Below, piece after piece: positions 1 to 64,000 of a DNA stretch of 64,000 bases (position 1 is the first letter of the stretch; each line of letters starts with the position of its first letter). The notes under the pieces were generated by a model. That model was not told where the DNA came from. It did no database searches and worked only from the letters and a program-made list of their open reading frames with translations. Both the position numbers and the translations under genes were made by a program. Location: the NCBI RefSeq assembly GCF_000196655.1, contig NC_014253.1, forward strand, positions 434,001 through 498,000, written 5' to 3'. This DNA is from Methanohalobium evestigatum Z-7303 (GTDB lineage Archaea; Halobacteriota; Methanosarcinia; Methanosarcinales; Methanosarcinaceae).

Positions 1-1
1 C

Positions 2-1282
2 CCTGTAATTATTTTTCTCATTGCACTTATTACAGTACTGGTGATGACCACTAAATTGAGGGTCCATCCGTTTTTAAGTTTGATTACAGCTTCTATTGTT
101 GTAGGCATCCTTGACGGCAACCCTTTAGATGCCCTCAATTCAGTATCTCTTGGACTGGGGAGAGTGTTTTCACAATTTGCTATAATTATAACCTGTGGAA
201 GTATAATAGGTCTGATTTTATTCCAGACAGGTGGCACTGCCATAATCGCAGATGACCTCATACGATTTTCCCGGAAACCGCTTTTTGCACTTAATCTTCT
301 CGGGTTTTTATTCGCAGTTCCTGTCATGTGCAGTATACTTGCATATGTTATTTTTATACCGATTGCTAAAGATATCGGTTCAAGGTTAAATATACCAAAA
401 GCTTCAGTCGCAGCATCCCTTGGGCTGGGAACTCTTGCGTCCTTTAACATGGTTTATCCATCGCCTGTTATTTTTTCTGCAGCAGAAGAACTGGGTGCAA
501 ATACAGGAGAAATATTATTGACAGGTCTGCCTGTTGCTGTTATTGTTACTATTGTCGGATATTATTATGCGAAAATATCCTGTAATTTTGGACCTCCACC
601 GGTGATAAATCCCAGTGAAGCTGAAGATAATACACAGGGTTTACCAAGAATAAACCGGATTGAAGCCTATTCCCCAATATGTATTCCTGTTATCCTTATT
701 TTATCAGGTGTGATTATTAACGAACAGACACCTCTGATAAATTTCATCAGCAACCGAAACATTGCCTTACTTATAGGTGTTATGCTTGCGTTTATCTCTG
801 CACGTTCACTGGGACTGGAACAAATCAAAAATCGAACCGATAAAGCAGTGCGAAGAAGCGGGGTTGTATTGCTGGACATGTGTGGAGGAGGGGCTCTCGG
901 TACAACACTTTCAATGACAGGTATAGGCAAAGATCTTGGACAGATGTTTACAACTCTGAATCTTCCCGATATTATAATTCCGTTTATGGTTGCTGTAGCA
1001 ATTCAAAGTGTACAGGGTTCAAGAATTGTTACCATGCTTGTAGCACCATCCATTGTAGTTCCGTTCCTGCCTGAGCTCAACCTTCCTGCATCAATTACTC
1101 TCCTATCAATGGCTTCTGGGACTTTTCTTATTTCTCATGTCAATGACCCTTATTTCTGGATTTTCGGAGAACTTATAGAACTAAAAACCACTGAAATCTT
1201 TAGAAGTTACACTATCGGAGGAGTTTTAATGGGATTTACAGGCTTGGTGTTGACCTATATCAGTTATACAATACTGTATTAA
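2..1282 (+). CDS. GntP-family permease, 5' end cut by window
   Basis: Integral membrane permease of the gluconate:H+ symporter (GntP) family, expected to import a sugar acid or similar organic acid with protons. The frame is open to base 2, so the first ATG at 41 is internal and the true N-terminus lies outside the window. About 10-12 hydrophobic segments are seen. Family-like stretches include the early VHPFLSL, a Gly/Ser-rich turn followed by ILFQTGG, the late VQGSRIVTMLVAP, and SHVNDPYFW near the C-terminus; in the family the last two correspond to a GSATVA-type motif and SHVND-FW. The substrate cannot be read from sequence. It stands alone, convergent with the BCCT gene. Confidence 0.82.
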   Translation, partial: PVIIFLIALITVLVMTTKLRVHPFLSLITASIVVGILDGNPLDALNSVSLGLGRVFSQFAIIITCGSIIGLILFQTGGTAIIADDLIRFSRKPLFALNLLGFLFAVPVMCSILAYVIFIPIAKDIGSRLNIPKASVAASLGLGTLASFNMVYPSPVIFSAAEELGANTGEILLTGLPVAVIVTIVGYYYAKISCNFGPPPVINPSEAEDNTQGLPRINRIEAYSPICIPVILILSGVIINEQTPLINFISNRNIALLIGVMLAFISARSLGLEQIKNRTDKAVRRSGVVLLDMCGGGALGTTLSMTGIGKDLGQMFTTLNLPDIIIPFMVAVAIQSVQGSRIVTMLVAPSIVVPFLPELNLPASITLLSMASGTFLISHVNDPYFWIFGELIELKTTEIFRSYTIGGVLMGFTGLVLTYISYTILY

Positions 1283-1419
1283 AAGCAAATTGATAATTTA
1301 CTAATTATAAAAGATTTAATGGGTAAATACCAAATTTATTATTTAGTTAAAAATTATCCTCTTATAACAAACAATCTCCAAATTTAGAGTAAATATAATG
1401 AGAATGGGTGATATAGAGC

Positions 1420-2997
1420 TTATAGATTTTCTTTTATCTGTCTGTATAGTTGATAAGGTCTTGATTCACTTTCCCTGTCTCCTTCAGATGAGACATTACT
1501 TTTTTTAGGAGTTTCCAGATGAGATGCCCGCAATCCTTTGACAAGACTTCTGCACATAAATAGCATTATAATACAAAACGGCAGTGCTGTAGTTATCGCT
1601 GCAGTCTGGAGCGCAGCCAGACCACCGGTTAATAATAGTACAGCTGCTACTGCACCCTGTGAAAATGCCCAAAATACTCTCTGATAAACAGATGGTTCGG
1701 GGTCACCTCCTGTTGCAAGAATGCAGACTACAAGCGAGCCTGAATCCGCAGAAGTTACAAAAAAAGTTGCTACAACTACTGTTGCCAGTGTTGAAGTGAG
1801 AACAGTTAATGGTAAATTTTCCAACAAAGCAAAAAGCGATATAGGTACACTTTCTGAAACTATCTGTACAAGTCCTCCTGAACCAAAAAGTTCTATGTAT
1901 AATGCTGTGTTTCCAAAAGCTATCACCCAGATAAAGGTTACAATTGTTGGGACAATTAGTATGCCGCGAATGAATTCACGGATTGTACGCCCTCGGGATA
2001 TGCGTGCAATAAACATCCCTACAAATGGTGACCATGATATCCACCAGCCCCAGAAAAACATTGTCCAGGATTTCTGCCATTCAATCCCCTGATAGGCATC
2101 CGTATTAAATGTCAGGCTGATAAGATTCTGCAGATAATCGCCCATACCCTGGACAAATGAACTTAAAAGGAATATTGTAGGACCTACGATTATTATAAAC
2201 ATCATCAATAAAAAACCAAAAGCCAGATTCATCTCACTGAGTATTCGTATTCCTTTTGTAAGCCCTGATACAACCGACATGGTAGCTGCCAGCGTGATTC
2301 CGATTATGAGTAAAATCTGGTTAAATGTAGATTCCGGCAAAACACCGAGATAATTAAGTCCTGAATTAATCTGCAATACACCCAAACCCAATGATGTAGC
2401 AACACCGAAAACAGTACCAAAAATCGCCATGACTTCTACAATGTTACCTATGAACCCGTAGATTCTGTCGCCAATCATTGGATATAGGGTTGAGCGTATA
2501 GATAGCGGGAGGTCATGTCGGTATCCGAAGTAGGCAAGTGAAAGCCCAATTATAATGTAGATTGCCCATGCATGAAGTCCCCAATGGAAAAATGTGAGGT
2601 TAATAGCCTGTTTGGCTGCTTCTATACTTTCAGGAGCTATCCCACCCGGTGGATTGGAGAAATGCAAAACCGGTTCTGCGACACTATAAAAAAGCAGTCC
2701 AATTCCCATGCCTGCGCTGAAAAGCATGGCAAACCAGCTTGTGTTACTAAATACTGGTACATCATCATCTTTACCGAGTTTTATATTACCGTAGGGACTG
2801 AGATAAAGCCAGATTATAAAAATGAGGAAAAAAGCCACAGAAAGAATATAGAACCAGCCAAAATAACTGATTATAGAATTTTGTAATGTATTGAAAAATT
2901 GTTTCATGAATTCTGTAAATAAGGAACCCAATACAACAAACATGACAATTACAGTAGCCGAAACAAAAAAAACAAAGGGGTTGATTTTCATCTTCAT
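1420..2997 (-). CDS. BCCT-family transporter (betaine/choline/carnitine)
   Basis: Secondary transporter of the BCCT family, 525 residues, with the usual 12 membrane segments. Diagnostic stretches are GMGIGLLFYSVAEP near residue 95 and SWTMFFWGWW near residue 315, the BCCT signature, followed by the charged FIARISRGRT loop. The GMGIG form is typical of Na+-coupled betaine carriers such as BetP, so glycine betaine uptake as an osmoprotectant is the likely role. The C-terminal tail is charged, as in osmosensing members. The ATG at 2997 begins the conserved hydrophobic N-terminus. It is monocistronic and divergent from the pilin operon. Confidence 0.93.
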   Translation of the reverse strand: MKMKINPFVFFVSATVIVMFVVLGSLFTEFMKQFFNTLQNSIISYFGWFYILSVAFFLIFIIWLYLSPYGNIKLGKDDDVPVFSNTSWFAMLFSAGMGIGLLFYSVAEPVLHFSNPPGGIAPESIEAAKQAINLTFFHWGLHAWAIYIIIGLSLAYFGYRHDLPLSIRSTLYPMIGDRIYGFIGNIVEVMAIFGTVFGVATSLGLGVLQINSGLNYLGVLPESTFNQILLIIGITLAATMSVVSGLTKGIRILSEMNLAFGFLLMMFIIIVGPTIFLLSSFVQGMGDYLQNLISLTFNTDAYQGIEWQKSWTMFFWGWWISWSPFVGMFIARISRGRTIREFIRGILIVPTIVTFIWVIAFGNTALYIELFGSGGLVQIVSESVPISLFALLENLPLTVLTSTLATVVVATFFVTSADSGSLVVCILATGGDPEPSVYQRVFWAFSQGAVAAVLLLTGGLAALQTAAITTALPFCIIMLFMCRSLVKGLRASHLETPKKSNVSSEGDRESESRPYQLYRQIKENL

Positions 2998-3376
2998 CTC
3001 TATTAACCTCGTTTTAACTTCTTGGATTGAGACATGTTGTACAATTTAAAACTGTAATTCATATAAAAGTATTACCGGTCTGTAGGCACTATCATTTAAC
3101 ATTGTTTTATCAATGGATTTGATAAATCTTATCTTTCAAACTTGGAAAAAGTTATTGTTTTAAATTGGTCTATAAATGGATGGTATTCTGGACACCAATA
3201 ATTATTTAAGATATACTGTATTTAAAAAATATATTAATAAACTACTGTTATACAACAGTTATAAATTTTATAAATATATAACAAAAAGTCTTTATATATA
3301 AAAATATAATCATTATTATGAGGAGATTAATATATTTCGTGTGTTTGCACTAATTAATTAAACGAGGTAAGTAGGA
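2998..3376 (+). promoter_or_regulatory. Intergenic promoter region of the pilin operon
   Basis: This 379-bp gap has no credible gene. It is very A+T-rich and contains a strong TATA-like box TTTATATATA at 3291-3300, about 75 bp before the small DUF5371-like gene. A purine-rich GAGGAG at 3320-3325 lies in the presumed leader without a following frame of note. The promoter of the divergent BCCT gene must lie in the left part. The assignment rests on sequence pattern alone. Confidence 0.5.
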
Positions 3377-3592
3377 ATGGTGAAAATTGTACACGCTCAA
3401 ACTGTGCTTGCAGAAGAAGATTTAAACTCACTCAAGGAAAAATGCAACGTATCATCAACCAAAGATGCCCTGAGCATCGCAGTACAGCATTATCTTGAGT
3501 GCGAATACACGAATACTGATGATGACATGTGGACGCATAAACTTGAAAAGGTTATGCAGAAAAAGAATCAAAGTACAAAAAACGAAGAGTAG
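3377..3592 (+). CDS. Small DUF5371-like protein
   Basis: A 71-residue soluble acidic protein. It starts MVKIVHAQTVL, then an amphipathic helix, and has a STKDALSIAVQHYLEC segment resembling the second helix of ribbon-helix-helix proteins. From memory it matches the DUF5371 family of methanogens and haloarchaea, whose function is unknown. It lies 24 bp upstream of the pilin gene behind a shared promoter, so it may regulate or accompany pilin production. That role is inference. The ATG is preceded by a GAGGTAAG-type ribosome binding site. Confidence 0.7.
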   Translation: MVKIVHAQTVLAEEDLNSLKEKCNVSSTKDALSIAVQHYLECEYTNTDDDMWTHKLEKVMQKKNQSTKNEE

Positions 3593-3616
3593 ATGGGTTA
3601 ATAGGAGGTAGAACAT

Positions 3617-4114
3617 ATGAAAAACAAATTGAACAATTTAATGCAAAACAATGAGGATGCAGTATCACCGGTCATCGGTGTCATACTGATGGTAGCAATC
3701 ACCGTCATCCTTGCAGCAGTAATAGGCTCATTCGTATTTGGAATGGGATCACCTGAACAGGCTCCTCAGGCTAGTATTAGAGGATCTGCGGAGACTATTG
3801 ATAGTAATAACTCTATAAAAATTGAGCATCAGGGTGGAGAAGGTATCGAATTAGATTCAGCTAGTACTAAAATAACTGTAGCTGGTGATAAAGTAGATTT
3901 GACTTCAAGTCCTGATAATAGACTTGAAACTGGAGATGTCCTTTATATATATAATAAAAGTGCCGGTAGCGACCTTAAACTTGCAAACAATACATCTATG
4001 AATAACTTAGGTATAGCAGGTTCAACTGAAACACCAACCAATGTCAAAATTATAGACGTTGCCAGTCAACAGTTGATAGCTGATATGAATGTACGGTTAC
4101 CAAACAATAACTAA
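3617..4114 (+). CDS. Type IV pilin (hybrid gene at left end of element)
   Basis: Archaeal type IV pilin, 165 residues. The short charged leader ends in NNEDAVSPVIG, the class III (prepilin) processing region, followed by the hydrophobic helix ILMVAITVILAAVIGSFVFG and a polar 115-residue head domain. Such pilins are cut by a prepilin peptidase and built into surface filaments. GGAGGT lies 8 nt before the ATG. Bases 3663-3746 are identical to 33231-33314, where a second pilin lacks its start. I infer that the first 46 bases are chromosomal and everything after the repeat was delivered by the integrated element. The head is only roughly 40% identical to the other copy by eye. Confidence 0.92.
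   Translation: MKNKLNNLMQNNEDAVSPVIGVILMVAITVILAAVIGSFVFGMGSPEQAPQASIRGSAETIDSNNSIKIEHQGGEGIELDSASTKITVAGDKVDLTSSPDNRLETGDVLYIYNKSAGSDLKLANNTSMNNLGIAGSTETPTNVKIIDVASQQLIADMNVRLPNNN
3663..3746 (+). repeat. Left att core (84-bp direct repeat)
   Basis: These 84 bases are identical to 33231-33314; the bases just outside differ on both sides (g/c on the left, g/a on the right). The repeat encodes the conserved processing region and hydrophobic helix of the pilin, from SPVIG to FVFGM. It is the likely recombination core. The true crossover must be shorter and cannot be located by eye. Confidence 0.8.
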
Positions 4115-4135
4115 CCGCTAAACTAAACACTTGCG

Positions 4136-4178
4136 CGCGCTACTCAAAGCGCCGCCCACCTTTTTTCTTCTTTTTTTT
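4136..4178 (+). terminator. T-rich terminator after pilin
   Basis: A G+C-rich stretch (GCGCGCGCTAC to GCGCCGCCC) is followed by two long T runs at 4161-4178. This fits archaeal oligo-T termination downstream of the pilin stop codon. Confidence 0.55.
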
Positions 4179-4260
4179 GCACCGATAAACCAGAGCTTAT
4201 TTTGCGTATATCATGAAAACTACTTAATTCATGTTTTAGATAGCATGGGATTTATTTTTA
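4179..4260 (+). repeat. 82-bp repeat downstream of pilin, left copy
   Basis: Identical over 82 bases to 33717-33798, which follows the truncated pilin at the other element end. It contains the inverted repeat CATGAA...TTCATG at about 4213-4232. It has no open frame. The two pilin genes therefore share identical sequence at both flanks of a diverged head-domain region. Confidence 0.8.
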
Positions 4261-4385
4261 TTTTGAAAACCACCTCAATTTACACCACAACAATTGTTAA
4301 TTGAACTGTGGTATTTTAATATTAGATTTCATAATTCTTAAAAGCTGCATAATAAATATACTTATAATAAAATTAAAACATTAGC

Positions 4386-4943
4386 TCAGGATTTCCCAAT
4401 AACGCCCCACAAACCCTTTTTATTTTCTCTAGCTTCTTTTTCTAATTCTAAAAATTCATCCATGTATTCAATTTCAGCTTCATCATACACTCTGGCATAT
4501 CCATCCTTGATTAGCATCCTATTGTACATGGTATCATTTTTTAAATACACATATGCTAGCAGCCTTCCATAGTATCCTCTTCTGTCTGAGATGTCATCAT
4601 ATTCCAGTCTTACTTCTTTGTCTTCAAGTATATTGGATGTATAATTATTCGCTTTAACACCCCATTCATGTAGATAACTGTCATTGTCTATACCTTCGAA
4701 TTCTTCGGGTTTGTTTTCAGCATGTGTTTCTGGTGTATCTACACCTAGTAATCTCACCCTTTCAGTAGTACCATTAGAATAACGGATATCTATAGTGTCG
4801 CCATCAACTACTTTGATTACAGTGACCAAGTTTGTATCATTTGATTCAACATTATTATTGTCTGCGTCTATACATCCTGATAGAATTAAAAGAAATAAAC
4901 AAACGGTTATAATAGCTATTATTTTGAAACTGATTTTATTCAT
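4386..4943 (-). CDS. Thermonuclease-like lipoprotein (SNase family)
   Basis: Secreted staphylococcal-nuclease-like DNase/RNase, 185 residues. The N-terminus is a signal peptide ending in the lipobox LSGC (Cys about residue 24), so it is probably anchored on the outside of the membrane. The SNase core begins at about residue 40 with VVDGDTI (Ca2+ ligand Asp), then VRLLGVDTPET (catalytic Arg, Asp, Glu) and GYYGRLLAYVY with the second catalytic Arg. It ends with the family's KGLWG. All key residues are present, so it should be active. It is the first cargo gene of the element, opposite to the pilin. Confidence 0.9.
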   Translation of the reverse strand: MNKISFKIIAIITVCLFLLILSGCIDADNNNVESNDTNLVTVIKVVDGDTIDIRYSNGTTERVRLLGVDTPETHAENKPEEFEGIDNDSYLHEWGVKANNYTSNILEDKEVRLEYDDISDRRGYYGRLLAYVYLKNDTMYNRMLIKDGYARVYDEAEIEYMDEFLELEKEARENKKGLWGVIGKS

Positions 4944-5460
4944 GCTAATCGTTATAATATTATTAAATATTTAAATTAAGTTAAAACATTATATTATACC
5001 AATGTGATAGCTAAATTAGTCCTGTGTTAAGTCACATGGTTTCTGTGTGCTTCTATTCAGACATGTTAATGTAATGGTTGGGTAAAAATTTCAGGTTCAC
5101 ACAGAGGTCACATACCCTTAATATAGATTTTTAGTATAAAGAATAGAATCAAATCTCATATTTGTGCATACCTTCTATGCATATCGATTTTATATTAATA
5201 TCTTGGGAATCAATAACCTCCTCTGATTTGAGATGGTTTTTATTTTAGTGTGTCAAAATTGAGATTGTAAATTGTAATTAATATGAAATTAATAAACACA
5301 CAATTTCCTGCAGTCCTTCATATACTGCGGGAATACCCAAACCATCCAGATGTAATTAATAAAGTAATCTCATTTACAGAAGTCTGTATATGGAATATCG
5401 ATATCTGGTGGAATTCTGAGGATTTCTTAGTGATACCTGAAAATTCCTGAGAAACCCATT
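4944..5460. other. Non-coding A+T-rich region
   Basis: No frame of useful length with a start and ribosome binding site is seen. It contains scattered short direct repeats such as AATTAATAAA and leads into the denser repeats at 5461. The promoter of the thermonuclease gene should lie near 4950-4990. Confidence 0.4.
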
Positions 5461-5664
5461 GTACTGATTAGGGTTTTCCTAATAAATACTAAGGAATTCC
5501 ATAGTACTCATTTAGTCAGTTGCAGGAGTTTAGGAAATCAGTACCAAGGGTTTAGTACACTAAACTCTACTAAACCCTGTACATGCACTAAATCAGTACT
5601 AAGGAATTACTTAGTCAGTACAATGGATTTCCTCAGGAAACCCTAAGTACTCACTTAGTACGCG
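5461..5664. repeat. Iteron-like repeat cluster
   Basis: Short motifs recur: ACTAAGGAATT near 5490 and 5598, TTAGTCAGT near 5512 and 5612, ACTCAYTTAGT near 5506 and 5650, and several TTTAGTAC or GTACTAA forms in both orientations. The pattern resembles iterons or replication-initiator binding sites. The same TTAGTCAG/CTGACTAA word recurs downstream of the replication gene at about 9977, 10325, 11014 and 11045. An origin role is inference. Confidence 0.5.
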
Positions 5665-5685
5665 TTGTGCGACTATGCTTGCCGA

Positions 5686-5815
5686 TTTTATCCTATCGGA
5701 AGGATAGAGGCTAAGCTGGTCGACACCCAAGCGAAGAACGTAAGTTATCCTCATTGGGCTTACTTATGTGAGCTCACAGGATACGAATACGTCTAAATTC
5801 GCACCCTATGTCTGT
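5686..5815. other. G+C-richer hairpin-rich segment
   Basis: This stretch is distinctly richer in G+C than its surroundings and has no open frame. Visible stems are TATCC/GGATA near 5689-5706, ACGTAAGT/ACTTATGT (one G-U pair) at about 5739-5770, and CGAAT/ATTCG at about 5784-5802. It may be a small RNA gene or a structured part of the origin. No known RNA family was recognised. Confidence 0.35.
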
Positions 5816-6045
5816 ACCCCCATATATGAGAGTACCCATTTAAATAGTTTATTATATAGAATACAAGTATTTATGTTAAATCTTATATATAAAGGTTTTT
5901 GAAAATGTGTAACAAGTGAATCAAATTAAACACCATAGAAAACAGATATGAAAACCTAATATATACTTTAACGCTCATTGGTGTTCATTAAAGACAAAAA
6001 TTAACAAGATAAAATATCAGACCAAATCATCTAAAATCTAGTATA

Positions 6046-6427
6046 AGGCACTGGAGAAATAGTAAAAATTGCATATCATGATGTAGAAGTTGATTCTGTA
6101 ATTCAATATGTAAAATCATTACCATTACATCAAAAGTTTGTATTGAGAAGTATATTGATTGCAGAAAAACAAAGAAATAGTGATAGATACATCACAAGCG
6201 GAGACGTAAATGATACGTATAAAAAAATATGTTTATCTTATTTAAGAGAGCCATTATCAACAGGAAGATTGTCACAAATAATATCTGAATTTGATACATC
6301 TCAAATAATAAATACAAAAATTAAAAAGAATGGAAGATACGGAAATACAAGAGTTATTGAAATTAATAATGATACGTATAAGTATTTATCTAAAATAGAT
6401 GAAATATTAAAAGAACAAGGAATTTAA
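6046..6427 (+). pseudogene. Orc1/Cdc6 C-terminal fragment (winged helix)
   Basis: The frame ending at 6427 carries SLPLHQKFVL, then TSGDVNDTYKKIC, then LSQIISEFDTSQIIN and NGRYGNTRVIEI. This is the order and form of the C-terminal winged-helix domain of archaeal Orc1/Cdc6 initiators. The AAA+ ATPase part is missing. Just upstream, 6046-6060 encodes KALEK in another frame before a stop, matching the end of the AAA+ part, so a frameshift and deletion are likely. A protein from the TTG at 6143 (94 residues) remains possible and could act as a DNA-binding regulator, but I see no ribosome binding site. Confidence 0.65.
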
Positions 6428-6430
6428 TGT

Positions 6431-6466
6431 TCGACTTTAATCAATACACTGGTTCGCTAAAGTCGA
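6431..6466. repeat. TCGACTTTA hairpin, copy 1
   Basis: TCGACTTTA at 6431-6439 faces TAAAGTCGA at 6458-6466, a perfect 9-bp stem with an 18-nt loop, directly after the Orc1/Cdc6 fragment. The same stem recurs after the replication gene (10619-10654). It could be an operator, a terminator or an initiator site. Confidence 0.5.
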
Positions 6467-6472
6467 GGTGAT

Positions 6473-6701
6473 AAAATAACACTTCCCAATAATAAAGTGA
6501 TTGTGAAATATAGTGATGAGATTATGGAAATAATGAAATTAGAAAAGAATTATTTTGAACCTTATTGAATTAAGTCCTGAAACTAAGAAAAAATTGAAAG
6601 CATTGAGACAAAATGGTATAGTAAAAAAGATAGGAAAAAACATTATCGTTCAGGTTGGATGATTCCTGAATATGTGAGAGAATATGTAGAAAAGGTTTTG
6701 A
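6473..6701 (+). other. Fragmentary small frames, no firm gene
   Basis: Three short overlapping frames are open here. The clearest is a TTG-started 35-residue frame at 6555-6662 rich in lysine. Another frame, ending at 6709, encodes HYRSGWMIPEYVREYVEKVL, which looks like the end of a small DNA-binding-type protein, but it lacks a start codon. The pattern suggests a decayed gene. Confidence 0.3.
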
Positions 6702-7145
6702 ATGTTAACCAATGAAGAAGTATATATAATTTCACAAGAATTTGTAAATGATTTTGATGAACGATTTAAACAAATACAATATATAATTTCTGTATATACA
6801 AAAAATCCTCAATTTTTACCAAAAAGTGATGATTGTCATTTTCATAAAATATCTAAAAGAATAAGTGCATATATATTTAAATATTCCAAATATTTTTATT
6901 GTGTAAGATTTAAAATGGATACCAGACCTTTTTCTGCAAAAATAAAGAAAATATGTAAAAGATTAAATATTGATTTTGAATATAAGAATATTGTTAATTT
7001 AGAAAATGTAATAATAAATATGGTTTCAATTATAAAAGAAAAATATGGATTAAAAACGTATATTTACAAAGTAGATAATTATATTATTTTTGATACTTAT
7101 TTTAGAGAGGTGAAATACAGTGCCAACAGTGATAGCAGCGATTAA
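6702..7145 (+). CDS. Hypothetical protein
   Basis: A 147-residue lysine- and isoleucine-rich soluble protein. I recognise no family. It has a predicted mix of helices and strands, one Cys-His pair (DDCHFHK near residue 45) and no signal peptide or membrane segment. It lies in the replication module and its end overlaps the next gene by 26 bases, which suggests translational coupling. Base composition is extremely A+T-rich, as in the rest of this module. Confidence 0.55.
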   Translation: MLTNEEVYIISQEFVNDFDERFKQIQYIISVYTKNPQFLPKSDDCHFHKISKRISAYIFKYSKYFYCVRFKMDTRPFSAKIKKICKRLNIDFEYKNIVNLENVIINMVSIIKEKYGLKTYIYKVDNYIIFDTYFREVKYSANSDSSD

Positions 7146-7386
7146 TTATTCAGAAATAGTGGTAAAAGGAAATTCACCATATCCAATGGAACAGAATGCT
7201 TACTTCCTGGTTGAAGAAGATGATGTTGATATAGCCATAGTAAATGATATACAGGAAGCAATTGATGAATATAAGAAAAACAATCCATACTGGATGTATG
7301 AACAAATCACGGTGTTGGTTGAGAAGAAGCTACTAGAAGCTGGCTTAACTTTAATGCCTGCAACCTACACTTCGGTCTACTTCTAA
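7120..7386 (+). CDS. Hypothetical protein
   Basis: An 88-residue acidic protein of unknown family, starting at GTG 7120 with AGAGAGGTG 8-10 bases upstream inside the preceding gene. It begins with a hydrophobic strand (TVIAAINYSEIVV) and later has an acidic helix (DDVDIAIVNDIQEAIDEYKK). No motif points to a function. Confidence 0.6.
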   Translation: MPTVIAAINYSEIVVKGNSPYPMEQNAYFLVEEDDVDIAIVNDIQEAIDEYKKNNPYWMYEQITVLVEKKLLEAGLTLMPATYTSVYF

Positions 7387-7405
7387 TTTGCACATACAAC
7401 GAAGT

Positions 7406-7436
7406 GCATGAGCTTAATTCAACGGTTAGCTCATGC
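7406..7436 (+). terminator. Perfect 9-bp hairpin
   Basis: GCATGAGCT (7406-7414) pairs with AGCTCATGC (7428-7436). It lies 20 bp after the preceding stop codon and is followed by TTTAACATTTTT, so it is a plausible terminator or mRNA 3' structure. Confidence 0.5.
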
Positions 7437-7474
7437 TTTAACATTTTTAAAACGTAAAACGATTGGGTGATTTT

Positions 7475-7630
7475 TTGATAAAGATTAAGAATAACGGAAG
7501 AGCTTACATGCCGATGAGAGAACGTAGTGAAGAAGAAGCAGAACAGTATCCAAGGAAAGACCAGATTGCACAACATAAGGATTGTAGGTATTTTGATCCT
7601 GTATTTTTAATAAGTGTGTTTGCAGGATGA
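7475..7630 (+). CDS. Small hypothetical protein (51 aa)
   Basis: Starts at TTG 7475 with GGGTGAT a few bases upstream. It encodes a 51-residue charged protein beginning MIKIKNNGRAYMPMRER with one cysteine near the middle (HKDCRYF). Function unknown. Support is the ribosome binding site and position between the preceding hairpin and the replication gene; the length is too small for certainty. Confidence 0.4.
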   Translation: MIKIKNNGRAYMPMRERSEEEAEQYPRKDQIAQHKDCRYFDPVFLISVFAG

Positions 7631-7869
7631 AAAAATTATCTACTAATGGTATGGACTTTTCAATTCTTAACATAAGCCTGCATTTAACTTAGCCATATAA
7701 AGTGATAGAAAATGATGATTAAAACTAATATTTAATGTGAGATATTTGAAGCTAAATATTCTCAAACAACAAAATGTACTATTTGTGAAGTATGTGGTCA
7801 TTCACAATGCGGATAATATAATAAACTATTTAAATGGGTGTTGCGTACTTGATGATGGGGTAAAGATTT

Positions 7870-8034
7870 TTGGATTTATACATCCAATGTGATGACGAGC
7901 TAGTAGACCATTTAGTGTTGTACAGTAAGGAAAATGGGTTTGAGACGATAGAAGATGTTGCTACTTCTATTTTAAAAAACGAATTATGCGAATGTAAAGT
8001 TAGAAAGAATACATTTGCTATATATCTTCAATGA
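7870..8034 (+). CDS. Small protein, ribbon-helix-helix-like
   Basis: A 54-residue frame starting at TTG 7870 behind GGGGTAAAG. It begins with a short strand (LDLYIQCD) followed by two helices (ELVDHLVLYSKENGF and IEDVATSILKNELC), the layout of a ribbon-helix-helix DNA-binding protein. It lies 52 bp before the replication gene, a usual place for a copy-number regulator. Family and role are inferred from layout only. Confidence 0.45.
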   Translation: MDLYIQCDDELVDHLVLYSKENGFETIEDVATSILKNELCECKVRKNTFAIYLQ

Positions 8035-8086
8035 CGGTCATTGGACCAGATGAAGACTTTTCTAAAAAAGCTAGGTGATTAAAACG

Positions 8087-9724
8087 ATGAGTGGAACTGT
8101 TAACTTAACAGAAAATTACAGTACAGAAGATAAAACAACCTATTCTAAAATTACAAACGATAAAAAAGTCGAAACTTCAAATATTCCAGATTTAACAGTT
8201 ATGAAACGCTGTAGACAGAATAACGAATTCTTTGATTCTCTATGCAATGGTTACATAACTGAATTAGGATATACTCAAGAGGGAGCAGTTAGAGAATTTA
8301 TTACGTTATTAGCTTCACAAACAAGAGATCCAAACCAAATAGAGAGAATATTTGATGGTTCAGGACTTAATAATGGATTTGATGATATAATAAAGAATAA
8401 AATCATCGATGAAGTGCTAGAAAATACTGAACCTACAAGAGCAAAAAAGGATGACCCATATAATAAATACTTTTCAAAAAAAGGAAAGTTCGTTGTTAAG
8501 TATCTTGCAGAAGAAATTTTAAGAGAAAACCATTTCTTTACATTAAAAGATACAAAAGAAGTCTACTATTATCAAAATGGTGTTTATCTACCAAATGGTA
8601 TTGATGAGATTTCCAAACAAGTACAAGATAAACTGGATGAACACTATAGAAAAAGTTACAAAAAAGAGGTTATAGATTATATAAAGACAAAAGCATTAGT
8701 AGACAGAGAATCTATAAACAATAATAAATACATAATAAATCTCAAAAACGGCCTTTATGATGTAAGTAAAGGCAAATTTCTACCACATTCACCAAAATAT
8801 ATGTCTACCATCCAGTTACCAGTGTATTATAAGCCAGAAGCTGAATGTCCAAATATTGAAAAATTCCTTTCTGATGTTACGAAGTCTGATAAAGATAAAC
8901 AATTGATATTTGAGTGGATTGGATATACACTAATTCCTAACACTAGGCTCCAAAAATTCGTGATGTTTTATGGCCCACGAGATGGTGGAAAAAGTGTCTT
9001 AATAAAGCTTATCACTTGTTTATTGGGCAACTATAATGTCAGCGGTGAAAGTCTACAAAACCTAGAGAATGATGATTTTTCAATAGCTAATCTAGAAGGA
9101 AAATTATTAAACGCATTTCCAGATCTTCCTGATTATGGTTTTTATCAGAATTCAGTTATTAAAATTATGACTGGTGATGATGGATATATTAGAGTAAATA
9201 TTAAAAAAGTACAACCATACAAGACTACAATCACAGCCCGTTTAATGTTTTCCACTAACAATCTACCTGTGATAAAAAACCCAGATGAAGCTTTCTTTAA
9301 AAGGTTGATGTTAATCGAATTTCCAAATACATTCCAGGGTGACAGCAAGGATGTAAACCTTATTGACAAATTAACAACATCTGAAGAATTATCAGGGTTG
9401 TTGAACAAAGCAATTGCAGCATTAGAAAGATTGCTTAAAAATGGTGAATTTTCTTATGACCTGAACCCTCTAGAAAACATGGAATTATACCAGAAACTTA
9501 GTAATCCTGTTGCTAAATTTGCTGATGAATGTGTTGGAGAAAGTAATGAATACACATTTAAAGTTGATATGTATAATGCCTATGTAGAATGGTGTGAAAA
9601 AGAAGATATTGTGCCTTTAAAAAAGAATGAATTTGGTAAACAATTCAAAAATCTAGGTTATAGAGATTCCAGGTTAAATACAGGTGATAGATCTTATTGT
9701 TGGGATGGGGTGTCACTTATTTAA
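8087..9724 (+). CDS. Replication protein, SF3 helicase (D5/P4-primase type)
   Basis: A 545-residue plasmid/virus-type replication protein of the D5-N plus superfamily-3 helicase group. Residues 1-130 are a poorly conserved N-terminus, 130-270 a D5-N-like region, and 290-440 the helicase: Walker A GPRDGGKS (about residue 302), Walker B-like LLNAFPDLPD and motif C ARLMFSTNNLP with the sensor asparagine. A C-terminal winged-helix-like segment follows. It should unwind DNA at the element's origin. No archaeo-eukaryotic primase signature was seen. The ATG at 8087 is chosen because AGGTGAT lies 7-8 bases upstream; a GTG at 8075 has no such site. Repeats flank the gene on both sides. Confidence 0.85.
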   Translation: MSGTVNLTENYSTEDKTTYSKITNDKKVETSNIPDLTVMKRCRQNNEFFDSLCNGYITELGYTQEGAVREFITLLASQTRDPNQIERIFDGSGLNNGFDDIIKNKIIDEVLENTEPTRAKKDDPYNKYFSKKGKFVVKYLAEEILRENHFFTLKDTKEVYYYQNGVYLPNGIDEISKQVQDKLDEHYRKSYKKEVIDYIKTKALVDRESINNNKYIINLKNGLYDVSKGKFLPHSPKYMSTIQLPVYYKPEAECPNIEKFLSDVTKSDKDKQLIFEWIGYTLIPNTRLQKFVMFYGPRDGGKSVLIKLITCLLGNYNVSGESLQNLENDDFSIANLEGKLLNAFPDLPDYGFYQNSVIKIMTGDDGYIRVNIKKVQPYKTTITARLMFSTNNLPVIKNPDEAFFKRLMLIEFPNTFQGDSKDVNLIDKLTTSEELSGLLNKAIAALERLLKNGEFSYDLNPLENMELYQKLSNPVAKFADECVGESNEYTFKVDMYNAYVEWCEKEDIVPLKKNEFGKQFKNLGYRDSRLNTGDRSYCWDGVSLI

Positions 9725-9902
9725 AATGACCTTATCCCCACCTATTTTATTTACTTAATATTTTCTTTTACTGTAGTTTTTGATGTCTAAGTCTTATATG
9801 TAAATCTTTTATTACATTTTATTATCATCTTACAATCATAAATATTTTAGGTTTGAGTTTAGACAATGTCCTATTAATTTCCACTTTGGTCACCCTTGGT
9901 CT

Positions 9903-9987
9903 ATGTACAGGAAGTGAAATAAATCGTACCAAATGAGTACCAAATCATTAGGTACAAACTCTAATAAACTTCCTGTAACTGACTAAG
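9903..9987 (+). repeat. 85-bp repeat unit, copy A
   Basis: Matches 10251-10335 with about three differences. The unit is itself bounded by an inverted repeat: TACAGGAAGT near its start and ACTTCCTGTA near its end. Inner GTACC/GGTAC words are also inverted. It ends in the CTGACTAAG word shared with the 5.5-kb iteron cluster. Confidence 0.75.
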
Positions 9988-10250
9988 AGAGACCAATTTA
10001 ATTTTTAATAATTTAATCTGACTTAGTCCTATACGGGTTAGTTATGTAAAATACCAAATGTTTCACATCATCTAAGAACTGTCTAAGCTCTTCGTCAAAA
10101 AATATTTTATTAATTTATCATTTTCTTTTATTTTTTATCATGTTTTCCATATTTAGCTTAGACAGTTAGACAACATTGGGTTTTTATTCCTCTATTACTG
10201 GTTAAACTCTGCAAGAGGACTAAATAATTCTCAAGTATTCATTTTGTCAG

Positions 10251-10335
10251 ATGTACAGGAGGTGAAATAAATCGTACTAAATGAGTACCAAATCATTGGG
10301 TACAAACTCTAATAAACTTCCTGTAACTGACTAAG
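10251..10335 (+). repeat. 85-bp repeat unit, copy B
   Basis: Second copy of the unit at 9903-9987. One arm of the terminal inverted repeat is TACAGGAGGT here, which still pairs with ACTTCCTGTA if one G-U pair is allowed. This suggests that the pairing, in DNA or RNA, may matter. Confidence 0.75.
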
Positions 10336-10456
10336 GGTTACCAATTAGTATATCAAGTCTTCCTAATAATTTAATTAAATCTCATTTGTAAAATTCTAAA
10401 ATTCAAGGGTGTTAGTAAAAATCAGTACCTGATACCTCTGAATCGAAGATGGGTTA

Positions 10457-10490
10457 CATCGGAAACAAAAGGACACACTAATTTCCGATG
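10457..10490. repeat. 9-bp inverted repeat
   Basis: CATCGGAAA (10457-10465) and TTTCCGATG (10482-10490) form a perfect stem with a 16-nt loop, between the 85-bp units and the TAAAGTCGA sites. Confidence 0.5.
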
Positions 10491-10530
10491 AATACAATGA
10501 ACTTCCACTTTAGCTTAACTATATTTCAAT

Positions 10531-10654
10531 TAAAGTCGAGATTATGGTTATATCTAATAAATTCTCCACTTTAATTAAAATGTATTCTTATTAAAGTCGA
10601 GATACATAGTAAAATTTTTCGACTTTAGTAAACCTATATTTTAATTAAAGTCGA
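10531..10654. repeat. TAAAGTCGA sites and hairpin copy 2
   Basis: TAAAGTCGA occurs at 10531, 10592 and 10646, and its complement TCGACTTTA at 10619. The last two form the same 9-bp hairpin as at 6431-6466. Spacing between the direct sites is about 55-60 bp. Binding sites for a replication or copy-control protein are likely. Confidence 0.55.
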
Positions 10655-10789
10655 GAACTATCCTGAAACCATTCTAAAAGAATGAATTCACTAACTATTC
10701 TCATTATGAAATTGGTATATTAACAGTTTTCCAGAAGAAATCAAGTATATATGTACTTCTTATGAAAACTAAGAATATTCTATGAAAAT

Positions 10790-10933
10790 GCCTAGGTGGG
10801 ACATATAATAAAGAGTTACTCTATATTTTATGGGGGAGGGTAAGATAGCTGCGGATTATTCTGAAACTCCACATGTATTGACAAATTAAATTATAAGTTC
10901 CATGTTAATAAACTGGTCTTTTTGTTAACATCG
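10790..10933 (+). ncRNA. Conserved non-coding element, copy 1
   Basis: About 145 nt shared with 13528-13676 and, over its first 90 nt, with 18945-19035. The core is GCCTAGGTGGGACATATAAT, a GAGTTACTC motif, a G-run, then AAGATAGCTGCG and GAAACTCCACATGTATTGAC. GAGTT can pair with the later AACTC. It ends with ATGTTAA/TTAACAT, which form a hairpin. No open frame runs through it. Strand and transcription are inferred from the closing hairpin and from the relation to gene direction. Confidence 0.5.
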
Positions 10934-11274
10934 AACACTATACTTAAACCTACTTTTACTTGATTTAAAATTTAAGTTTATCACACTAACTTGTATGCAC
11001 CATGAAATATTTAGTAAAAATTCAGTCAGTACAATTATTACTAATTGATTATTTAGTCAGATACAGTTAATAGTTATTATTTTCCAGAATTTTAGACAAA
11101 AAACTCTAATATTGGGATTTAACCCATATTATTGACTAATACCTGTAAATGACTAATATAAGTCAAGTATTTCTAATATTCCAAACAAAACTTTGCCAAA
11201 TATATAAAATAAATATAATTTTTAGCCTTATTAAAATGGCTAAATACTGATTTACACATAAATATAACTGGTTT

Positions 11275-13464
11275 TTGATATTCAGGGAGGCTTCAAAAAT
11301 ATCCAACAATGTATTAAATTCACTCTATATGGTGATGAATGAAGGGGTTTGTTTTCATGAAATCATCTATGATAAAAAAGGATCTCCAGTTGATTATTTG
11401 ATAACAGATTGTAATCCTGCTTATGAATCAATTATCGGATTGAAAAGACATGAGGTGATAGGACAAAAAGCTTCAGAAGTTTATGGTGCAGGTGAACCTC
11501 CTTATTTATCTACATATGCAAAAGTGGCTGAAACTGGTGAACAAACATATTTTGAAACTTATTTTCCACCATTTGACAAATATTTCAAAATATCTGCTAT
11601 ATCACCTGAAAAAGGAAAATTTGTAACTATCTTTAACGATATCACAGAATATAAAAACTTAAAAGATGATCTCCAACGAACAATAAATGAATTCAATTAT
11701 CTTTTTGACAGCATGGAAGATGCTCTTTTTGTAGGTGATTTGGAAGGCAACATCCTTGATGTTAATGAAACTGCTGTTAAAAGATTGGGTTATTCCAAGC
11801 AAGAATTACTTTCAATGAATATTAAAGATATAGATGAGCTTTATGATGAAGACGGTATTAATGACAATATTCTAAATCTTCCTGAAAATGGGAAACAAAA
11901 GTTTGAATCGGTTCATATAACAAATAATGGTACTAGAATCCCTGTAGAAATCAATTCAAACTTGATTAAATATAAAGAAAAAACAGCGGTTCTTAGTGTA
12001 GTCCGTAATATTACTGATAGAAAAAACGCAGAAAAACTGATTCAAAGAAAAATACAGGAACAAAAGGCACTGTTGTCATCTACACCTGCTTATGTATATT
12101 TAAAAGATAGTAAATTGAATTATCTTACAGCAAATGATGCTTTTTGTAAAGTGGTTGGTTTTTCAATTGAAAATATAAAAGGCAAGAATGATTTCGATTT
12201 CTTACCAGAAAAAGAAGCAGAAAAATACCGTTCAGATGATACATCGGTTATGGAATCCAGAAAACCGATTTATAATTTGGAAGAAAAATATACTACATCC
12301 GAAGGAGAAATAAGGTGGGCTCTTACATCCAAAGTACCTTATTTTGATACTGAAGGAAATGTAATAGGTATAGTTGGTAGTTCACTGGATATTACTGAAA
12401 GGAAACGAATGTATGAGAAATTAGAAAGAGCTGAATATGAAAAAAGGGCTTTACTTAATTCTACTTCAGAAATAGTTGTGTACCATGACCTTGAGGGCAA
12501 GATTTTATGGTGTAATAAAGCAGCTACTAAATTTACGGGTCTAAATTGCAGAGATATGATAGGTCAGTATTGTTATAAACTGCTGTACAATAAATCAGAA
12601 ATTTGTGACAATTGTCCTATATATGAAATTGTAAAAACCGGAAAACATTATGAAGAAACTGTGACCTTTACAAACAAAATATTGAACGTTAAAAAGGACC
12701 CAGTTCGAAATACCAGTGGAGATATAATTGGAATTATAACTGTTACCAATGATATCACTGATAGAGTTAAAACCGAAGAGAAAATAGAGAAATATGCAGA
12801 GGAATTGGAAAAAATAAATATAGAGCTTGAACATCGTGTTCGGAAACAGACAGAAGATATCATAAATGCTGAAAGGACAAGAGAACTTGAACTCCATCAC
12901 AGAATAAAAAATAATCTTCAGGTTATATCAAGTTTGCTCAGCCTTCAATCAGAAAAATTCACAGATGATGAAGTAAAAGATGCTTTCATAGATACACAAA
13001 ACCGTGTTAAATCAATGTCTCTTGTCCACAATAAATTGTACCAAACCAAAGGGCTGGAGAATGTAAACTCAAAAGACTACATAGAAGACCTTGTTGACCA
13101 TTTGGTAGGTTTATATGGTGGTTCTAACATTACTATAAAAATCGATGTTCAGGATATATATTTTGGAATCGATACCATTATTCCACTTGGAATGATTATC
13201 ACTGAACTTCTGTCTAACTCTTTGAAATATGCGTTCTTTGATGATGAACAAGGTGAAGTATATATTGGACTTTATCGGAATGAAGAAGGAAATTATAAAT
13301 TAATTGTAGCTGATAATGGCAAGGGCTTTTCAGAGGATATTGATATAGAAGAACCTAATACACTTGGTCTACAGCTAGTAAATAGCCTTGTCGACCAGAT
13401 TAATGGTGACTTTGAAGCAGAGACTATAAATGGTACAAAATTTGTCATCGAGTTTAATAATTAA
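11275..13464 (+). CDS. Multi-PAS sensor histidine kinase (HisKA_2 type)
   Basis: A 729-residue soluble sensor kinase. Four PAS-type domains (about residues 10-125, 135-255, 260-375, 385-500) each end in the typical DIT-x-x-K/R linker. The fourth carries a CDNC motif. A coiled coil (500-535) leads to a HisKA_2 domain with the phospho-acceptor in LELHHRIKNNLQ, then a HATPase domain with ELLSNSLKYAF (N box) and DNGKGF (G1). No membrane segment, so it senses an internal signal. No response regulator is nearby. The start is uncertain: TTG 11275 lacks a ribosome binding site, while GGGAGG at 11285-11290 precedes an in-frame ATA at 11299. Copies of the conserved non-coding element lie on both sides. 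Confidence 0.9.
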   Translation: MIFREASKISNNVLNSLYMVMNEGVCFHEIIYDKKGSPVDYLITDCNPAYESIIGLKRHEVIGQKASEVYGAGEPPYLSTYAKVAETGEQTYFETYFPPFDKYFKISAISPEKGKFVTIFNDITEYKNLKDDLQRTINEFNYLFDSMEDALFVGDLEGNILDVNETAVKRLGYSKQELLSMNIKDIDELYDEDGINDNILNLPENGKQKFESVHITNNGTRIPVEINSNLIKYKEKTAVLSVVRNITDRKNAEKLIQRKIQEQKALLSSTPAYVYLKDSKLNYLTANDAFCKVVGFSIENIKGKNDFDFLPEKEAEKYRSDDTSVMESRKPIYNLEEKYTTSEGEIRWALTSKVPYFDTEGNVIGIVGSSLDITERKRMYEKLERAEYEKRALLNSTSEIVVYHDLEGKILWCNKAATKFTGLNCRDMIGQYCYKLLYNKSEICDNCPIYEIVKTGKHYEETVTFTNKILNVKKDPVRNTSGDIIGIITVTNDITDRVKTEEKIEKYAEELEKINIELEHRVRKQTEDIINAERTRELELHHRIKNNLQVISSLLSLQSEKFTDDEVKDAFIDTQNRVKSMSLVHNKLYQTKGLENVNSKDYIEDLVDHLVGLYGGSNITIKIDVQDIYFGIDTIIPLGMIITELLSNSLKYAFFDDEQGEVYIGLYRNEEGNYKLIVADNGKGFSEDIDIEEPNTLGLQLVNSLVDQINGDFEAETINGTKFVIEFNN

Positions 13465-13976
13465 TTCTATACATTTCACAATAATTCTGATGTCTATATT
13501 ACTTGATACCAATTATCCTATATAACAGCCTGGATGGGACATATAATAAAGAGTTACTCTATATTTAATAGGGGGCCTTAAGATAGCTGCGAATTATCTT
13601 GAAACTCCACACGTATTGACAATAAATCAAATATTGGATTTTTCATGTTAACGGACTAGGATTCTAATTAACGTGGAGATTGAATTTTTGGTACGTCTGA
13701 TTTCCTTTATTTATACTATCCTGCACAATACTAAATCTATTCAAATCCTGCAAGAAACACTACGTATATTATTTTTATCAAATAATTCATCGAATCCTGA
13801 TGTGGATGAACACCTTTATATACTTTAAATGCGTATTAGAGTTGCTTAAAGATAAAGACTGTTTGATTAAACGTATTGGTATTTAATGATGTTACTTTAA
13901 CTGTACATACTATTTTTCCGTTATGTAATCCATCCTGTTTGTGTCTTTTTAGCGTTAATACAAGGATGTGAAAATT
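13465..13976. other. Intergenic region with RNA-like element
   Basis: No gene is seen. The first part holds copy 2 of the conserved element. The remainder (13680-13976) is an A+T-rich leader of the TRAM gene, without a recognised riboswitch. Confidence 0.4.
13528..13676 (+). ncRNA. Conserved non-coding element, copy 2
   Basis: Closely matches copy 1 over about 95 nt and again at the closing hairpin. Here the closing stem is CATGTTAA/TTAACGTG, with a G-U pair where copy 1 has a standard pair, so pairing is kept although the bases changed. The 17 bases upstream (AATTATCCTATATAACA, 13511-13527) are shared with copy 3 and include a TATA-like word, suggesting a shared promoter-proximal segment. 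Confidence 0.5.
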
Positions 13977-14180
13977 TTGTTTAATAGAGATGACTCAGCT
14001 CCAGTTAGATCTGGAGAAAGATACGATGTAGAAATTGAGAATATTGCAAGTAAAGGCGATGGAATCGCCAGAGTTGGTGGCTTTGTTATTTTTGTACCAG
14101 ACACCTCTGTCGGCGATGAAGTCACAATTGCAGTTACCAAAGTAATGGATAATTTCGCTTTCGGTGAAATAGCCCAATAA
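13977..14180 (+). CDS. Stand-alone TRAM-domain protein
   Basis: A 67-residue protein made of one TRAM domain: YDVEIENIASKGDGIARV, then GFVIFVPDTSVGDEV and IAVTKVMDNFAFGEI. TRAM domains bind RNA. In methanogens such small proteins act as RNA chaperones, some induced by cold. The TTG at 13977 is preferred because AAGGA lies about 10 bases upstream and family members begin with MF; the GTG at 13968 is too close to that site. A long leader and a clear terminator make it monocistronic. It is unusual as element cargo and may have been picked up from the host. Confidence 0.85.
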   Translation: MFNRDDSAPVRSGERYDVEIENIASKGDGIARVGGFVIFVPDTSVGDEVTIAVTKVMDNFAFGEIAQ

Positions 14181-14196
14181 ACTCAATCTTCAAATA

Positions 14197-14228
14197 AAAG
14201 GAATGTTATTATGCATTCCTTTTTTATT
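14197..14228 (+). terminator. Hairpin terminator after TRAM gene
   Basis: AAAGGAATG (14197-14205) pairs with CATTCCTTT (14214-14222) and runs into a T tract. This is a clear intrinsic-style terminator. Confidence 0.75.
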
Positions 14229-14414
14229 TTTAACTACTCTTTTTCTAATATATAAGTTCACAATGAGGAACTTTTTACAAATTCCACTGTGGATGAAAAA
14301 TTTTGAGCTAATAACTGTGTATATACTTGATTTCTTGTGGAGAATAAATTTCGATATCTAATCCTTTATAATATGAGTTTCCATAAAAAACAAAGTATTA
14401 ATGAGGGATAAGAA

Positions 14415-15758
14415 TTGAAAAAAATTACTAAAATACTAATTATCATGTTGCTTTTTACATCTATAGCGGCATTAGGTTGCACTGAAAATTCAGACACAGG
14501 TGTAGATGGTACAAATCAAAACGATGATAATACAGAAACAGAAAATCCAAACCAAGATAATGATTCAAAAGAAGCCAGTTTGAACGAATCTGATACATTA
14601 AGAATTGGTGCTTTTAATATTCAAGTATTTGGAACCAGCAAGGCTTCAGAACCTGAAACCATGAATACAATCGCCAAGATAATCCGCAATTATGACATTA
14701 TAGCAATTCAGGAGATAAGAGATAAATCAGAAAATTCACTTCCTCAACTAGTAGAACTTGTTAATGAAGGCGATTATAATTACGATTTTGTAATGAGTGA
14801 ACGTCTGGGTAGAACTGTAAGTAAAGAACAATATGCTTACATTTACAACACTGCAACTGTAGATATCTCAAACAATCCACATACATATCCAGAACCTGAA
14901 GGAACTGATCCTTTCCATAGGCAACCATATATTGCATCTTTTGAAGCTGTCAATGGCAATTTTGATGCTACTTTTATCACAGTACATACAGACCCAGATG
15001 AAGCTACTGAAGAAATCAATGCACTGGATTCTGTAGTAGAATATACCCATGAAAAATACTCTGAAGAAAGAGATTTCATTGTAATGGGCGACCTGAACGC
15101 TGATGGTTCGTATTTTGATGAAGACTTAGATTCGACAATGCATAATGATTATTACTACTGGTGCATCGGGGACGATATTGATACAACAACTGGTTCCACT
15201 GATTACACCTATGACAGGATAATCATTACAGAACCTGCTATGGAAGATTTCACAGATGATGCTCACATTTACAGGTACGATGACAAATATGACCTGAAAC
15301 ATGATGAAACGATGGATGTATCAGACCATTATCCTGTATATGCGACATTCTGGACCAATAAAGACGATGATAATATAACTTCAAATTATACACCTTCAGA
15401 ACAAACTTTGACGTCTGAAAATAATGGTTATATAAATGATTCCAGTACTGAAGACCATGAAGATGTATATATCAGTGATTTGTCCTTGGAAGATGAATGG
15501 GTTAAAATAACAAACCCAGGAGAGACTTCTGTAGACCTAAATAACTGGAAAATCGAAGATGAAGCAAATCACGCTTACGAATTTACAGACTTCACTTTGG
15601 GTCCTAACAACACTGTGACATTGTACACTGATGAAGGTACCGATGCTGAAAATCAATTGTATTGGGGAAGCGGAAGAGCTATTTGGAACAACGATGGTGA
15701 TAATGCTTATCTTTATGATTCAACAGGAGAATTAGTAGATAGTTATCAAGGTGATTGA
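14415..15758 (+). CDS. Lipoprotein DNase I-like nuclease with lamin-tail domain
   Basis: A 447-residue exported protein. The signal peptide ends in a lipobox (ALGC, Cys near residue 22), followed by an Asn/Asp-rich linker. Residues 60-315 are an endonuclease/exonuclease/phosphatase domain with RIGAFNIQVFG, AIQEIRD (metal-binding Glu), FITVHTDP, VMGDLNADGSYFD and the catalytic SDHYPVYATF. Residues 350-447 form a lamin-tail-like beta domain (VKITNPGETSVDLNNWKIED). It should cut DNA outside the cell while tethered to the surface. Translation starts at TTG 14415 after GAGGGAT. Together with the thermonuclease it gives the element two surface nucleases. Confidence 0.9.
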   Translation: MKKITKILIIMLLFTSIAALGCTENSDTGVDGTNQNDDNTETENPNQDNDSKEASLNESDTLRIGAFNIQVFGTSKASEPETMNTIAKIIRNYDIIAIQEIRDKSENSLPQLVELVNEGDYNYDFVMSERLGRTVSKEQYAYIYNTATVDISNNPHTYPEPEGTDPFHRQPYIASFEAVNGNFDATFITVHTDPDEATEEINALDSVVEYTHEKYSEERDFIVMGDLNADGSYFDEDLDSTMHNDYYYWCIGDDIDTTTGSTDYTYDRIIITEPAMEDFTDDAHIYRYDDKYDLKHDETMDVSDHYPVYATFWTNKDDDNITSNYTPSEQTLTSENNGYINDSSTEDHEDVYISDLSLEDEWVKITNPGETSVDLNNWKIEDEANHAYEFTDFTLGPNNTVTLYTDEGTDAENQLYWGSGRAIWNNDGDNAYLYDSTGELVDSYQGD

Positions 15759-15774
15759 GCATTTGGATATAAAA

Positions 15775-15806
15775 AAGCTGGATTAGAGGAGATGAATATC
15801 CAGCTT
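15775..15806 (+). terminator. 9-bp hairpin after nuclease gene
   Basis: AAGCTGGAT (15775-15783) pairs with ATCCAGCTT (15798-15806). It lies between the convergent nuclease gene and the small minus-strand frame and could end both transcripts. Confidence 0.6.
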
Positions 15807-15810
15807 TCAA

Positions 15811-15897
15811 TTATTTCAGATTAAGACCACGGTTGATTCTTTCAAATTGCTCATAGTATTTAGCACGCTGTATAAGTTCTTTGAAATATTCGTCCAT
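15811..15897 (-). CDS. Micro-protein (28 aa)
   Basis: A 28-residue frame starting at ATG 15897 with GGTGAT 4-5 bases upstream. It begins MDEYFKELIQRAKYYEQF and is one amphipathic helix. It ends just at the preceding hairpin. The ribosome binding site and terminator support it; there is no family evidence. Confidence 0.4.
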   Translation of the reverse strand: MDEYFKELIQRAKYYEQFERINRGLNLK

Positions 15898-15999
15898 TTC
15901 TATCACCAAACATCACTATGAAACCTAAAATATAAAAAGAAGAACCAAACGGTGTGAAAGTATTCAGTGATTATGCAATAAGGATATTAAAGAATACAA

Positions 16000-16593
16000 T
16001 TGATCAAGAACATCATAGAAAAATTAATATCAAGTAACCTGAGATATAAAATTACTATGTCTGATAAGAAAATTGATGCTGATTTTATTAAATATTGGAT
16101 GCCTTTCTATGATAAACCCGATATCGGTGCAGACTATTCTGAATACACTTCAATTATGAATAAAGTTCATAGAGATGTAGCTAACGGTACTATCTATGAA
16201 TCGACTTTTAAGGACATATTAGATTGGAAAGCAGCTAGAATAAAGGGCAAAGTTGATTGGAACAACTTTGAATATTATGATAATACATTCAAAGAGATGC
16301 TAAAAGCTGAAGATGATGCTAAACTATCAATTTTATGTCAATTAGATGGAATCGGTGTACCTACTGCATCTACTATATTACATTTTATATATCCTGAAAG
16401 ATTCCCAATTATTGACTATAGAGTAATGGAAGTTCTAAACAACTTTGGGTATCTTAATACTAAGAATGCAACTAGCGAAAGTAATTATCATAAATATCGC
16501 AATGTGATTCTAAATATTGCTGCTGAATCTAATTGCTCACTTAGCGAATTGGACAGAGCTCTATTTGCTTATCACAAAGAAAACTTAGATTAA
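16000..16593 (+). CDS. HhH (DNA-glycosylase-fold-like) protein
   Basis: A 197-residue protein. The central part reads LCQLDGIGVPTASTILHFIY followed by RFPIIDYRVMEVL. This is the helix-hairpin-helix plus aspartate pattern of the HhH-GPD DNA glycosylase superfamily, in which Gly-x-Gly contacts the DNA backbone and the following Asp (here in IIDYR) is catalytic. The N-terminal half is unlike known glycosylases. It could excise or recognise modified bases. It is the first of three genes in tandem. The TTG start at 16000 has no clear ribosome binding site; ATG 16057 is an alternative. Confidence 0.65.
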   Translation: MIKNIIEKLISSNLRYKITMSDKKIDADFIKYWMPFYDKPDIGADYSEYTSIMNKVHRDVANGTIYESTFKDILDWKAARIKGKVDWNNFEYYDNTFKEMLKAEDDAKLSILCQLDGIGVPTASTILHFIYPERFPIIDYRVMEVLNNFGYLNTKNATSESNYHKYRNVILNIAAESNCSLSELDRALFAYHKENLD

Positions 16594-16612
16594 TAATGGA
16601 GAATATTCCAAT

Positions 16613-17050
16613 TTGACGGTTGTGGTTATTTTGAATGATGGTTGGGTGTCAAGTAATACACTTGGTAAAGGAAAACCATTCTATTGGAAATTGGATGACG
16701 ACTGTAACATTCATATTAAAAGAGAAATTAAAAATTGGAAAATTGAAACAGTTAGTTATGACCATCTGAATAAACTAAATAATTATATGGGTAGTGGAGA
16801 TTGGGTCGGATTAAAAAACAACGTAAAGAAATTATCCAATGGTACTGAAGATGATGGTATTGGCACCTTCCTTTACAACCTGCATGAAGACACTTCCTAT
16901 GCCCAATTATCAAGTCATTTGAGTGCTCTCTTTAACTATGCAGGTATCTGGGAACACAATGGTTATAGTAGAAATATGGAATTTAAATTAAAATCTGATA
17001 ACTGGTGTAGAGATATTAAGAAATACTATCAACAAAAATCGAGAGAATAA
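16613..17050 (+). CDS. Hypothetical protein in defence-like cluster
   Basis: A 145-residue protein of unknown family, starting at TTG 16613 with GGAGAAT 7-9 bases upstream. It has many Trp and Gly residues (ILNDGWVSSNTLGKGKPFYW near the start), no membrane segment and no recognised catalytic motif. It lies 19 bp after the HhH gene and 38 bp before the PD-(D/E)XK gene, so the three are probably co-transcribed. Confidence 0.6.
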   Translation: MTVVVILNDGWVSSNTLGKGKPFYWKLDDDCNIHIKREIKNWKIETVSYDHLNKLNNYMGSGDWVGLKNNVKKLSNGTEDDGIGTFLYNLHEDTSYAQLSSHLSALFNYAGIWEHNGYSRNMEFKLKSDNWCRDIKKYYQQKSRE

Positions 17051-17088
17051 AATTCGGCTTTTTGAGATAAATCCATTAGGTGTCTTAG

Positions 17089-18072
17089 ATGAACATTTTC
17101 ACTGCACTGAGTCAAGGTAGAGGAAGTTTAAATGAAGAAAACATGAGTGCAATGTTGGGTTATTTGCTCTCGCCTGAACAATCACATGGACTAAACGATG
17201 TATTTCTTAAAAAATTCCTAAGTTCTGTCGCTGAAATAAAAGATGGTCAATTACATGATTTGGATAACTTACTATTATCAAAAGATGAGATAAAAGTTGA
17301 AGTTAACTTTGAACAGCCATATAGTTATCATGGTTACAGTAGATATGTTGACATTGACATCAGAATTTTTGACAATCATTATAATGAACTCTATAGGCTC
17401 ATAATAGAAAATAAGATAAAGCCGGCATCATCTTCCAGCAATCAATTCAAAGAGGAATATGAAGCTGTGATTTCTGATATAGAAGAGAATAGTGAGAATT
17501 CGCATCCAAAAGTAATAATGATTTTTCTTACACCCACAGGAAGACATAGCCAATTATTAAATGAATATGAAAATCTAAGTCAAGACATGTTGGGTAAAAA
17601 TGAGAAGGTTTGGGTGTATTGGGCAGATGATGAGAACACTATAACTGATTTGCTCAGACAAATTTTAAAAGATGAATCTGAAGTAAAAATTGATCCTATA
17701 ACAGATTATACAAAACATACTTTAAAGGCTTTTATTAGACACATACAGGAAACCAATATAAAATATACATCTCCTGGTAAAGTTGACCATAAACCGGGTG
17801 GGATAGTGGATTTTGCATATGCAAAGATATCGGATGGTTATTACAAAATAGAAAAATATGAAAGTACCACTATAAAGGTGTTCAATTTAGATTTACAGAG
17901 ATATGAAGTAGCAAAACCAATACTCAGAAAAGTGAATGATGAAAAGAATTTAGGAGTTAATCTTTATCTTTCTACAAATAATGAGAGAAACACTAGAAGT
18001 TTAGGAAATATGGTTATAAAAAAGTTAAAGCAACAAAATAAGGATGATAAACCATCAAATGATGATTTGTAA
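17089..18072 (+). CDS. PD-(D/E)XK nuclease-family protein
   Basis: A 327-residue protein. The N-terminal SLNEENMSAMLGYLLSP and HGLNDVFLKKFL match PD-(D/E)XK nuclease-family proteins that are common in archaeal and bacterial defence islands. The catalytic core is YVDIDIRIFD (Asp) followed by YRLIIENKIKP (Glu-x-Lys), then a Gln-rich helix and a strand VIMIFLTPTG. It probably cuts nucleic acid. ATG 17089 follows AGGTGT. Its partners are the HhH and hypothetical genes just upstream. Confidence 0.75.
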   Translation: MNIFTALSQGRGSLNEENMSAMLGYLLSPEQSHGLNDVFLKKFLSSVAEIKDGQLHDLDNLLLSKDEIKVEVNFEQPYSYHGYSRYVDIDIRIFDNHYNELYRLIIENKIKPASSSSNQFKEEYEAVISDIEENSENSHPKVIMIFLTPTGRHSQLLNEYENLSQDMLGKNEKVWVYWADDENTITDLLRQILKDESEVKIDPITDYTKHTLKAFIRHIQETNIKYTSPGKVDHKPGGIVDFAYAKISDGYYKIEKYESTTIKVFNLDLQRYEVAKPILRKVNDEKNLGVNLYLSTNNERNTRSLGNMVIKKLKQQNKDDKPSNDDL

Positions 18073-18183
18073 ATTAAGTATAATAGGTGTGTAAATCACT
18101 TATAATGTAAAAAAATCCTTTATTGCTAAAGGAGACTTGAATTGATAAAAATCTTTATTTAATAAATTTGCAACTTTCATAAT

Positions 18184-18573
18184 ATGAGTAGTTTTGAAAC
18201 TGGTGCATGGTTACCATCAGCCATAATGCAAACTGTTGGTGCTTTATATGGAGTGTTCATTGCGATTATTATTTTAACAGTTCAACGCATGGGTGCTAAA
18301 AGCAGTAGCAGTAACCAAAAGGATTGGAATACAGATATTAATAAATTTAAAGAAAAAATATTACCTAATTTTAAAGTTATTGTAATTGTAATTGGAATAA
18401 CCGAAATATCAAACGGTTTAATTCTTGGATATGGCATAAACCATAAGTTACCAAATTGGGCATTATCACTTTCCTATATTACATATGTTATAAGTACATT
18501 AGCTATTCTACTGTTTTCTTATTGGTTAGCAAAACACGCATTTGATGATTTTAGACAATTCCAAAATCGATAA
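18184..18573 (+). CDS. Small membrane protein
   Basis: A 129-residue protein with three hydrophobic segments (about residues 13-38, 58-80 and 90-115). The first includes VGALYGVFIAIIILTVQR. No family is recognised. It follows the nuclease gene by 111 bp and may belong to the same functional group as a membrane effector, but it has its own leader. No clear ribosome binding site precedes the ATG, so leaderless translation is possible. Confidence 0.5.
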   Translation: MSSFETGAWLPSAIMQTVGALYGVFIAIIILTVQRMGAKSSSSNQKDWNTDINKFKEKILPNFKVIVIVIGITEISNGLILGYGINHKLPNWALSLSYITYVISTLAILLFSYWLAKHAFDDFRQFQNR

Positions 18574-18944
18574 CTATAGAAAACAAACTTGAAATTCATA
18601 AGACAGGTATATCCAAATTTCAATCTCCCAGGGGTTTTTGTTTAACAACCGAATATGTATAGATATACTAAATCTAATACAGGATTTAATATCTACTCAT
18701 ATTAATATCTGTCAAATTTTCCTGTAAAAATCTAAAAAAAGTTCCCATGAGCATGAGAAAAATAGTATATACTTAGTCCTTGTAAAATATTACTAGTTTT
18801 AATTCAAAGTTTGCAGATGAAATAGTGTATATATGTGACTTCATATGGAACTGATGAACTAATATCGGCTGATGTAATGATATCTTTGTAAATCTCAATA
18901 ATGAGCAGATTATACGTGAGTATATTTAATTATCCTATATAACA

Positions 18945-19035
18945 GCCTAGGTAGACTATATTATAAACAACATCCTAGATTTTAGGGGATAGGCAAAAGA
19001 TGGCTACGAATTACTCTGAGACCCTCTAACACCCT
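18945..19035 (+). ncRNA. Conserved non-coding element, diverged copy 3
   Basis: Shares GCCTAGGT and then a gapped match (AAGATGGCTACGAATTACTC, a GAGACCCTC word) with copies 1 and 2. The 17 bases upstream are identical to those before copy 2. The closing hairpin of the other copies is not found, so this copy may be truncated. Confidence 0.4.
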
Positions 19036-19162
19036 TCATTCAGTGGAATATTATTAGTTTTAATCACTCTAATGGTGTTCAATGGAGCATACCTAATCTT
19101 TTATTTCATCCTCTAAAGAGAGACGATTTGATAGTCTGGACCAAAACTTTTATATTAATATA

Positions 19163-19186
19163 TATGTATACATGTATACATGTATA
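19163..19186. promoter_or_regulatory. TATACATG tandem palindrome
   Basis: Alternating TATGTATACATGTATACATGTATA is a set of overlapping palindromes 50 bp upstream of the gene starting at 19237. It may be an operator or simply a TATA-rich promoter. Confidence 0.35.
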
Positions 19187-19236
19187 AACATATAGAAATA
19201 TATGATTATAATATCTCTAATTAATGGAATTAAACT

Positions 19237-19830
19237 ATGAACCATAAAATCGAATTAAACAAGGATAATATAATATTTTACAAGAAAGACAGAGGTATTG
19301 ACGGTCAAGAAATAGAATCAAAACAAAACATTAGTTATGATGTTTTTGAAAAAATGGATTGGCGTATTAATGTTAAAGATATAGTGCCGAACATTTCATC
19401 CAGTGGTGATATTCAGAAAATAACATTGCATATCTCTGATTATGAAACATTTGAAAAAGAAAGTAAAAATAGAGAAAAAATAGAACAAAAACAACAGGAT
19501 ATTGAAAAATCTGTAATTATCAATAGAGATACAATATCTTGGAATAAATATAATCAAATATTGATAAATACTGCAGAATGGCTTTACAAAAAAGGATATT
19601 TGTATGAATCAAAATTGCCAATATATGTGTCGAAAGGAAAACGATATCTATTAAATAGTGTTCCAAAGCATGATTATGGCAAAGATTTTCAGGCAAAACA
19701 TAAGATATCAGACAATATTTGGCTTAACATTCATTTTTCAGCAAGGGATTGCAAAAGGCATGCTGAAACTTTAATGAATAAATTAGCTCCTTCTATTGAT
19801 TATGAAATACGAGGTTTTGATTTAAATTGA
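19237..19830 (+). CDS. Hypothetical protein upstream of radical SAM gene
   Basis: A 197-residue charged soluble protein with a central glutamine/lysine-rich helix (KNREKIEQKQQDIEKSV) and a C-terminal NIHFSARDCKRHAETLM segment. No family recognised. It lies 145 bp before a radical SAM gene on the same strand and could be its partner, which is inference. ATG 19237 is the only good start. Confidence 0.55.
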   Translation: MNHKIELNKDNIIFYKKDRGIDGQEIESKQNISYDVFEKMDWRINVKDIVPNISSSGDIQKITLHISDYETFEKESKNREKIEQKQQDIEKSVIINRDTISWNKYNQILINTAEWLYKKGYLYESKLPIYVSKGKRYLLNSVPKHDYGKDFQAKHKISDNIWLNIHFSARDCKRHAETLMNKLAPSIDYEIRGFDLN

Positions 19831-19975
19831 AAATTCTTAATGTTTTCATTGGTAATGCAACAACCATCAATAAATTTATGCAATTAACCTAACGAAAGAA
19901 ACAAACTAAAGAGACTTAAATAAAAGTTATAAATTTTAAAATATTAAAAGAATAAAAAATCTGTAGGGGATTAAA

Positions 19976-21073
19976 TTGGAAACTGAACTAAATTTTGCAA
20001 TCCAGAGAAACAGTAATAGTAGTCTAGAACCATGGGAAATAAACAACGAGGGACAACATGGTGCTCTTGTTTTAAGATATAGAGATTGTAACCTAAGCTG
20101 TTATTTATGTTATTTTCAACCTTATGCTTATTTGAACAGGACAACCTCAAGAAGACCTGTAACAAGTAGTTTGGAGACCTGCGTAAATCAGTTAAATAAC
20201 CTAGATAGAAGTATAGGATGGGTACGAATTCAAGGTGGTGAACCTCTTTTAAACGATAGTAGGTCAAAATCTACGTCCATTCTTGCAGGTGAAGTGCTTA
20301 ATCATATAGTATCCAATAACCTGAGCTCTTATGAAAATCCAAGAATAATAATCCAAACAAATGGAATCTGGTTGGGTAATGCATCAGTTGATAAAATTGA
20401 TGAGTTTGTACAGAAAATAGTTGAATACCTCGAAAATGTAGGTTACGGAAAAATAGTATTAGAAATATCTTTTAAAGGATCAAATAGAGAAATGGCTAAT
20501 TCATATGCGAAATCTATAAACACAACGAATGTTGATGATGTTTTAGCTACACAAATAAGTGGATATAATAAATTACATGAATCTATTAAAAATAATGCAT
20601 GGGATAATGACATAAACAGATTAGCTATTTATCCTATAGCTGGATTTGGTCCTGAAATTAATAATCCAGGAATTATTCCTATACAGAAGATTGAAAATAG
20701 TGAGTATCCAATATTCCATCCAGATACATGGGATGAGAATTTCAGCAGAGTTATAGATGATTTCCGAAATACACTATCAACAAATGAAAGTGTTTACCAA
20801 GATTATCTAAATTCACATGGAAACAAAATACCTATGGAATCCATGGAGCCTAGAAGATTTCAAAGCGGATGGATAGCTAGAATCAATGATAGGCCTCAAC
20901 TCAGAGCTTTTGCTGAAAATAATCTGCGGATAATAAGAGCTCCAAGGTTGAATATATTCATGAATAATATAGGGTTTGTTCCAGAAGCTGATGAAAATTT
21001 AATACAAAAAGTTGGCGAACTAAGAGAAGTATTTTATGAAGCAGATCCAAAAAGCCATTATCCATATCTTTGA
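19976..21073 (+). CDS. Radical SAM enzyme of unknown type
   Basis: A 365-residue radical S-adenosylmethionine enzyme. The iron-sulfur motif CNLSCYLC (CxxxCxxC) lies near residue 38, followed by the SAM-binding stretch WVRIQGGEPLL near residue 83 and IIIQTNGIWL near residue 125. The C-terminal half, with an unusual PRRFQSGWIARIND segment, matches nothing I know. It has no SPASM cysteines. Translation starts at TTG 19976 after AGGGGAT. The substrate is unknown; its place between candidate defence genes and a restriction system suggests a role in defence or nucleotide chemistry, which is inference. Confidence 0.8.
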   Translation: METELNFAIQRNSNSSLEPWEINNEGQHGALVLRYRDCNLSCYLCYFQPYAYLNRTTSRRPVTSSLETCVNQLNNLDRSIGWVRIQGGEPLLNDSRSKSTSILAGEVLNHIVSNNLSSYENPRIIIQTNGIWLGNASVDKIDEFVQKIVEYLENVGYGKIVLEISFKGSNREMANSYAKSINTTNVDDVLATQISGYNKLHESIKNNAWDNDINRLAIYPIAGFGPEINNPGIIPIQKIENSEYPIFHPDTWDENFSRVIDDFRNTLSTNESVYQDYLNSHGNKIPMESMEPRRFQSGWIARINDRPQLRAFAENNLRIIRAPRLNIFMNNIGFVPEADENLIQKVGELREVFYEADPKSHYPYL

Positions 21074-21235
21074 CTGATTTTTAATCAATAAAAATCTAAC
21101 ATAGGAAAATTGTATGCATGAGGATTAATAACCATTTTTATTCAATTCTCTTCTTATACTTAATATAGCTCATAACTTAATATTTATTAATTATATTTTT
21201 GATGAAAAATAATGTGATTAACTACAGTTGAAAAA

Positions 21236-21907
21236 TTATTTTTTATCAATCAGTTTGTTAAGTTCTGCTTCAATTTCATTTATATCGCTATCTATTAGCT
21301 GTTGAAAATTAACCAAAAAATTATCCATTTCAGCTTTATCCATATTTTTTTTGTTATAAATTATATCTAATAAATAATTTAATTGCTCACGTAATTTTTT
21401 TTCTGCAAGATATCTATGACTTATTACATGTTCTAATTTCTGAGGAACATTCATATAATTTAAATAATCATGTTGTGATGCGTATCTATTTAAAGGTGTT
21501 AACGATAAATAAGAATCATCTTTAAACACTTCTATAGATTCTTCTATACCTAAAGCTGCTTTTACTTTGATTGTTTTCAAATCAAAGTTTTCTTCTGGAT
21601 TCGGAAATATTCTATCCGTATTTATTTCTACAAGATTTAAATCATTTGTAAAATAATCATATAAGGGGTAATAAAAATTCTTTAATTTTTTCTCATTAAA
21701 TGCAACTTTTCTATCTATATACGATTGTTCTATAAGTTCATCAGTTTTTTCAACATTAATCTTAGTATGTTCAACCATTTCTGATGTCTTCTTTGCATAA
21801 TATCCAGTAAAGGCAACAAGGATAGCAGTAACAAAAGCTAATAAAACTGTTGCAATAGCTGTTATTAAAGATGGATTTGCTATTAAATAATCTACAACAT
21901 TTATCAT
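21236..21907 (-). CDS. Membrane-anchored coiled-coil protein
   Basis: A 223-residue protein with one strong N-terminal membrane segment (ATVLLAFVTAILVAFTGYYA), then a helical region with heptad-like pattern (SEMVEHTKINVEKTDELIEQ) and a cytoplasmic domain of unknown type. The layout resembles small membrane proteins found near restriction and abortive-infection genes. ATG 21907 is chosen because TGGTG lies 6-7 bases upstream. It is opposite in direction to the restriction operon. Confidence 0.55.
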   Translation of the reverse strand: MINVVDYLIANPSLITAIATVLLAFVTAILVAFTGYYAKKTSEMVEHTKINVEKTDELIEQSYIDRKVAFNEKKLKNFYYPLYDYFTNDLNLVEINTDRIFPNPEENFDLKTIKVKAALGIEESIEVFKDDSYLSLTPLNRYASQHDYLNYMNVPQKLEHVISHRYLAEKKLREQLNYLLDIIYNKKNMDKAEMDNFLVNFQQLIDSDINEIEAELNKLIDKK

Positions 21908-22141
21908 AAATGACACCAAAAACTCTGTAATTAAAAATTTTACTATGATTTACTAATTTAGGACGATATGAACACATATTGTTCAGTGAAACTCAAAATA
22001 ATTCCACATAGATTGCTATAGCCTTAAATCGCTTATTTTATAACTCCAAACAAAAATAAATATAATCCATGTCGTAATTTTACAACATGGTGATAATTCA
22101 GATTATATTTTTAAATTTATAATGAATGGCAGGGTATAACA

Positions 22142-24181
22142 ATGAGTAATTTTCAGGAAAAAGCTAATTTTATTTGGAGCGTGGCTGACGAGGTACTAAG
22201 AGACGACTTTAAACGTGGGAAATACCGGGATGTAATTCTTCCATTTACTGTTTTAAGACGTGTGGAATGTGTACTGGAACCTACCAAGGATAATGTAATA
22301 CAAACTTACGAAAATGTCAAGGACAAAGTCAAAGACCCGCACAATGCACTTTGCCATGCTGCAGGTCATAGTTTTTACAACACATCACCGTATGACCTCA
22401 AGAAACTGCTGGATGACCCGAGCAACATAGGTCAGAACTTCAAGTCGTACATAAACAGTTTCTCCGAGAATATGCGAGATATCTTCGACAAGTTCTATCT
22501 CTGGAACTACATCGACCAGTTGATTGAAGATAACCTGCTGTACATGTTGCTTGAGAAGTTCTCAAACGTGGATTTACACCCTGATTCTGTAAGCAACCAT
22601 GAGATGGGGTATATCTTCGAGGAATTGATAAGACGGTTCAATGAGGACGTCAATGAGAACCCTGGTGAGCACTTCACACCAAGAGAAGTTATCAGGCTCA
22701 TGGTCAATCTAATTTTTTATCAGGATGAAGCAAAGCTCGGACACAATACGCCCATCAGGACAATCTACGACCCTGCATGCGGTACTGGCGGAATGCTGAC
22801 TATCGCCAATGACCATATCCTCAAGGAAATCAATTCTAATGCTGATATCTGGCTGTTTGGACAGGAAGTAAATCCTGAAACATTTGCGATTGCAAAATCT
22901 GACATGATGCTTAAAGGAAACGACCGTGATGCTGAAAATATCAAAATGGGTTCTGTATTCTCAAATGACGGTCACCCAAACGAGACCTTTAATTATATGC
23001 TTTCAAATCCACCGTTTGGTAAGGACTGGAAAAAAGAACAGAACTTCATACTGGAGGAAGCCAAAAGTGCCAGTAGTAGATTTACTGCAGGACTACCAAG
23101 GAAAGATGATGGCCAGCTCCTGTTCCTGCAGCACATGATTTCAAAGATGAAGAGACCTGAAGATGGAGGAAGCAGGATTGCGGTTGTTACGAATGGTTCT
23201 CCACTATTTACGGGTGATGCTGGTTCAGGTGAAAGTGAAATCAGACGCTGGATAATCGAGAATGACTGGCTGGAAGCGATTGTTGCACTACCTGAGCAGT
23301 TGTTCTACAATACTGGCATCAATACCTATGTCTGGATAGTCACAAACCGCAAGGAAGATCACAGGAAAGGCAAGATACAGCTCGTTGATGCCAGAGAGTG
23401 CTATCAGAAGATGAGGAAGAGCCTCGGAGAAAAGAGACACGAGATTTCTTCTGAACAAATTGACACGATAACAAACCTGCATAACAATTTCAATGAAGGT
23501 CAGTATTCACAAATTTTTGACAACCACGAATTCGGATACAGGAAAATTACCATAGAACAACCACTCCGATTGAGCTTCCAGGTCACTCCTGAAAGGATAG
23601 AACAACTGAAGGAACAGAAAGCATTCAAGAACCTCGCTGTCAGCAAGAAGAGGAAGAATACAGAGGAGAAAGAAAAGGAAGAAGCTGAAGGTCAGAAACT
23701 GCAGGACTCCATAATCGAGATGCTATCCGAGATGGACAGCGAGAAGTTTTACAAGAACCGTGATGAATTCTGGAAGGTGCTCAATGATAATCTCAAGAAG
23801 CACGGTATAAACATAAATAATACTGTGGAAAAAGCTATTTTGGATTCGATGTCTGAGCGTGATGAAACAGCTGATATCTGTGTTGACAGCAAAAAACGGT
23901 GGGAACCTGACTCACAGCTCCGGGATTATGAGAACGTGCCGCTGGATGAGGATATCTATGATTACTTCGAACGTGAAGTGAAACCTCATGTGCCTGAAGC
24001 ATGGATTGATGAATCAAAGACCGACCAATACGATAACGATGTTGGAAAAGTCGGATACATAATCAATTTCAACCGCTATTTCTACGAGTACGAACCACCA
24101 AGACCTCTGGAAGAGATAGAATCAGACATCAACGACCTTGAGAATGAAATTCTTGAACTGCTTCAGGAGGTTTCGCATTGA
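22142..24181 (+). CDS. hsdM: Type I restriction-modification methyltransferase
   Basis: HsdM subunit, 679 residues, longer than the usual 500-550 because of a C-terminal extension. The N-terminal helical domain ends near residue 140. The N6-adenine methyltransferase core has PACGTGGML near residue 210 (SAM binding) and SNPPFG near residue 289 (catalytic NPPF). With HsdS it methylates adenine in a split recognition site. It overlaps hsdS by four bases. Its codon use and G+C content are clearly higher than in the neighbouring element genes, so this operon probably arrived separately. Confidence 0.95.
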   Translation: MSNFQEKANFIWSVADEVLRDDFKRGKYRDVILPFTVLRRVECVLEPTKDNVIQTYENVKDKVKDPHNALCHAAGHSFYNTSPYDLKKLLDDPSNIGQNFKSYINSFSENMRDIFDKFYLWNYIDQLIEDNLLYMLLEKFSNVDLHPDSVSNHEMGYIFEELIRRFNEDVNENPGEHFTPREVIRLMVNLIFYQDEAKLGHNTPIRTIYDPACGTGGMLTIANDHILKEINSNADIWLFGQEVNPETFAIAKSDMMLKGNDRDAENIKMGSVFSNDGHPNETFNYMLSNPPFGKDWKKEQNFILEEAKSASSRFTAGLPRKDDGQLLFLQHMISKMKRPEDGGSRIAVVTNGSPLFTGDAGSGESEIRRWIIENDWLEAIVALPEQLFYNTGINTYVWIVTNRKEDHRKGKIQLVDARECYQKMRKSLGEKRHEISSEQIDTITNLHNNFNEGQYSQIFDNHEFGYRKITIEQPLRLSFQVTPERIEQLKEQKAFKNLAVSKKRKNTEEKEKEEAEGQKLQDSIIEMLSEMDSEKFYKNRDEFWKVLNDNLKKHGININNTVEKAILDSMSERDETADICVDSKKRWEPDSQLRDYENVPLDEDIYDYFEREVKPHVPEAWIDESKTDQYDNDVGKVGYIINFNRYFYEYEPPRPLEEIESDINDLENEILELLQEVSH

Positions 24182-25563
24182 GCGGGGTTGTGCAGGAACA
24201 GAGACAGAAATTTTTCGATACTTCAGGATTCAAACCTTATCCTGAGTATAAAGATTCAGGTATTGAATGGTTGGGTGAAATTCCTGAGCATTGGGATGTA
24301 AAGCAATTACGAAGAGTTATAAAATCGTTAAAAAATGGAACAACAGCTCCTCAATTAGACAGTGGAACTACAAATTATCCAGTTACAAGGATAGAGACAA
24401 TATCAAACGGGTATATAAACTACAATAATGTAGGATATCTTAAAGAAAATGATGTAGATAAAAGATATATTCTAAATAAAGATGACATACTTATATCTCA
24501 TATAAATAGTTTAGAATATATTGGAAATTGTGCGATATACAAAGATAATGAAACACTTGTACATGGAATGAATCTTCTTAGATTAATTCCTGATGATAAT
24601 ATAATCCCTGACTTTCTTATTTATTATCTAAAAAGTAAAAACTTTAAATATTCGGCTAGGATACATGCTAAGCCAGCTATTAATCAAGCAAGTGTATCAT
24701 CAACTGTTTTAAAATCGTTGAAATTCTCTTACCCTAGTAATTTTAATGAGCAAAAATCCATAGCCAATTTCCTCGATAAAGAGACCCATAAAATCGATAA
24801 ACTGATAGAGAAAAAGCAGCGACTTGTTGAACTACTGGAAGAGAAACGCTCTGCTCTAATCAATCATACAGTGGCCAAAGGTCTTGACCCTGATGTTGAG
24901 ATGAAGGATTCAGGTATCGAATGGCTGGGTGAGATTCCTGAGCATTGGGATGTTGTTAAACTAAAATATTTACTTCGTTCTAAAGTAACTGATGGACCTC
25001 ATGAATCACCTGCATTCGTTGATAATGGAATTCCATTTTTATCAGCTGATTCTATTCAAAATGGTAAACTAAAATTTGAAAATTGTAGATATGTTCCATA
25101 TGAAGACCACATTAGATACATCAGAAAATGCAAACCAGAAAAATATGATTTATTACTAGGAAAAGCCGCATCTGTAGGAAAAGTTGCATTGGTTGATGTT
25201 GATTTTGAATTTAGTATTTGGTCACCATTAGCATTAATAAAACCTGACACACGAGAATTAAATTCGAAACTACTATACTACGTTTTAAGGAGTAGATACG
25301 TTCAAAAACAAATAGATATGTTAAACCATACAAACACTCAAGACAATTTAGGGATGAAAGAAATAGAAAACTTGAAAATAATTTTGCCCTCCGTATCAGA
25401 ACAAAAACAAATAGCAGATTATCTCGACCAAAGAACCTCAAAGATTGACGAACTAATAAATAAAATCAACCATCAGATAGAATACCTTAAAGAATACCGA
25501 ACAGCCCTCATTTCTGCAGCAGTCACTGGAAAGATCGATGTTAGAGGAGAGGAGCAAAAGTGA
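24178..25563 (+). CDS. hsdS: Type I restriction specificity subunit
   Basis: HsdS subunit, 461 residues. Two target-recognition domains each begin with the repeated WLGEIPEHWDV (near residues 30 and 247) and each is followed by a conserved spacer helix (KIDKLIEKKQRLVELLEEKR and the TSKIDELINKINHQIEYLKE copy). The domains are A+T-rich while the spacers match the G+C level of hsdM, the usual sign of domain exchange. TTG 24178 overlaps the hsdM stop. The recognition sequence cannot be read from the protein. Confidence 0.95.
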   Translation: MSGVVQEQRQKFFDTSGFKPYPEYKDSGIEWLGEIPEHWDVKQLRRVIKSLKNGTTAPQLDSGTTNYPVTRIETISNGYINYNNVGYLKENDVDKRYILNKDDILISHINSLEYIGNCAIYKDNETLVHGMNLLRLIPDDNIIPDFLIYYLKSKNFKYSARIHAKPAINQASVSSTVLKSLKFSYPSNFNEQKSIANFLDKETHKIDKLIEKKQRLVELLEEKRSALINHTVAKGLDPDVEMKDSGIEWLGEIPEHWDVVKLKYLLRSKVTDGPHESPAFVDNGIPFLSADSIQNGKLKFENCRYVPYEDHIRYIRKCKPEKYDLLLGKAASVGKVALVDVDFEFSIWSPLALIKPDTRELNSKLLYYVLRSRYVQKQIDMLNHTNTQDNLGMKEIENLKIILPSVSEQKQIADYLDQRTSKIDELINKINHQIEYLKEYRTALISAAVTGKIDVRGEEQK

Positions 25564-28526
25564 GAACCACCGTTTCTGAGAACACATTCGAAAACGACAT
25601 AGTGCAGACCCTTGTCAATCAGAAAGGATACATCCACAGAAAAAACAGTGACTACGATAAAGAACTCTGCATGGACCCTGAGATGGTTATTGAGTTCATT
25701 TGGGCTACACAATCAAAGGAGTGGGAGAAACTCGAGAAGCAATACGGTGAACAGGTGAAAGAGAGATTTCTGGAAAGACTGCAGAAGAACATCGAGAGAC
25801 GTGGAACACTTGATGTGCTGAAGAAAGGTATCAAAGACAGGGGCTGCAGGTTCGACCTTGTGTATTTCAAACCCGAAACCACACTGAATGTAGAACATCA
25901 GGACAGATATAAAGCAAACAGGTTCTCGGTTATACAGCAGCTCCACTACAACACAAAAAACGAGAAGTCTATCGACCTTGTCCTTTTCATCAATGGATTA
26001 CCCATTATCACATCAGAACTGAAGAATCCGCTCAACGAACAAAATGTCGAGCATGCGATACACCAGTACCGCAAAGATAGAAGCCCTAAAGAACCACTTC
26101 TGAGCCCGAGGAGATGCTTTGTACATTTTGCTGTCGATACCGACCTTGTCTACATGGCAACCAAACTGAAAGGAGAATCTACCAAATTCCTGCCTTTCAA
26201 CAGAGGTTATGAGAACGGTTCAGGAAATCCACCACCAGAAGACCCGGAGAAATACAAGACATACTATCTTTGGGAAGAAATCTGGGATAAGGATATGCTT
26301 CTGGATATAATCTCAGACTATATCGTGCTTCTGGATGATGACGAATACATATTCCCGAGATACCATCAGCTCAAAGCAGTAAATTCGATGATTGAGAATG
26401 CAAGGCTCAACGGTCCGGGTCACAGGTATCTCGTACAGCACAGTACAGGAAGCGGAAAGAGTTTTACTATCGCATGGCTCTGCAACAAGTTGTCAGGACT
26501 GCACGATGAAAATAACAACCGGATATTCGATTCGATCATCGTGATTACAGACAGGAGAGTGCTCGACCAGCAGTTAAGCAGCACGATGTTTGAATTCGAA
26601 CAGGTCAGAGGAACCGTGGAGTGGATAGACAGCAACAAGAAATCCGAACAGCTCAAACAGGCACTTGAGAGCAACAAGGAAATCATCGTGGTCACATTGC
26701 AGACATTCCCATTCCTTGTAGATGAAGCGAACCAGTTAAGCGACAGAAACTTCGCCATAGTGGTAGATGAAGCTCATTCATCTCAATCTGGAGAGACCGC
26801 CAGAGGAAGCAGAAAGGTACTCGTGTCAGCTGATGATGTGCAGTACGAAGATGAGATGGAGAAGGATGTCGAGGATGTCATAAACAGTGAGATCGAGAAA
26901 ACTGTAGGACCTGCAAAGAACATCAGCTACTTTGCATTCACCGCAACACCCAAACAGAAAACATTGGAACTTTTCGGAACCAAAATGCCTGATGGTAGCT
27001 ATGAGCCGTATCACTTGTATTCTATGAAACAGGCGATAGAAGAAGGGTTCATACTCAATCCACTTGAGAACTACACCACATTCGAGACCTATTTCGAGCT
27101 CAAAAAGAAAATCGAAGATGATCCTGAATACGATAGAACCACAGCATACGGGCTTTTAAGGTCTCATGTTGATTCTAGCAAACCCGCCATCAGTAAAAAG
27201 ACATCGATTATGCTGGATCATTTCTACAACAATATAATGACCCGTATAGGCGGCAAAGCCAAAGCGATGGTTGTTACAAGTTCCAGAGCCAATGCAGTCA
27301 AATACAAACTGGAATTTGATAAACAGATAAACGATAATGGATATCCTTTCGAAGCACTCGTAGCATTCTCGGGCACCGTTGAAGGTAATGATGTCGAAAA
27401 GGTCTACAGCGACTATGAGTTCACAGAATCAAAGATGAACGGTTTTCCGGATAGCAAGACATCCCAGTATTTCGACGAGAACGATGATTACAGGATACTT
27501 ATAGTTGCCAACAAGTTCCAGACAGGTTTCGACCAGCCGCTTCTACACACCATGTATGTGGATAAAAAACTGGGTGGTGTGAATGCTGTACAGACATTGA
27601 GCCGGTTGAACAGGATACATCCTGAAAAACACGACACAATGGTTCTCGATTTTGCCAATGATGCAGAAGATATAAAGAAATCATTCGAGAACTTCCATGT
27701 GAAAACTACATTGAGCGAAGGCACAGACCCGAACAAGCTTCACGATTATGAAGATGCATTGAAGGATTTCAGGATATTTACAGAAGATGATGTAGAAAAA
27801 TTCGCTCAAGAATACTTCTCAACTTCAGGTACCCAGGCTAAACTCTACTCAATACTTGAACCCGTGATACAGGAATGGGAAAGTAGACCTGAAGAGGAAA
27901 GGAAGGATTTCAAGAAGCAGATGCAGTCATTCACCAGATTGTATGCTTTCCTGTCTCACATAATGACGTTTAGAGATACCGAGCTTGAGAAACTTTATCA
28001 GTTCTCCCGGTTCCTTGTAAAGAAACTGAAAATCGGTTATAAACGCCTGCCTACTGAGATTCTGGATTGTGTAGACCTTGAATCACTTCGTATCAGTGAA
28101 GACAGCAAAGGCAGTATCGTACTTACAGATAAAGAAGGTGAACTGAAACCAATTTCTGATATGGGGACTGGCACTACCAGAGAAGAAGAACTTGCACCGC
28201 TTTCTGAGATACTGAATGAACTCAATGAGCGATTTGGAACCGAATTTACAGAAGACGACAGAGTAGCTCAGGTCATAGAAGATATGAGAGACCGCTTGCT
28301 CAAGACGGAGAAACTTCAGAGAGCTGCAAACCCTGAGATTAATTCGAAGGATAATTTTGCAAGGACGTTTGAATGGTTCTTTGATGATGAAGTTGAGAAC
28401 CTTATCAATACGAGCCTTGACTTATACAAAAAAATGAGCGATGATGGTGATTTACGACATAATGTTAAGCAGGCATTGTTGAAGGACATTTATAGTAAAT
28501 TGGTTGAATCTGACAATAGAAAATAA
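25560..28526 (+). CDS. hsdR: Type I restriction endonuclease subunit
   Basis: HsdR subunit, 988 residues, the DNA translocase and nuclease. The N-terminal nuclease has LVLFINGLPIITSELKNP (Asp and Glu-x-Lys) near residue 150. The SF2 helicase motor has HSTGSGKS near residue 295, VVDEAHSSQ near residue 401, TATP near residue 462 and a later FQTGFDQP. A C-terminal helical domain contacts HsdM. GTG 25560 overlaps the hsdS stop. No frameshift is seen, so the system looks intact. The order M-S-R in one operon is followed by a TBP gene 14 bp downstream. Confidence 0.95.
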   Translation: MRTTVSENTFENDIVQTLVNQKGYIHRKNSDYDKELCMDPEMVIEFIWATQSKEWEKLEKQYGEQVKERFLERLQKNIERRGTLDVLKKGIKDRGCRFDLVYFKPETTLNVEHQDRYKANRFSVIQQLHYNTKNEKSIDLVLFINGLPIITSELKNPLNEQNVEHAIHQYRKDRSPKEPLLSPRRCFVHFAVDTDLVYMATKLKGESTKFLPFNRGYENGSGNPPPEDPEKYKTYYLWEEIWDKDMLLDIISDYIVLLDDDEYIFPRYHQLKAVNSMIENARLNGPGHRYLVQHSTGSGKSFTIAWLCNKLSGLHDENNNRIFDSIIVITDRRVLDQQLSSTMFEFEQVRGTVEWIDSNKKSEQLKQALESNKEIIVVTLQTFPFLVDEANQLSDRNFAIVVDEAHSSQSGETARGSRKVLVSADDVQYEDEMEKDVEDVINSEIEKTVGPAKNISYFAFTATPKQKTLELFGTKMPDGSYEPYHLYSMKQAIEEGFILNPLENYTTFETYFELKKKIEDDPEYDRTTAYGLLRSHVDSSKPAISKKTSIMLDHFYNNIMTRIGGKAKAMVVTSSRANAVKYKLEFDKQINDNGYPFEALVAFSGTVEGNDVEKVYSDYEFTESKMNGFPDSKTSQYFDENDDYRILIVANKFQTGFDQPLLHTMYVDKKLGGVNAVQTLSRLNRIHPEKHDTMVLDFANDAEDIKKSFENFHVKTTLSEGTDPNKLHDYEDALKDFRIFTEDDVEKFAQEYFSTSGTQAKLYSILEPVIQEWESRPEEERKDFKKQMQSFTRLYAFLSHIMTFRDTELEKLYQFSRFLVKKLKIGYKRLPTEILDCVDLESLRISEDSKGSIVLTDKEGELKPISDMGTGTTREEELAPLSEILNELNERFGTEFTEDDRVAQVIEDMRDRLLKTEKLQRAANPEINSKDNFARTFEWFFDDEVENLINTSLDLYKKMSDDGDLRHNVKQALLKDIYSKLVESDNRK

Positions 28527-28539
28527 TAGATGGGTTTAA

Positions 28540-29058
28540 ATGGAAATTGTAAATGTAGTTGCTACAGTCAAACTAAATTCTTATTTAGATTTGGCGAGTT
28601 TAGAAGATGCACTTCAAGATACACAAGTTGTATCTACAAGTAAAGTATGGCTTAAAATGAGACTAATGCCTGAAAACTATTATGTAGCTTTCTATAAATC
28701 TGGCAAGTTTCTCATAACAGGTGTAAAATCGACTGAAGATATATCTACCATTTCCAATAGAGTATTAGATATTTTAAAAAATGCTGGTATTGATGTTGAT
28801 ATTGAAGATACTTATATACAAAATATCGTTGCAGTCGATAAAATAGAGATGAACTCAACGCTTGAAAAAATAATTTACAACCTTGACCCTTCAAAGAGTA
28901 GCTATGAACCAGAACAATTTCCAGGATTGATATACAAAAATTGGGGTGCTAGTTTTCTTCTCTTTTCAAGTGGGAAAGTTGTAATTACAGGTGTGAAAGA
29001 TGAGAATTATTTGGATGATTTAATTACTAAATTCAAAAATGAGATATCATTTGAATAA
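28540..29058 (+). CDS. Divergent TATA-binding protein on mobile element
   Basis: A 172-residue protein with the two-repeat TBP fold. Repeat 1 (about 1-85) has IVNVVATVKL and AFYKSGKFLITGVKS; repeat 2 (about 86-172) has YIQNIVAVDKI, YEPEQFPGLIYK and LLFSSGKVVITGVKD. These are the standard TBP signatures. Normal archaeal TBPs are about 180-185 residues. In repeat 2 both DNA-kinking phenylalanines are kept (EQFPG and LLFSSGK). In repeat 1 the matching positions appear to be tyrosine and tryptophan or lysine (hand alignment). It follows hsdR by 14 bp and is probably in the same operon. It may be an alternative basal factor for element genes. Confidence 0.88.
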   Translation: MEIVNVVATVKLNSYLDLASLEDALQDTQVVSTSKVWLKMRLMPENYYVAFYKSGKFLITGVKSTEDISTISNRVLDILKNAGIDVDIEDTYIQNIVAVDKIEMNSTLEKIIYNLDPSKSSYEPEQFPGLIYKNWGASFLLFSSGKVVITGVKDENYLDDLITKFKNEISFE

Positions 29059-29060
29059 AA

Positions 29061-29789
29061 TCATCCCAAAGGAAATTCATAAGTATCTTTGTATTTTTTG
29101 TAGCAATTGTAACATGTTGGCTTTGCTTTACTGATATTAGATTTATTCGATTTGCCACATATATGACAAGCACTTTCTTCTATATTTTCATCTCCTTTTT
29201 TCTTCCAAGTGCTAAAACATTTTTTACAATAAGGATACATAGGGTTTAATGATATCGAATCCCCACAGCGAATACAATATCCATTATCTGATTTGTTAGA
29301 ATTGTTCTTTGTATTACTTTGTTTCTTAAAAACGTCAGACGTAGATTTGTCATTACTATTTATATCCTCTTCACTGTATCTAATAAGTCTTTTTGCTTCA
29401 TCATAGATATCAGAATATAATTTAGGGTCTGAATCTTTTGAAACATATATTCCCATTTCATTATTATGAACTTCTGAATAACGGTACATGTTCATTGATG
29501 TTATCAAAGCTTCTTTATCATTTAAGTAACACTTAGCATGCAGATTTTTGCAAAAATTAGTACGTATAGAATTTAGAGACTTTAACCAATTATTTTCTTC
29601 TGGTTTTAAGTCATTTTTTCCATATATAACTCTAATATCTATTTTCATTCGGTCTTTATCTTGAATCAAATCTTTTAACCTTTCATTAATTTGGAGATAT
29701 GGGCTTACAATAATTAATTTATCATCAGCATTTTTGATTATCTGTTCTAAATGATGAGATACTCCTGTTGTACTACAAAATTCAGTCAT
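29061..29789 (-). CDS. PLD-family nuclease with zinc fingers
   Basis: A 242-residue protein. Residues 1-140 are one phospholipase D-type domain with LIIVSPYLQIN and the catalytic HAKCYLND (HxKxxxxD) followed by ALITSMNMY and NNEMGI. One HKD motif means it should act as a dimer, as in Nuc-type nucleases. After a Ser/Asn/Lys linker the C-terminus has two zinc-binding units, CIRCG...CKKC and CHICGK...CYNC. DNA or RNA cleavage guided by the fingers is likely. It converges on the TBP gene with only 2 bp between them. Confidence 0.82.
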   Translation of the reverse strand: MTEFCSTTGVSHHLEQIIKNADDKLIIVSPYLQINERLKDLIQDKDRMKIDIRVIYGKNDLKPEENNWLKSLNSIRTNFCKNLHAKCYLNDKEALITSMNMYRYSEVHNNEMGIYVSKDSDPKLYSDIYDEAKRLIRYSEEDINSNDKSTSDVFKKQSNTKNNSNKSDNGYCIRCGDSISLNPMYPYCKKCFSTWKKKGDENIEESACHICGKSNKSNISKAKPTCYNCYKKYKDTYEFPLG

Positions 29790-30436
29790 AATTCCTAAAC
29801 CATCAAAATTTTATAAATATTTTTATGTTTATGTTCTTAATGTTCTAAAAATAATATAAAAATGGCACAGTAGAAATCCTGTTGAAATCGACATAAATTC
29901 CTACAGACCCAACTCTTGATAATCTTTTAAAAATAAGCTAATTAAGTATTTGAGTGTGAATTTACAAATTAGGTGTAGCTACCCAACTTGTGCTACCCCC
30001 AAAACACAAATTGGGCAGATAAGACTACTTTAAACCATATCTCCCCGCTGGTTGAACCCCCACTCAACCATTAACCACGCTCGTCCACTAATTTAAACAG
30101 GTGTAGAGATTTTACCCTCATTCTCTACATCTGCTTTCTAATCCCTATTATGTACTGTAAATATATATAATAAATGATGTTGTCATTTTTCTACCGTTAA
30201 ATATTATAAAGCCATTAAATTTTTTAATGTTGTTATTTGGAAAAAGAACTTTTTCTAAAATATGAACAATTCGATGATATTAATCGTTTACTGAAAAACC
30301 TTATGCGACCCACGATACTGGCTACACCTACCATCTTAGCAGACCCACTGATACTATTCCCTCATAGCGGTACTTGATAAAATACAGTCTTTTGAGTATT
30401 CTTGCAGTTATTGATTATTTGAGATCGAGGAAGAGT
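29790..30436. other. Intergenic region with hairpin array
   Basis: No gene is supported. The flanks are A+T-rich, while 29982-30129 is richer in G+C and holds three hairpins in a row (separate entry). Confidence 0.4.
29982..30129. ncRNA. Three-hairpin structured segment
   Basis: Three successive stems: CCCAACTTGTG/CACAAATTGGG (29982-30015, one mismatch), GGTTGA/TCAACC (30050-30069) and TGTAGAGA/TCTCTACA (30102-30129). The C-rich strand reads like the antisense of a G-rich RNA. A structured small RNA is possible; strand and family are unknown. Confidence 0.35.
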
Positions 30437-30601
30437 TTAATCTTCCTTATATTCATTTAACATACAATTTTCACAATACATTGCACCCTTTTTAATTGAA
30501 TTGTTTTTTAATTTGTAAAACGTGTAATAAGTGTCATCATCCTTTAAATCAACATCACATCTGACACAATCATCAAAACTATTTTTTTCTACATCATTCA
30601 T
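30437..30601 (-). CDS. Small zinc-ribbon protein (54 aa)
   Basis: Begins at ATG 30601 and encodes a 54-residue acidic protein with CVRC near the start and CENC near the end, separated by about 34 residues: a zinc ribbon. Its start overlaps the end of the upstream small gene (ATGAATGA), so the two are translationally coupled. A longer frame runs upstream without a start of its own and is taken as spurious. Confidence 0.6.
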   Translation of the reverse strand: MNDVEKNSFDDCVRCDVDLKDDDTYYTFYKLKNNSIKKGAMYCENCMLNEYKED

Positions 30602-30761
30602 TAATTTCAGATGGTATACAATTAGGACATAATAAACTTGAACCTGTAACTTCACCCATAATTTGTATATCTCCATCTTCATCAGGTTCTTTTCTGACCA
30701 ATCCTGTACTTAACAGATAAGACTCTACACCCATTGGTTTATTACATTTTGAACAGTTCAT
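30594..30761 (-). CDS. Small zinc-ribbon protein (55 aa)
   Basis: ATG 30761 to TGA 30594, 55 residues, beginning MNCSKCNKPMGVESYLL and ending with CPNC. The CxxC pairs are about 40 residues apart. It is arranged like the downstream protein, suggesting an old tandem duplication. Function unknown; such ribbons often bind nucleic acid or act as antitoxin-like partners. Confidence 0.6.
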   Translation of the reverse strand: MNCSKCNKPMGVESYLLSTGLVRKEPDEDGDIQIMGEVTGSSLLCPNCIPSEINE

Positions 30762-30920
30762 TTGATTCAACCCTTTATCTAGATTACATACAAAATATAT
30801 GTATTGAAATATATGGAGTCCATTACAATTAGTTCTTTTTTATGTATGCAATTTTACTAATATTCCTAATTGAATATTACCTAACAATAATTAGCATTGA
30901 TTTAATAAAATATATTATGT

Positions 30921-31505
30921 ATGTACCATAACATATTCTTGGATGAAACAATGGACGAAAAAGAACGATCATATCGAAAAATTGAAATTAAACATTTACA
31001 GAAACTAAAAGATATATCTGTAAATGATCAAAATATCTTTTTCAACAAAAATCCTAAATATGAATTTTTTAGGGATAGGTTATTTTGTATTCTTTTAGTT
31101 CAGGGCGCAGCTTTACATTATGTTAATGGAACTAATGGTATCAAAGATTTTGATATTCTTCTCTTGTATAAACAAAACCTTGAAGAAAAAGATGAAAATG
31201 GTAAATTGATAAAAATTCCTTACAGAAGGTTAATTGCATATGATTGTGGTATGCCTGAATTTGGCAGGTATCCACACGATGACATTAACCAATATCCTAA
31301 CCGGAGAGTCGATGTTTTAATTCGAGAAATTGGAGAAGATTTAACGGATAATTATGATTTGATTACAGGAATCAGGAAATATTTTGAAACCGGAAATACC
31401 CCATCTATAAAACAATGGAAAAATAAAGATGTAGTAGGCATCTGGCCAGAAGAAATTCAGGGCGATTTAGTATGGAATACAAAGTCGCATTCAGATAATT
31501 ATTGA
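30921..31505 (+). CDS. Nucleotidyltransferase-like protein
   Basis: A 194-residue protein with VQGAALHYVNGTNGIKDFDI near residue 60 and NRRVDVLI near residue 128. This Gly...Asp-x-Asp...Asp arrangement is that of nucleotidyltransferase-fold proteins, including toxin components of toxin-antitoxin pairs. No usual partner (HEPN or AbiEi) is adjacent; the nearest genes are small zinc ribbons. The ATG at 30951 is an alternative start with TTGGATGA just upstream. Confidence 0.6.
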   Translation: MYHNIFLDETMDEKERSYRKIEIKHLQKLKDISVNDQNIFFNKNPKYEFFRDRLFCILLVQGAALHYVNGTNGIKDFDILLLYKQNLEEKDENGKLIKIPYRRLIAYDCGMPEFGRYPHDDINQYPNRRVDVLIREIGEDLTDNYDLITGIRKYFETGNTPSIKQWKNKDVVGIWPEEIQGDLVWNTKSHSDNY

Positions 31506-31650
31506 AATTGAGTCCGTGAAGTAATCTCAAACATCATCTGTCTAAATTTGACCAACGTTTATAGTCAGTAACATAACTTTCGTTGTATAAATTTACTTGA
31601 ACAAAATTTGCAAATGTAGTTCTTGTTGTCATAATTTTTTTCTACTGAAA

Positions 31651-31869
31651 TCAATATAATTTATTATAATAACTGTAACTTTTCTTTACCATTTCATTTT
31701 CACTATCATGATTATTTTTATAAAAAACTCCATAATAATCTGGATTGGAAGGATGTTTTTCTAAAAAATGTTTATATTCCTTATCTGAAACAACATAACT
31801 CGAAGTCCCACACTCTGGACAAAAACCAAACATGTTAGCCTTCTTCCCACAATTTTTACACTTCGACAT
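31651..31869 (-). CDS. Small zinc-ribbon protein (72 aa)
   Basis: A 72-residue protein with CKNCGKKANMFGFCPECG at the N-terminus, a classic zinc ribbon, followed by a Tyr- and Asn-rich tail. Unknown function. It is the third small zinc-binding protein within 1.5 kb. Confidence 0.6.
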   Translation of the reverse strand: MSKCKNCGKKANMFGFCPECGTSSYVVSDKEYKHFLEKHPSNPDYYGVFYKNNHDSENEMVKKSYSYYNKLY

Positions 31870-32089
31870 AATTCAAATTATGAAATTTAACATTATATAT
31901 TTTTTCTAAAAGTGCATTTTATGGACTCGTTTTTCTGAACAAAAAGAAATTTTGTTTAAACTGTAAGAAGATAAAGCAAATTAGGAGGTTTAAAGAACTA
32001 ATCTGATTAAGTATTAATTTGTAGTTTGGATTTATTATAATAACAAATAATATTGATTTTTTTAATAAACCAACTTTAAAAATTTGTTA

Positions 32090-32290
32090 TTAAAACAAAA
32101 ACCTATGAACAATCCTATGATATTCCGTCTTTGCCTGTTTGACTTTATTAAGATAATGAGCACTTCCTACAGTAGTTGCGACACGTCCTTGGATGAATTC
32201 TGCAACGCTTTCTTCAAGCATGACATTGAGGTGCCACTTGCGAATGCTGGCACCTACTTTTTTGATTTTTAAGTAACATACAGGAATTTA
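32090..32290 (-). pseudogene. Integrase C-terminal remnant
   Basis: The minus-strand frame has no start and encodes IRKWHLNVMLEESVAEFIQG followed by RVATTVGSAHYLNKVKQA. This is like the end of SSV-type and methanogen tyrosine integrases (QGR...TVG..HY with the catalytic Tyr). A stop codon lies just upstream and the rest of the domain is absent. It sits directly downstream of the intact integrase, so an older element or an earlier integrase was replaced here. Confidence 0.65.
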
Positions 32291-33139
32291 TCAATCAAAT
32301 ATGGTTTTTAATTTATCTTCCAAGTTGATTTGTCCATCTTTCTTTATTTTATATTGGAATCCACAGCTTGGGCACTGTAACTTTATGTAATCCGGTTTTG
32401 CTGAAAATACTTTATCATAGACCTTTGTCCTATCATCTATTGCAAATTGAAGATATATTGCAGTGGTTGCCAAATCTGTATGTCCAAGTTGCAATTGTAA
32501 TGTGCGTATATCCATTCCATTTTGGATACAGTAGATTGCATGACCGTGGCGGAATTTATGGGCGCTTAACCAAGGGATTTTAGATTCTTTTTTTAACTTG
32601 TTAATGAAAACTTTCGCACCATTTTCATTAAGGTTGATTATTTTGTCATCAGGTTTTAACGAATATCTGTTGATATGTTCCTGTATTATATCCAAAGTTT
32701 TTTGGTCAACAACAACAGTTCTTGGTTTCAATTCTTCTGTTTTTACACTTTTACCATAAATCGCTATTAATCTATCTTTAAAAGCAATATCTTTCACTCG
32801 GATACCATGATGATATTTTTGGATATACGTAGAGAAAAACCGACATTCTTCATCAATACATATTCTATCATCTTTTGCAACGCTCCATTTTGGACAATTG
32901 CCTTTCCTTTTACGATTCCCTGGAAATAAGCACTGGGTATAAACTCTTCTTGGCACACCAACGATTTCAGAAATTCGTGCACCAGTGAAAAACAGAAGTC
33001 TCACAAGTAACGAATAATCACCTTCTCTGGCTTTTTTCAATGCACAATCTTCTTCTAGGTCTTTTGCTAATTGTTCCAAGTCCAAAAAATCCTCATATTT
33101 TACATAAGCGCTTAAGTTTTTTATTGCTTCATGAGCCAT
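32291..33139 (-). CDS. Tyrosine recombinase (element integrase)
   Basis: A 282-residue site-specific tyrosine recombinase. The N-terminal SAM-like arm-binding part is short. The catalytic domain has LLFFTGARISEI (first Arg), an insert with a cysteine cluster (CLF...CPKW...CIDEECRF), LSAHKFRHGHA (His-x-x-Arg), LGHTDLATTAIYLQ (His and Tyr). A zinc-ribbon half LQCPSCGFQYKI follows the Tyr. All catalytic residues are present. ATG 33139 has AAAGGTGA a few bases upstream; the longer frame to 33190 lacks one. The gene begins 92 bp from the right att repeat, so it should carry out integration and excision. Confidence 0.9.
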   Translation of the reverse strand: MAHEAIKNLSAYVKYEDFLDLEQLAKDLEEDCALKKAREGDYSLLVRLLFFTGARISEIVGVPRRVYTQCLFPGNRKRKGNCPKWSVAKDDRICIDEECRFFSTYIQKYHHGIRVKDIAFKDRLIAIYGKSVKTEELKPRTVVVDQKTLDIIQEHINRYSLKPDDKIINLNENGAKVFINKLKKESKIPWLSAHKFRHGHAIYCIQNGMDIRTLQLQLGHTDLATTAIYLQFAIDDRTKVYDKVFSAKPDYIKLQCPSCGFQYKIKKDGQINLEDKLKTIFD

Positions 33140-33230
33140 ATTTTCACCTTTTAAATTTTTAAATGGTTTTAAAAAGCAAAATAAAAGCAATGCTATTTTT
33201 AAATTGCAAAATAAGCTCTAAAAATTGGCC

Positions 33231-33314
33231 TATCACCGGTCATCGGTGTCATACTGATGGTAGCAATCACCGTCATCCTTGCAGCAGTAATAGGCTCATT
33301 CGTATTTGGAATGG
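33231..33314 (+). repeat. Right att core (84-bp direct repeat)
   Basis: Identical to 3663-3746. It marks the right boundary of the integrated element, next to the integrase gene. Confidence 0.8.
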
Positions 33315-33679
33315 AAAATCCTGAATCTGCACCGCAGGCGAGTATCCAAGGCAGTGCTTATTCTGACTCTGACGGTGACGACATAGTAATGATTAGTCAC
33401 CAAGGAGGTGAAGAAATAGATTTACATAATAATGTCAGGATAACAATGAGTGGAAATGACGTCAATATTGGATCCGACAATGTTTCAAAATGGTTTAAAG
33501 CTGGTGATAAACTTTATATTATCTCCAACAGTAGCAGTTATTTCTTGGTTAACTCTACTAATTTAAATGCCGTTAATGCTGACTCTGGAATTGCCACCGA
33601 TAACAACAGACCAGAAGTCAATATTATCGACATACCAAGTCAACAACCAATCGCCAACTTCAATTTAAGATTCCAATAA
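33231..33679 (+). pseudogene. Pilin 3' part without start (displaced native pilin)
   Basis: Begins exactly at the 84-bp repeat and encodes the pilin helix and a 115-residue head domain (ENPESAPQASIQG to the end). The frame upstream hits a stop within 30 bases and contains no usual start codon, so it is probably silent. Joined to the first 46 bases of the left pilin it would give an intact 164-residue pilin in frame, the expected pre-integration gene. An internal ATG at 33257 could in theory start a shortened product without the processing site. Confidence 0.8.
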
Positions 33680-33681
33680 GG

Positions 33682-33712
33682 GGTGTTTCTAAAACACACC
33701 TTTTTTCTTTTT
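33682..33712 (+). terminator. Hairpin and T-tract after truncated pilin
   Basis: GGTGT/ACACC flanks a short loop and is followed by a long T-rich run, a terminator for the former pilin gene. Confidence 0.5.
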
Positions 33713-33716
33713 TTCC

Positions 33717-33798
33717 GCACCGATAAACCAGAGCTTATTTTGCGTATATCATGAAAACTACTTAATTCATGTTTTAGATAGCATGGGATTTATTTTTA
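33717..33798 (+). repeat. 82-bp repeat downstream of pilin, right copy
   Basis: Identical to 4179-4260. The rest of the gap to 34030 is A+T-rich and shows no gene. Confidence 0.8.
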
Positions 33799-34029
33799 CT
33801 TTGGGAACATCTGTAAATTTTGTTTTCTATTAAAAATAGCATTCAAATATCCTGACAATTAATACAAAAATCTCTTTTCTGCAACGTATCAATTTTTAAT
33901 TAATTTATTGTTTTGATATGACAAGTTTTTTAATCCATGTTTATTATGTTCCTTGCTGTTGTATTGAAAAAATAATAACACAAAATCAACGTTTTATAAA
34001 CGAATTAACCAGCAAGATACTATTAAACC

Positions 34030-34605
34030 ATGTCAGAATTTGTTATTTTTAATGGAATATATGAAACACTCGCGGGCCTCATATTTTATATTCTTGGTTT
34101 AATATTACTTCTAAGTTTTTTGGTGGTAGTTAAAATCAAATTATCCCAGACGAAAACTGACAGGGTTTTTAACAACGTATCTGAATTTCTGGAAAATGAG
34201 ACCTATTTTAGACACGGGAAACACAAAACAGAAAAAGATTACCAGCAAAACCTTGAGGGCAAACTTGAAGTTTTAACCGAAAGGCACGGTTATAATATCA
34301 AATATGAAGCAGTGCCTAAAAACGGTAAATACAGAGTGGATTTTGTTGTTGAAAACCTTGTTGGAATTGAGATGAAGTTCTATCAAGGTGGGCATAAAAT
34401 AGAAGAACAGTTGTGCAGACAAATTATAAATTATTCAAAATATTATCCCAAAATGATTGGACTTGTCTTAAACAGCACCAATAAAAATGATAAGGATTTG
34501 AAAAAAGAAATTGAGGAGATAATGGACAATCTGAATGTTATCGGTAAAAAAGATTATCGAATCATCGTTAAAAGCATAGGTAAAAGTAGCCAGAAGAAAG
34601 ATTAA
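34030..34605 (+). CDS. Membrane-anchored PD-(D/E)XK-like nuclease
   Basis: A 191-residue protein with an N-terminal membrane segment (LAGLIFYILGLILLLSFLVV) and a cytoplasmic domain. The domain has YRVDFVVENLVGIEMKFYQ, the Asp...Glu-x-Lys core of restriction-endonuclease-like nucleases, followed by a helix with EEQLCRQIINYSKYY and a strand IGLVLNS. A Glu-Lys-rich part precedes it. It probably cuts or binds DNA near the membrane. It lies just outside the element's right boundary and is co-directional with the next membrane gene. Confidence 0.65.
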   Translation: MSEFVIFNGIYETLAGLIFYILGLILLLSFLVVVKIKLSQTKTDRVFNNVSEFLENETYFRHGKHKTEKDYQQNLEGKLEVLTERHGYNIKYEAVPKNGKYRVDFVVENLVGIEMKFYQGGHKIEEQLCRQIINYSKYYPKMIGLVLNSTNKNDKDLKKEIEEIMDNLNVIGKKDYRIIVKSIGKSSQKKD

Positions 34606-34655
34606 ACGCTACTTTAGAAGTGAATTTATATAACTTCATAACTATAAGATAATTT

Positions 34656-35222
34656 ATGGACGTTGAAGGGCTTTTAAAAAATACATGGTATGTATTCAGA
34701 GACAATTTTGTTGCGTTCGTAGTTGGTTCTATCGTAGCAGTCATAGGTTCTATATTAATTGTAACCATTGCGCCTCTGTTTTACGGTCTAACCTATATGG
34801 CTTTGAAAGGTGTAAAAGGTGTAAAAGTAGAAATCAATGACGTTTTTGAGGGTTTTCACCATTTTGCCAAAAGTTGGATTTTTGCGATAATTACAGGTGT
34901 ACTACTATTTATAGGATATATGGCATTTGTAATCCCCGGTGTCATTTTGTCGATTTTACTGGTCTATGCTCTTCCACTTTTGGTTATTAAAGACTATAAT
35001 AGTATAGATGCCATCAGAGAAAGCATCTCTTTTAGCCGGGAAAATCTTGCAGACACTCTGGTAATATTTGTCATCGGTGCGTTTATTAACTTTGTAGGTG
35101 GAGCAATAACATTCGGCTTTATATTATCACTTCCATTTGCCACAATATTGTACACAAAAGCGACAAAAAGTCTTATAAAAGAACATGAAACATATCCAGA
35201 AACAGAAGTTGTCGGCGGATAA
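34656..35222 (+). CDS. Multi-pass membrane protein of unknown function
   Basis: A 188-residue protein with about five hydrophobic segments. The layout, with an N-terminal LLKNTWYVFRDN helix and the conserved VIPGVILSILLVYALPLLVI plus a SFSRENLADTL loop, resembles the DUF975/glycerophosphodiesterase-membrane-domain group of archaeal and bacterial membrane proteins. The function of that group is unknown. It converges on the pseudopilin operon with 1 bp between stop codons. Confidence 0.65.
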   Translation: MDVEGLLKNTWYVFRDNFVAFVVGSIVAVIGSILIVTIAPLFYGLTYMALKGVKGVKVEINDVFEGFHHFAKSWIFAIITGVLLFIGYMAFVIPGVILSILLVYALPLLVIKDYNSIDAIRESISFSRENLADTLVIFVIGAFINFVGGAITFGFILSLPFATILYTKATKSLIKEHETYPETEVVGG

Positions 35223-35223
35223 T

Positions 35224-36684
35224 TTAATAAACATCCGCCATTAGTTCATTTTTAGTCACATGAAGATAGGTGATAGAACCCGGCATACTGTCGTATCCAA
35301 GAACGATTGATGATTCATCAAAATCAACTGGATTTGAATTTCCAGGCCATGTAATATCAAAGGTTATCGTTCCATTCCTTGTTATTAATTTCAAATAATG
35401 CTGTGAAAGGTCATTAAGTGTAAAAGATGTATTTCCATCATTAATAACTACATCTGGAGGTATACTTATATCACTGGATTTATTCCATGAAAAATCAGGA
35501 TTTGAACCATCACTACTGGGTGGTGTGTATTCCATTACAAAGGAATCATTTAAAAAGTTGACAATAACCTCTTTTTCATTGGGAAAAGTATCTACACCCG
35601 TCCAATGCTCTTTATAATCTGGTTTAACAGTTATATCCTCATATTCAACCCAAATTTGTACTTCTGTTCCTCCGCTTTTCTTTAATCTATAAGTCAGAGT
35701 TTTATTGCCTGAGCTTGCTTTAATTTTAAAATCGGAGGGGTTTAGTTTCTGTGAACCCTCTGCCACAAGGTCAAATGAAAAATCATACATAGGTTCATCC
35801 TTAGAAGTATTTAGTGCACCCACTTTAAAAGAGTCAGTTAACGTTGATGTCCCCTGTGGAGGTATCGTTTCAAGTTCAATTATTGCTGTATTATTTTCTG
35901 TATCTACTAATGAACTGCTGTATGTCTGTGAACTGGCATAATCCGCCCATGCCCTGTAATACTTACTTTTTATATATACAAAAATTTTATCAGATTTCAG
36001 TGGATTTGTCCTGTTTTTATCTGCTGTGGTGTTGGGATATAACACCTCTGGTATATTATCAGAATTCATAGATATACTGACTTTTCCTTTACCACTTACA
36101 GATGAATCACCATTAACTTTCATGAGCGGAAGTGTCAGAGTTTCTCCGTTATAATGAAATTCAGGTGGTGATATCATTATAGCATTACCCTCTGGATACT
36201 TTGACCAAACACCACCTCCTTCATAGGCGACTTTACGGCCATCTTTTATGTATTCAATTGAACCAAGAGAACAGTTGAATTTTATAAACCCATCATTATC
36301 AGTATAATTTTCCCAGCACCCCCATTGGTGGCGTACTTTTTTAAAATCATCATACCAGCTCGCATCTATATCAGTACTTACAACAACCATTTTGCTTTTA
36401 TTGTAATCTTCAGTTTCACCATTTACGTTGATAGTACCGCCCATAAGGGATATGTCAGTTGTCTGTCCAGGTGATTCTCCAAGTGCTACTTTACTTGTTC
36501 TTGAATCAAGTACCGTTAAACCCTGTTCCACACGCTGTGCTTTGGCATCATCCTCCAGTTCATAAATAGTGGGATAACTGTAAACCATCATTGCACTTAT
36601 AGAAATCATGGTAATCCCCAGAATAAGCACCATCCCCACTACAGAGGATACAGCGTCACTGGATTTTAAAAATTTTAAATTCAT
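35224..36684 (-). CDS. Secreted pseudopilin-like protein (DUF7289-like), long
   Basis: A 486-residue protein with a pilin-like N-terminus: SSDAVSSVVGMVLILGITMI, a prepilin-peptidase-type site followed by a hydrophobic helix. Then come TSKVALGESPGQTTDISLMG and a long beta-rich exterior part. The paralogue directly upstream has the same arrangement, so the pair belongs to one archaeal family (DUF7289-like, from memory). The start is placed at ATG 36684; the longer frame adds five residues. It is the last gene of the seven-gene operon. Confidence 0.75.
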   Translation of the reverse strand: MNLKFLKSSDAVSSVVGMVLILGITMISISAMMVYSYPTIYELEDDAKAQRVEQGLTVLDSRTSKVALGESPGQTTDISLMGGTINVNGETEDYNKSKMVVVSTDIDASWYDDFKKVRHQWGCWENYTDNDGFIKFNCSLGSIEYIKDGRKVAYEGGGVWSKYPEGNAIMISPPEFHYNGETLTLPLMKVNGDSSVSGKGKVSISMNSDNIPEVLYPNTTADKNRTNPLKSDKIFVYIKSKYYRAWADYASSQTYSSSLVDTENNTAIIELETIPPQGTSTLTDSFKVGALNTSKDEPMYDFSFDLVAEGSQKLNPSDFKIKASSGNKTLTYRLKKSGGTEVQIWVEYEDITVKPDYKEHWTGVDTFPNEKEVIVNFLNDSFVMEYTPPSSDGSNPDFSWNKSSDISIPPDVVINDGNTSFTLNDLSQHYLKLITRNGTITFDITWPGNSNPVDFDESSIVLGYDSMPGSITYLHVTKNELMADVY

Positions 36685-36704
36685 ACTGGTTTTCCACACC
36701 CTGA

Positions 36705-37475
36705 TTATTCGATAGTAGCACTCATTGGTGAATAGACAATGTGAACATCTATATTATCTGAATAGTTTTTATGAGCATTTATTGTATTATTGACATCATA
36801 TACTGCTACATCCATATTCATCGTGTCATCAAAATATGTACCCCATCCTTCGTAATACTTGCTTGTAATCCTAACATCAACTTCTGATACATTCTGATAA
36901 CTATAAACATTGGAATGTCCTCCATCAGACACCACCCGAACAATTCCCTGACCAGATTGACTTGATGACCCCGAAACAAGTGTTACAGGCATCACCAGTA
37001 CATCTTTGTTAAATGAAAAACGCGGCTGTGTAATAGCTATCGATTCACCGGTAGGATATTTTGCCCATGTACCAGTATTTTCATAACATATAGAAGTACC
37101 TTCAAATCTATTCTCGATTATTCGCATTTGCCTTTCAAAAACCTGATACTCGTAGGAATTAGAGGTCGAGTTCCATCTCTTTAAGGTTATATTCATTAAA
37201 CTATTTCCAGTAATAGAAAGAGAACCACCCCTCATTTGAAGCTCAATAGACTGTGAAGGAGCATTTCCAAAAACAATTTCATTAATATTTGCTGCAAGTA
37301 CAGTATAGCTCTGTTTGATGTTTTCTGTATGTTCTACTTCCTGCATATGGTCAAGGAGAGGAAACCCGGCCACACCGATAACAGAAACTGCCAGCAACAT
37401 CACCCCAAGCAGAATAACAAAATCAACAACCTCAGATACTGCATGGTCAGACGTTTTTAATGTTTTTAATGTCAT
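36705..37475 (-). CDS. Secreted pseudopilin-like protein (DUF7289-like)
   Basis: A 256-residue paralogue of the downstream protein. N-terminus TSDHAVSEVVDFVILLGVML, the same leader type, followed by NINEIVFGNAPSQSIELQMRGGSL. The 20-bp gap to the next gene indicates one transcript. It is probably a minor pilin or part of a surface complex. Confidence 0.75.
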   Translation of the reverse strand: MTLKTLKTSDHAVSEVVDFVILLGVMLLAVSVIGVAGFPLLDHMQEVEHTENIKQSYTVLAANINEIVFGNAPSQSIELQMRGGSLSITGNSLMNITLKRWNSTSNSYEYQVFERQMRIIENRFEGTSICYENTGTWAKYPTGESIAITQPRFSFNKDVLVMPVTLVSGSSSQSGQGIVRVVSDGGHSNVYSYQNVSEVDVRITSKYYEGWGTYFDDTMNMDVAVYDVNNTINAHKNYSDNIDVHIVYSPMSATIE

Positions 37476-37510
37476 ATTTACAATATTTATCGTTTTTTTT
37501 AATATATTAT

Positions 37511-37975
37511 TCAGTGTACTTCTATAAGGTTTTTGGACGAATTATAAAAGAAATAGTGATTTGTTGATGAACTGTATATGGTAGTTGTCTCTACTTGGGT
37601 ATTACATACTGAATAGGGTACTTTAACCTTGACCTGATTCTGGGATTCAAAAGTTATCTCATTTGATTTATTGGAAAAATTGACTGAATAATATTCACCC
37701 GCTACCTTATCAGGGATAGTGAATTCATACTTAAGACTATTTACACCAGATTTACCCGTGTTTGAAATGATTGTATCTACATTTGTTAACTGAAGAGCCA
37801 TATCATTTCCGTAGGTTTCAAACTCTTCACGGGTAACTGTCTCTTCTGTCTGGTCCATCATAGAAAAAAAGGAATTCATAACCATAATAAATGCCAGCAC
37901 TGATATTGAGAAAATTAAGATTGAACCAACAGAAACTGAAACCGCACTATCATCTTTTAAAAACCTTTTAATCAT
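37511..37975 (-). CDS. Pseudopilin-like protein
   Basis: A 154-residue protein with KDDSAVSVSVGSILIFSISV at the N-terminus, a short charged leader and a hydrophobic helix, then an all-beta exterior. It is the fifth gene of the operon. The size fits a minor pilin. Confidence 0.7.
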   Translation of the reverse strand: MIKRFLKDDSAVSVSVGSILIFSISVLAFIMVMNSFFSMMDQTEETVTREEFETYGNDMALQLTNVDTIISNTGKSGVNSLKYEFTIPDKVAGEYYSVNFSNKSNEITFESQNQVKVKVPYSVCNTQVETTTIYSSSTNHYFFYNSSKNLIEVH

Positions 37976-37983
37976 AATTCCAC

Positions 37984-38835
37984 CTATGGCAGAGTTACTG
38001 GTACAGTAGCATTGACCTGCTTTGAATTAGAAGACATATTGATATATAGTCTGGTAACTTTTAACCTTTTAACCGTAAAATCTTGATTGTTTATTAATTT
38101 TCCAGAAAGAACCACCTGTCCTATGAGATATCTTCCGTTGTTTATTTTTAGATAATAACCATCATTATTGATAGACTCATCAAAATTAAATGAAAATGAA
38201 TTACCATCAATTGAGTTGTTTATAATATCCATCTGGTAAATGTCGCTTTTTGTATCAGTTGTTATTGTATCGGTTCTATTTGTAACTGTTACATTAATAT
38301 CTCCACTTTCATTGTACAACTCTATAGACCATATGAGAGTATCACTCTGGTTTATGGCTGAAATTTTGAAAGAATTGTTCTGGTCACCCTGTGCACCAGT
38401 ATTATTGGATAAATATAGTAAAAAGTTATCTGTTGTATTGATATTATCTACAATTGTCCAATTGGAGTTTCCATTTTTGATTCCATTATCAGTCAGATAC
38501 GCATCCTCCACACTACTATTCTTAACTGAAACCGCAAGACCTGAATACGCATATAGGTTAGAAATCCTTTGAACATAGCTGGACATGTACTGGTTAAAAA
38601 TATCAGAATTGAACGACTGATTATCCGTAGCGTTTATAAACGCATCCTCAGCCGCATCAGAACTAATTTTTATGGCGTTTGAGTAATCAAAACGATAGGT
38701 GTCAATACTTGACTCCGAAGCCATGTTACTTGAGTATATTACATTGTTTAACATAACCGTTAAAAACACAATGCTTATTCCTATAGCAAAACCAGTTATT
38801 AATATCATCTGTGCAGAATCATCCTCATTAAACAT
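37984..38835 (-). CDS. Pseudopilin-like protein
   Basis: A 283-residue protein with a leader EDDSAQMILITGFAIGISIV and a hydrophobic helix, then an Asn/Ser/Thr-rich exterior with many N-x-S/T sequons. Surface exposure and glycosylation are likely in this type of archaeon. The gap to the next gene is 8 bp. Confidence 0.7.
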   Translation of the reverse strand: MFNEDDSAQMILITGFAIGISIVFLTVMLNNVIYSSNMASESSIDTYRFDYSNAIKISSDAAEDAFINATDNQSFNSDIFNQYMSSYVQRISNLYAYSGLAVSVKNSSVEDAYLTDNGIKNGNSNWTIVDNINTTDNFLLYLSNNTGAQGDQNNSFKISAINQSDTLIWSIELYNESGDINVTVTNRTDTITTDTKSDIYQMDIINNSIDGNSFSFNFDESINNDGYYLKINNGRYLIGQVVLSGKLINNQDFTVKRLKVTRLYINMSSNSKQVNATVPVTLP

Positions 38836-38847
38836 GGTAACCTTACC

Positions 38848-39465
38848 TTATATACGCCATAAAGTTAGTTGTATATCAACAATATTATAAAAATCAGTTG
38901 AATTGTTTAAATCATTTATTCCAGTTTTGGATGAAAATTTCGAAATATCTGATATATCAGGATTTGATATAACAATCTTTCTAGATACGATTACTGCATT
39001 GTCAGATGGCTCTCCATTATATATGTAAGGTGACCTTATCCTTTCGCCATCTTCTTCTATATAAATAAAATGTATATTGTGAGCAATCCCACGTTTTACC
39101 AGTACATTTTCCAGCATTTTGCTTGTTGAACTGTTTAATTGTTTACTTTGATTGGATTTGGCTACATATGAGCTCCCATTCCATATATAGACATTACCAC
39201 TCCAGTTTAACAGGTCAGTTTTTAATCGAGACTCATGCCCATATTCTGAATGGTCAAGTGAATCCATGATATCATATCCCATTGTCTGTAATTGTGTTTC
39301 TATATGTGTGTTGGCTGTAGATGATGTAAGAGGAGTCAGCGATGTTGCCTGCACTGCAAAAACGACCACTGAAACCATGATAATTGCAGCCATTACCGCT
39401 TCAAGGGTATGCATCTGACCCGTATCATCATTTTTAAGACTGATTTGTAATCTGGATATATCCAT
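38848..39465 (-). CDS. Pseudopilin-like protein
   Basis: A 205-residue protein. Its N-terminal DDTGQMHTLEAVMAAIIMVS has the Gln-x-x-x-Leu-Glu pattern of archaellin/pilin class III leaders followed by the membrane helix. It ends 1 bp after the start of its neighbour's stop region, so coupling is tight. Confidence 0.7.
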   Translation of the reverse strand: MDISRLQISLKNDDTGQMHTLEAVMAAIIMVSVVVFAVQATSLTPLTSSTANTHIETQLQTMGYDIMDSLDHSEYGHESRLKTDLLNWSGNVYIWNGSSYVAKSNQSKQLNSSTSKMLENVLVKRGIAHNIHFIYIEEDGERIRSPYIYNGEPSDNAVIVSRKIVISNPDISDISKFSSKTGINDLNNSTDFYNIVDIQLTLWRI

Positions 39466-39466
39466 A

Positions 39467-39937
39467 TTACCATATCCTGACCGATAAAATCTGAGACTTT
39501 AGGTTATTACCTTCATCTCTGAAGATAACAATTCGTTTGGTCTGTCCTATATCTTTATAGGATGGTACTGGGTCGCCTGTAGAACGAATAATAGATGTAT
39601 TATTTTCTAAAGTTACATTGAGCCTGTAAGTAAAATATGAACCATTTAATCCAAGTATATTGTGATATTGGCTGGTGTTGTTGAAAAAATCATCAATTTT
39701 ATCTTTGTCAACAAAATTATTTGTGGATTCAGTGTTGTCGCTTAATGTATTTTCAACAAGTTCGGTCGCTGTTCTATCTGCTATTAAAGTTACTTCATTA
39801 GAATTTGACTGCAGAGGTGTAAAAAGGCCTGATGCGTACTGGAATACAAAAAATACTGCAAATAAAAAAAAGGTTATTGCTATCAGGTAATCAAGAGTTA
39901 ACTGTCCCTTATCGTCAAATTCGTTTTTTGTTTTCAT
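39467..39937 (-). CDS. Pseudopilin-like protein (class III signal)
   Basis: A 156-residue protein starting MKTKNEFDDKGQLTLDYL. KGQLTLDYL is a close match to the archaeal prepilin motif in which the peptidase cuts before Gln and a Glu/Asp sits at +5. The helix and a short exterior domain follow. It directly follows the giant ArlD/E-like gene. Confidence 0.75.
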   Translation of the reverse strand: MKTKNEFDDKGQLTLDYLIAITFFLFAVFFVFQYASGLFTPLQSNSNEVTLIADRTATELVENTLSDNTESTNNFVDKDKIDDFFNNTSQYHNILGLNGSYFTYRLNVTLENNTSIIRSTGDPVPSYKDIGQTKRIVIFRDEGNNLKSQILSVRIW

Positions 39938-39968
39938 GGAACCAAGTTTTCAATCTTTTGGATTTAAC

Positions 39969-42900
39969 TCAATTACTTTCCTTTATCTGATTTACATCAT
40001 TTTCAATGCTTTGAAGTGCATTGAAATCAAAATTAGACCCTGCAAGCTTTTGAATGAACCAGATGGATTTTATATGATCAGTTTTTGTAAGTTTCCAGTC
40101 TGATTTTTCACCGTTATGGCTTATGCCCGCTGAATACCTGAGTAGTTCCTGTCGCACATCATCACTTATCCAGCTCAACTCTTTATAATAAGTTAATACC
40201 TCATCGAGATTATTACCACCTACTCGATTCATGAGGTATTTGAGCCATTCCATGCAAATTCTCATACTAACTGAATTTTTGGGAATATATCCAAGCTGTA
40301 CATTCTGACCAGTTGAAACGGTTTCTATGTCCTCTTTTCCTTCAGTTCTGTTAACAGTAGATGAACTTTTTAATTCCTCTAATGAATTTGCAAGTACCTG
40401 GTTTTCTTTATGGTTACGTTTAATTGCATTTTTGATAACTGGTAATTCCTCTTCAACTTTTGAAAGAATCTCGTCCCTTTCTTTTGTATTTTTATCAATT
40501 TGTGATAACTTTGATTCAACTGTATCGATTTTGGACAATTTATCATACAAATCAGAGAATTTGGATTCATAATCTTCATTAACTTCATTAAGGTGTGATA
40601 ACAGGTCTTTGTAGGAATCGTACATATCAGAAATACTTTGCTGTATATTTGACAATTCTGATTTTATTTCCTGATTATCGGATTGAGTACTATCAAGTGC
40701 ACTTTCAAGTTCATCTACACGGGTCCCTATTGAATTTAACTTACTATCACTTTCGTTACTGATTCCAAGTGAATCCTGAAGATTTTTGAGTTGATATTCG
40801 AGATTGTCTATTCTGTCACTTGTAGAATAATAGGAATTATCAATCTTTGATTCAAAATCCTCATTTCGCCTCTGTATTTCTTTGATTCTGTCATCCAGTT
40901 CATCCACTGTATCAGAAAGGTTTTGTAGGTCATCAGTAACCTTTTCAACTCTGGTAACAGAACCATTAACCTTGCTCTGTAATTCCTGGAGGTTCCCTGT
41001 CTGATTAGTAGCCACTCTTGATGCTATATAATCCATGTATTCCTTATTGAAAACCTTGTCTATTTTTTTGTCAACAACGTCTTTAACCTGTTTCTGATGA
41101 TCGTTAAGCTTTTTATTTACCAGTCTGTCAACCTGTTCAAAATTTAATCCTGCAGGCTGTCCTGTATAATGACCTTGCATTTGGACATTTTCTGTTGTGG
41201 GTTCAAATTCAAAATCATCCTGTTTGGAACCTGTTAAATTTTCACGGAACTGTTTCATTCGTTTCCGCAATCTTCCGCGCTGGGTAATTCCTTTAAAGAA
41301 ACCAGATATTTTGCCAACTTTTGACGTTTTCTCTTCTTCAGTTTCCTCTGTTTCCTGTTCAAAAGAAGGGACAAATTCAGGAGAAGATTCTTCCTGTTCT
41401 TCTTCCTCAATTTCTTCCTTCATCTGTTCCATCTGGTTTTTAAGACTCCTGCGACCTGATGAACCTTTAACCAGCACTTTGAATGGACTCAAAACTTTCT
41501 CAAATTTGGGTTTTAGTCTTTTTACTTTTGAAAATCTGGATATATCTTTAGCTTCTTCAGATTCATCAAGTTCTTCATCACCTACATTTTCAGAAACGTC
41601 TTCTGAATCTTCAGTATCCTCAGGTAAATAAGGTTCAAATAGAGGTGGAGGTGTCAAGTCATCAACAGCGGTTTCAGTCTTTTCTGAATCTTTTGTTTGC
41701 TCAGTTGAACCTGTTGCTTTCTGCCTGATATTTTTAAATTTGTTTTTAAATGATGCTGTTAAATCATTAAATTTTTCAGCATATTCGGCATTTTTCCGCT
41801 CACTTGAATCGCTTTTTTCACTCTCAATTGCAGATACATCTGAAGTTTGCAGGTTTGGTTGTGATTCGTTTGACCTTTTAAAAAAACTACTATCTTTGGC
41901 ACCGTCAAAACTGGTTTTAATTGTTTCTACTACATTTTCATTACCGGATTCTGACGAACCTGATTGTTCAGTTCTCGGGGTTTCACTATATTCTGATTCC
42001 TTATTATCGTTAAATGATAGACTTTCAGGCTCATCTGGTTCTATTGAAGAACTATTATCTGCAGATCCTTCTTCATTTTGAATATTTGTTTGGAATTCAT
42101 CGACCTTTTTGCGTAACTGGTCAAAACTTTCTGTCAAATTCCCTTCATGGGTTATGTTCTGGAATTTATCTTTGAATGGTTCCAGTGGCTTTTCTTCATC
42201 AACTGATTTGTTTACAGGTTTTGCCAACGGCTGGTCTTCAGACTGTGCCTCTTCAAGCTCATCAAACAAATTCCTGCGTTGTGTAATTGATTTAAATTTG
42301 TTCTTTAATGATGAAGAATCATCGGATTTATCTGATTGAGGTTCAGTTTCTTCTGTTTTTTCAGGATAAGTAATATCAGATTCTACTGTTTGATTATTAT
42401 CTGTTTCTGATTCTGAATCTTTCAGGTCTGTCTCAAAGGATTGTTCAATTTCACCAAGTGAAATGTCCTGAGATGAATTATCCTTTGTTTCATTTTCATT
42501 ATTAAACGTCTCAAAAGGTGGTTCATCAGAATCAGAAATATTTTGCTCTGTATTTTCAACTTCGTCTGATGATGCTATAGTTGATAAATCAGGTACATCA
42601 TCAAAAGGTTTAGATTCAGATGCTTCTGATTCAGAACCCCCCTGTTCCAGAACGTCAACCTCTTCCATGGGCTCATCGCTGAATGCGTTCTGGAGTATAT
42701 CAGGTGCCTGTTCAAAAGATGATTGCACATCTGAACCTGAATTATCCCCTGCACTACTTTCACTATTATCAGACACAAGATTTGTTAGGTCAGGTACGTC
42801 GTCAAAAGAAGGTACTTCTGTTGTTCCTGATTCAGAAATTTCATCCTCTTCTTCAGGTTCAACAGACTCTAATTCCTCTACCTCTTCCATGGGCTCGTCG

Positions 42901-43115
42901 CTGAACGCGTTCTGGAGTATATCAGGTGCTTGCCCAAAAGATGATTGTTCATTACAACCTGATGATTTTTCACTTTCGTTATCATCATTGTTTTCTGATG
43001 CCAGAGCTGATAAATCAGGTACATCATCAAAAGATGGCGGTTCAGGAGGAGATTCCTTTTCATCTGTTTGATGATTGTTGTCACCATAATCATTTTCGTT
43101 TTTTTCTTTTCCCAT
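39969..43115 (-). CDS. Giant acidic coiled-coil protein with ArlD/ArlE-type C-terminus
   Basis: A 1048-residue cytoplasmic protein. Residues 30-190 hold three FDDVPDLxxxxS units and two APDILQNAFSDEPMEEV units. Residues 278-640 hold about five basic units of the type FKNKFKNI (or FFKGITQRGRL), separated by very acidic linkers. Residues about 660-940 are coiled coil. The end, about 955-1048, contains GYIPKNSVSMRICMEWLKYL and LSWISDDVRQELLRYSAG, the archaellum ArlD/ArlE (FlaD/FlaE) domain. Normal ArlD/E proteins are a few hundred residues long. It probably forms the cytosolic ring or scaffold of the secretion machine whose pilins follow. ATG 43115 is preferred over TTG 43139. Confidence 0.85.
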   Translation of the reverse strand: MGKEKNENDYGDNNHQTDEKESPPEPPSFDDVPDLSALASENNDDNESEKSSGCNEQSSFGQAPDILQNAFSDEPMEEVEELESVEPEEEDEISESGTTEVPSFDDVPDLTNLVSDNSESSAGDNSGSDVQSSFEQAPDILQNAFSDEPMEEVDVLEQGGSESEASESKPFDDVPDLSTIASSDEVENTEQNISDSDEPPFETFNNENETKDNSSQDISLGEIEQSFETDLKDSESETDNNQTVESDITYPEKTEETEPQSDKSDDSSSLKNKFKSITQRRNLFDELEEAQSEDQPLAKPVNKSVDEEKPLEPFKDKFQNITHEGNLTESFDQLRKKVDEFQTNIQNEEGSADNSSSIEPDEPESLSFNDNKESEYSETPRTEQSGSSESGNENVVETIKTSFDGAKDSSFFKRSNESQPNLQTSDVSAIESEKSDSSERKNAEYAEKFNDLTASFKNKFKNIRQKATGSTEQTKDSEKTETAVDDLTPPPLFEPYLPEDTEDSEDVSENVGDEELDESEEAKDISRFSKVKRLKPKFEKVLSPFKVLVKGSSGRRSLKNQMEQMKEEIEEEEQEESSPEFVPSFEQETEETEEEKTSKVGKISGFFKGITQRGRLRKRMKQFRENLTGSKQDDFEFEPTTENVQMQGHYTGQPAGLNFEQVDRLVNKKLNDHQKQVKDVVDKKIDKVFNKEYMDYIASRVATNQTGNLQELQSKVNGSVTRVEKVTDDLQNLSDTVDELDDRIKEIQRRNEDFESKIDNSYYSTSDRIDNLEYQLKNLQDSLGISNESDSKLNSIGTRVDELESALDSTQSDNQEIKSELSNIQQSISDMYDSYKDLLSHLNEVNEDYESKFSDLYDKLSKIDTVESKLSQIDKNTKERDEILSKVEEELPVIKNAIKRNHKENQVLANSLEELKSSSTVNRTEGKEDIETVSTGQNVQLGYIPKNSVSMRICMEWLKYLMNRVGGNNLDEVLTYYKELSWISDDVRQELLRYSAGISHNGEKSDWKLTKTDHIKSIWFIQKLAGSNFDFNALQSIENDVNQIKESN

Positions 43116-43201
43116 GGAAGCTCGCTCATAATTAACCAACTTTCAAATTTGTTGATACAACGGTATAAAATTTTCTAACAAAATATAATAATGTTAAATA
43201 T

Positions 43202-44032
43202 TTATTTAAAGGTTACTCCTTTATAAATTGTTTCAGCAGGTCCTTCCATGTAAAGAAAACCTTTACCATCAAGCTCTATATTAAGCATTCCTCCTTTTGT
43301 ATGAACCAATACAGGATTGTTTACTTTACCCAATAGATTTGAAATGTATGCTGATGCCACAGAACCTGTACCACAGCTTAATGTCTCATCTTCCACTCCA
43401 CGTTCATAGGTTCTAATAGTTATCTCATCATTGGAGTCAATTCTTACAAAATTAACATTGGCACCATTTGGAAAAGTCTCATCAAACCGTATTTTGGGTG
43501 CAGTATTCTGTATATTAAAATCCAGATTTTCAACAAATATAACTGCATGGGGTACGCCAGTATTAACCACTGATACTGGATAATCATGTAAATCTACATT
43601 GATAAAATCATCATCAGAATCTCCCTGCGCAGGGATATCAGAACGCTTTGTCAGTGGTTTGCCCATATTTACTTTGACCCAGAAACCACCATCATCTTTG
43701 CGGGTTTTTACATTATAGACATCTGCAATTGTTTCTACCGTAGATTCACCAAGATTAATGTACCCATTATCATAAGCGTATTTTACAAGACATCGTATAC
43801 CATTGCCACACATTTCAGCCTCTGATGCGTCGGGCTGCAACAATCTCATTTTCATGTCAGCTTTATCAGAACCAGATATATAAAGGATACCATCTGCTCC
43901 TATTCCAAACTTACGTCTGCAGTATTTAACCGCAAAATCAGCCTTTTGATTTTCAGGAACAATTTCATTTTCAAACTCATCGATTACAATAAAATCATTC
44001 CCGTTACCATGTAATTTTGTGAATTCAATCAT
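43202..44032 (-). CDS. dapF: Diaminopimelate epimerase
   Basis: Interconverts LL- and meso-diaminopimelate in lysine synthesis, using two cysteines as acid and base. Both are visible: EMCGNGIR near residue 80 and LSCGTGS near residue 221. The N-terminal FTKLHGNGNDFIV is a family hallmark. Length (276 residues) is normal. ATG 44032 is used because GGTGAT lies about 10 bases upstream; the frame to 44050 adds only six residues. It is monocistronic. Confidence 0.95.
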   Translation of the reverse strand: MIEFTKLHGNGNDFIVIDEFENEIVPENQKADFAVKYCRRKFGIGADGILYISGSDKADMKMRLLQPDASEAEMCGNGIRCLVKYAYDNGYINLGESTVETIADVYNVKTRKDDGGFWVKVNMGKPLTKRSDIPAQGDSDDDFINVDLHDYPVSVVNTGVPHAVIFVENLDFNIQNTAPKIRFDETFPNGANVNFVRIDSNDEITIRTYERGVEDETLSCGTGSVASAYISNLLGKVNNPVLVHTKGGMLNIELDGKGFLYMEGPAETIYKGVTFK

Positions 44033-44179
44033 ACCAGTTAGAATCACCATATTTATATAAAAAATCTAACCCTGCGAAAAGAACCAAAACACTATTAATA
44101 TTTATAGTTTAAAACAAAATAGTTTTAGTTCTTAACCATTTTATTAAAAAAAGTACCAGAAAAATAAAAAACCAAATGC

Positions 44180-44476
44180 TTAATTCCTGACCTTGAAATC
44201 TCTGAATTCATTAGTTGGTTCATACCAATTGACATTAACATTTTCAACATTTGCCAGTGAAGGTCCAGAGTGTAGTTTATCAATCAGTTTATTCATTTTC
44301 TCCTGACTTCCTTCTGCTACAACCCTTACTCTTCCGTCAGGCAAATTCTGTACATATCCAGTAAGTCCAAGATGCGTAGCAGCATCATTTGTGAACTGCC
44401 TGAAAAACACACCCTGGACTCTACCTGATACATAAATTTCTGCACCGACTTCTGGTGTTGATTCTGGTTCCTGCAT
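44180..44476 (-). CDS. acyP: Acylphosphatase
   Basis: A 98-residue acylphosphatase, which hydrolyses carboxyl-phosphate bonds such as acetyl or carbamoyl phosphate. VSGRVQGVFFRQFT contains the catalytic Arg and the following LTGYVQNLPDGRV the catalytic Asn. ATG 44476 is used; a longer frame starting at TTG 44500 would abut the thrS stop. It follows thrS and is probably co-transcribed. Confidence 0.92.
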   Translation of the reverse strand: MQEPESTPEVGAEIYVSGRVQGVFFRQFTNDAATHLGLTGYVQNLPDGRVRVVAEGSQEKMNKLIDKLHSGPSLANVENVNVNWYEPTNEFRDFKVRN

Positions 44477-44500
44477 GGTTAATTGTTTATCTTTCAGCAA

Positions 44501-46414
44501 TTATAAAAACTTTGGTCTTTTTGTTACATATTTAGCAAGAGGTTGCTCGCGGTAGGGCATTCCTTGTATTTCTGAAAGCACCCGGTTGTTCAATTCTTCA
44601 ACTGTCATTTCTGAACTCTTTGGCTTCTTGGGCAGTGATTCAGACCTTATGGTTACATTCAGTTTACCGCTTTCTATCTCACGGTCACCTATCACAACAA
44701 CATAAGGTATCCATTCACGTCCTGCTTCACGTATCTTTTTGCCTACTGTATCTTCTCTATCATCGATATCAACACGGCAGTTCAATTGTTCATAAATTTT
44801 TTCTGCAAAATCAAAATGGTGCTCGTGTACAGGTATAATTCTTACCTGTGTTGGTGATAACCATACTGGAAGCATGGGTACTTCGCCATTATCAATTTTC
44901 ATTGCATTTTTCTCAAGAAGTGCGTATATACATCTCTCGATTGCACCACTGGGTGAACAATGAAGCATAGTTGGTCTTTTTGATTCCCCATTCCTATCAA
45001 TATAACTGATATCATAGGTTTCAGCATTCTCCACATCTATCTGCACTGTTGACAGTGCACTTGCTTTTCCAAGTGCATCAATGAAATTGAATTCGAATTT
45101 GAGAACAAAATAGAAAAAGCGTGTATCCCACATCTCAACAAGTACAGGCTTGTTGACTGTTTTTGCCATCTCTGTTATAAAATCCTTATTATTTTCATAG
45201 AAATCACGGGTAAAACGTATTGCAACTTCATAATCATCAACATCAACACCGATATTATCAAGTGTATTTATACACATTTTGTACTGGTCATCGAATTCAG
45301 AAATCGACTGGTCCATATCCTCACAGAATGTATGCATATCAGGCATTGTGAAACTACGGAGGCGCTTCATACCTACAAGCTCTCCACGCTGTTCTTTTCT
45401 GAAACTGTATCTTGTCATTTCTACCATTTTAAGTGGAAGATTCTTGTAGGATATTGTCATGTCATGAGACATCAAAAATTGTCCGAAACAGGCTGCAAAT
45501 CTGAGGAAGAGGCGACGTTTATCGGATTCAATGGAATACTGACGTGCAGGGAATCTGTCCAGATACTTTTTCAGTGTGGGGTGGTTCATATCATACATTA
45601 TGGGTGTTTCAACTTCCATGGCCCCTGATCTGATTGCCTCATCAAGCACATAATTTTCAAGAAGTGATTTTATAAACCTTCCTCTGGGATAGTATCGAAG
45701 GTTCCCGGAATCAGAACCCTGTTCATAATCCGCAATCCCCAGCCTTTTCATTAGTTCAACATGTGGAGGAGTTTTATCTACAACTCGACTTTCTGATATT
45801 TCATAATTTACAAACCTTTCAAGGTTGGAATGGTCTGAAAAATCAAAACTATCAACATCACGGAGTTCACCATCAGGTGTTAGAACATACCAGTAAGACT
45901 TGGCAGTTTCTTCTGCCTTTAAAGCTTCTGAAACCACTTCTTCCTCTTCAGATTCAAAACCAGTACTTTCCCCAGTAGCTGATGTTGACGTACTCTCCAG
46001 ACGAATAGTACGAGATAATTCTGATAATGGATGACCTTTACAGTTTATATTGAATGACTTGTACCAGCCAAATGGTGCGCGCTTGACTTCATATTTGTCA
46101 GAAAGTTCTTTTTCTATTTTTTTGAGTGCCTTTACCGCTGTATCAGGAGATGATAGTTCATTACTCAGATGTGCATATGGGTAAAGCATTATACGGTCTG
46201 TATTAATCTGACCCATTACATTTTTGATTTCATCTACAGTCCGTTTTACAATTTCATCTATATCCGATTCATCCGGTTTTTCAACCGCCAGAAAAACCGT
46301 CAATGCTTCTTCAAGACGTCCACTTTTTTGGGACTCATCAACTTTTTCAGCCACTGGTGTACTTTTTTTTACTTCGTATTCTATATAATCTGAATGAACC
46401 AACAATAATCGCAT
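44501..46414 (-). CDS. thrS: Threonyl-tRNA synthetase, archaeal type
   Basis: A 637-residue class II synthetase. Residues 1-150 are the archaeal N-terminal editing domain ([15 protein letters not shown]), related to D-aminoacyl-tRNA deacylase, which removes serine from mis-charged tRNA-Thr. An acidic linker follows (160-185), then the catalytic core with [13 protein letters not shown] and [17 protein letters not shown], and a C-terminal anticodon-binding domain ([18 protein letters not shown]). Complete and normal in length. Confidence 0.96.
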
Positions 46415-46509
46415 GATTTCACCTTTATAAGAGTTAATGAAACTAATTGATGCCGTGTTTATTAATGTTTAATCAATACCTAATAAGATTTATAGGTTTT
46501 ATCCGCACT

Positions 46510-46562
46510 CCTAAATTTACATAAAATCATGTAAACTTAGGTGAGAAAGTATCATCTTTCTC
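46510..46562 (-). ncRNA. Right-end hairpins / candidate omega RNA scaffold
   Basis: Two stems lie just past the tnpB stop: GAGAAAG/CTTTCTC (46543-46562) and CCTAAGTTTACAT/ATGTAAATTTAGG (46510-46541, one G-U pair). TnpB guide RNAs overlap the 3' end of the gene and end at the element's right end, so the guide would continue past 46510. Position and structure fit; the exact RNA is inferred. Confidence 0.45.
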
Positions 46563-46564
46563 GT

Positions 46565-47869
46565 TTAATTCGTTTGCATATTTATTTTCGAGTTATTGTA
46601 TCTCCAATATGCAATATACAAAGGTTCTTTGAGATTAGCTTTGTAGTCCGTGCCAGACAAATGCATTTCTTTTTTAGCAATATTTACAGCGCTGTTTATA
46701 TCTCTCGAAAGGGTCTGACCGCATTTTTTACAGGTAAAAGTTCTTACTTCCGGGTCCTTCTTTTCTACATCTTCACAAATACAGCATTTTTTTGTTGTAT
46801 TTTTCTCATCAACTTTTTTGAAAGTTTTTCCTGATTTATCACAAACCCATTCAATTGTACCACGCAATTTTGCGATGAGAGTTTGATTTAAGATACTGCG
46901 ATTTGCTTTTTTATGCGGTGAAACTTCTTTCGATGGCGTATAATCACCAATTAAGATTTTATCGTAGTTTCTGCAAAGATAGTTTGCTATAGTAAACATA
47001 CCCAACTTTGTCTGTTCTCGTTTGGTATGTAGTGCTTTCTCCAGCGCTTTGTCGTATCTTTTCCAATTGTTACTTGGTTCCCAATATCCTCTTGTTTCAC
47101 TTATAGGTATAAATTGAGATTTGCGTTTGCAGTTATCTCGTTTAGACATTAAATCATCAATCACGCCATCCCAGTATTTTATCTCGTCTAAATTCTGGAA
47201 TTCGATTGTATTTCCTTTGTAATCATAAGCTGTTAAGAGGTTCTTATGATTTGGGTCGAGAGCAATCCATTTTTCCACATCTTTTTTTGGAGTTTTGTCT
47301 TTTACAACTGTTAATATAGCATAAAATTTCCCACGTTGTTTCACCAATCTAAATGCTCTTGGTTCACCACCATCAAGTTTTGGTTTCTCATTTAGTGTTC
47401 CAACAACTTTTAATTGTTTGGAATATTTGTCTTTACCCAAGCTTATGATTACGGTTTTACCATCTATTTTCCATCCAATTTTTTCTTCATATTCAAGTGA
47501 GAACCACTTGGTTTTCCAACTTCTGTGTTGAGGATGTCCTACTTCGGGTATCTGGAAAAAGTTTTCATAAGATTTTGCTAACCTTATCGCTACGTTTTTC
47601 AGAACTGAAGAATAAACAGTTTTCAAAAATGGTTTTTCTTCTTTTAAACGTGGAACCTGGTTTCTCAAGTTGTATTTATTGATGAGTTTGTTCCTACTAC
47701 CATTATACTTATAGTCATATTCGACCATGTCGTAAAGATAATTATATAACCAGTTACATATCTTCGATTGACCATCGAGAATATTCTCATCTTCACCGGA
47801 GAAATAAATCTCCTGTTTTAGAGTGAATGTAACTGTATTTTTAAATTTATCTTTATTCCGAAACGACAT
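46565..47869 (-). CDS. tnpB: TnpB-family RNA-guided nuclease (IS605 OrfB)
   Basis: A 434-residue TnpB-like protein. The RuvC nuclease parts are WIALDPNHKN (motif I Asp), ILIGDYTPS (motif II, where Glu is usual but Asp is seen) and SRDINSAVNIA (motif III Asp). A zinc ribbon CCIC...CKKCG lies before motif III. The start at 47869 (MSFRNKDKFKN) is chosen by comparison with the family; the frame is open to 47989. TnpB uses a right-end RNA to cut DNA. The Asp in motif II may lower or alter activity. Confidence 0.88.
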   Translation of the reverse strand: MSFRNKDKFKNTVTFTLKQEIYFSGEDENILDGQSKICNWLYNYLYDMVEYDYKYNGSRNKLINKYNLRNQVPRLKEEKPFLKTVYSSVLKNVAIRLAKSYENFFQIPEVGHPQHRSWKTKWFSLEYEEKIGWKIDGKTVIISLGKDKYSKQLKVVGTLNEKPKLDGGEPRAFRLVKQRGKFYAILTVVKDKTPKKDVEKWIALDPNHKNLLTAYDYKGNTIEFQNLDEIKYWDGVIDDLMSKRDNCKRKSQFIPISETRGYWEPSNNWKRYDKALEKALHTKREQTKLGMFTIANYLCRNYDKILIGDYTPSKEVSPHKKANRSILNQTLIAKLRGTIEWVCDKSGKTFKKVDEKNTTKKCCICEDVEKKDPEVRTFTCKKCGQTLSRDINSAVNIAKKEMHLSGTDYKANLKEPLYIAYWRYNNSKINMQTN

Positions 47870-48118
47870 TATAATCATCAAATAGCTTTTCGTTTGTCTC
47901 CTTGATTTTTTTGTTCTTATGACCATAGTTTCTATAAAGTTTTGCGGAAAAAACCGTGATGATAGTAAGAACATCTTCGAACAATTCAATTTCGTATGTT
48001 TTATCTTCTGTTTGATTGATTATTTCTATTTTAACACCATTTACAATTATTACATACTGTGTGCAATATTATGCAAATTTGTTGTATAATATGGGAACTG
48101 TTTTATTCCCAAATCCCA

Positions 48119-49204
48119 TTATCCGTTATTTTCTGATTTATCTGTATTCTGGCCTAAATTATACCCGTAACTGCGTAGCTCACTTACATACACTCTGTAT
48201 GCAGCAATCAACGCTCCCAGAAGTATCGGAGCCGCGAAAAATCCGGCGATACCTCCGACAAATGCTCCTCCGATGAATGCAAGCATGATTAACAACGGAT
48301 GAACTTTTGACTTAAGACTTGCAAGATATGGTCGCATAAATAGCTCAGGGGGTAAATAAATAACTATTGATGCAACGAGGAAAAAAATCAATGCCGCTTC
48401 AATGCCCTGATTGAAATAACGAAGTAATGCAAGAGGTAGAAGTACCATATACCCTGCAAACAGTGGTACTACAGCCGCTATGAAAATTAATGCGGATAAC
48501 GCAAGAATGTGTGAAAAACCGAAAACATAAAACACTATCGCAGACATAATACTGACAAAAAGTGCTGCATAGGCATTACCAATAAATATACCCCCAAGGA
48601 TTTTATCCAGTTCTGTTACATAGTTTTGAAACGTTTTCTGGTAATTACTGGGAGTTATATCAAGAACTTTTTGATACAGTGTATTCCCATCCGAAAGCAA
48701 GAAATAGCAAACAATAATAGAAATTACAAGATTTAATAAAAATATTACAAGGTCTTTAGCATAAGATACAATCCCTATTTCTCTAAGAATTGGTATAATT
48801 GATTGTGAAATATCCTGTATACTTTGTTCAATTCCAGTATGCAAAAAATCTGGTATTTCTACATTGTTTATAAAACCTGTAAGGGATGATATAACTTCAT
48901 TCTGATTTTGGACAATCCATGTTATCTGCTGTATTATTTCCAGTATTCCCATACCAAGTATAAATATAATTGGAATAACAATACATATAGTTGCCACAAG
49001 CGCACCTACGCGTTTATTTTTATTTAATTTCAGGTAAATAGGTCGGGATATATAAGCAAAAACAAGACCAAGTATTATCCCATCAGCGAGCGGACGCAAA
49101 ATGAATATAATTGCAAGGAAAAATAAAGCTACCGCTATAGCTGCAATAATCTTCCATTTATGTTCTATAAGCAGTACCATACCGTCTTTTTTTTCCTGAT
49201 TCAT
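48119..49204 (-). CDS. AI-2E family transporter
   Basis: A 361-residue membrane protein of the AI-2E (formerly UPF0118) family with eight membrane segments. Two hydrophobic blocks flank a polar middle (120-200). The second block has PLFAGYMVLLPLALL and the C-terminal GGIAGFFAAPILLGALIAAY is typical. Substrates in archaea are unknown; some members exchange Na+ for H+. AGGAT precedes the ATG. Confidence 0.88.
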   Translation of the reverse strand: MNQEKKDGMVLLIEHKWKIIAAIAVALFFLAIIFILRPLADGIILGLVFAYISRPIYLKLNKNKRVGALVATICIVIPIIFILGMGILEIIQQITWIVQNQNEVISSLTGFINNVEIPDFLHTGIEQSIQDISQSIIPILREIGIVSYAKDLVIFLLNLVISIIVCYFLLSDGNTLYQKVLDITPSNYQKTFQNYVTELDKILGGIFIGNAYAALFVSIMSAIVFYVFGFSHILALSALIFIAAVVPLFAGYMVLLPLALLRYFNQGIEAALIFFLVASIVIYLPPELFMRPYLASLKSKVHPLLIMLAFIGGAFVGGIAGFFAAPILLGALIAAYRVYVSELRSYGYNLGQNTDKSENNG

Positions 49205-49768
49205 TGCAAATCCTGTGTGTTTATATGGTTGCTATTACAATTTAAACAATCTAATAAATCAATAAAAACAAAACTGTATACTATTACTTACTGGTATAAA
49301 TATATAAAAGCAAGATATAATATTTTTTATTTAAATTGTTACTGATGACAAACCTGTAACAAATCGAAAAATAAAATATAAAGGTTTTATTTAATAATCA
49401 TTTTTAATTATTAATTAGTTTTTTATATACCTAATTTTATGTAAGGTCATCTATCAAAACACCGACATAGTAATGCTCTGTATCTACCAAATTACTCCTC
49501 CATGTCGGTGTTATCTCCTCTTTCTAACTATAATTAAATCAATCATATACGATTTCAGTAATATATAGCCTATATAGAATATATCGATTAAATTTATATC
49601 ATTCAAAACTATTCGTAAACCGAGCACTCAATGGCTGTCTGTGCCGTTTTTATACAGCACCATATATATAGAGTGTAGAAAAATCAAAAAAGATTGAACA
49701 ACACCTACCTCGAATTCTATGCAACCTCTTAACCTTTCGGTGTCGTTCTTTTTTTTTCAAGAGTATTA
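49205..49768. other. Intergenic region with long hairpin
   Basis: No gene is seen. Besides the hairpin at 49458-49512 it contains T-rich terminator-like DNA after pheS (49747-49758, minus strand ends there) and A+T-rich promoter DNA for the AI-2E gene. Confidence 0.4.
49458..49512. ncRNA. Two-tier hairpin, candidate small RNA
   Basis: AACACCGACAT (49458-49468) pairs with ATGTCGGTGTT (49502-49512), and inside it AGTAAT pairs with ATTACT. The result is a 55-nt extended stem with a 16-nt loop. Strand is unknown. It may be an RNA gene, an mRNA 3' end or a regulator site. Confidence 0.35.
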
Positions 49769-51310
49769 TTACAATCTGCAAACTTCGCTTTTACGTATCC
49801 AGTTGATATCAGACTGATACAGTTCTCTCAAATCACGAAGACCCAGTTTCAACATCGCAACACGACTAACTCCCAGACCCCATGCAAGAACTGGATGTTT
49901 AATACCAAGCGGATCTGTTACTTCTTTTCTAAAAATTCCGGCACCTCCGAGTTCTATCCAGCCCATACCATCAATATATACTTCAGGTTCTACGCTGGGT
50001 TCTGTATAGGGGAAATAACCCGGTCTGAAACGAACGTTCTCAAAACCCATCCGGTGATAAAATTCTGCCAGGCATCCGAGCAAATTGGCAAAAGACATGT
50101 TTTTATCCATAACAACACCTTCAAGTTGCTCGAATTCAGGAAGATGGGTAGGGTCTATAGTTTCTCTACGATATGCTCGGTCTATACAGAAAGCCTTCAC
50201 TGGTGGTTCAGGGTTATCTGCAAGATATTTGATGGTTACTGCGGTTGTATGGGTTCTTAAAACATTCCTTCTGGCTATATTTTCATCCCATCGACCACCC
50301 CAGCCGGTAGAACTGATGTCCCCACCATGTTCATGCATAGCACAAACATTGTCTTTACATTCTTCATCAATTTCTGACGTGGATTCAAGATGGAATGTAT
50401 CTTGCATATCACGTGCAGGATGATCTTGTGGCTGGAAAAGTGCATCAAAATTCCAGAAAGAACTTTGTATAATTTCCCCTTTTATTTCAGTAAAACCCAT
50501 TTCAATAAAAATCTGGCGCATTTGGTTGATTAGGCGCTGGTAGGGGTGTATCTTTGCACCGTAAATCGGTTTCGGAGGTGTATGTATATTATATGAGCGG
50601 AAGTTTTTCTTCTTCCATTCTCCTGTTTTTAGAAGTTGTGAAGTTAGCTGGGTGATTTCCTCCCCTATTTCAATACCCTGTGATACCAGTTCACGTCCCT
50701 GATTTGTTATTGAAACATATCTGTATTTTTCTTCATTCTTGATAACAAGTTTACGCTTGAGAAGGTCTTTGAGAGCCGATTTTTCACTATCCTTTTCAAG
50801 CAGTTCCTCTTCTGTAAATGCAATTCCAGATTTATCAGGTTCCTGTGCATATTGTTTAAATTTTGAAAGGATTTTTTCGTCATCACCTATTTCTGGTGAA
50901 CCTACCAAAGGCATTATCATACTGTTTTTAACATCTGCCCAACCTTTTTTCTTGAGCCATCCGATAGCAATACCTACCATTTTAGGGGATAGCTGGTTTT
51001 TTAAATCATCAATAGCTACTGGTTCAGAAATATATTCAATTATCTGACGTTCAGGCAAACCATTATCAGCATATTCTACACCTTCCCTTGTTATTGTATA
51101 ATTCACAGAAACCTCTTCATCGACTTTTGCCAGCCCTTCTTCCTCGAGTAAAAAGGCTGATTGCATGGCGGCTTCAGGCTTCAGTGAAGTTTTTTCAGCC
51201 AGTGTTTCGGGTGTTGTGGATTCCAGTTCTCCCAGTGCAATTAAAACCTTTTTTTCATTAATTGAAAGATTATAATCAGATGCTTCATGTTGTTGCTTTT
51301 GCTCACTCAT
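49769..51310 (-). CDS. pheS: Phenylalanyl-tRNA synthetase alpha subunit
   Basis: A 513-residue class II synthetase subunit with the archaeal/eukaryotic N-terminal winged-helix repeats (1-210) and the catalytic core: [53 protein letters not shown] and the final [13 protein letters not shown] then [10 protein letters not shown]. It charges tRNA-Phe together with PheT, which is not in the window. Complete. Confidence 0.96.
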
Positions 51311-51359
51311 TTCATCACTCTTTTAATCGCAGTTTTTAAGATAATTTTACCCTGACAGT

Positions 51360-52688
51360 TCAATGTACATATTTTCTGTATTCACCCAATCCGTATTCAT
51401 CCAATCTTTCTTTGGCTAATTCACGTTTTTCTTGATGATCTTTTAAAAATTCGGACATAAGCTCTGCAGTATATTTTTTACAGCTTCCACACATCCGCGT
51501 TCCACTTACACATTCATCATAAATTTCTGTAAGCTGTTTGTCATCATCTATTAAATGAAACATCAATAATTCATAAACAGAACAATTTTTCGGATTGCCT
51601 CCCAACTTTTTCTGTTCTTCAAGGCTGACACATCCACCGGTTTTGGATCGTTTGACTTTTTTGGCTCCTTCTTTCGGGTCCTCGGTCAATGCGATATAAC
51701 TATCCGGGTCACTGCTTGACATTTTACCGCCCTGTAAACCCGACATGAACCTGTGATATGTTGCTACAGGCGGAACAAATGAATAGCCACCAGCCTCAAG
51801 TTCTACCTGACGGACAATATCTAATATAGCTTCAAAATCATCTGTCCCAAATATGTCAACATGCCCTTCAAAGACTTTACTTTTACCGGGTGCATGTTTT
51901 TTAATCTGTTTCAATACATATTCAGGAGCTGATTTATTGCGAATACTAAAATATTGGTTCCCATTATTATCTTCACGGGTTTCAATTCTTAACATGTTCA
52001 TTTTATGAGCCAGTCCCCGAGTCAGGCGTATATGAGGGTCCTGATCCGCTCCTACCGGTACGACCGTCGGCTTTGGACCATCGAATTCCTTTAACTGCGG
52101 CTGTAGAATATCAGCGCTCTGGGTAAGAGTGCTTATCATGTGTGATACATTGGTTTCTCCACCAAACCCATATATAGCACTGAGTTCTGAATAATTGGTT
52201 TTTGACCCCAACTCAAATGCCATATTTTTGACATTATCACATTTCGACTGGAAGTAAATATGCCCATCCGGTTCAAAACCCAGAGCTATTAAACTTAAAA
52301 TGTATTCATTAATTCCAAGTTCACGGCATTTGTCCCAAGAAAGCCCCCTTACTGCGTAAGCCTCTCTGTCTGCAATACCGACAAAAGCATCTGCACCCAT
52401 CTGTTGATGCCAGATTATTTCATCCATTACCATTTTACCGCCAAGATGTACCATGCCTGAAGGCATGAAACCACTGATAACAGAAAACGGTTCACCCTTG
52501 TTCATTGCATCTACAATCAGGTTGTAGTTTCTATGACCGAATACTATATTTCGCCTCATGAATTTGTGAGGGGATGGAATATCAGAATACACATCTTCAA
52601 TCGGTGATATCCCAAACTCATCGAATAATTTAGAATAATCCTCTATATCCAGTGTACCCCATGGGTCGATTTTCATTTTCATATCCAT
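51360..52688 (-). CDS. trpS: Tryptophanyl-tRNA synthetase
   Basis: A 442-residue class I synthetase of the archaeal type. It has [15 protein letters not shown] (HIGH-like ATP site), [17 protein letters not shown] and [15 protein letters not shown] (KMSKS-like). ATG 52688 has GAGG 7-8 bases upstream; a TTG at 52703 is an alternative. It lies 49 bp downstream of nothing but precedes pheS in the same direction, so the two synthetases may share a transcript. Confidence 0.96.
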
Positions 52689-52858
52689 ATGGTGCCTCTT
52701 CAAATCGTTATGTGGATATTATGTTTTCTATTATATATTAATATCAATTGTAGCAGATATCAAATAAACAAAGATGGCAGAATACGATTGCCATCCAGAT
52801 GGTTAAACATTACGATTTTCAAACGTATACAAAAAGGATGTGGATTTGTAAAATAAAG

Positions 52859-54076
52859 TTATTGCAATTTATCAAACCTGTAGGGTATCTCTTCAGTATC
52901 CGGTATCTTTGATACCAGATTTAAAAAATCAGGTTCATGCATCAGACATCTGCTACGTTTACCTTTAAAATGAGAATAATTGCGGATATTGTTCCATATA
53001 TCCTTTAATGAATCGTTCTGGATATTTCCAAATTCAAAAGGTATATAGGGGCAGGGTTTTACTGAACCATCCACACATACATGCATCCATCTCTGACCTG
53101 CCATACATCCAAGCATCTCTCCTTCAAAATATGTATTTGAAAACACTCTCGGACCTTGAGGATTGGAATTTATTTCATGGTACATATCCAGTATTGATTC
53201 ACGTTCTGTATCAGACAATATAGGATCCTGCGGTTTTTTGGGAACTGATTCCCATAACGACAGTTCATGAACTCCAAGCTGTGATGCCAGTTCATAAAGT
53301 CTGGGCAATTCACCCATTCTATTGGGTGAAACATGGGTTGCCATTGTCACAAGCAAACCCGCATCTACTGCATTTTTAATGGCATTTAGAGCCATTTCAT
53401 GCGCTCCATCAAGCCTTCTTACAGAATCATGTTTTTCAGAATCTGTGGAATAAATACTGATTAAAAGATTATGGAGACCGGATTCTTTTAGACGTTTGGC
53501 TGTTTCAGGTGTTAGTTCTGTTCCCGGAGTGAATATGTTTACTATCGCCCGGTCTTTATCCACATAATCTATAAGTTCAAAGATTTCCTCCCTGAGCAGC
53601 GGGTCACCTTCTGTAAAAGTAATTATAAATGCACCCATATCCAGTGCTTCATCAATAGTCCTTTTAATGGTATCTACATCAAGGTCTCCTTCTCCACCAC
53701 TTACAACACAATGCTCACAGTTACATTTACATTCACGGGTGATTTCAAAGGACACAGTTTCTGGTATATATTTACCAAACGCTATCTTCGTTTCTGCATA
53801 CAATAACCGCTTAAATGGTCCACTTGGTATCGGTGGCAGCCAAGTTGATGCAATTACACTTTCTTCATTCCATGTTGCAGGTTTTTCTTTTTTAAGGCGT
53901 GAATTGATTTTGTCCAAAAACGGAGAACAGGTTGATTTTAAAGTGCCTTTTGCCTCAAGCTGTAAAAAACCATCTTGATGGTTAAGGTCAATCGACAACC
54001 CAGGAATCGACATCAATGATATATTTTCTTTACTGTTTGTGGATAATGATTTTGGAATATCGGTGTTTGAGCTCAT
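52859..54076 (-). CDS. Radical SAM protein with SPASM-like C-terminus
   Basis: A 405-residue radical SAM enzyme. ITRECKCNCEHCVVSGG contains the CxxxCxxC iron-sulfur motif near residue 130. IITFTEGDPLLREE and the typical TIM-barrel strands follow. The C-terminus has a cysteine cluster (GCMAGQRWMHVCVDGSVKPC) with PYIPFEFGNIQND, like the SPASM/twitch domain that holds an extra cluster. In methanogens such proteins modify cofactors or peptides; the substrate is unknown. AAAGGG precedes the ATG. Confidence 0.85.
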   Translation of the reverse strand: MSSNTDIPKSLSTNSKENISLMSIPGLSIDLNHQDGFLQLEAKGTLKSTCSPFLDKINSRLKKEKPATWNEESVIASTWLPPIPSGPFKRLLYAETKIAFGKYIPETVSFEITRECKCNCEHCVVSGGEGDLDVDTIKRTIDEALDMGAFIITFTEGDPLLREEIFELIDYVDKDRAIVNIFTPGTELTPETAKRLKESGLHNLLISIYSTDSEKHDSVRRLDGAHEMALNAIKNAVDAGLLVTMATHVSPNRMGELPRLYELASQLGVHELSLWESVPKKPQDPILSDTERESILDMYHEINSNPQGPRVFSNTYFEGEMLGCMAGQRWMHVCVDGSVKPCPYIPFEFGNIQNDSLKDIWNNIRNYSHFKGKRSRCLMHEPDFLNLVSKIPDTEEIPYRFDKLQ

Positions 54077-54226
54077 TGTAACCCTTTTTAACTTATTGAT
54101 GGGCTATTAAAAAACAATCCTTGATTAAATTAGTGGTTATATAAAACAGACAAACCCTAAGCGATTGGATAATGATATTGAAATATTACACCACTATCTT
54201 GTGATGCAATAAAACAAATCATTGGT

Positions 54227-54868
54227 TTATTCAGCTTTTTCTGCAAAAGCAAGATTACCGCTTATACGGTTTATTTTAACTTTTACATTCTGACCTTTTG
54301 CAGCACCAGGTACAAATATGGTGAATTTATCAAGTTTTGCAATTCCATCGCCCTTGGAACCTACTGCGGTGATTTGAACATCATAAACTTTGCCTTCTTC
54401 GACCGCTACCGTTGGTGTCGTACCAGAAGATGCCTTTTTCTTTTTAATCGGACGATGTGCACCACATGCCAGACATTTCATTACCAGTACCCTGTCAACT
54501 TTTTCCAATTGGGTATCTGGTCGTCCACATTCTGTGCACAATACATATTCATTCAGGTAGGAATCAAGGTTTGATTTTATCAATTCTTTGGGAAATCTAC
54601 CCTGGAATACAGCTCTACTTCCTTCTATCTTACCTGCAGTACCAAGTTCACGGTTTAGATATTTTAAAACATGTTCAGGGTCTCGATTTAGTACATCCAC
54701 AATGTTTCCAAAATTGTCTAAAATTGTAGTTTTCCCTTCTTGTAATACCTTAGGTTCTGGAATTGTAAAACGGTCGTCTGAAGTTTCCATTTCTGGCATT
54801 TTTTCCATTGCACGATCCAGAAGGGAATCATAATCGTTATAATCTACTTCTATGTTAATCACCCTCAC
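54227..54868 (-). CDS. Translation initiation factor aIF2 beta with TRAM domain
   Basis: A 213-residue fusion. Residues 1-138 are aIF2-beta: [31 protein letters not shown], then the zinc ribbon LCTECGRP...KCLACGAH. Residues 150-213 are a TRAM RNA-binding domain ([16 protein letters not shown]). It joins the aIF2 complex that brings initiator tRNA to the ribosome. The start is unclear: GTG 54868 and GTG 54862 overlap the ribosome-binding-like GAGGGTGAT, which is well placed for an ATA at 54853. Confidence 0.93.
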
Positions 54869-54946
54869 TCTTTGATTTTGTTGTATTTATATATGATATC
54901 TGTAATTTAAAACGTTTGGTCAAAGAAAAATTAAAAAATGTAGGGA

Positions 54947-55465
54947 TTATTCTACCAGTTTCCATCCCTGATCGACAACAATTCTGAATGGTGTTGGTAT
55001 TTTTTGACCTGCTCTCCAGAGTGCGTCCTTTGCAGCTCCAAAATCATCCTTGTTCACAGATGCTGTAAATACTTTTTGACCTGCGGAAACACGGGCTGCT
55101 GTACCTACATTTTTACCAAATGCCTGCCTCATACCGCTTGAAACACGGTCTGCACCAGCACCAGTAGCCTGTTTATTTTCCCTTAGTACTTCATGTGGAT
55201 ATACTCTTACTTTAAGATGATATCCTGCACGCCCTGCTGCCTTCATTAATTTCCTGTTTGCAGAAACACGGGCTGATTCCAGAGCAGTATGACGTATATG
55301 ACAGTCTTCTTCAGCTATTAATGATAATTTTACAGGGAACTGTGCGGTTTTGTTGCCCATATCATAGTGGATTACCTGGCTGCCCGGTACACCACCCATA
55401 TATTCACGTCTTGTATATGAGCGTTTTTTTACATTCCTATACATGCTTGCTGGTTTTCGTGCCAT
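54947..55465 (-). CDS. rpl10e: Ribosomal protein L10e (uL16)
   Basis: A 172-residue archaeal L10e with [20 protein letters not shown] at the start, the central [40 protein letters not shown] and a C-terminal Trp-rich end. Normal length. AAGGAGG lies about 9 bases before the ATG. It belongs to the large subunit near the peptidyl-transferase centre. Confidence 0.97.
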
Positions 55466-55628
55466 AAAATTAAGCCTCCTTGATAATTAAGATTAAATTG
55501 AAAAATTCTTCTAATTTGGATTTACTTCGCCTTACTATGCGATACACCTATATGTATCTATTGATAACTTAACCTGAAAACATTTGTAATATATAAAATT
55601 CCCTGTTATGTCAGGGTTTATAAATCTT

Positions 55629-56699
55629 TCATCCATAATGGTAACAATATGCTGAAATTAACCCGAAACATCCGGTAAGCATCATGTTTCCAAATGGTGC
55701 AGCAAAATGTAATTTATCCCACAACTTTGGATGTTTATCATACTCATCCAGATTTTGAATCATTTCCCGTCTTGGACCTGTAACCATCACAGATTTGATG
55801 TTATCAAAACCAATTTTTCTGTTTATGTAACATCCATGACCTTTATCATTAAATATTTCTTCAAAAGCAAGGTCGCCCTCTGAAAGCCTTATTATATAAT
55901 CCTGTAATCGGTAAGATGTTAGTTGGGATGTATGATGTTCAAATAATGCTACAACTTTGTTATCAATAACAAGAGCTCCAAGTGTGTGCCCGTTTCCTAT
56001 GTTTACTACTACTGAAGGTTGATATGAACTGGAATCTTTTAACGAACCAAAAATAGCAGCTGGTCCAGTATCCATAAAAACCGATTGTGTTCCTCCGATT
56101 ATACGCGATGTATCCACCAGACGTGTCAGGTACGGGGGTATATCCTTATTTTTATAGGAAAATTGCTCAATGCCGCCACCTTCTCGAATCGCGTTTTCAA
56201 AATGTTTAAACCTGTAAACACGATTACTTGATTCGGGTGAATATCCATGATCCTGGACAGCTACCGCAAAATTTGACGGTGCGGTTATACCAAACTGATA
56301 ATAAGCGTTTTTTATCGCGTCTAAAGTCAAATCCTGCAGATTTATACGCTGTAAATTTTCAGGAAGTGATTTCAATTCATGTTCATCAATTATTTTAACA
56401 CCCATAGAACGAATTTTATCAGGATTATCATGGATGGTTAGTGCAGCATTTTCTGTAGCATAAACATTTAATCCCTTTTTCAGATGGTCTTTAACTGCTT
56501 TGGTGGAAGGACCTCCACCCATAATGTATCCTGTAAGCACTATATCTATTCCCTGTGATGTTGCCTTACGGATTTTATCTGCAACCATTACTGTAGGAGA
56601 CGGCATTATCATTACAGGGCTGTTTTCCATACCTTTTTCAGTATCATACAAAAGGATGTCCTGTGTACCAGTACCTACATCTATTGAAAGTATCTGCAT
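55629..56699 (-). CDS. DUF1786 family protein
   Basis: A 356-residue protein of the archaeal DUF1786 family. It starts QILSIDVGTGTQDILLYD, a phosphate-1-like motif of the actin/Hsp70/sugar kinase fold, and later has VFMDTGPAAIFG and VVVNIGNGHTLGALV. An ATP-dependent or hydantoinase-like function is possible; none is proven. It is divergent from moaB. Confidence 0.8.
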   Translation of the reverse strand: MQILSIDVGTGTQDILLYDTEKGMENSPVMIMPSPTVMVADKIRKATSQGIDIVLTGYIMGGGPSTKAVKDHLKKGLNVYATENAALTIHDNPDKIRSMGVKIIDEHELKSLPENLQRINLQDLTLDAIKNAYYQFGITAPSNFAVAVQDHGYSPESSNRVYRFKHFENAIREGGGIEQFSYKNKDIPPYLTRLVDTSRIIGGTQSVFMDTGPAAIFGSLKDSSSYQPSVVVNIGNGHTLGALVIDNKVVALFEHHTSQLTSYRLQDYIIRLSEGDLAFEEIFNDKGHGCYINRKIGFDNIKSVMVTGPRREMIQNLDEYDKHPKLWDKLHFAAPFGNMMLTGCFGLISAYCYHYG

Positions 56700-56842
56700 A
56701 TTATTTTAACAAATGGAAAAGTTCGATTTATAAGTAATCCATACAGAAAATAGATTTATATCTTTGTTGGACACAAACAATTAAATAAATCATCGATAAT
56801 CTATAGATACTACTTAACCTAACAGATTAAAAAGCGTTTTCT

Positions 56843-57388
56843 ATGAATACAGATTCCAATTCTTCGCAGAGTCACAAAAGTGAAACTGTTAATACATATA
56901 ATTTTTCTTTAATCACGATATCCAGTTCAAGATATTACAAATATGGAGATGTGACAAATCCAGAAGAAGCTGATGATACATCAGGCAACACCATAAAAAA
57001 TATATTAACCACAAACGGACATAAGGTTATACATTACAAGCTTATAAATGATGATTTCACTGCTATACAAAATACGGTCAATTCAGCGGTTTACAGTAAT
57101 GCTGATATTGTGATTACAACAGGTGGTACAGGATTAACTTCACACGATGTTACTATTGAAGCCGTACAGCCACTTTTTGATAAAGAAATTCCCGGATTTG
57201 GAGAGCTTTTCAGGTTCAAAAGTTTAGAAGACATCGGCACATCAGTAATACTTACAAGAGCTACAGCCGGTGTTGTCAGAACTAAACCTGTTTTCTGCTT
57301 ACCAGGGTCTAACAATGCAGTACGTCTGGCTATAAGAGAAATTATTATTCCAGAAACAGACCATATAATCAAACATACGAAAGATTAA
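56843..57388 (+). CDS. moaB: MoaB/Mog-family molybdopterin protein
   Basis: A 181-residue protein of the MoaB/MogA family, which adenylylates molybdopterin before metal insertion. IVITTGGTGLTSHDVTIEAV is the family motif and PVFCLPGSNNAVRLA the C-terminal loop. The N-terminus has an extra 30 residues rich in Ser. Together with the moeA and moaD genes nearby it points to molybdenum or tungsten cofactor use, for example by formylmethanofuran dehydrogenase. Confidence 0.9.
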   Translation: MNTDSNSSQSHKSETVNTYNFSLITISSSRYYKYGDVTNPEEADDTSGNTIKNILTTNGHKVIHYKLINDDFTAIQNTVNSAVYSNADIVITTGGTGLTSHDVTIEAVQPLFDKEIPGFGELFRFKSLEDIGTSVILTRATAGVVRTKPVFCLPGSNNAVRLAIREIIIPETDHIIKHTKD

Positions 57389-57540
57389 ATAGGCAGTTTC
57401 AATAAATACAGATTAATAATATCTTAATTTAAGGACAATGGATATTAGATATATTTAAACCTAAATAATGTATCAATGCACCTTTGCATCTAATAAACTA
57501 ATTTCTGGATTCAATAACCATTACTATGAGGTATCCAAAC

Positions 57541-57801
57541 ATGGATAAAAAGCAATTATATAAACTAAAATCAGAGGCATCACAACTAAAACCAGTAATT
57601 CATATTGGAAAAAGCGGACTGACAGAACCAGTCATTGAAGAGTTGAAAAAACAAATAAAAGCCAACCGGCTTGTTAAAGTTAAAATTTTAAAAAGTACAT
57701 TCGAAAGTGAAGATACATTCCAATTCTCCCAGAAAATTGCTGATGCTACAAACACTACTCTCGTTGATGTAAGAGGAAACAATGTAGTACTTTACAGATA
57801 A
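57541..57801 (+). CDS. CRM-domain RNA-binding protein (YhbY-like)
   Basis: An 86-residue protein with LKPVIHIGKSGLTEPVIEEL (the CRM GxxG RNA-binding loop), LVKVKILKS and TLVDVRGNNVVLYR. In bacteria YhbY binds pre-50S ribosomes. ATG 57541 is chosen because ATGAGGT lies 8 bases upstream; the earlier ATG at 57526 overlaps that site. Confidence 0.92.
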   Translation: MDKKQLYKLKSEASQLKPVIHIGKSGLTEPVIEELKKQIKANRLVKVKILKSTFESEDTFQFSQKIADATNTTLVDVRGNNVVLYR

Positions 57802-57819
57802 TTACATTCATTTAATTAT

Positions 57820-58146
57820 TTAATGTAGGTTTTTGCTGTCTGATACTATTTCTATATCCTGTAAAGTCATAAGTGCACCAGGCAGCATTTCCTTAAGATG
57901 TGGTATTACATTTCTTACCTTTTCCTCATCGTCAATTACCTCTACTATAACTGGAAGGTCAACCCCCAGTCTTAAAACATTTGCTGTATGAATTTCATTA
58001 TGCGTACCGTATCCTTCAATACCATGTATAACAGTAGCTCCAGCAATTCCTGAGTCTTTCAAGTATTCCAATACAGCATCATGAGATGTTTTACCCTTGT
58101 ATGTATCACTCTGGTTCATATAAATTCGAAGGATTACCGAATTCAC
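57820..58146 (-). CDS. DUF190 family protein
   Basis: A 108-residue protein of the DUF190 group, which has a PII-like fold. VILRIYMNQSDTYKG, HDAVLEYLKDSGIAGATVIHG and IVEVIDDEEKV match the family. Members often lie next to fluoride exporters (CrcB) or bind ligands as small sensors; no such exporter is adjacent here. It converges on the CRM gene. Confidence 0.88.
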   Translation of the reverse strand: MNSVILRIYMNQSDTYKGKTSHDAVLEYLKDSGIAGATVIHGIEGYGTHNEIHTANVLRLGVDLPVIVEVIDDEEKVRNVIPHLKEMLPGALMTLQDIEIVSDSKNLH

Positions 58147-58269
58147 AATACAACCTCCCTACTAATACAGTATAGAATTTCATTTTAAATTAATTTAACC
58201 ATTATTACCTTTTTACTGATTTTAAGCATAGAGATTGTAATAAAAGTATAAAGTGAAAACAAAATAGTT

Positions 58270-59469
58270 TTACTCAATCAGGAAAATATCCACTTTCTCT
58301 CCTTTTTCATAACCCTCAATATTTTCTGGAACTATTACAAGACCATTTGATTTTGCAACTGAACTCAAAACTCCTGCACCAGAGGTCATAACAGGATGTG
58401 CAGTCGAACTGCCAAAATCTACTACAACTCTTGAAAAAGTCATATACCCCTCTTTTGAAGGTATTTTATCCGATAGTTCTGCCTTTACTGTTGCATCTGG
58501 TAAATCTGGAATATGTCCTATTTTTCTTAGTGCTGGACGAGCAAACATAAACAAACCTATAAATGCGGCAACAGGATAACCCGGAAGACAAACTACGGGA
58601 ACATTATCAATCATTCCCAATGCTATCGGTTTTCCGGGACTCATACTTACTCCATGAACAAGCACATTTCCGAGTGATTTCACTACATCAGGGACATGGT
58701 CTCTTTCTCCTACTGAAGTTCCTCCACAAAGTATTATTATATCCGATTCAAGCTGTGATTGAATGGCACTTATTATAAGCTCAGGATCATCCGAGACAAT
58801 GTCACAGTGTTCAGGTAAACCACCCCATTTTTCAACATATTTTGCTGTCATAAGACCATTGGTCTCGACCACTTTACCCGGTTGAAGTTGAGAACTGGAT
58901 GTTCTTGGTACAACTTCATTTCCGGTTGGTATAACTGACACATGCGGTTTTTTATATACTGTTACATTGTTTATTCCAAGGGATGCAAGAACCGCTAAAT
59001 CACATGGTCTCAACATGTGTCCATCAGTAAACACTGTATCGTTTTTTTCTATATCTTCTCCAATAATCCCCACATGTTTGTTTGGATGGACATGGGTTAG
59101 AATTTCAACCATATCCCCCACAGGAGTAGTGTCCTCAACCATTACAACCGCATCAGCTCCGTCCGGTATGCTGGAGCCTGTGTGAACCCGCACACATGTT
59201 CCTTCCACAACTTCTTCATCATCGATCTGCAACATTATCGGATTGTCTGGTGAAGCACCTACAGTGTCTGAAGAACGGACAGCGTAGCCATCCATTGCCG
59301 CACGTCTATAATGAGGTACATTTCTGTTTGCTGTTACAGAATCCGACAATATTCTTCCAGAACATTCATCAATAGATACCTGTTCTGTATTCTCAATTGA
59401 ATTAAAAGCATTCAAAAATATCTTTCTGGCTTGATTTACAGGTGTTCGTTCTTTAAAAAATCCGGTCAT
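58270..59469 (-). CDS. moeA: Molybdopterin molybdotransferase
   Basis: A 399-residue MoeA that inserts molybdate (or tungstate) into adenylylated molybdopterin. HYRRAAMDGYAVR, VRVHTGSSIPDGADAVVMVE, IILCGGTSVGERDHV, VSMSPGKPIALG and LPGYPVAAFI are all present. Normal length. It lies 60 bp downstream of a moaD-like gene on the same strand. Confidence 0.95.
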   Translation of the reverse strand: MTGFFKERTPVNQARKIFLNAFNSIENTEQVSIDECSGRILSDSVTANRNVPHYRRAAMDGYAVRSSDTVGASPDNPIMLQIDDEEVVEGTCVRVHTGSSIPDGADAVVMVEDTTPVGDMVEILTHVHPNKHVGIIGEDIEKNDTVFTDGHMLRPCDLAVLASLGINNVTVYKKPHVSVIPTGNEVVPRTSSSQLQPGKVVETNGLMTAKYVEKWGGLPEHCDIVSDDPELIISAIQSQLESDIIILCGGTSVGERDHVPDVVKSLGNVLVHGVSMSPGKPIALGMIDNVPVVCLPGYPVAAFIGLFMFARPALRKIGHIPDLPDATVKAELSDKIPSKEGYMTFSRVVVDFGSSTAHPVMTSGAGVLSSVAKSNGLVIVPENIEGYEKGEKVDIFLIE

Positions 59470-59528
59470 TATTAAATCCCAGTAAGTTTATCAATTCTGG
59501 TAAAACCTTTCAAGGCATCCTTTCTCTC

Positions 59529-59813
59529 TTAGCCCCCGGAAACAGGAGGTAGAATTGCTATTTCATCATAATCCTTAAGCTGGGTTGAGAGCCCTTCAAG
59601 GTGCTGAATATTTTCTCCATTTAACAATACATTTATGTATCCCTGAAGTTCGTCTTCATATTCTGGGTTTTCAAATATAAGCTCTTTTAACTGGGGATAT
59701 TGCTGACCCAACGAATTCAATATATCCGATACTATGTCTCCACTGATAGTTACTTCTGACACTCCAGCGTATTCACGAAGATTTGCAAACAGTTTTACTT
59801 TTACATCGACCAT
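59529..59813 (-). CDS. moaD: MoaD/ThiS-family sulfur carrier
   Basis: A 94-residue ubiquitin-like sulfur carrier. It begins VKVKLFANLREYAGVSEV and ends ILPPVSGG, where the terminal Gly-Gly is the point of thiocarboxylate formation. In archaea such proteins serve molybdopterin synthesis or tRNA thiolation. Placement upstream of moeA favours molybdopterin. ATG 59813. Confidence 0.9.
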   Translation of the reverse strand: MVDVKVKLFANLREYAGVSEVTISGDIVSDILNSLGQQYPQLKELIFENPEYEDELQGYINVLLNGENIQHLEGLSTQLKDYDEIAILPPVSGG

Positions 59814-59883
59814 GGATTAACCTATTAATTCAATATATTAATAATTTAATCCAATAAAGAGTTATTAAAAATTTAATAAAAAA

Positions 59884-59961
59884 TGGTGGGATAGAACGGA
59901 TTTGAACCGTTGTCCAAGCGTCCCAAACGCTCGAGGATCGTCCAGGCTACCCTACTATCCC
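59884..59961 (-). tRNA. tRNA-Pro (UGG)
   Basis: The minus strand folds as a full cloverleaf: acceptor GGGATAG/CTATCCC, D arm with AGCCTGG, anticodon stem GAGCG/CGCTT around loop TTTGGGA (anticodon TGG), T arm AACGG/CCGTT with loop TTCAAAT, discriminator A and an encoded CCA. No intron. No integrated element is attached to it. Confidence 0.95.
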
Positions 59962-60063
59962 GATATGATTTTTATCGCACGTTCCATTCTAATACTCATT
60001 CCCCTTAATATATTTAACTATTGTAAATGGCTACACATAGCTTAAATTTTTACCATGTAGGCA

Positions 60064-60621
60064 TCATTTCCAGCGGGCAAAAACTTCATTTTCAATACCT
60101 AAAAGATCAAGCGCTCTGCCAGACATTGTATTTAACAAATCTTCTATTGTCTGTGGATTTGAGTAAAAACCCGGGCATGCTGGAAGAATTGTAGCTCCGG
60201 ATTGGGTTGCTTTTAGCATATTTTCAATATGGATCTGGTTTAGTGGTGTTTCACGGGTCATGAGTACCAGACTACGCCTTTCTTTCATACATACATCCGC
60301 TGACCGAGTTAAAAGGTTATCAGTAATCCCATTTGCAACTGAACCCAAGGTTTTCATACTGCAGGGTGCTACAATCATACCTGCAAACCGGTGTGAACCA
60401 CTGGCAATAGGCGCAGTAAAATCTTTTTCGTTATAAGCTCTGGATGCCATATCCTCTATTTCAAGAACTGAGTACTCGGACTCTATACCAATCAGTTTTT
60501 TTGCTGATTCTGTAATAACAAGATGTGTAAATACATTATCCATACCAGACAATATCTCCACCAGACGGATGCCATAATGCACACCCGATGCACCACTAAT
60601 ACCAATTGCTATTTCTATCAA
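60064..60621 (-). CDS. ubiX: Flavin prenyltransferase
   Basis: A 185-residue UbiX that makes prenylated FMN for UbiD-type decarboxylases. IGISGASGVHYG (flavin binding), VITESAKKLIG, MIVAPCSMKTLGSVANGI and LMTRETPLNQIHIENM are diagnostic. In many archaea prenyl-FMN serves the UbiD-like step of the modified mevalonate pathway. It overlaps the upstream gene by 4 bases. Confidence 0.95.
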   Translation of the reverse strand: MIEIAIGISGASGVHYGIRLVEILSGMDNVFTHLVITESAKKLIGIESEYSVLEIEDMASRAYNEKDFTAPIASGSHRFAGMIVAPCSMKTLGSVANGITDNLLTRSADVCMKERRSLVLMTRETPLNQIHIENMLKATQSGATILPACPGFYSNPQTIEDLLNTMSGRALDLLGIENEVFARWK

Positions 60622-60983
60622 ACGTTTTCCTCCAGATACTTAATAAACCTATCAACTATAATATCTGATACCTCAACTATTTTGTTAATTTCCTCTCCTG
60701 TAATATCATCAAGATGTATGCCCGCCATGAAAACAGTTGTTCTGTGAGTGCAGGAACTGATTTTTCTTGCAGCCTCAAGTGCTATCCCTTCTTCCCGGTG
60801 TCCAGGTAATGAAATTACAGATGATGTAGAGATTCCTTTATTATCATCATATATGCCAACCGCAGCCGCACCGATATGTTCGCGACCTCCTTTTAGGGTT
60901 ACTATGTAATCTTCACCCATCAATTCCCATTCAAGAACAATTTCCGCTCTGCCTGCGGTTTCTGTAATTGTATTCAAAAACAC
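60618..60983 (-). CDS. LpdD-like prenylated-flavin chaperone/partner
   Basis: A 121-residue protein similar to the small subunit D (LpdD) of gallate decarboxylase systems, which binds or hands over prenyl-FMN. SLPGHREEGIALEAARKI and VFMAGIHLDDITGEEI are the recognisable stretches. Its 4-base overlap with ubiX supports a shared role. The assignment is from memory of the family and moderately sure. Confidence 0.7.
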   Translation of the reverse strand: MFLNTITETAGRAEIVLEWELMGEDYIVTLKGGREHIGAAAVGIYDDNKGISTSSVISLPGHREEGIALEAARKISSCTHRTTVFMAGIHLDDITGEEINKIVEVSDIIVDRFIKYLEENV

Positions 60984-60989
60984 ACCTTC

Positions 60990-62207
60990 TCAATACTCAG
61001 TTAGGCGATATTGTTTCATAGGTCGTTTTACTTCAAAAAACTCGCGTGCAACTCTACCTACTACATCACGGTATTCTTTTGGAGTATAAACACCCATTTT
61101 CCAATTATCTCTATGTGCCTGTTCAAGGGTTGCAACAACTTGGGATACATCATCCAGATACTGCATTTTGCTGTCGGTCCTAATTAACGCCTTCATTTCC
61201 TCAATTTCAGGTGTATTTGGTATATCAATCAGCACATACCTGCTGTCTATACCTGCTATATCTGCAATTTCTTTTTCAACCCTTTCAACATTATCCCTGT
61301 AGCGCAGAACATCTACTCCAAGTGACTGGAAACCTACTCTAAGTGCCCGCTTAAACAGTTTCCTCTCTTCAATACGTTTTCCAAGTTCACCCGCATATCC
61401 ATCATCAGAACGTACAATTTCAAAAAGGCTACCATCATCCATCTTGTTCAGTTCAAACGGAGACAAAATCCCTCTTTCTATAAGGTTTTGAATCGCTCTT
61501 ACATACATCGTTTCTGCAATTCTTGAGACATGATGATAATACACAGACGGGTACATCAAAAATCTGGACAACAACAATGATTCAGCAGCTTTTAAACCTC
61601 CCCACCTGACCACCAGTTTATTCCCAAAAATTTCCATCTCATGAATTAAGCGCTCATAATCCACCAGACCAAACGTCACTCCTGTATAATGTGCATCCCT
61701 TACAAGATAATCCATTCGGTCGACATCGATTTCGCTATTAAGTATTTGTCCAAGTGCAGTCTCACCCTTAATATGCTTTGCAACTGTTTCAGGATCGATA
61801 TCATGCTCTCGCAGAATGTTTGCTATTTCTTCTTTTTTGAGAACATCTCTAACATCGTCATGTTTTTTTCTGGTGTAGTATTTAACCGTACCCTCTGTTA
61901 CATGAGAATAAGGACCATGACCAATATCATGCAAAAGTGCTGCAGCTTTTAATCCATTTTTTTCATTGTCACTTATATTATCCAGCTGGTTCATCAGGAT
62001 AGTGGCAAGATGCATTACACCAAGCGAATGTTCAAAACGAGTATGGTTTGCACCCGGATAGACGAGTGAAGATAGACCCAGCTGTTTGATTCTTCTCAAC
62101 CGCTGCATGAGTGATGTATCTATCAGTTTCAGTGAGAGTTCATCCAGTTCAATGTATCCATGTACTGGGTCACGAATAACTTTCATATTTTTATAAATCG
62201 GTTTCAT
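60990..62207 (-). CDS. HD-domain phosphohydrolase
   Basis: A 405-residue HD-domain protein of the SAMHD1/dGTPase-like archaeal group. VIRDPVHGYIELDEL and QRLRRIKQLGLSSLVYPGA open the domain; the metal ligands are in TRFEHSLGVMHLA (His), LLHDIGHGPYSH (His-Asp) and the later SEIDVDRMDYLVRD (Asp). A dNTP triphosphohydrolase activity is likely. It is divergent from cofD with 47 bp between starts. Confidence 0.88.
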   Translation of the reverse strand: MKPIYKNMKVIRDPVHGYIELDELSLKLIDTSLMQRLRRIKQLGLSSLVYPGANHTRFEHSLGVMHLATILMNQLDNISDNEKNGLKAAALLHDIGHGPYSHVTEGTVKYYTRKKHDDVRDVLKKEEIANILREHDIDPETVAKHIKGETALGQILNSEIDVDRMDYLVRDAHYTGVTFGLVDYERLIHEMEIFGNKLVVRWGGLKAAESLLLSRFLMYPSVYYHHVSRIAETMYVRAIQNLIERGILSPFELNKMDDGSLFEIVRSDDGYAGELGKRIEERKLFKRALRVGFQSLGVDVLRYRDNVERVEKEIADIAGIDSRYVLIDIPNTPEIEEMKALIRTDSKMQYLDDVSQVVATLEQAHRDNWKMGVYTPKEYRDVVGRVAREFFEVKRPMKQYRLTEY

Positions 62208-62254
62208 TATATAATGGTGTTTTGATTATTGTTATAAAAACATAGAGGATTAGC

Positions 62255-63181
62255 ATGATTGTTCTATCAGGTGGTACTGGAACCCCAAAATTGCTGAACG
62301 GATTAAGAAATATTATACCTGAAGAGGACATTACAGTAGTGGTCAACACCGGCGAAGATATAAGAATATCAGGTAATCTGATATCTCCTGATGTGGACAC
62401 TGTATTGTACCTATTTTCCGATAAACTCGATACTGATAAATGGTGGGGTGTTGCAAATGATACATTTACAACACATGAGACAATGAAAACAAACGGATAT
62501 GATGAAGGCATGATGCTTGGAGATATCGACCGTGCAACCCATATCATGCGTTCGGAATACCTCCGAAATGGAGATATTCTGACTCAAGCCACATCCAAAC
62601 TTGCAAATAATTTTGGCATAAGAGCAAATATATTACCCATGTCTGATGACACTGCTACTACAATTATAAAAACACCTTCCGGAAACCTGCATTTTCAGGA
62701 TTTTTGGATAAAGGAGAAAGGTGAATTAGACGTTTACGATGTTTTTATAGATGGTATATCGAATGCATCTATCTCACCAGCCGTCCTTGATGCCTTTGAA
62801 AATGAAGATGAGGTATTAATCGGACCCAGTAATCCGATAACAAGCATTGGACCTATTCTTTCCCTACCGACAATGAAAGAAATACTAAAAGACAAGAAAG
62901 TTGTAGCTGTAAGCCCGATAATCGGTCATGAACCTGTTAGCGGTCCAATAGCAAAGCTTATGCATGCTAATGATATGGAAGTATCCTCTATAGGAGTAGC
63001 AAAATGTTACAAGGAATTCCTGAACGCTTTTATCATTGATAAAACCGACCATTTCAAAGAAACCGATTTTAAAAATGAAGGTATTGAATGCTATATCAAA
63101 TATGCCGATACCCTGATGAAGTCCACAGATATAAGCATCAATCTTGCAAAACAAATCAGGAAAATATTTGATGAAATCTGA
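62255..63181 (+). CDS. cofD: 2-phospho-L-lactate transferase
   Basis: A 308-residue CofD. It transfers the phospholactate (or enolpyruvate) moiety from its GDP-activated form to Fo to give F420-0 in coenzyme F420 synthesis. MIVLSGGTGTPKLLNGL, VVVNTGEDIRISG, DTVLYLF, GMMLGDIDRATH and GPSNPITSIGPILSL match the family. F420 is the central hydride carrier of methanogens. Confidence 0.95.
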   Translation: MIVLSGGTGTPKLLNGLRNIIPEEDITVVVNTGEDIRISGNLISPDVDTVLYLFSDKLDTDKWWGVANDTFTTHETMKTNGYDEGMMLGDIDRATHIMRSEYLRNGDILTQATSKLANNFGIRANILPMSDDTATTIIKTPSGNLHFQDFWIKEKGELDVYDVFIDGISNASISPAVLDAFENEDEVLIGPSNPITSIGPILSLPTMKEILKDKKVVAVSPIIGHEPVSGPIAKLMHANDMEVSSIGVAKCYKEFLNAFIIDKTDHFKETDFKNEGIECYIKYADTLMKSTDISINLAKQIRKIFDEI

Positions 63182-63281
63182 TACAAATAAATACAGTATA
63201 TCATGGATAAAAATATTTTAATAAAATTCCAATAATCCAAATTTACCCAGCAATAAATAAAAACTAAGGAAGGGATTCACG

Positions 63282-63866
63282 ATACTAAATCATATTAAAA
63301 ACAAAATCCGGAATTCATTTAAACCCATCGCAAAATCCTTACCGTTTTCCCCGAATTTATTAACCGTGATCGGTCTCGGTATAAGTATAATTGCAGCAGT
63401 AATGTTTGGTACCGGCAGAGTCTTTATAGGTGGAATACTTATCCTTTTAAACGGTTTCTTTGATATCCTTGATGGTGCAGTTGCAAGAGAGAACGGCTGG
63501 ATGACACCATTTGGTGGGTTACTGGATTCTGTCTGTGATAGATATGCAGACGCTATAATATTTATAGGCATCATATACGGTGCGATAGTCGGGAGCATAT
63601 CTGACCCAGTTTTATTAAACATACCACTGTGGTTGTGGTGTATTATAGCACTGATAAGTTCATATATTGTAAGTTATACCCGTGCACGTGCAGAAGCTGC
63701 CGGTGGAAAAGGCATGAACATTGGAATTGCTGAACGTCCAGAACGGATGATTATTCTTACCGCCGGTGCATTTGTCGGTTTGCTTGCGCCTGCCATTGCT
63801 GTGATTGTCATCCTTACCCATATTACGATAGCACAAAGACTTTTACACGCCAGAAATACACTGTGA
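63282..63866 (+). CDS. CDP-alcohol phosphatidyltransferase
   Basis: A membrane enzyme joining a CDP-lipid to an alcohol. DILDGAVAR...GGLLDSVCD fits the family signature DGxxARx8Gx3Dx3D exactly, near residue 65. Six membrane segments are seen. The conserved [10 protein letters not shown] lies before the first usual start (GTG 63366), so translation must begin earlier. The only candidates in frame after the purine-rich AAGGAAGGGA are ATA 63282 and ATT codons. The start given is ATA 63282 and is tentative. In Methanosarcinales members make archaetidyl-serine or -inositol-type lipids. Confidence 0.85.
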
Positions 63867-63870
63867 TACA

Positions 63871-64000
63871 ATGAATATTACCATCATCGGTATGGCTGGT
63901 GCCGGCAAAAGCACTATTGGAAAATCAATGGCGAAAAAACTTGGATATAGATTCATCGATATTGACAAACTGGTTGAAAAAAAATCCGATAAAAATTTAC
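63871..64000 (+). CDS. Shikimate-kinase-like P-loop kinase, cut by window end
   Basis: Only 43 residues are visible. [20 protein letters not shown] is a P-loop and [12 protein letters not shown] follows as in shikimate kinases. It begins 4 bp after the preceding stop and is probably co-transcribed. The substrate cannot be decided from the fragment. Confidence 0.75.

What the first reader, a model, noticed from the sequence alone, without database searches (positions are those of the whole stretch)
28540..29058. TATA-binding protein carried on the element, in the hsd operon
A recognisable but divergent TBP lies 14 bp after hsdR. Repeat 2 keeps both DNA-kinking phenylalanines; repeat 1 seems to have lost both. 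A general transcription factor as cargo could redirect host transcription or drive element genes from non-standard promoters. Its link with a type I restriction operon is, to my knowledge, not a described arrangement.
Basis: partly seen in the sequence, partly recalled or inferred. Interest (0 to 1): 0.75.

Follow-up and report, generated by a model that had tools for sequence, protein, structure and literature searches.

The report
TATA-binding protein partnered with restriction systems
The gene is a full-length but altered copy of TBP, the protein that marks where archaeal genes start, and its relatives sit beside DNA-methylating anti-virus systems again and again across archaea and even in two archaeal viruses, which suggests that these 'spare' TBPs serve defence systems rather than general transcription.

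Summary
Confirmed and extended. Window 28540-29058 encodes a complete two-repeat TBP (Pfam 114 bits; AlphaFold saddle, pLDDT 92.5, TM about 0.9 to solved TBPs), 32% identical to the host's own TBP and placed 13 bp after hsdR. Repeat 1 lacks both kinking phenylalanines, but it is specialised, not decayed: an invariant Trp and Tyr replace them in all 29 relatives, and dN/dS is about 0.1. Repeat 2 keeps its phenylalanines, DNA contacts and the YEPEQFPGL stirrup that in ordinary TBP binds TFB. The hsd linkage recurs: 27 of 29 relatives lie beside RM or BREX-like genes. In a survey of 59 haloarchaeal genomes, 19 of 24 loci with divergent TBPs have such genes within 6 kb against 0 of 30 canonical loci. 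Partners are unrelated: type I, IIG, BREX, ARMADA-like, and RM genes of haloviruses HRTV-9 and HJTV-2. TBPs lacking the N-terminal pair are known (haloarchaeal TbpC-like, thought possibly non-functional), and TBPs occur in TOTE/TALON systems; I found no report of this linkage. TBP' is optional: about 12% of one HsdR family carry it. Most likely it is a defence-dedicated initiation or regulatory factor using host TFB; a sensor or subunit role is the main rival. Function is untested.

The parts
28540..29058 (+). restriction-linked TBP (TBP'), 172 aa, two TBP repeats
   Evidence: Pfam PF00352 114 bits, both repeats; AF2 pLDDT 92.5, pTM 0.83; Foldseek TM about 0.9 to TBP
28540..28803 (+). TBP repeat 1, altered: W37 (28648-28650) and Y52 (28693-28695) in place of the kinking Phe pair
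   Evidence: alignment tables, W and Y in 29 of 29 relatives
28804..29055 (+). TBP repeat 2, intact: N95, V97, YEPEQFPGL stirrup (E123, E125, F127), F142, T150
22142..24181 (+). hsdM, type I DNA methyltransferase
   Evidence: Pfam HsdM_N and N6_Mtase; PADLOC MTase_I 955 bits
24178..25563 (+). hsdS, specificity subunit (overlaps hsdM by 4 bp)
   Evidence: Pfam Methylase_S, two stretches
25560..28526 (+). hsdR, restriction subunit (overlaps hsdS by 4 bp)
   Evidence: Pfam HSDR_N, SWI2_SNF2, T1R_D3-like
29061..29789 (-). PLD-family protein, tail to tail with TBP' (2 bp gap); membership of the system uncertain
   Evidence: Pfam PLDc_2 41 bits
32291..33190 (-). tyrosine recombinase of the element
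   Evidence: Pfam Phage_integrase 62 bits
3663..3777 (+). left copy of the pilin-gene repeat, inside the intact pilin gene 3617-4114; probable element end
   Evidence: the repeat finder D1; sequence
33231..33345 (+). right copy of the pilin-gene repeat (91%), inside a 5'-truncated pilin gene; probable element end
   Evidence: the repeat finder D1; sequence

Best explanation
Identity (shown): a full-length, purifying-selected TBP paralogue of a class that is habitually linked to methylation-based restriction and BREX-like defence loci. Mechanism (inferred): it is a defence-dedicated initiation or regulatory factor. Repeat 2 and the C-terminal stirrup still grip the upstream half of a TATA element and host TFB, while the remodelled repeat 1 (W37, Y52) changes affinity, bending or sequence choice for the downstream half. 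It would set when or how strongly a subset of promoters fires, those of the defence locus or of the invader, in the way BrxR/CapW WYL regulators are attached to unrelated bacterial defence systems. Confidence about 0.95 for the identity, 0.9 for the defence linkage, 0.4 for this mechanism; the score given is for the mechanism.
For: TBP fold and both repeats. DNA-contact Asn and Val largely kept, and the stirrup Glu pair and repeat-2 Phe pair kept, in 28-29 of 29. dN/dS 0.08-0.15 in halophile pairs, like a canonical pair at 0.125. Linkage 27 of 29. Unbiased survey 19 of 24 loci against 0 of 30, Fisher 2e-10, not corrected for phylogeny. Partners are unrelated systems, as expected of a regulator. 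It is optional: 10 of 82 HsdR loci in one family carry it, so it is not a required enzyme subunit. No TFB gene in any locus, so host TFB would have to serve.
Against: No DNA or TFB binding is shown. In one type I family the hsdM promoter region is nearly identical with TBP' (L107) and without (L134), so TBP' is not needed for that promoter. [quoted passage not shown] TBPs also occur in bacterial TALON systems (PMC12458937), where TBP/TFB-type initiation is not expected.
Confidence: 0.4

Rival explanations
1. TBP' is a working accessory of the defence machinery itself: it binds bent or AT-rich DNA, or promoters of invading DNA, and recruits or licenses the methylase/nuclease/helicase, a role that TBP in TOTE-type conflict systems may also have.
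For: Translational coupling inside operons: hsdS-TBP'-hsdM with overlaps in Methanoregula, MTase-TBP-helicase-TBP with overlaps in Haloarcula and Natronorubrum, MTase-helicase-TBP on pNRC100. A second TBP in several loci has lost DNA contacts but keeps its stirrup. TBP is found in TALON/TOTE systems.
Against: Absent from most close relatives of the same RM enzymes; in many haloarchaeal loci it is on the opposite strand, tail to tail with the hsd operon; the retained TFB stirrup is unexplained.
Confidence: 0.3
2. TBP' is a decoy or repressor: it occupies TATA elements or TFB without productive bending and damps transcription of invading DNA, or of the RM genes until modification is complete.
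For: Intact DNA and TFB contacts with altered bending residues; companion TBP2 keeps the stirrup but has lost the DNA-contact Asn and Thr.
Against: No expression or binding data; a decoy would be expected to be costly to host promoters too.
Confidence: 0.15
3. Hitch-hiking: TBP paralogues accumulate in islands and plasmids that also collect RM genes, with no functional link.
For: Window TBP' has GC3 0.21 against 0.48 for hsdM/hsdR, so it did not share a long history with them; the loci are mobile.
Against: Canonical-type TBPs, including copies on small contigs or plasmids (L170, L171) and the pNRC200 copy, have no RM neighbour; overlapping-gene operons with unrelated systems; a conserved signature under purifying selection.
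Confidence: 0.12
4. A non-functional, decaying TBP, as suggested as one option for TbpC.
For: Loss of the N-terminal Phe pair; tbpC is dispensable in Halobacterium and its transcript was not detected (PMC4230888).
Against: dN/dS about 0.1; invariant Trp and Tyr; intact reading frames in distant species.
Confidence: 0.03

Closest known systems
Haloarchaeal TbpC-like TBPs (Becker et al. 2014, PMC4230888)
   Same: TBP that lost the N-terminal Phe pair and keeps the C-terminal pair; accessory, patchy, dispensable
   Different: Described as possibly non-functional or specialised, with no mention of restriction (0 hits). Here in methanogens too, with a W/Y signature, and tied to RM loci
TOTE (TPR, OB, TBP, Effector) and TALON conflict systems (as described in PMC12458937)
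   Same: TBP encoded in a conflict-system operon with nuclease or helicase effectors
   Different: The window operon has no TPR-cold-shock/OB gene; partners are complete type I RM, BREX, IIG or ARMADA-like systems; hosts are archaea with TBP/TFB transcription
BrxR/CapW WYL-domain regulators (PMC9122601, PMC9122589)
   Same: One regulator type co-localised with many unrelated defence systems
   Different: Unrelated fold; bacterial; likeness is in mode only, by inference
Canonical archaeal TBP (e.g. Methanocaldococcus, Sulfolobus)
   Same: Saddle fold, repeat 2, stirrup, DNA-contact residues
   Different: 32-35% identity; repeat-1 Phe pair absent; optional, mobile, defence-linked
Controller (C) proteins of type II RM systems (from general knowledge)
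   Same: Proposed role: regulator encoded with an RM system
   Different: C proteins are small helix-turn-helix repressors/activators; no homology

Membership tests
TBP (PF00352) | two tandem TBP repeats above the curated cut-off | tested here: met
   114 bits against 22.9, two stretches
TBP (PF00352) | saddle fold | tested here: met
   pLDDT 92.5; TM 0.84-0.91 to solved TBPs
TBP (PF00352) | four intercalating phenylalanines | tested here: not met
   repeat 2 both present, repeat 1 both replaced; sub-variants of TBP lacking a pair are known and still filed as TBP
TBP (PF00352) | binds and bends TATA DNA, recruits TFB | not testable with these tools
   only residues inspected: stirrup and repeat-2 contacts kept
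TbpC-like haloarchaeal TBP | N-terminal Phe pair absent, C-terminal pair present | tested here: met
TbpC-like haloarchaeal TBP | groups with Halobacterium tbpC in a tree | tested here: inconclusive
   the tree leaves TBP', TBPb and L097 unresolved and holds no confirmed tbpC; NRC-1 VNG_RS12735 shows the Phe pattern but its identity as tbpC was not confirmed
TOTE/TALON conflict system | TBP gene in the operon | tested here: met
TOTE/TALON conflict system | TPR-OB (cold-shock domain) gene in the operon | tested here: not met
   Pfam of hsdM, hsdS, hsdR, TBP', PLD and adjacent genes shows none; not checked for every relative
TOTE/TALON conflict system | TALON: YprA-like helicase with NERD nuclease | tested here: not met
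   not in the window operon; a DruE/YprA-like helicase does lie beside TBP' in L088
Type I RM system (the host operon) | HsdM, HsdS and HsdR encoded together | tested here: met

The most novel reading that the evidence does not exclude
Archaeal restriction, BREX and ARMADA-like loci use TBP-fold proteins as sensors of promoter or transcription activity on invading DNA: TBP' (often with a partner TBP whose DNA-contact half is degenerate) binds TATA/TFB sites on unmodified DNA and directs the methylase/nuclease/helicase to them. Much of the haloarchaeal 'TBP expansion' would then be immune machinery and not gene regulation.
Probability: 0.2. Interest if true: 0.92.

Novelty: new variant of a known kind. 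Interest (0 to 1): 0.76.

Why it matters
Extra TBPs of archaea, above all haloarchaea, are usually read as a means of rewiring global transcription. Here a large share of the divergent ones proves to be restriction- and BREX-linked: 19 of 24 loci in 59 genomes, against none of 30 canonical loci. That gives a testable role to a protein class set aside as possibly non-functional, joins basal transcription to antiviral defence in archaea, and warns against counting these genes as general transcription factors. Because such genes are dispensable in laboratory haloarchaea, the question can be settled by simple deletions and phage assays.

Tried and rejected
Chromosomal-TBP fragment: rejected. Decay: rejected. 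Viral hallmark gene: no relative in IMG/VR contigs, though two haloviruses carry TBP beside RM genes. First single-sequence scan of genome contigs found nothing; the profile scan did. PADLOC gives no match for the TBP. Partner TFB gene in the loci: none. A dedicated hsdM promoter in TBP'-bearing loci: no support. An obligate subunit of the RM enzyme: not supported, since most relatives of the same enzymes lack it. TOTE membership: no TPR-OB gene. My first 'paralogue controls' L094-L097 turned out to be RM-linked themselves, and L093, first taken as canonical, is divergent by Phe pattern and not RM-linked. The original TOTE paper was not held.

Full report
What is there. The window is G000:C1:434001-498000 of a 2.41 Mb, two-contig genome. 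Its relatives are Methanosarcinaceae by gene content, and from memory the contig length 2,242,317 fits Methanohalobium evestigatum Z-7303; that name is an inference. ORF 28540-29058 (+) encodes 172 aa and starts 13 bases after hsdR. Pfam finds both TBP repeats at 2.8e-33, and the best solved relatives are archaeal TBPs at 1e-22. The AlphaFold2 model from a ten-row alignment has pLDDT 92.5 and pTM 0.83, and Foldseek puts it on TBP-DNA and TBP-TFIIB structures at TM about 0.9. The host has its own ordinary TBP elsewhere, 32% identical. hsdM, hsdS and hsdR overlap by 4 bp each and are complete type I subunits.

The element. A 115-bp repeat (91%) and a second 108-bp repeat (93%) put two copies of a pilin-gene segment 29.6 kb apart, at 3663-3777/33231-33345 and 4163-4270/33701-33808; a core of about 85 bp is identical and lies in the conserved N-terminal segment of the pilin gene. 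A tyrosine recombinase ends 41 bp inside the right copy. So the TBP gene does lie on an integrated element. It has GC 30% and GC3 0.21, like the rest of the element, while hsdM and hsdR have 42.5% and GC3 0.48. The TBP and these hsd genes therefore probably joined recently.

Relatives. In 112 Methanosarcinaceae genomes three others carry a close relative at 52-62% identity; no further genome of 238 in the class does at E 1e-25. A profile scan of GTDB genomes found two in Methanoregulaceae. With eight rows including haloarchaeal RM-linked TBPs (A5), 393 genomes of the phylum gave 12 members, separated from all ordinary TBPs (150 bits or more against 136 or less), and 392 haloarchaeal genomes gave 21 members in 20 genomes of 16 genera. 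In the tree the window's own group has 8 rows (SH-aLRT 99) and the main haloarchaeal group 19 rows (98), with L088/L114 apart; whether all are one clade is unresolved. I call them TBP'.

Sequence anatomy. All 29 TBP' compared have Trp at the position two residues after the first kinking Phe of repeat 1 and Tyr at the second; none has Phe at either. Repeat 2 keeps both Phe in 29 of 29; the stirrup Glu pair is kept except for one Gln, and the contact Asn is kept. In ordinary TBP the C-terminal stirrup is the TFB contact (general knowledge of TBP-TFIIB/TFB structures). Pairwise dN/dS is 0.08-0.15, against 0.125 for a canonical pair. So repeat 1 is remodelled, not decaying. Several haloarchaeal loci carry a second TBP that keeps the stirrup and repeat-2 Phe but has lost the contact Asn and Thr residues; in MTase-TBPa-helicase-TBPb operons TBPa has an intact repeat-1 Phe pair and a degenerate repeat 2, and TBPb the reverse.

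Linkage to restriction. Gene maps of 29 TBP' loci show RM, methylase or BREX genes in 27; the exceptions are L037, where a transposase cuts the gene, and L042. Arrangements: hsdM-S-R-TBP' (window); hsdR-S-M-RNaseIII-like-TBP' (L036); hsdS-TBP'-hsdM, all overlapping (L043); TBP'-hsdM-S-R-SprT (L103, L104); TBP' tail to tail with SprT-hsdR-S-M (many haloarchaea); beside BrxA/B/C, PglX and an Mrr-type nuclease (L038); 33 bp after brxL in a BREX operon with pglZ (L087); between a DrmMI-like methylase with DrmD/BrxHII-like helicase and a DruE/YprA-like helicase, that is ARMADA-like (L088, L114); beside IIG-type methylases (L084, L109, L113). Looser relatives repeat it: MTase-TBP-helicase-TBP in Haloarcula japonica and Natronorubrum, MTase-helicase-TBP on pNRC100 of Halobacterium NRC-1 and in Halorientalis marina, a 'TbpC' after an MTase and a type I R subunit in Halobacterium DL1, a TBP 16 bp after a type IIG enzyme in halovirus HRTV-9, and one beside an N4-cytosine methylase and Eco29kI in HJTV-2.

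Unbiased test. Since the first set was found through TBP' itself, I searched 59 evenly drawn haloarchaeal genomes with an ordinary TBP. Genes fall into two groups, 219 bits or more and 138 or less. With one set of RM/methylase/helicase queries, 19 of 24 divergent loci have a match within 6 kb and 0 of 30 canonical loci do (Fisher 2e-10). One divergent locus (L159) is the source of two of the queries; without it the count is 18 of 23. The test is not corrected for phylogeny, some queries came from TBP' loci, four divergent loci rest on weak or partial matches (two of which, L166 and L168, count as linked), and the best control, other accessory genes of the same islands, was not run. Canonical-type TBPs on small contigs or plasmids (L170, L171) and on pNRC200 show no RM neighbour.

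The link is one-way. TBP' nearly always has an RM-like partner, but most RM loci lack TBP'. In one HsdR family 10 of 82 loci carry TBP' within 10 kb, and of 20 sampled loci without TBP' only one has another TBP. In Methanosarcinaceae 1 of 19 HsdR relatives has it. So TBP' is an optional accessory, not an obligate subunit.

Mechanism. Shown: fold, residues, selection, linkage, optional status. Inferred: function. A regulator used by many unrelated systems fits best, by analogy with WYL regulators that co-localise with diverse defence systems (PMC9122601), and the kept stirrup fits a partnership with host TFB; no locus carries a TFB gene. Against it, hsdM upstream regions are nearly identical with and without TBP' in one pair (L107, L134), and both Phe pairs are needed for efficient bending by Methanocaldococcus TBP (PMC4041446). 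A sensor or subunit role is the main rival, supported by overlapping genes and by TBP in TOTE/TALON systems (PMC12458937).

Prior knowledge. Becker et al. 2014 (PMC4230888) described haloarchaeal TbpC-like TBPs without the N-terminal Phe pair, dispensable and possibly non-functional; the word restriction does not occur in that paper's text. A survey of archaeal RM systems (PMC10609329) has no hit for TATA. Searches for TBP with type I restriction, hsdM, BREX or defence found no report of the link, within an open-access library only. The TOTE paper itself was not available.

Verdict. Observation confirmed; interpretation partly supported and widened. The protein type is known, TBP in conflict systems is known in another form, and the recurrent pairing of TBP' with type I RM, IIG, BREX and ARMADA-like systems appears undescribed: a new variant of a known kind, with interest set by how directly it can be tested.

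Noticed in passing
window 3617-4114, 33257-33679, 32291-33190: The element is integrated in a type IV pilin gene; the identical ~85 bp core is the conserved N-terminal segment, so integration or excision could swap pilin C-terminal domains.
   Followed up: partly
L082:8961-9488, L101:10414-10947, L102:8961-9494, L106:2433-2963, L115:10433-10966: A second TBP beside TBP' in haloarchaeal type I loci has lost the DNA-contact Asn/Thr residues but keeps YEPEQFP and repeat-2 Phe.
   Followed up: partly
L045:6478-10546 and L046:2821-6858: MTase-TBPa-helicase-TBPb operons with overlapping genes; the two TBPs have complementary intact and degenerate repeats.
   Followed up: partly
L152 (HRTV-9) and L153 (HJTV-2): Two haloviruses carry a TBP beside their own restriction-modification genes.
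   Followed up: partly
L146:2077-7540 (pNRC100): A TBP of the model strain Halobacterium NRC-1 (VNG_RS12735) overlaps a helicase gene downstream of a methyltransferase; a second methyltransferase gene lies just upstream across ISH27.
   Followed up: partly
L151:6980-8851 and L148:12997-14234: Plasmid-borne exodeoxyribonuclease VII genes (xseA, xseB) close to TBP genes and McrBC in haloarchaea.
   Followed up: no
L036:10235-10678: A stand-alone RNase III-like domain protein between hsdM and TBP'.
   Followed up: no
window 24235-24299 and 24889-24953: Internal repeat in hsdS, as expected of two half-site recognition modules.
   Followed up: no
window 10498-10656: Three AT-rich 44-nt repeats with inverted arms downstream of the large ORF 8075-9724 (which looks like a viral-type primase/helicase, not tested); possible replication origin of the element.
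   Followed up: no
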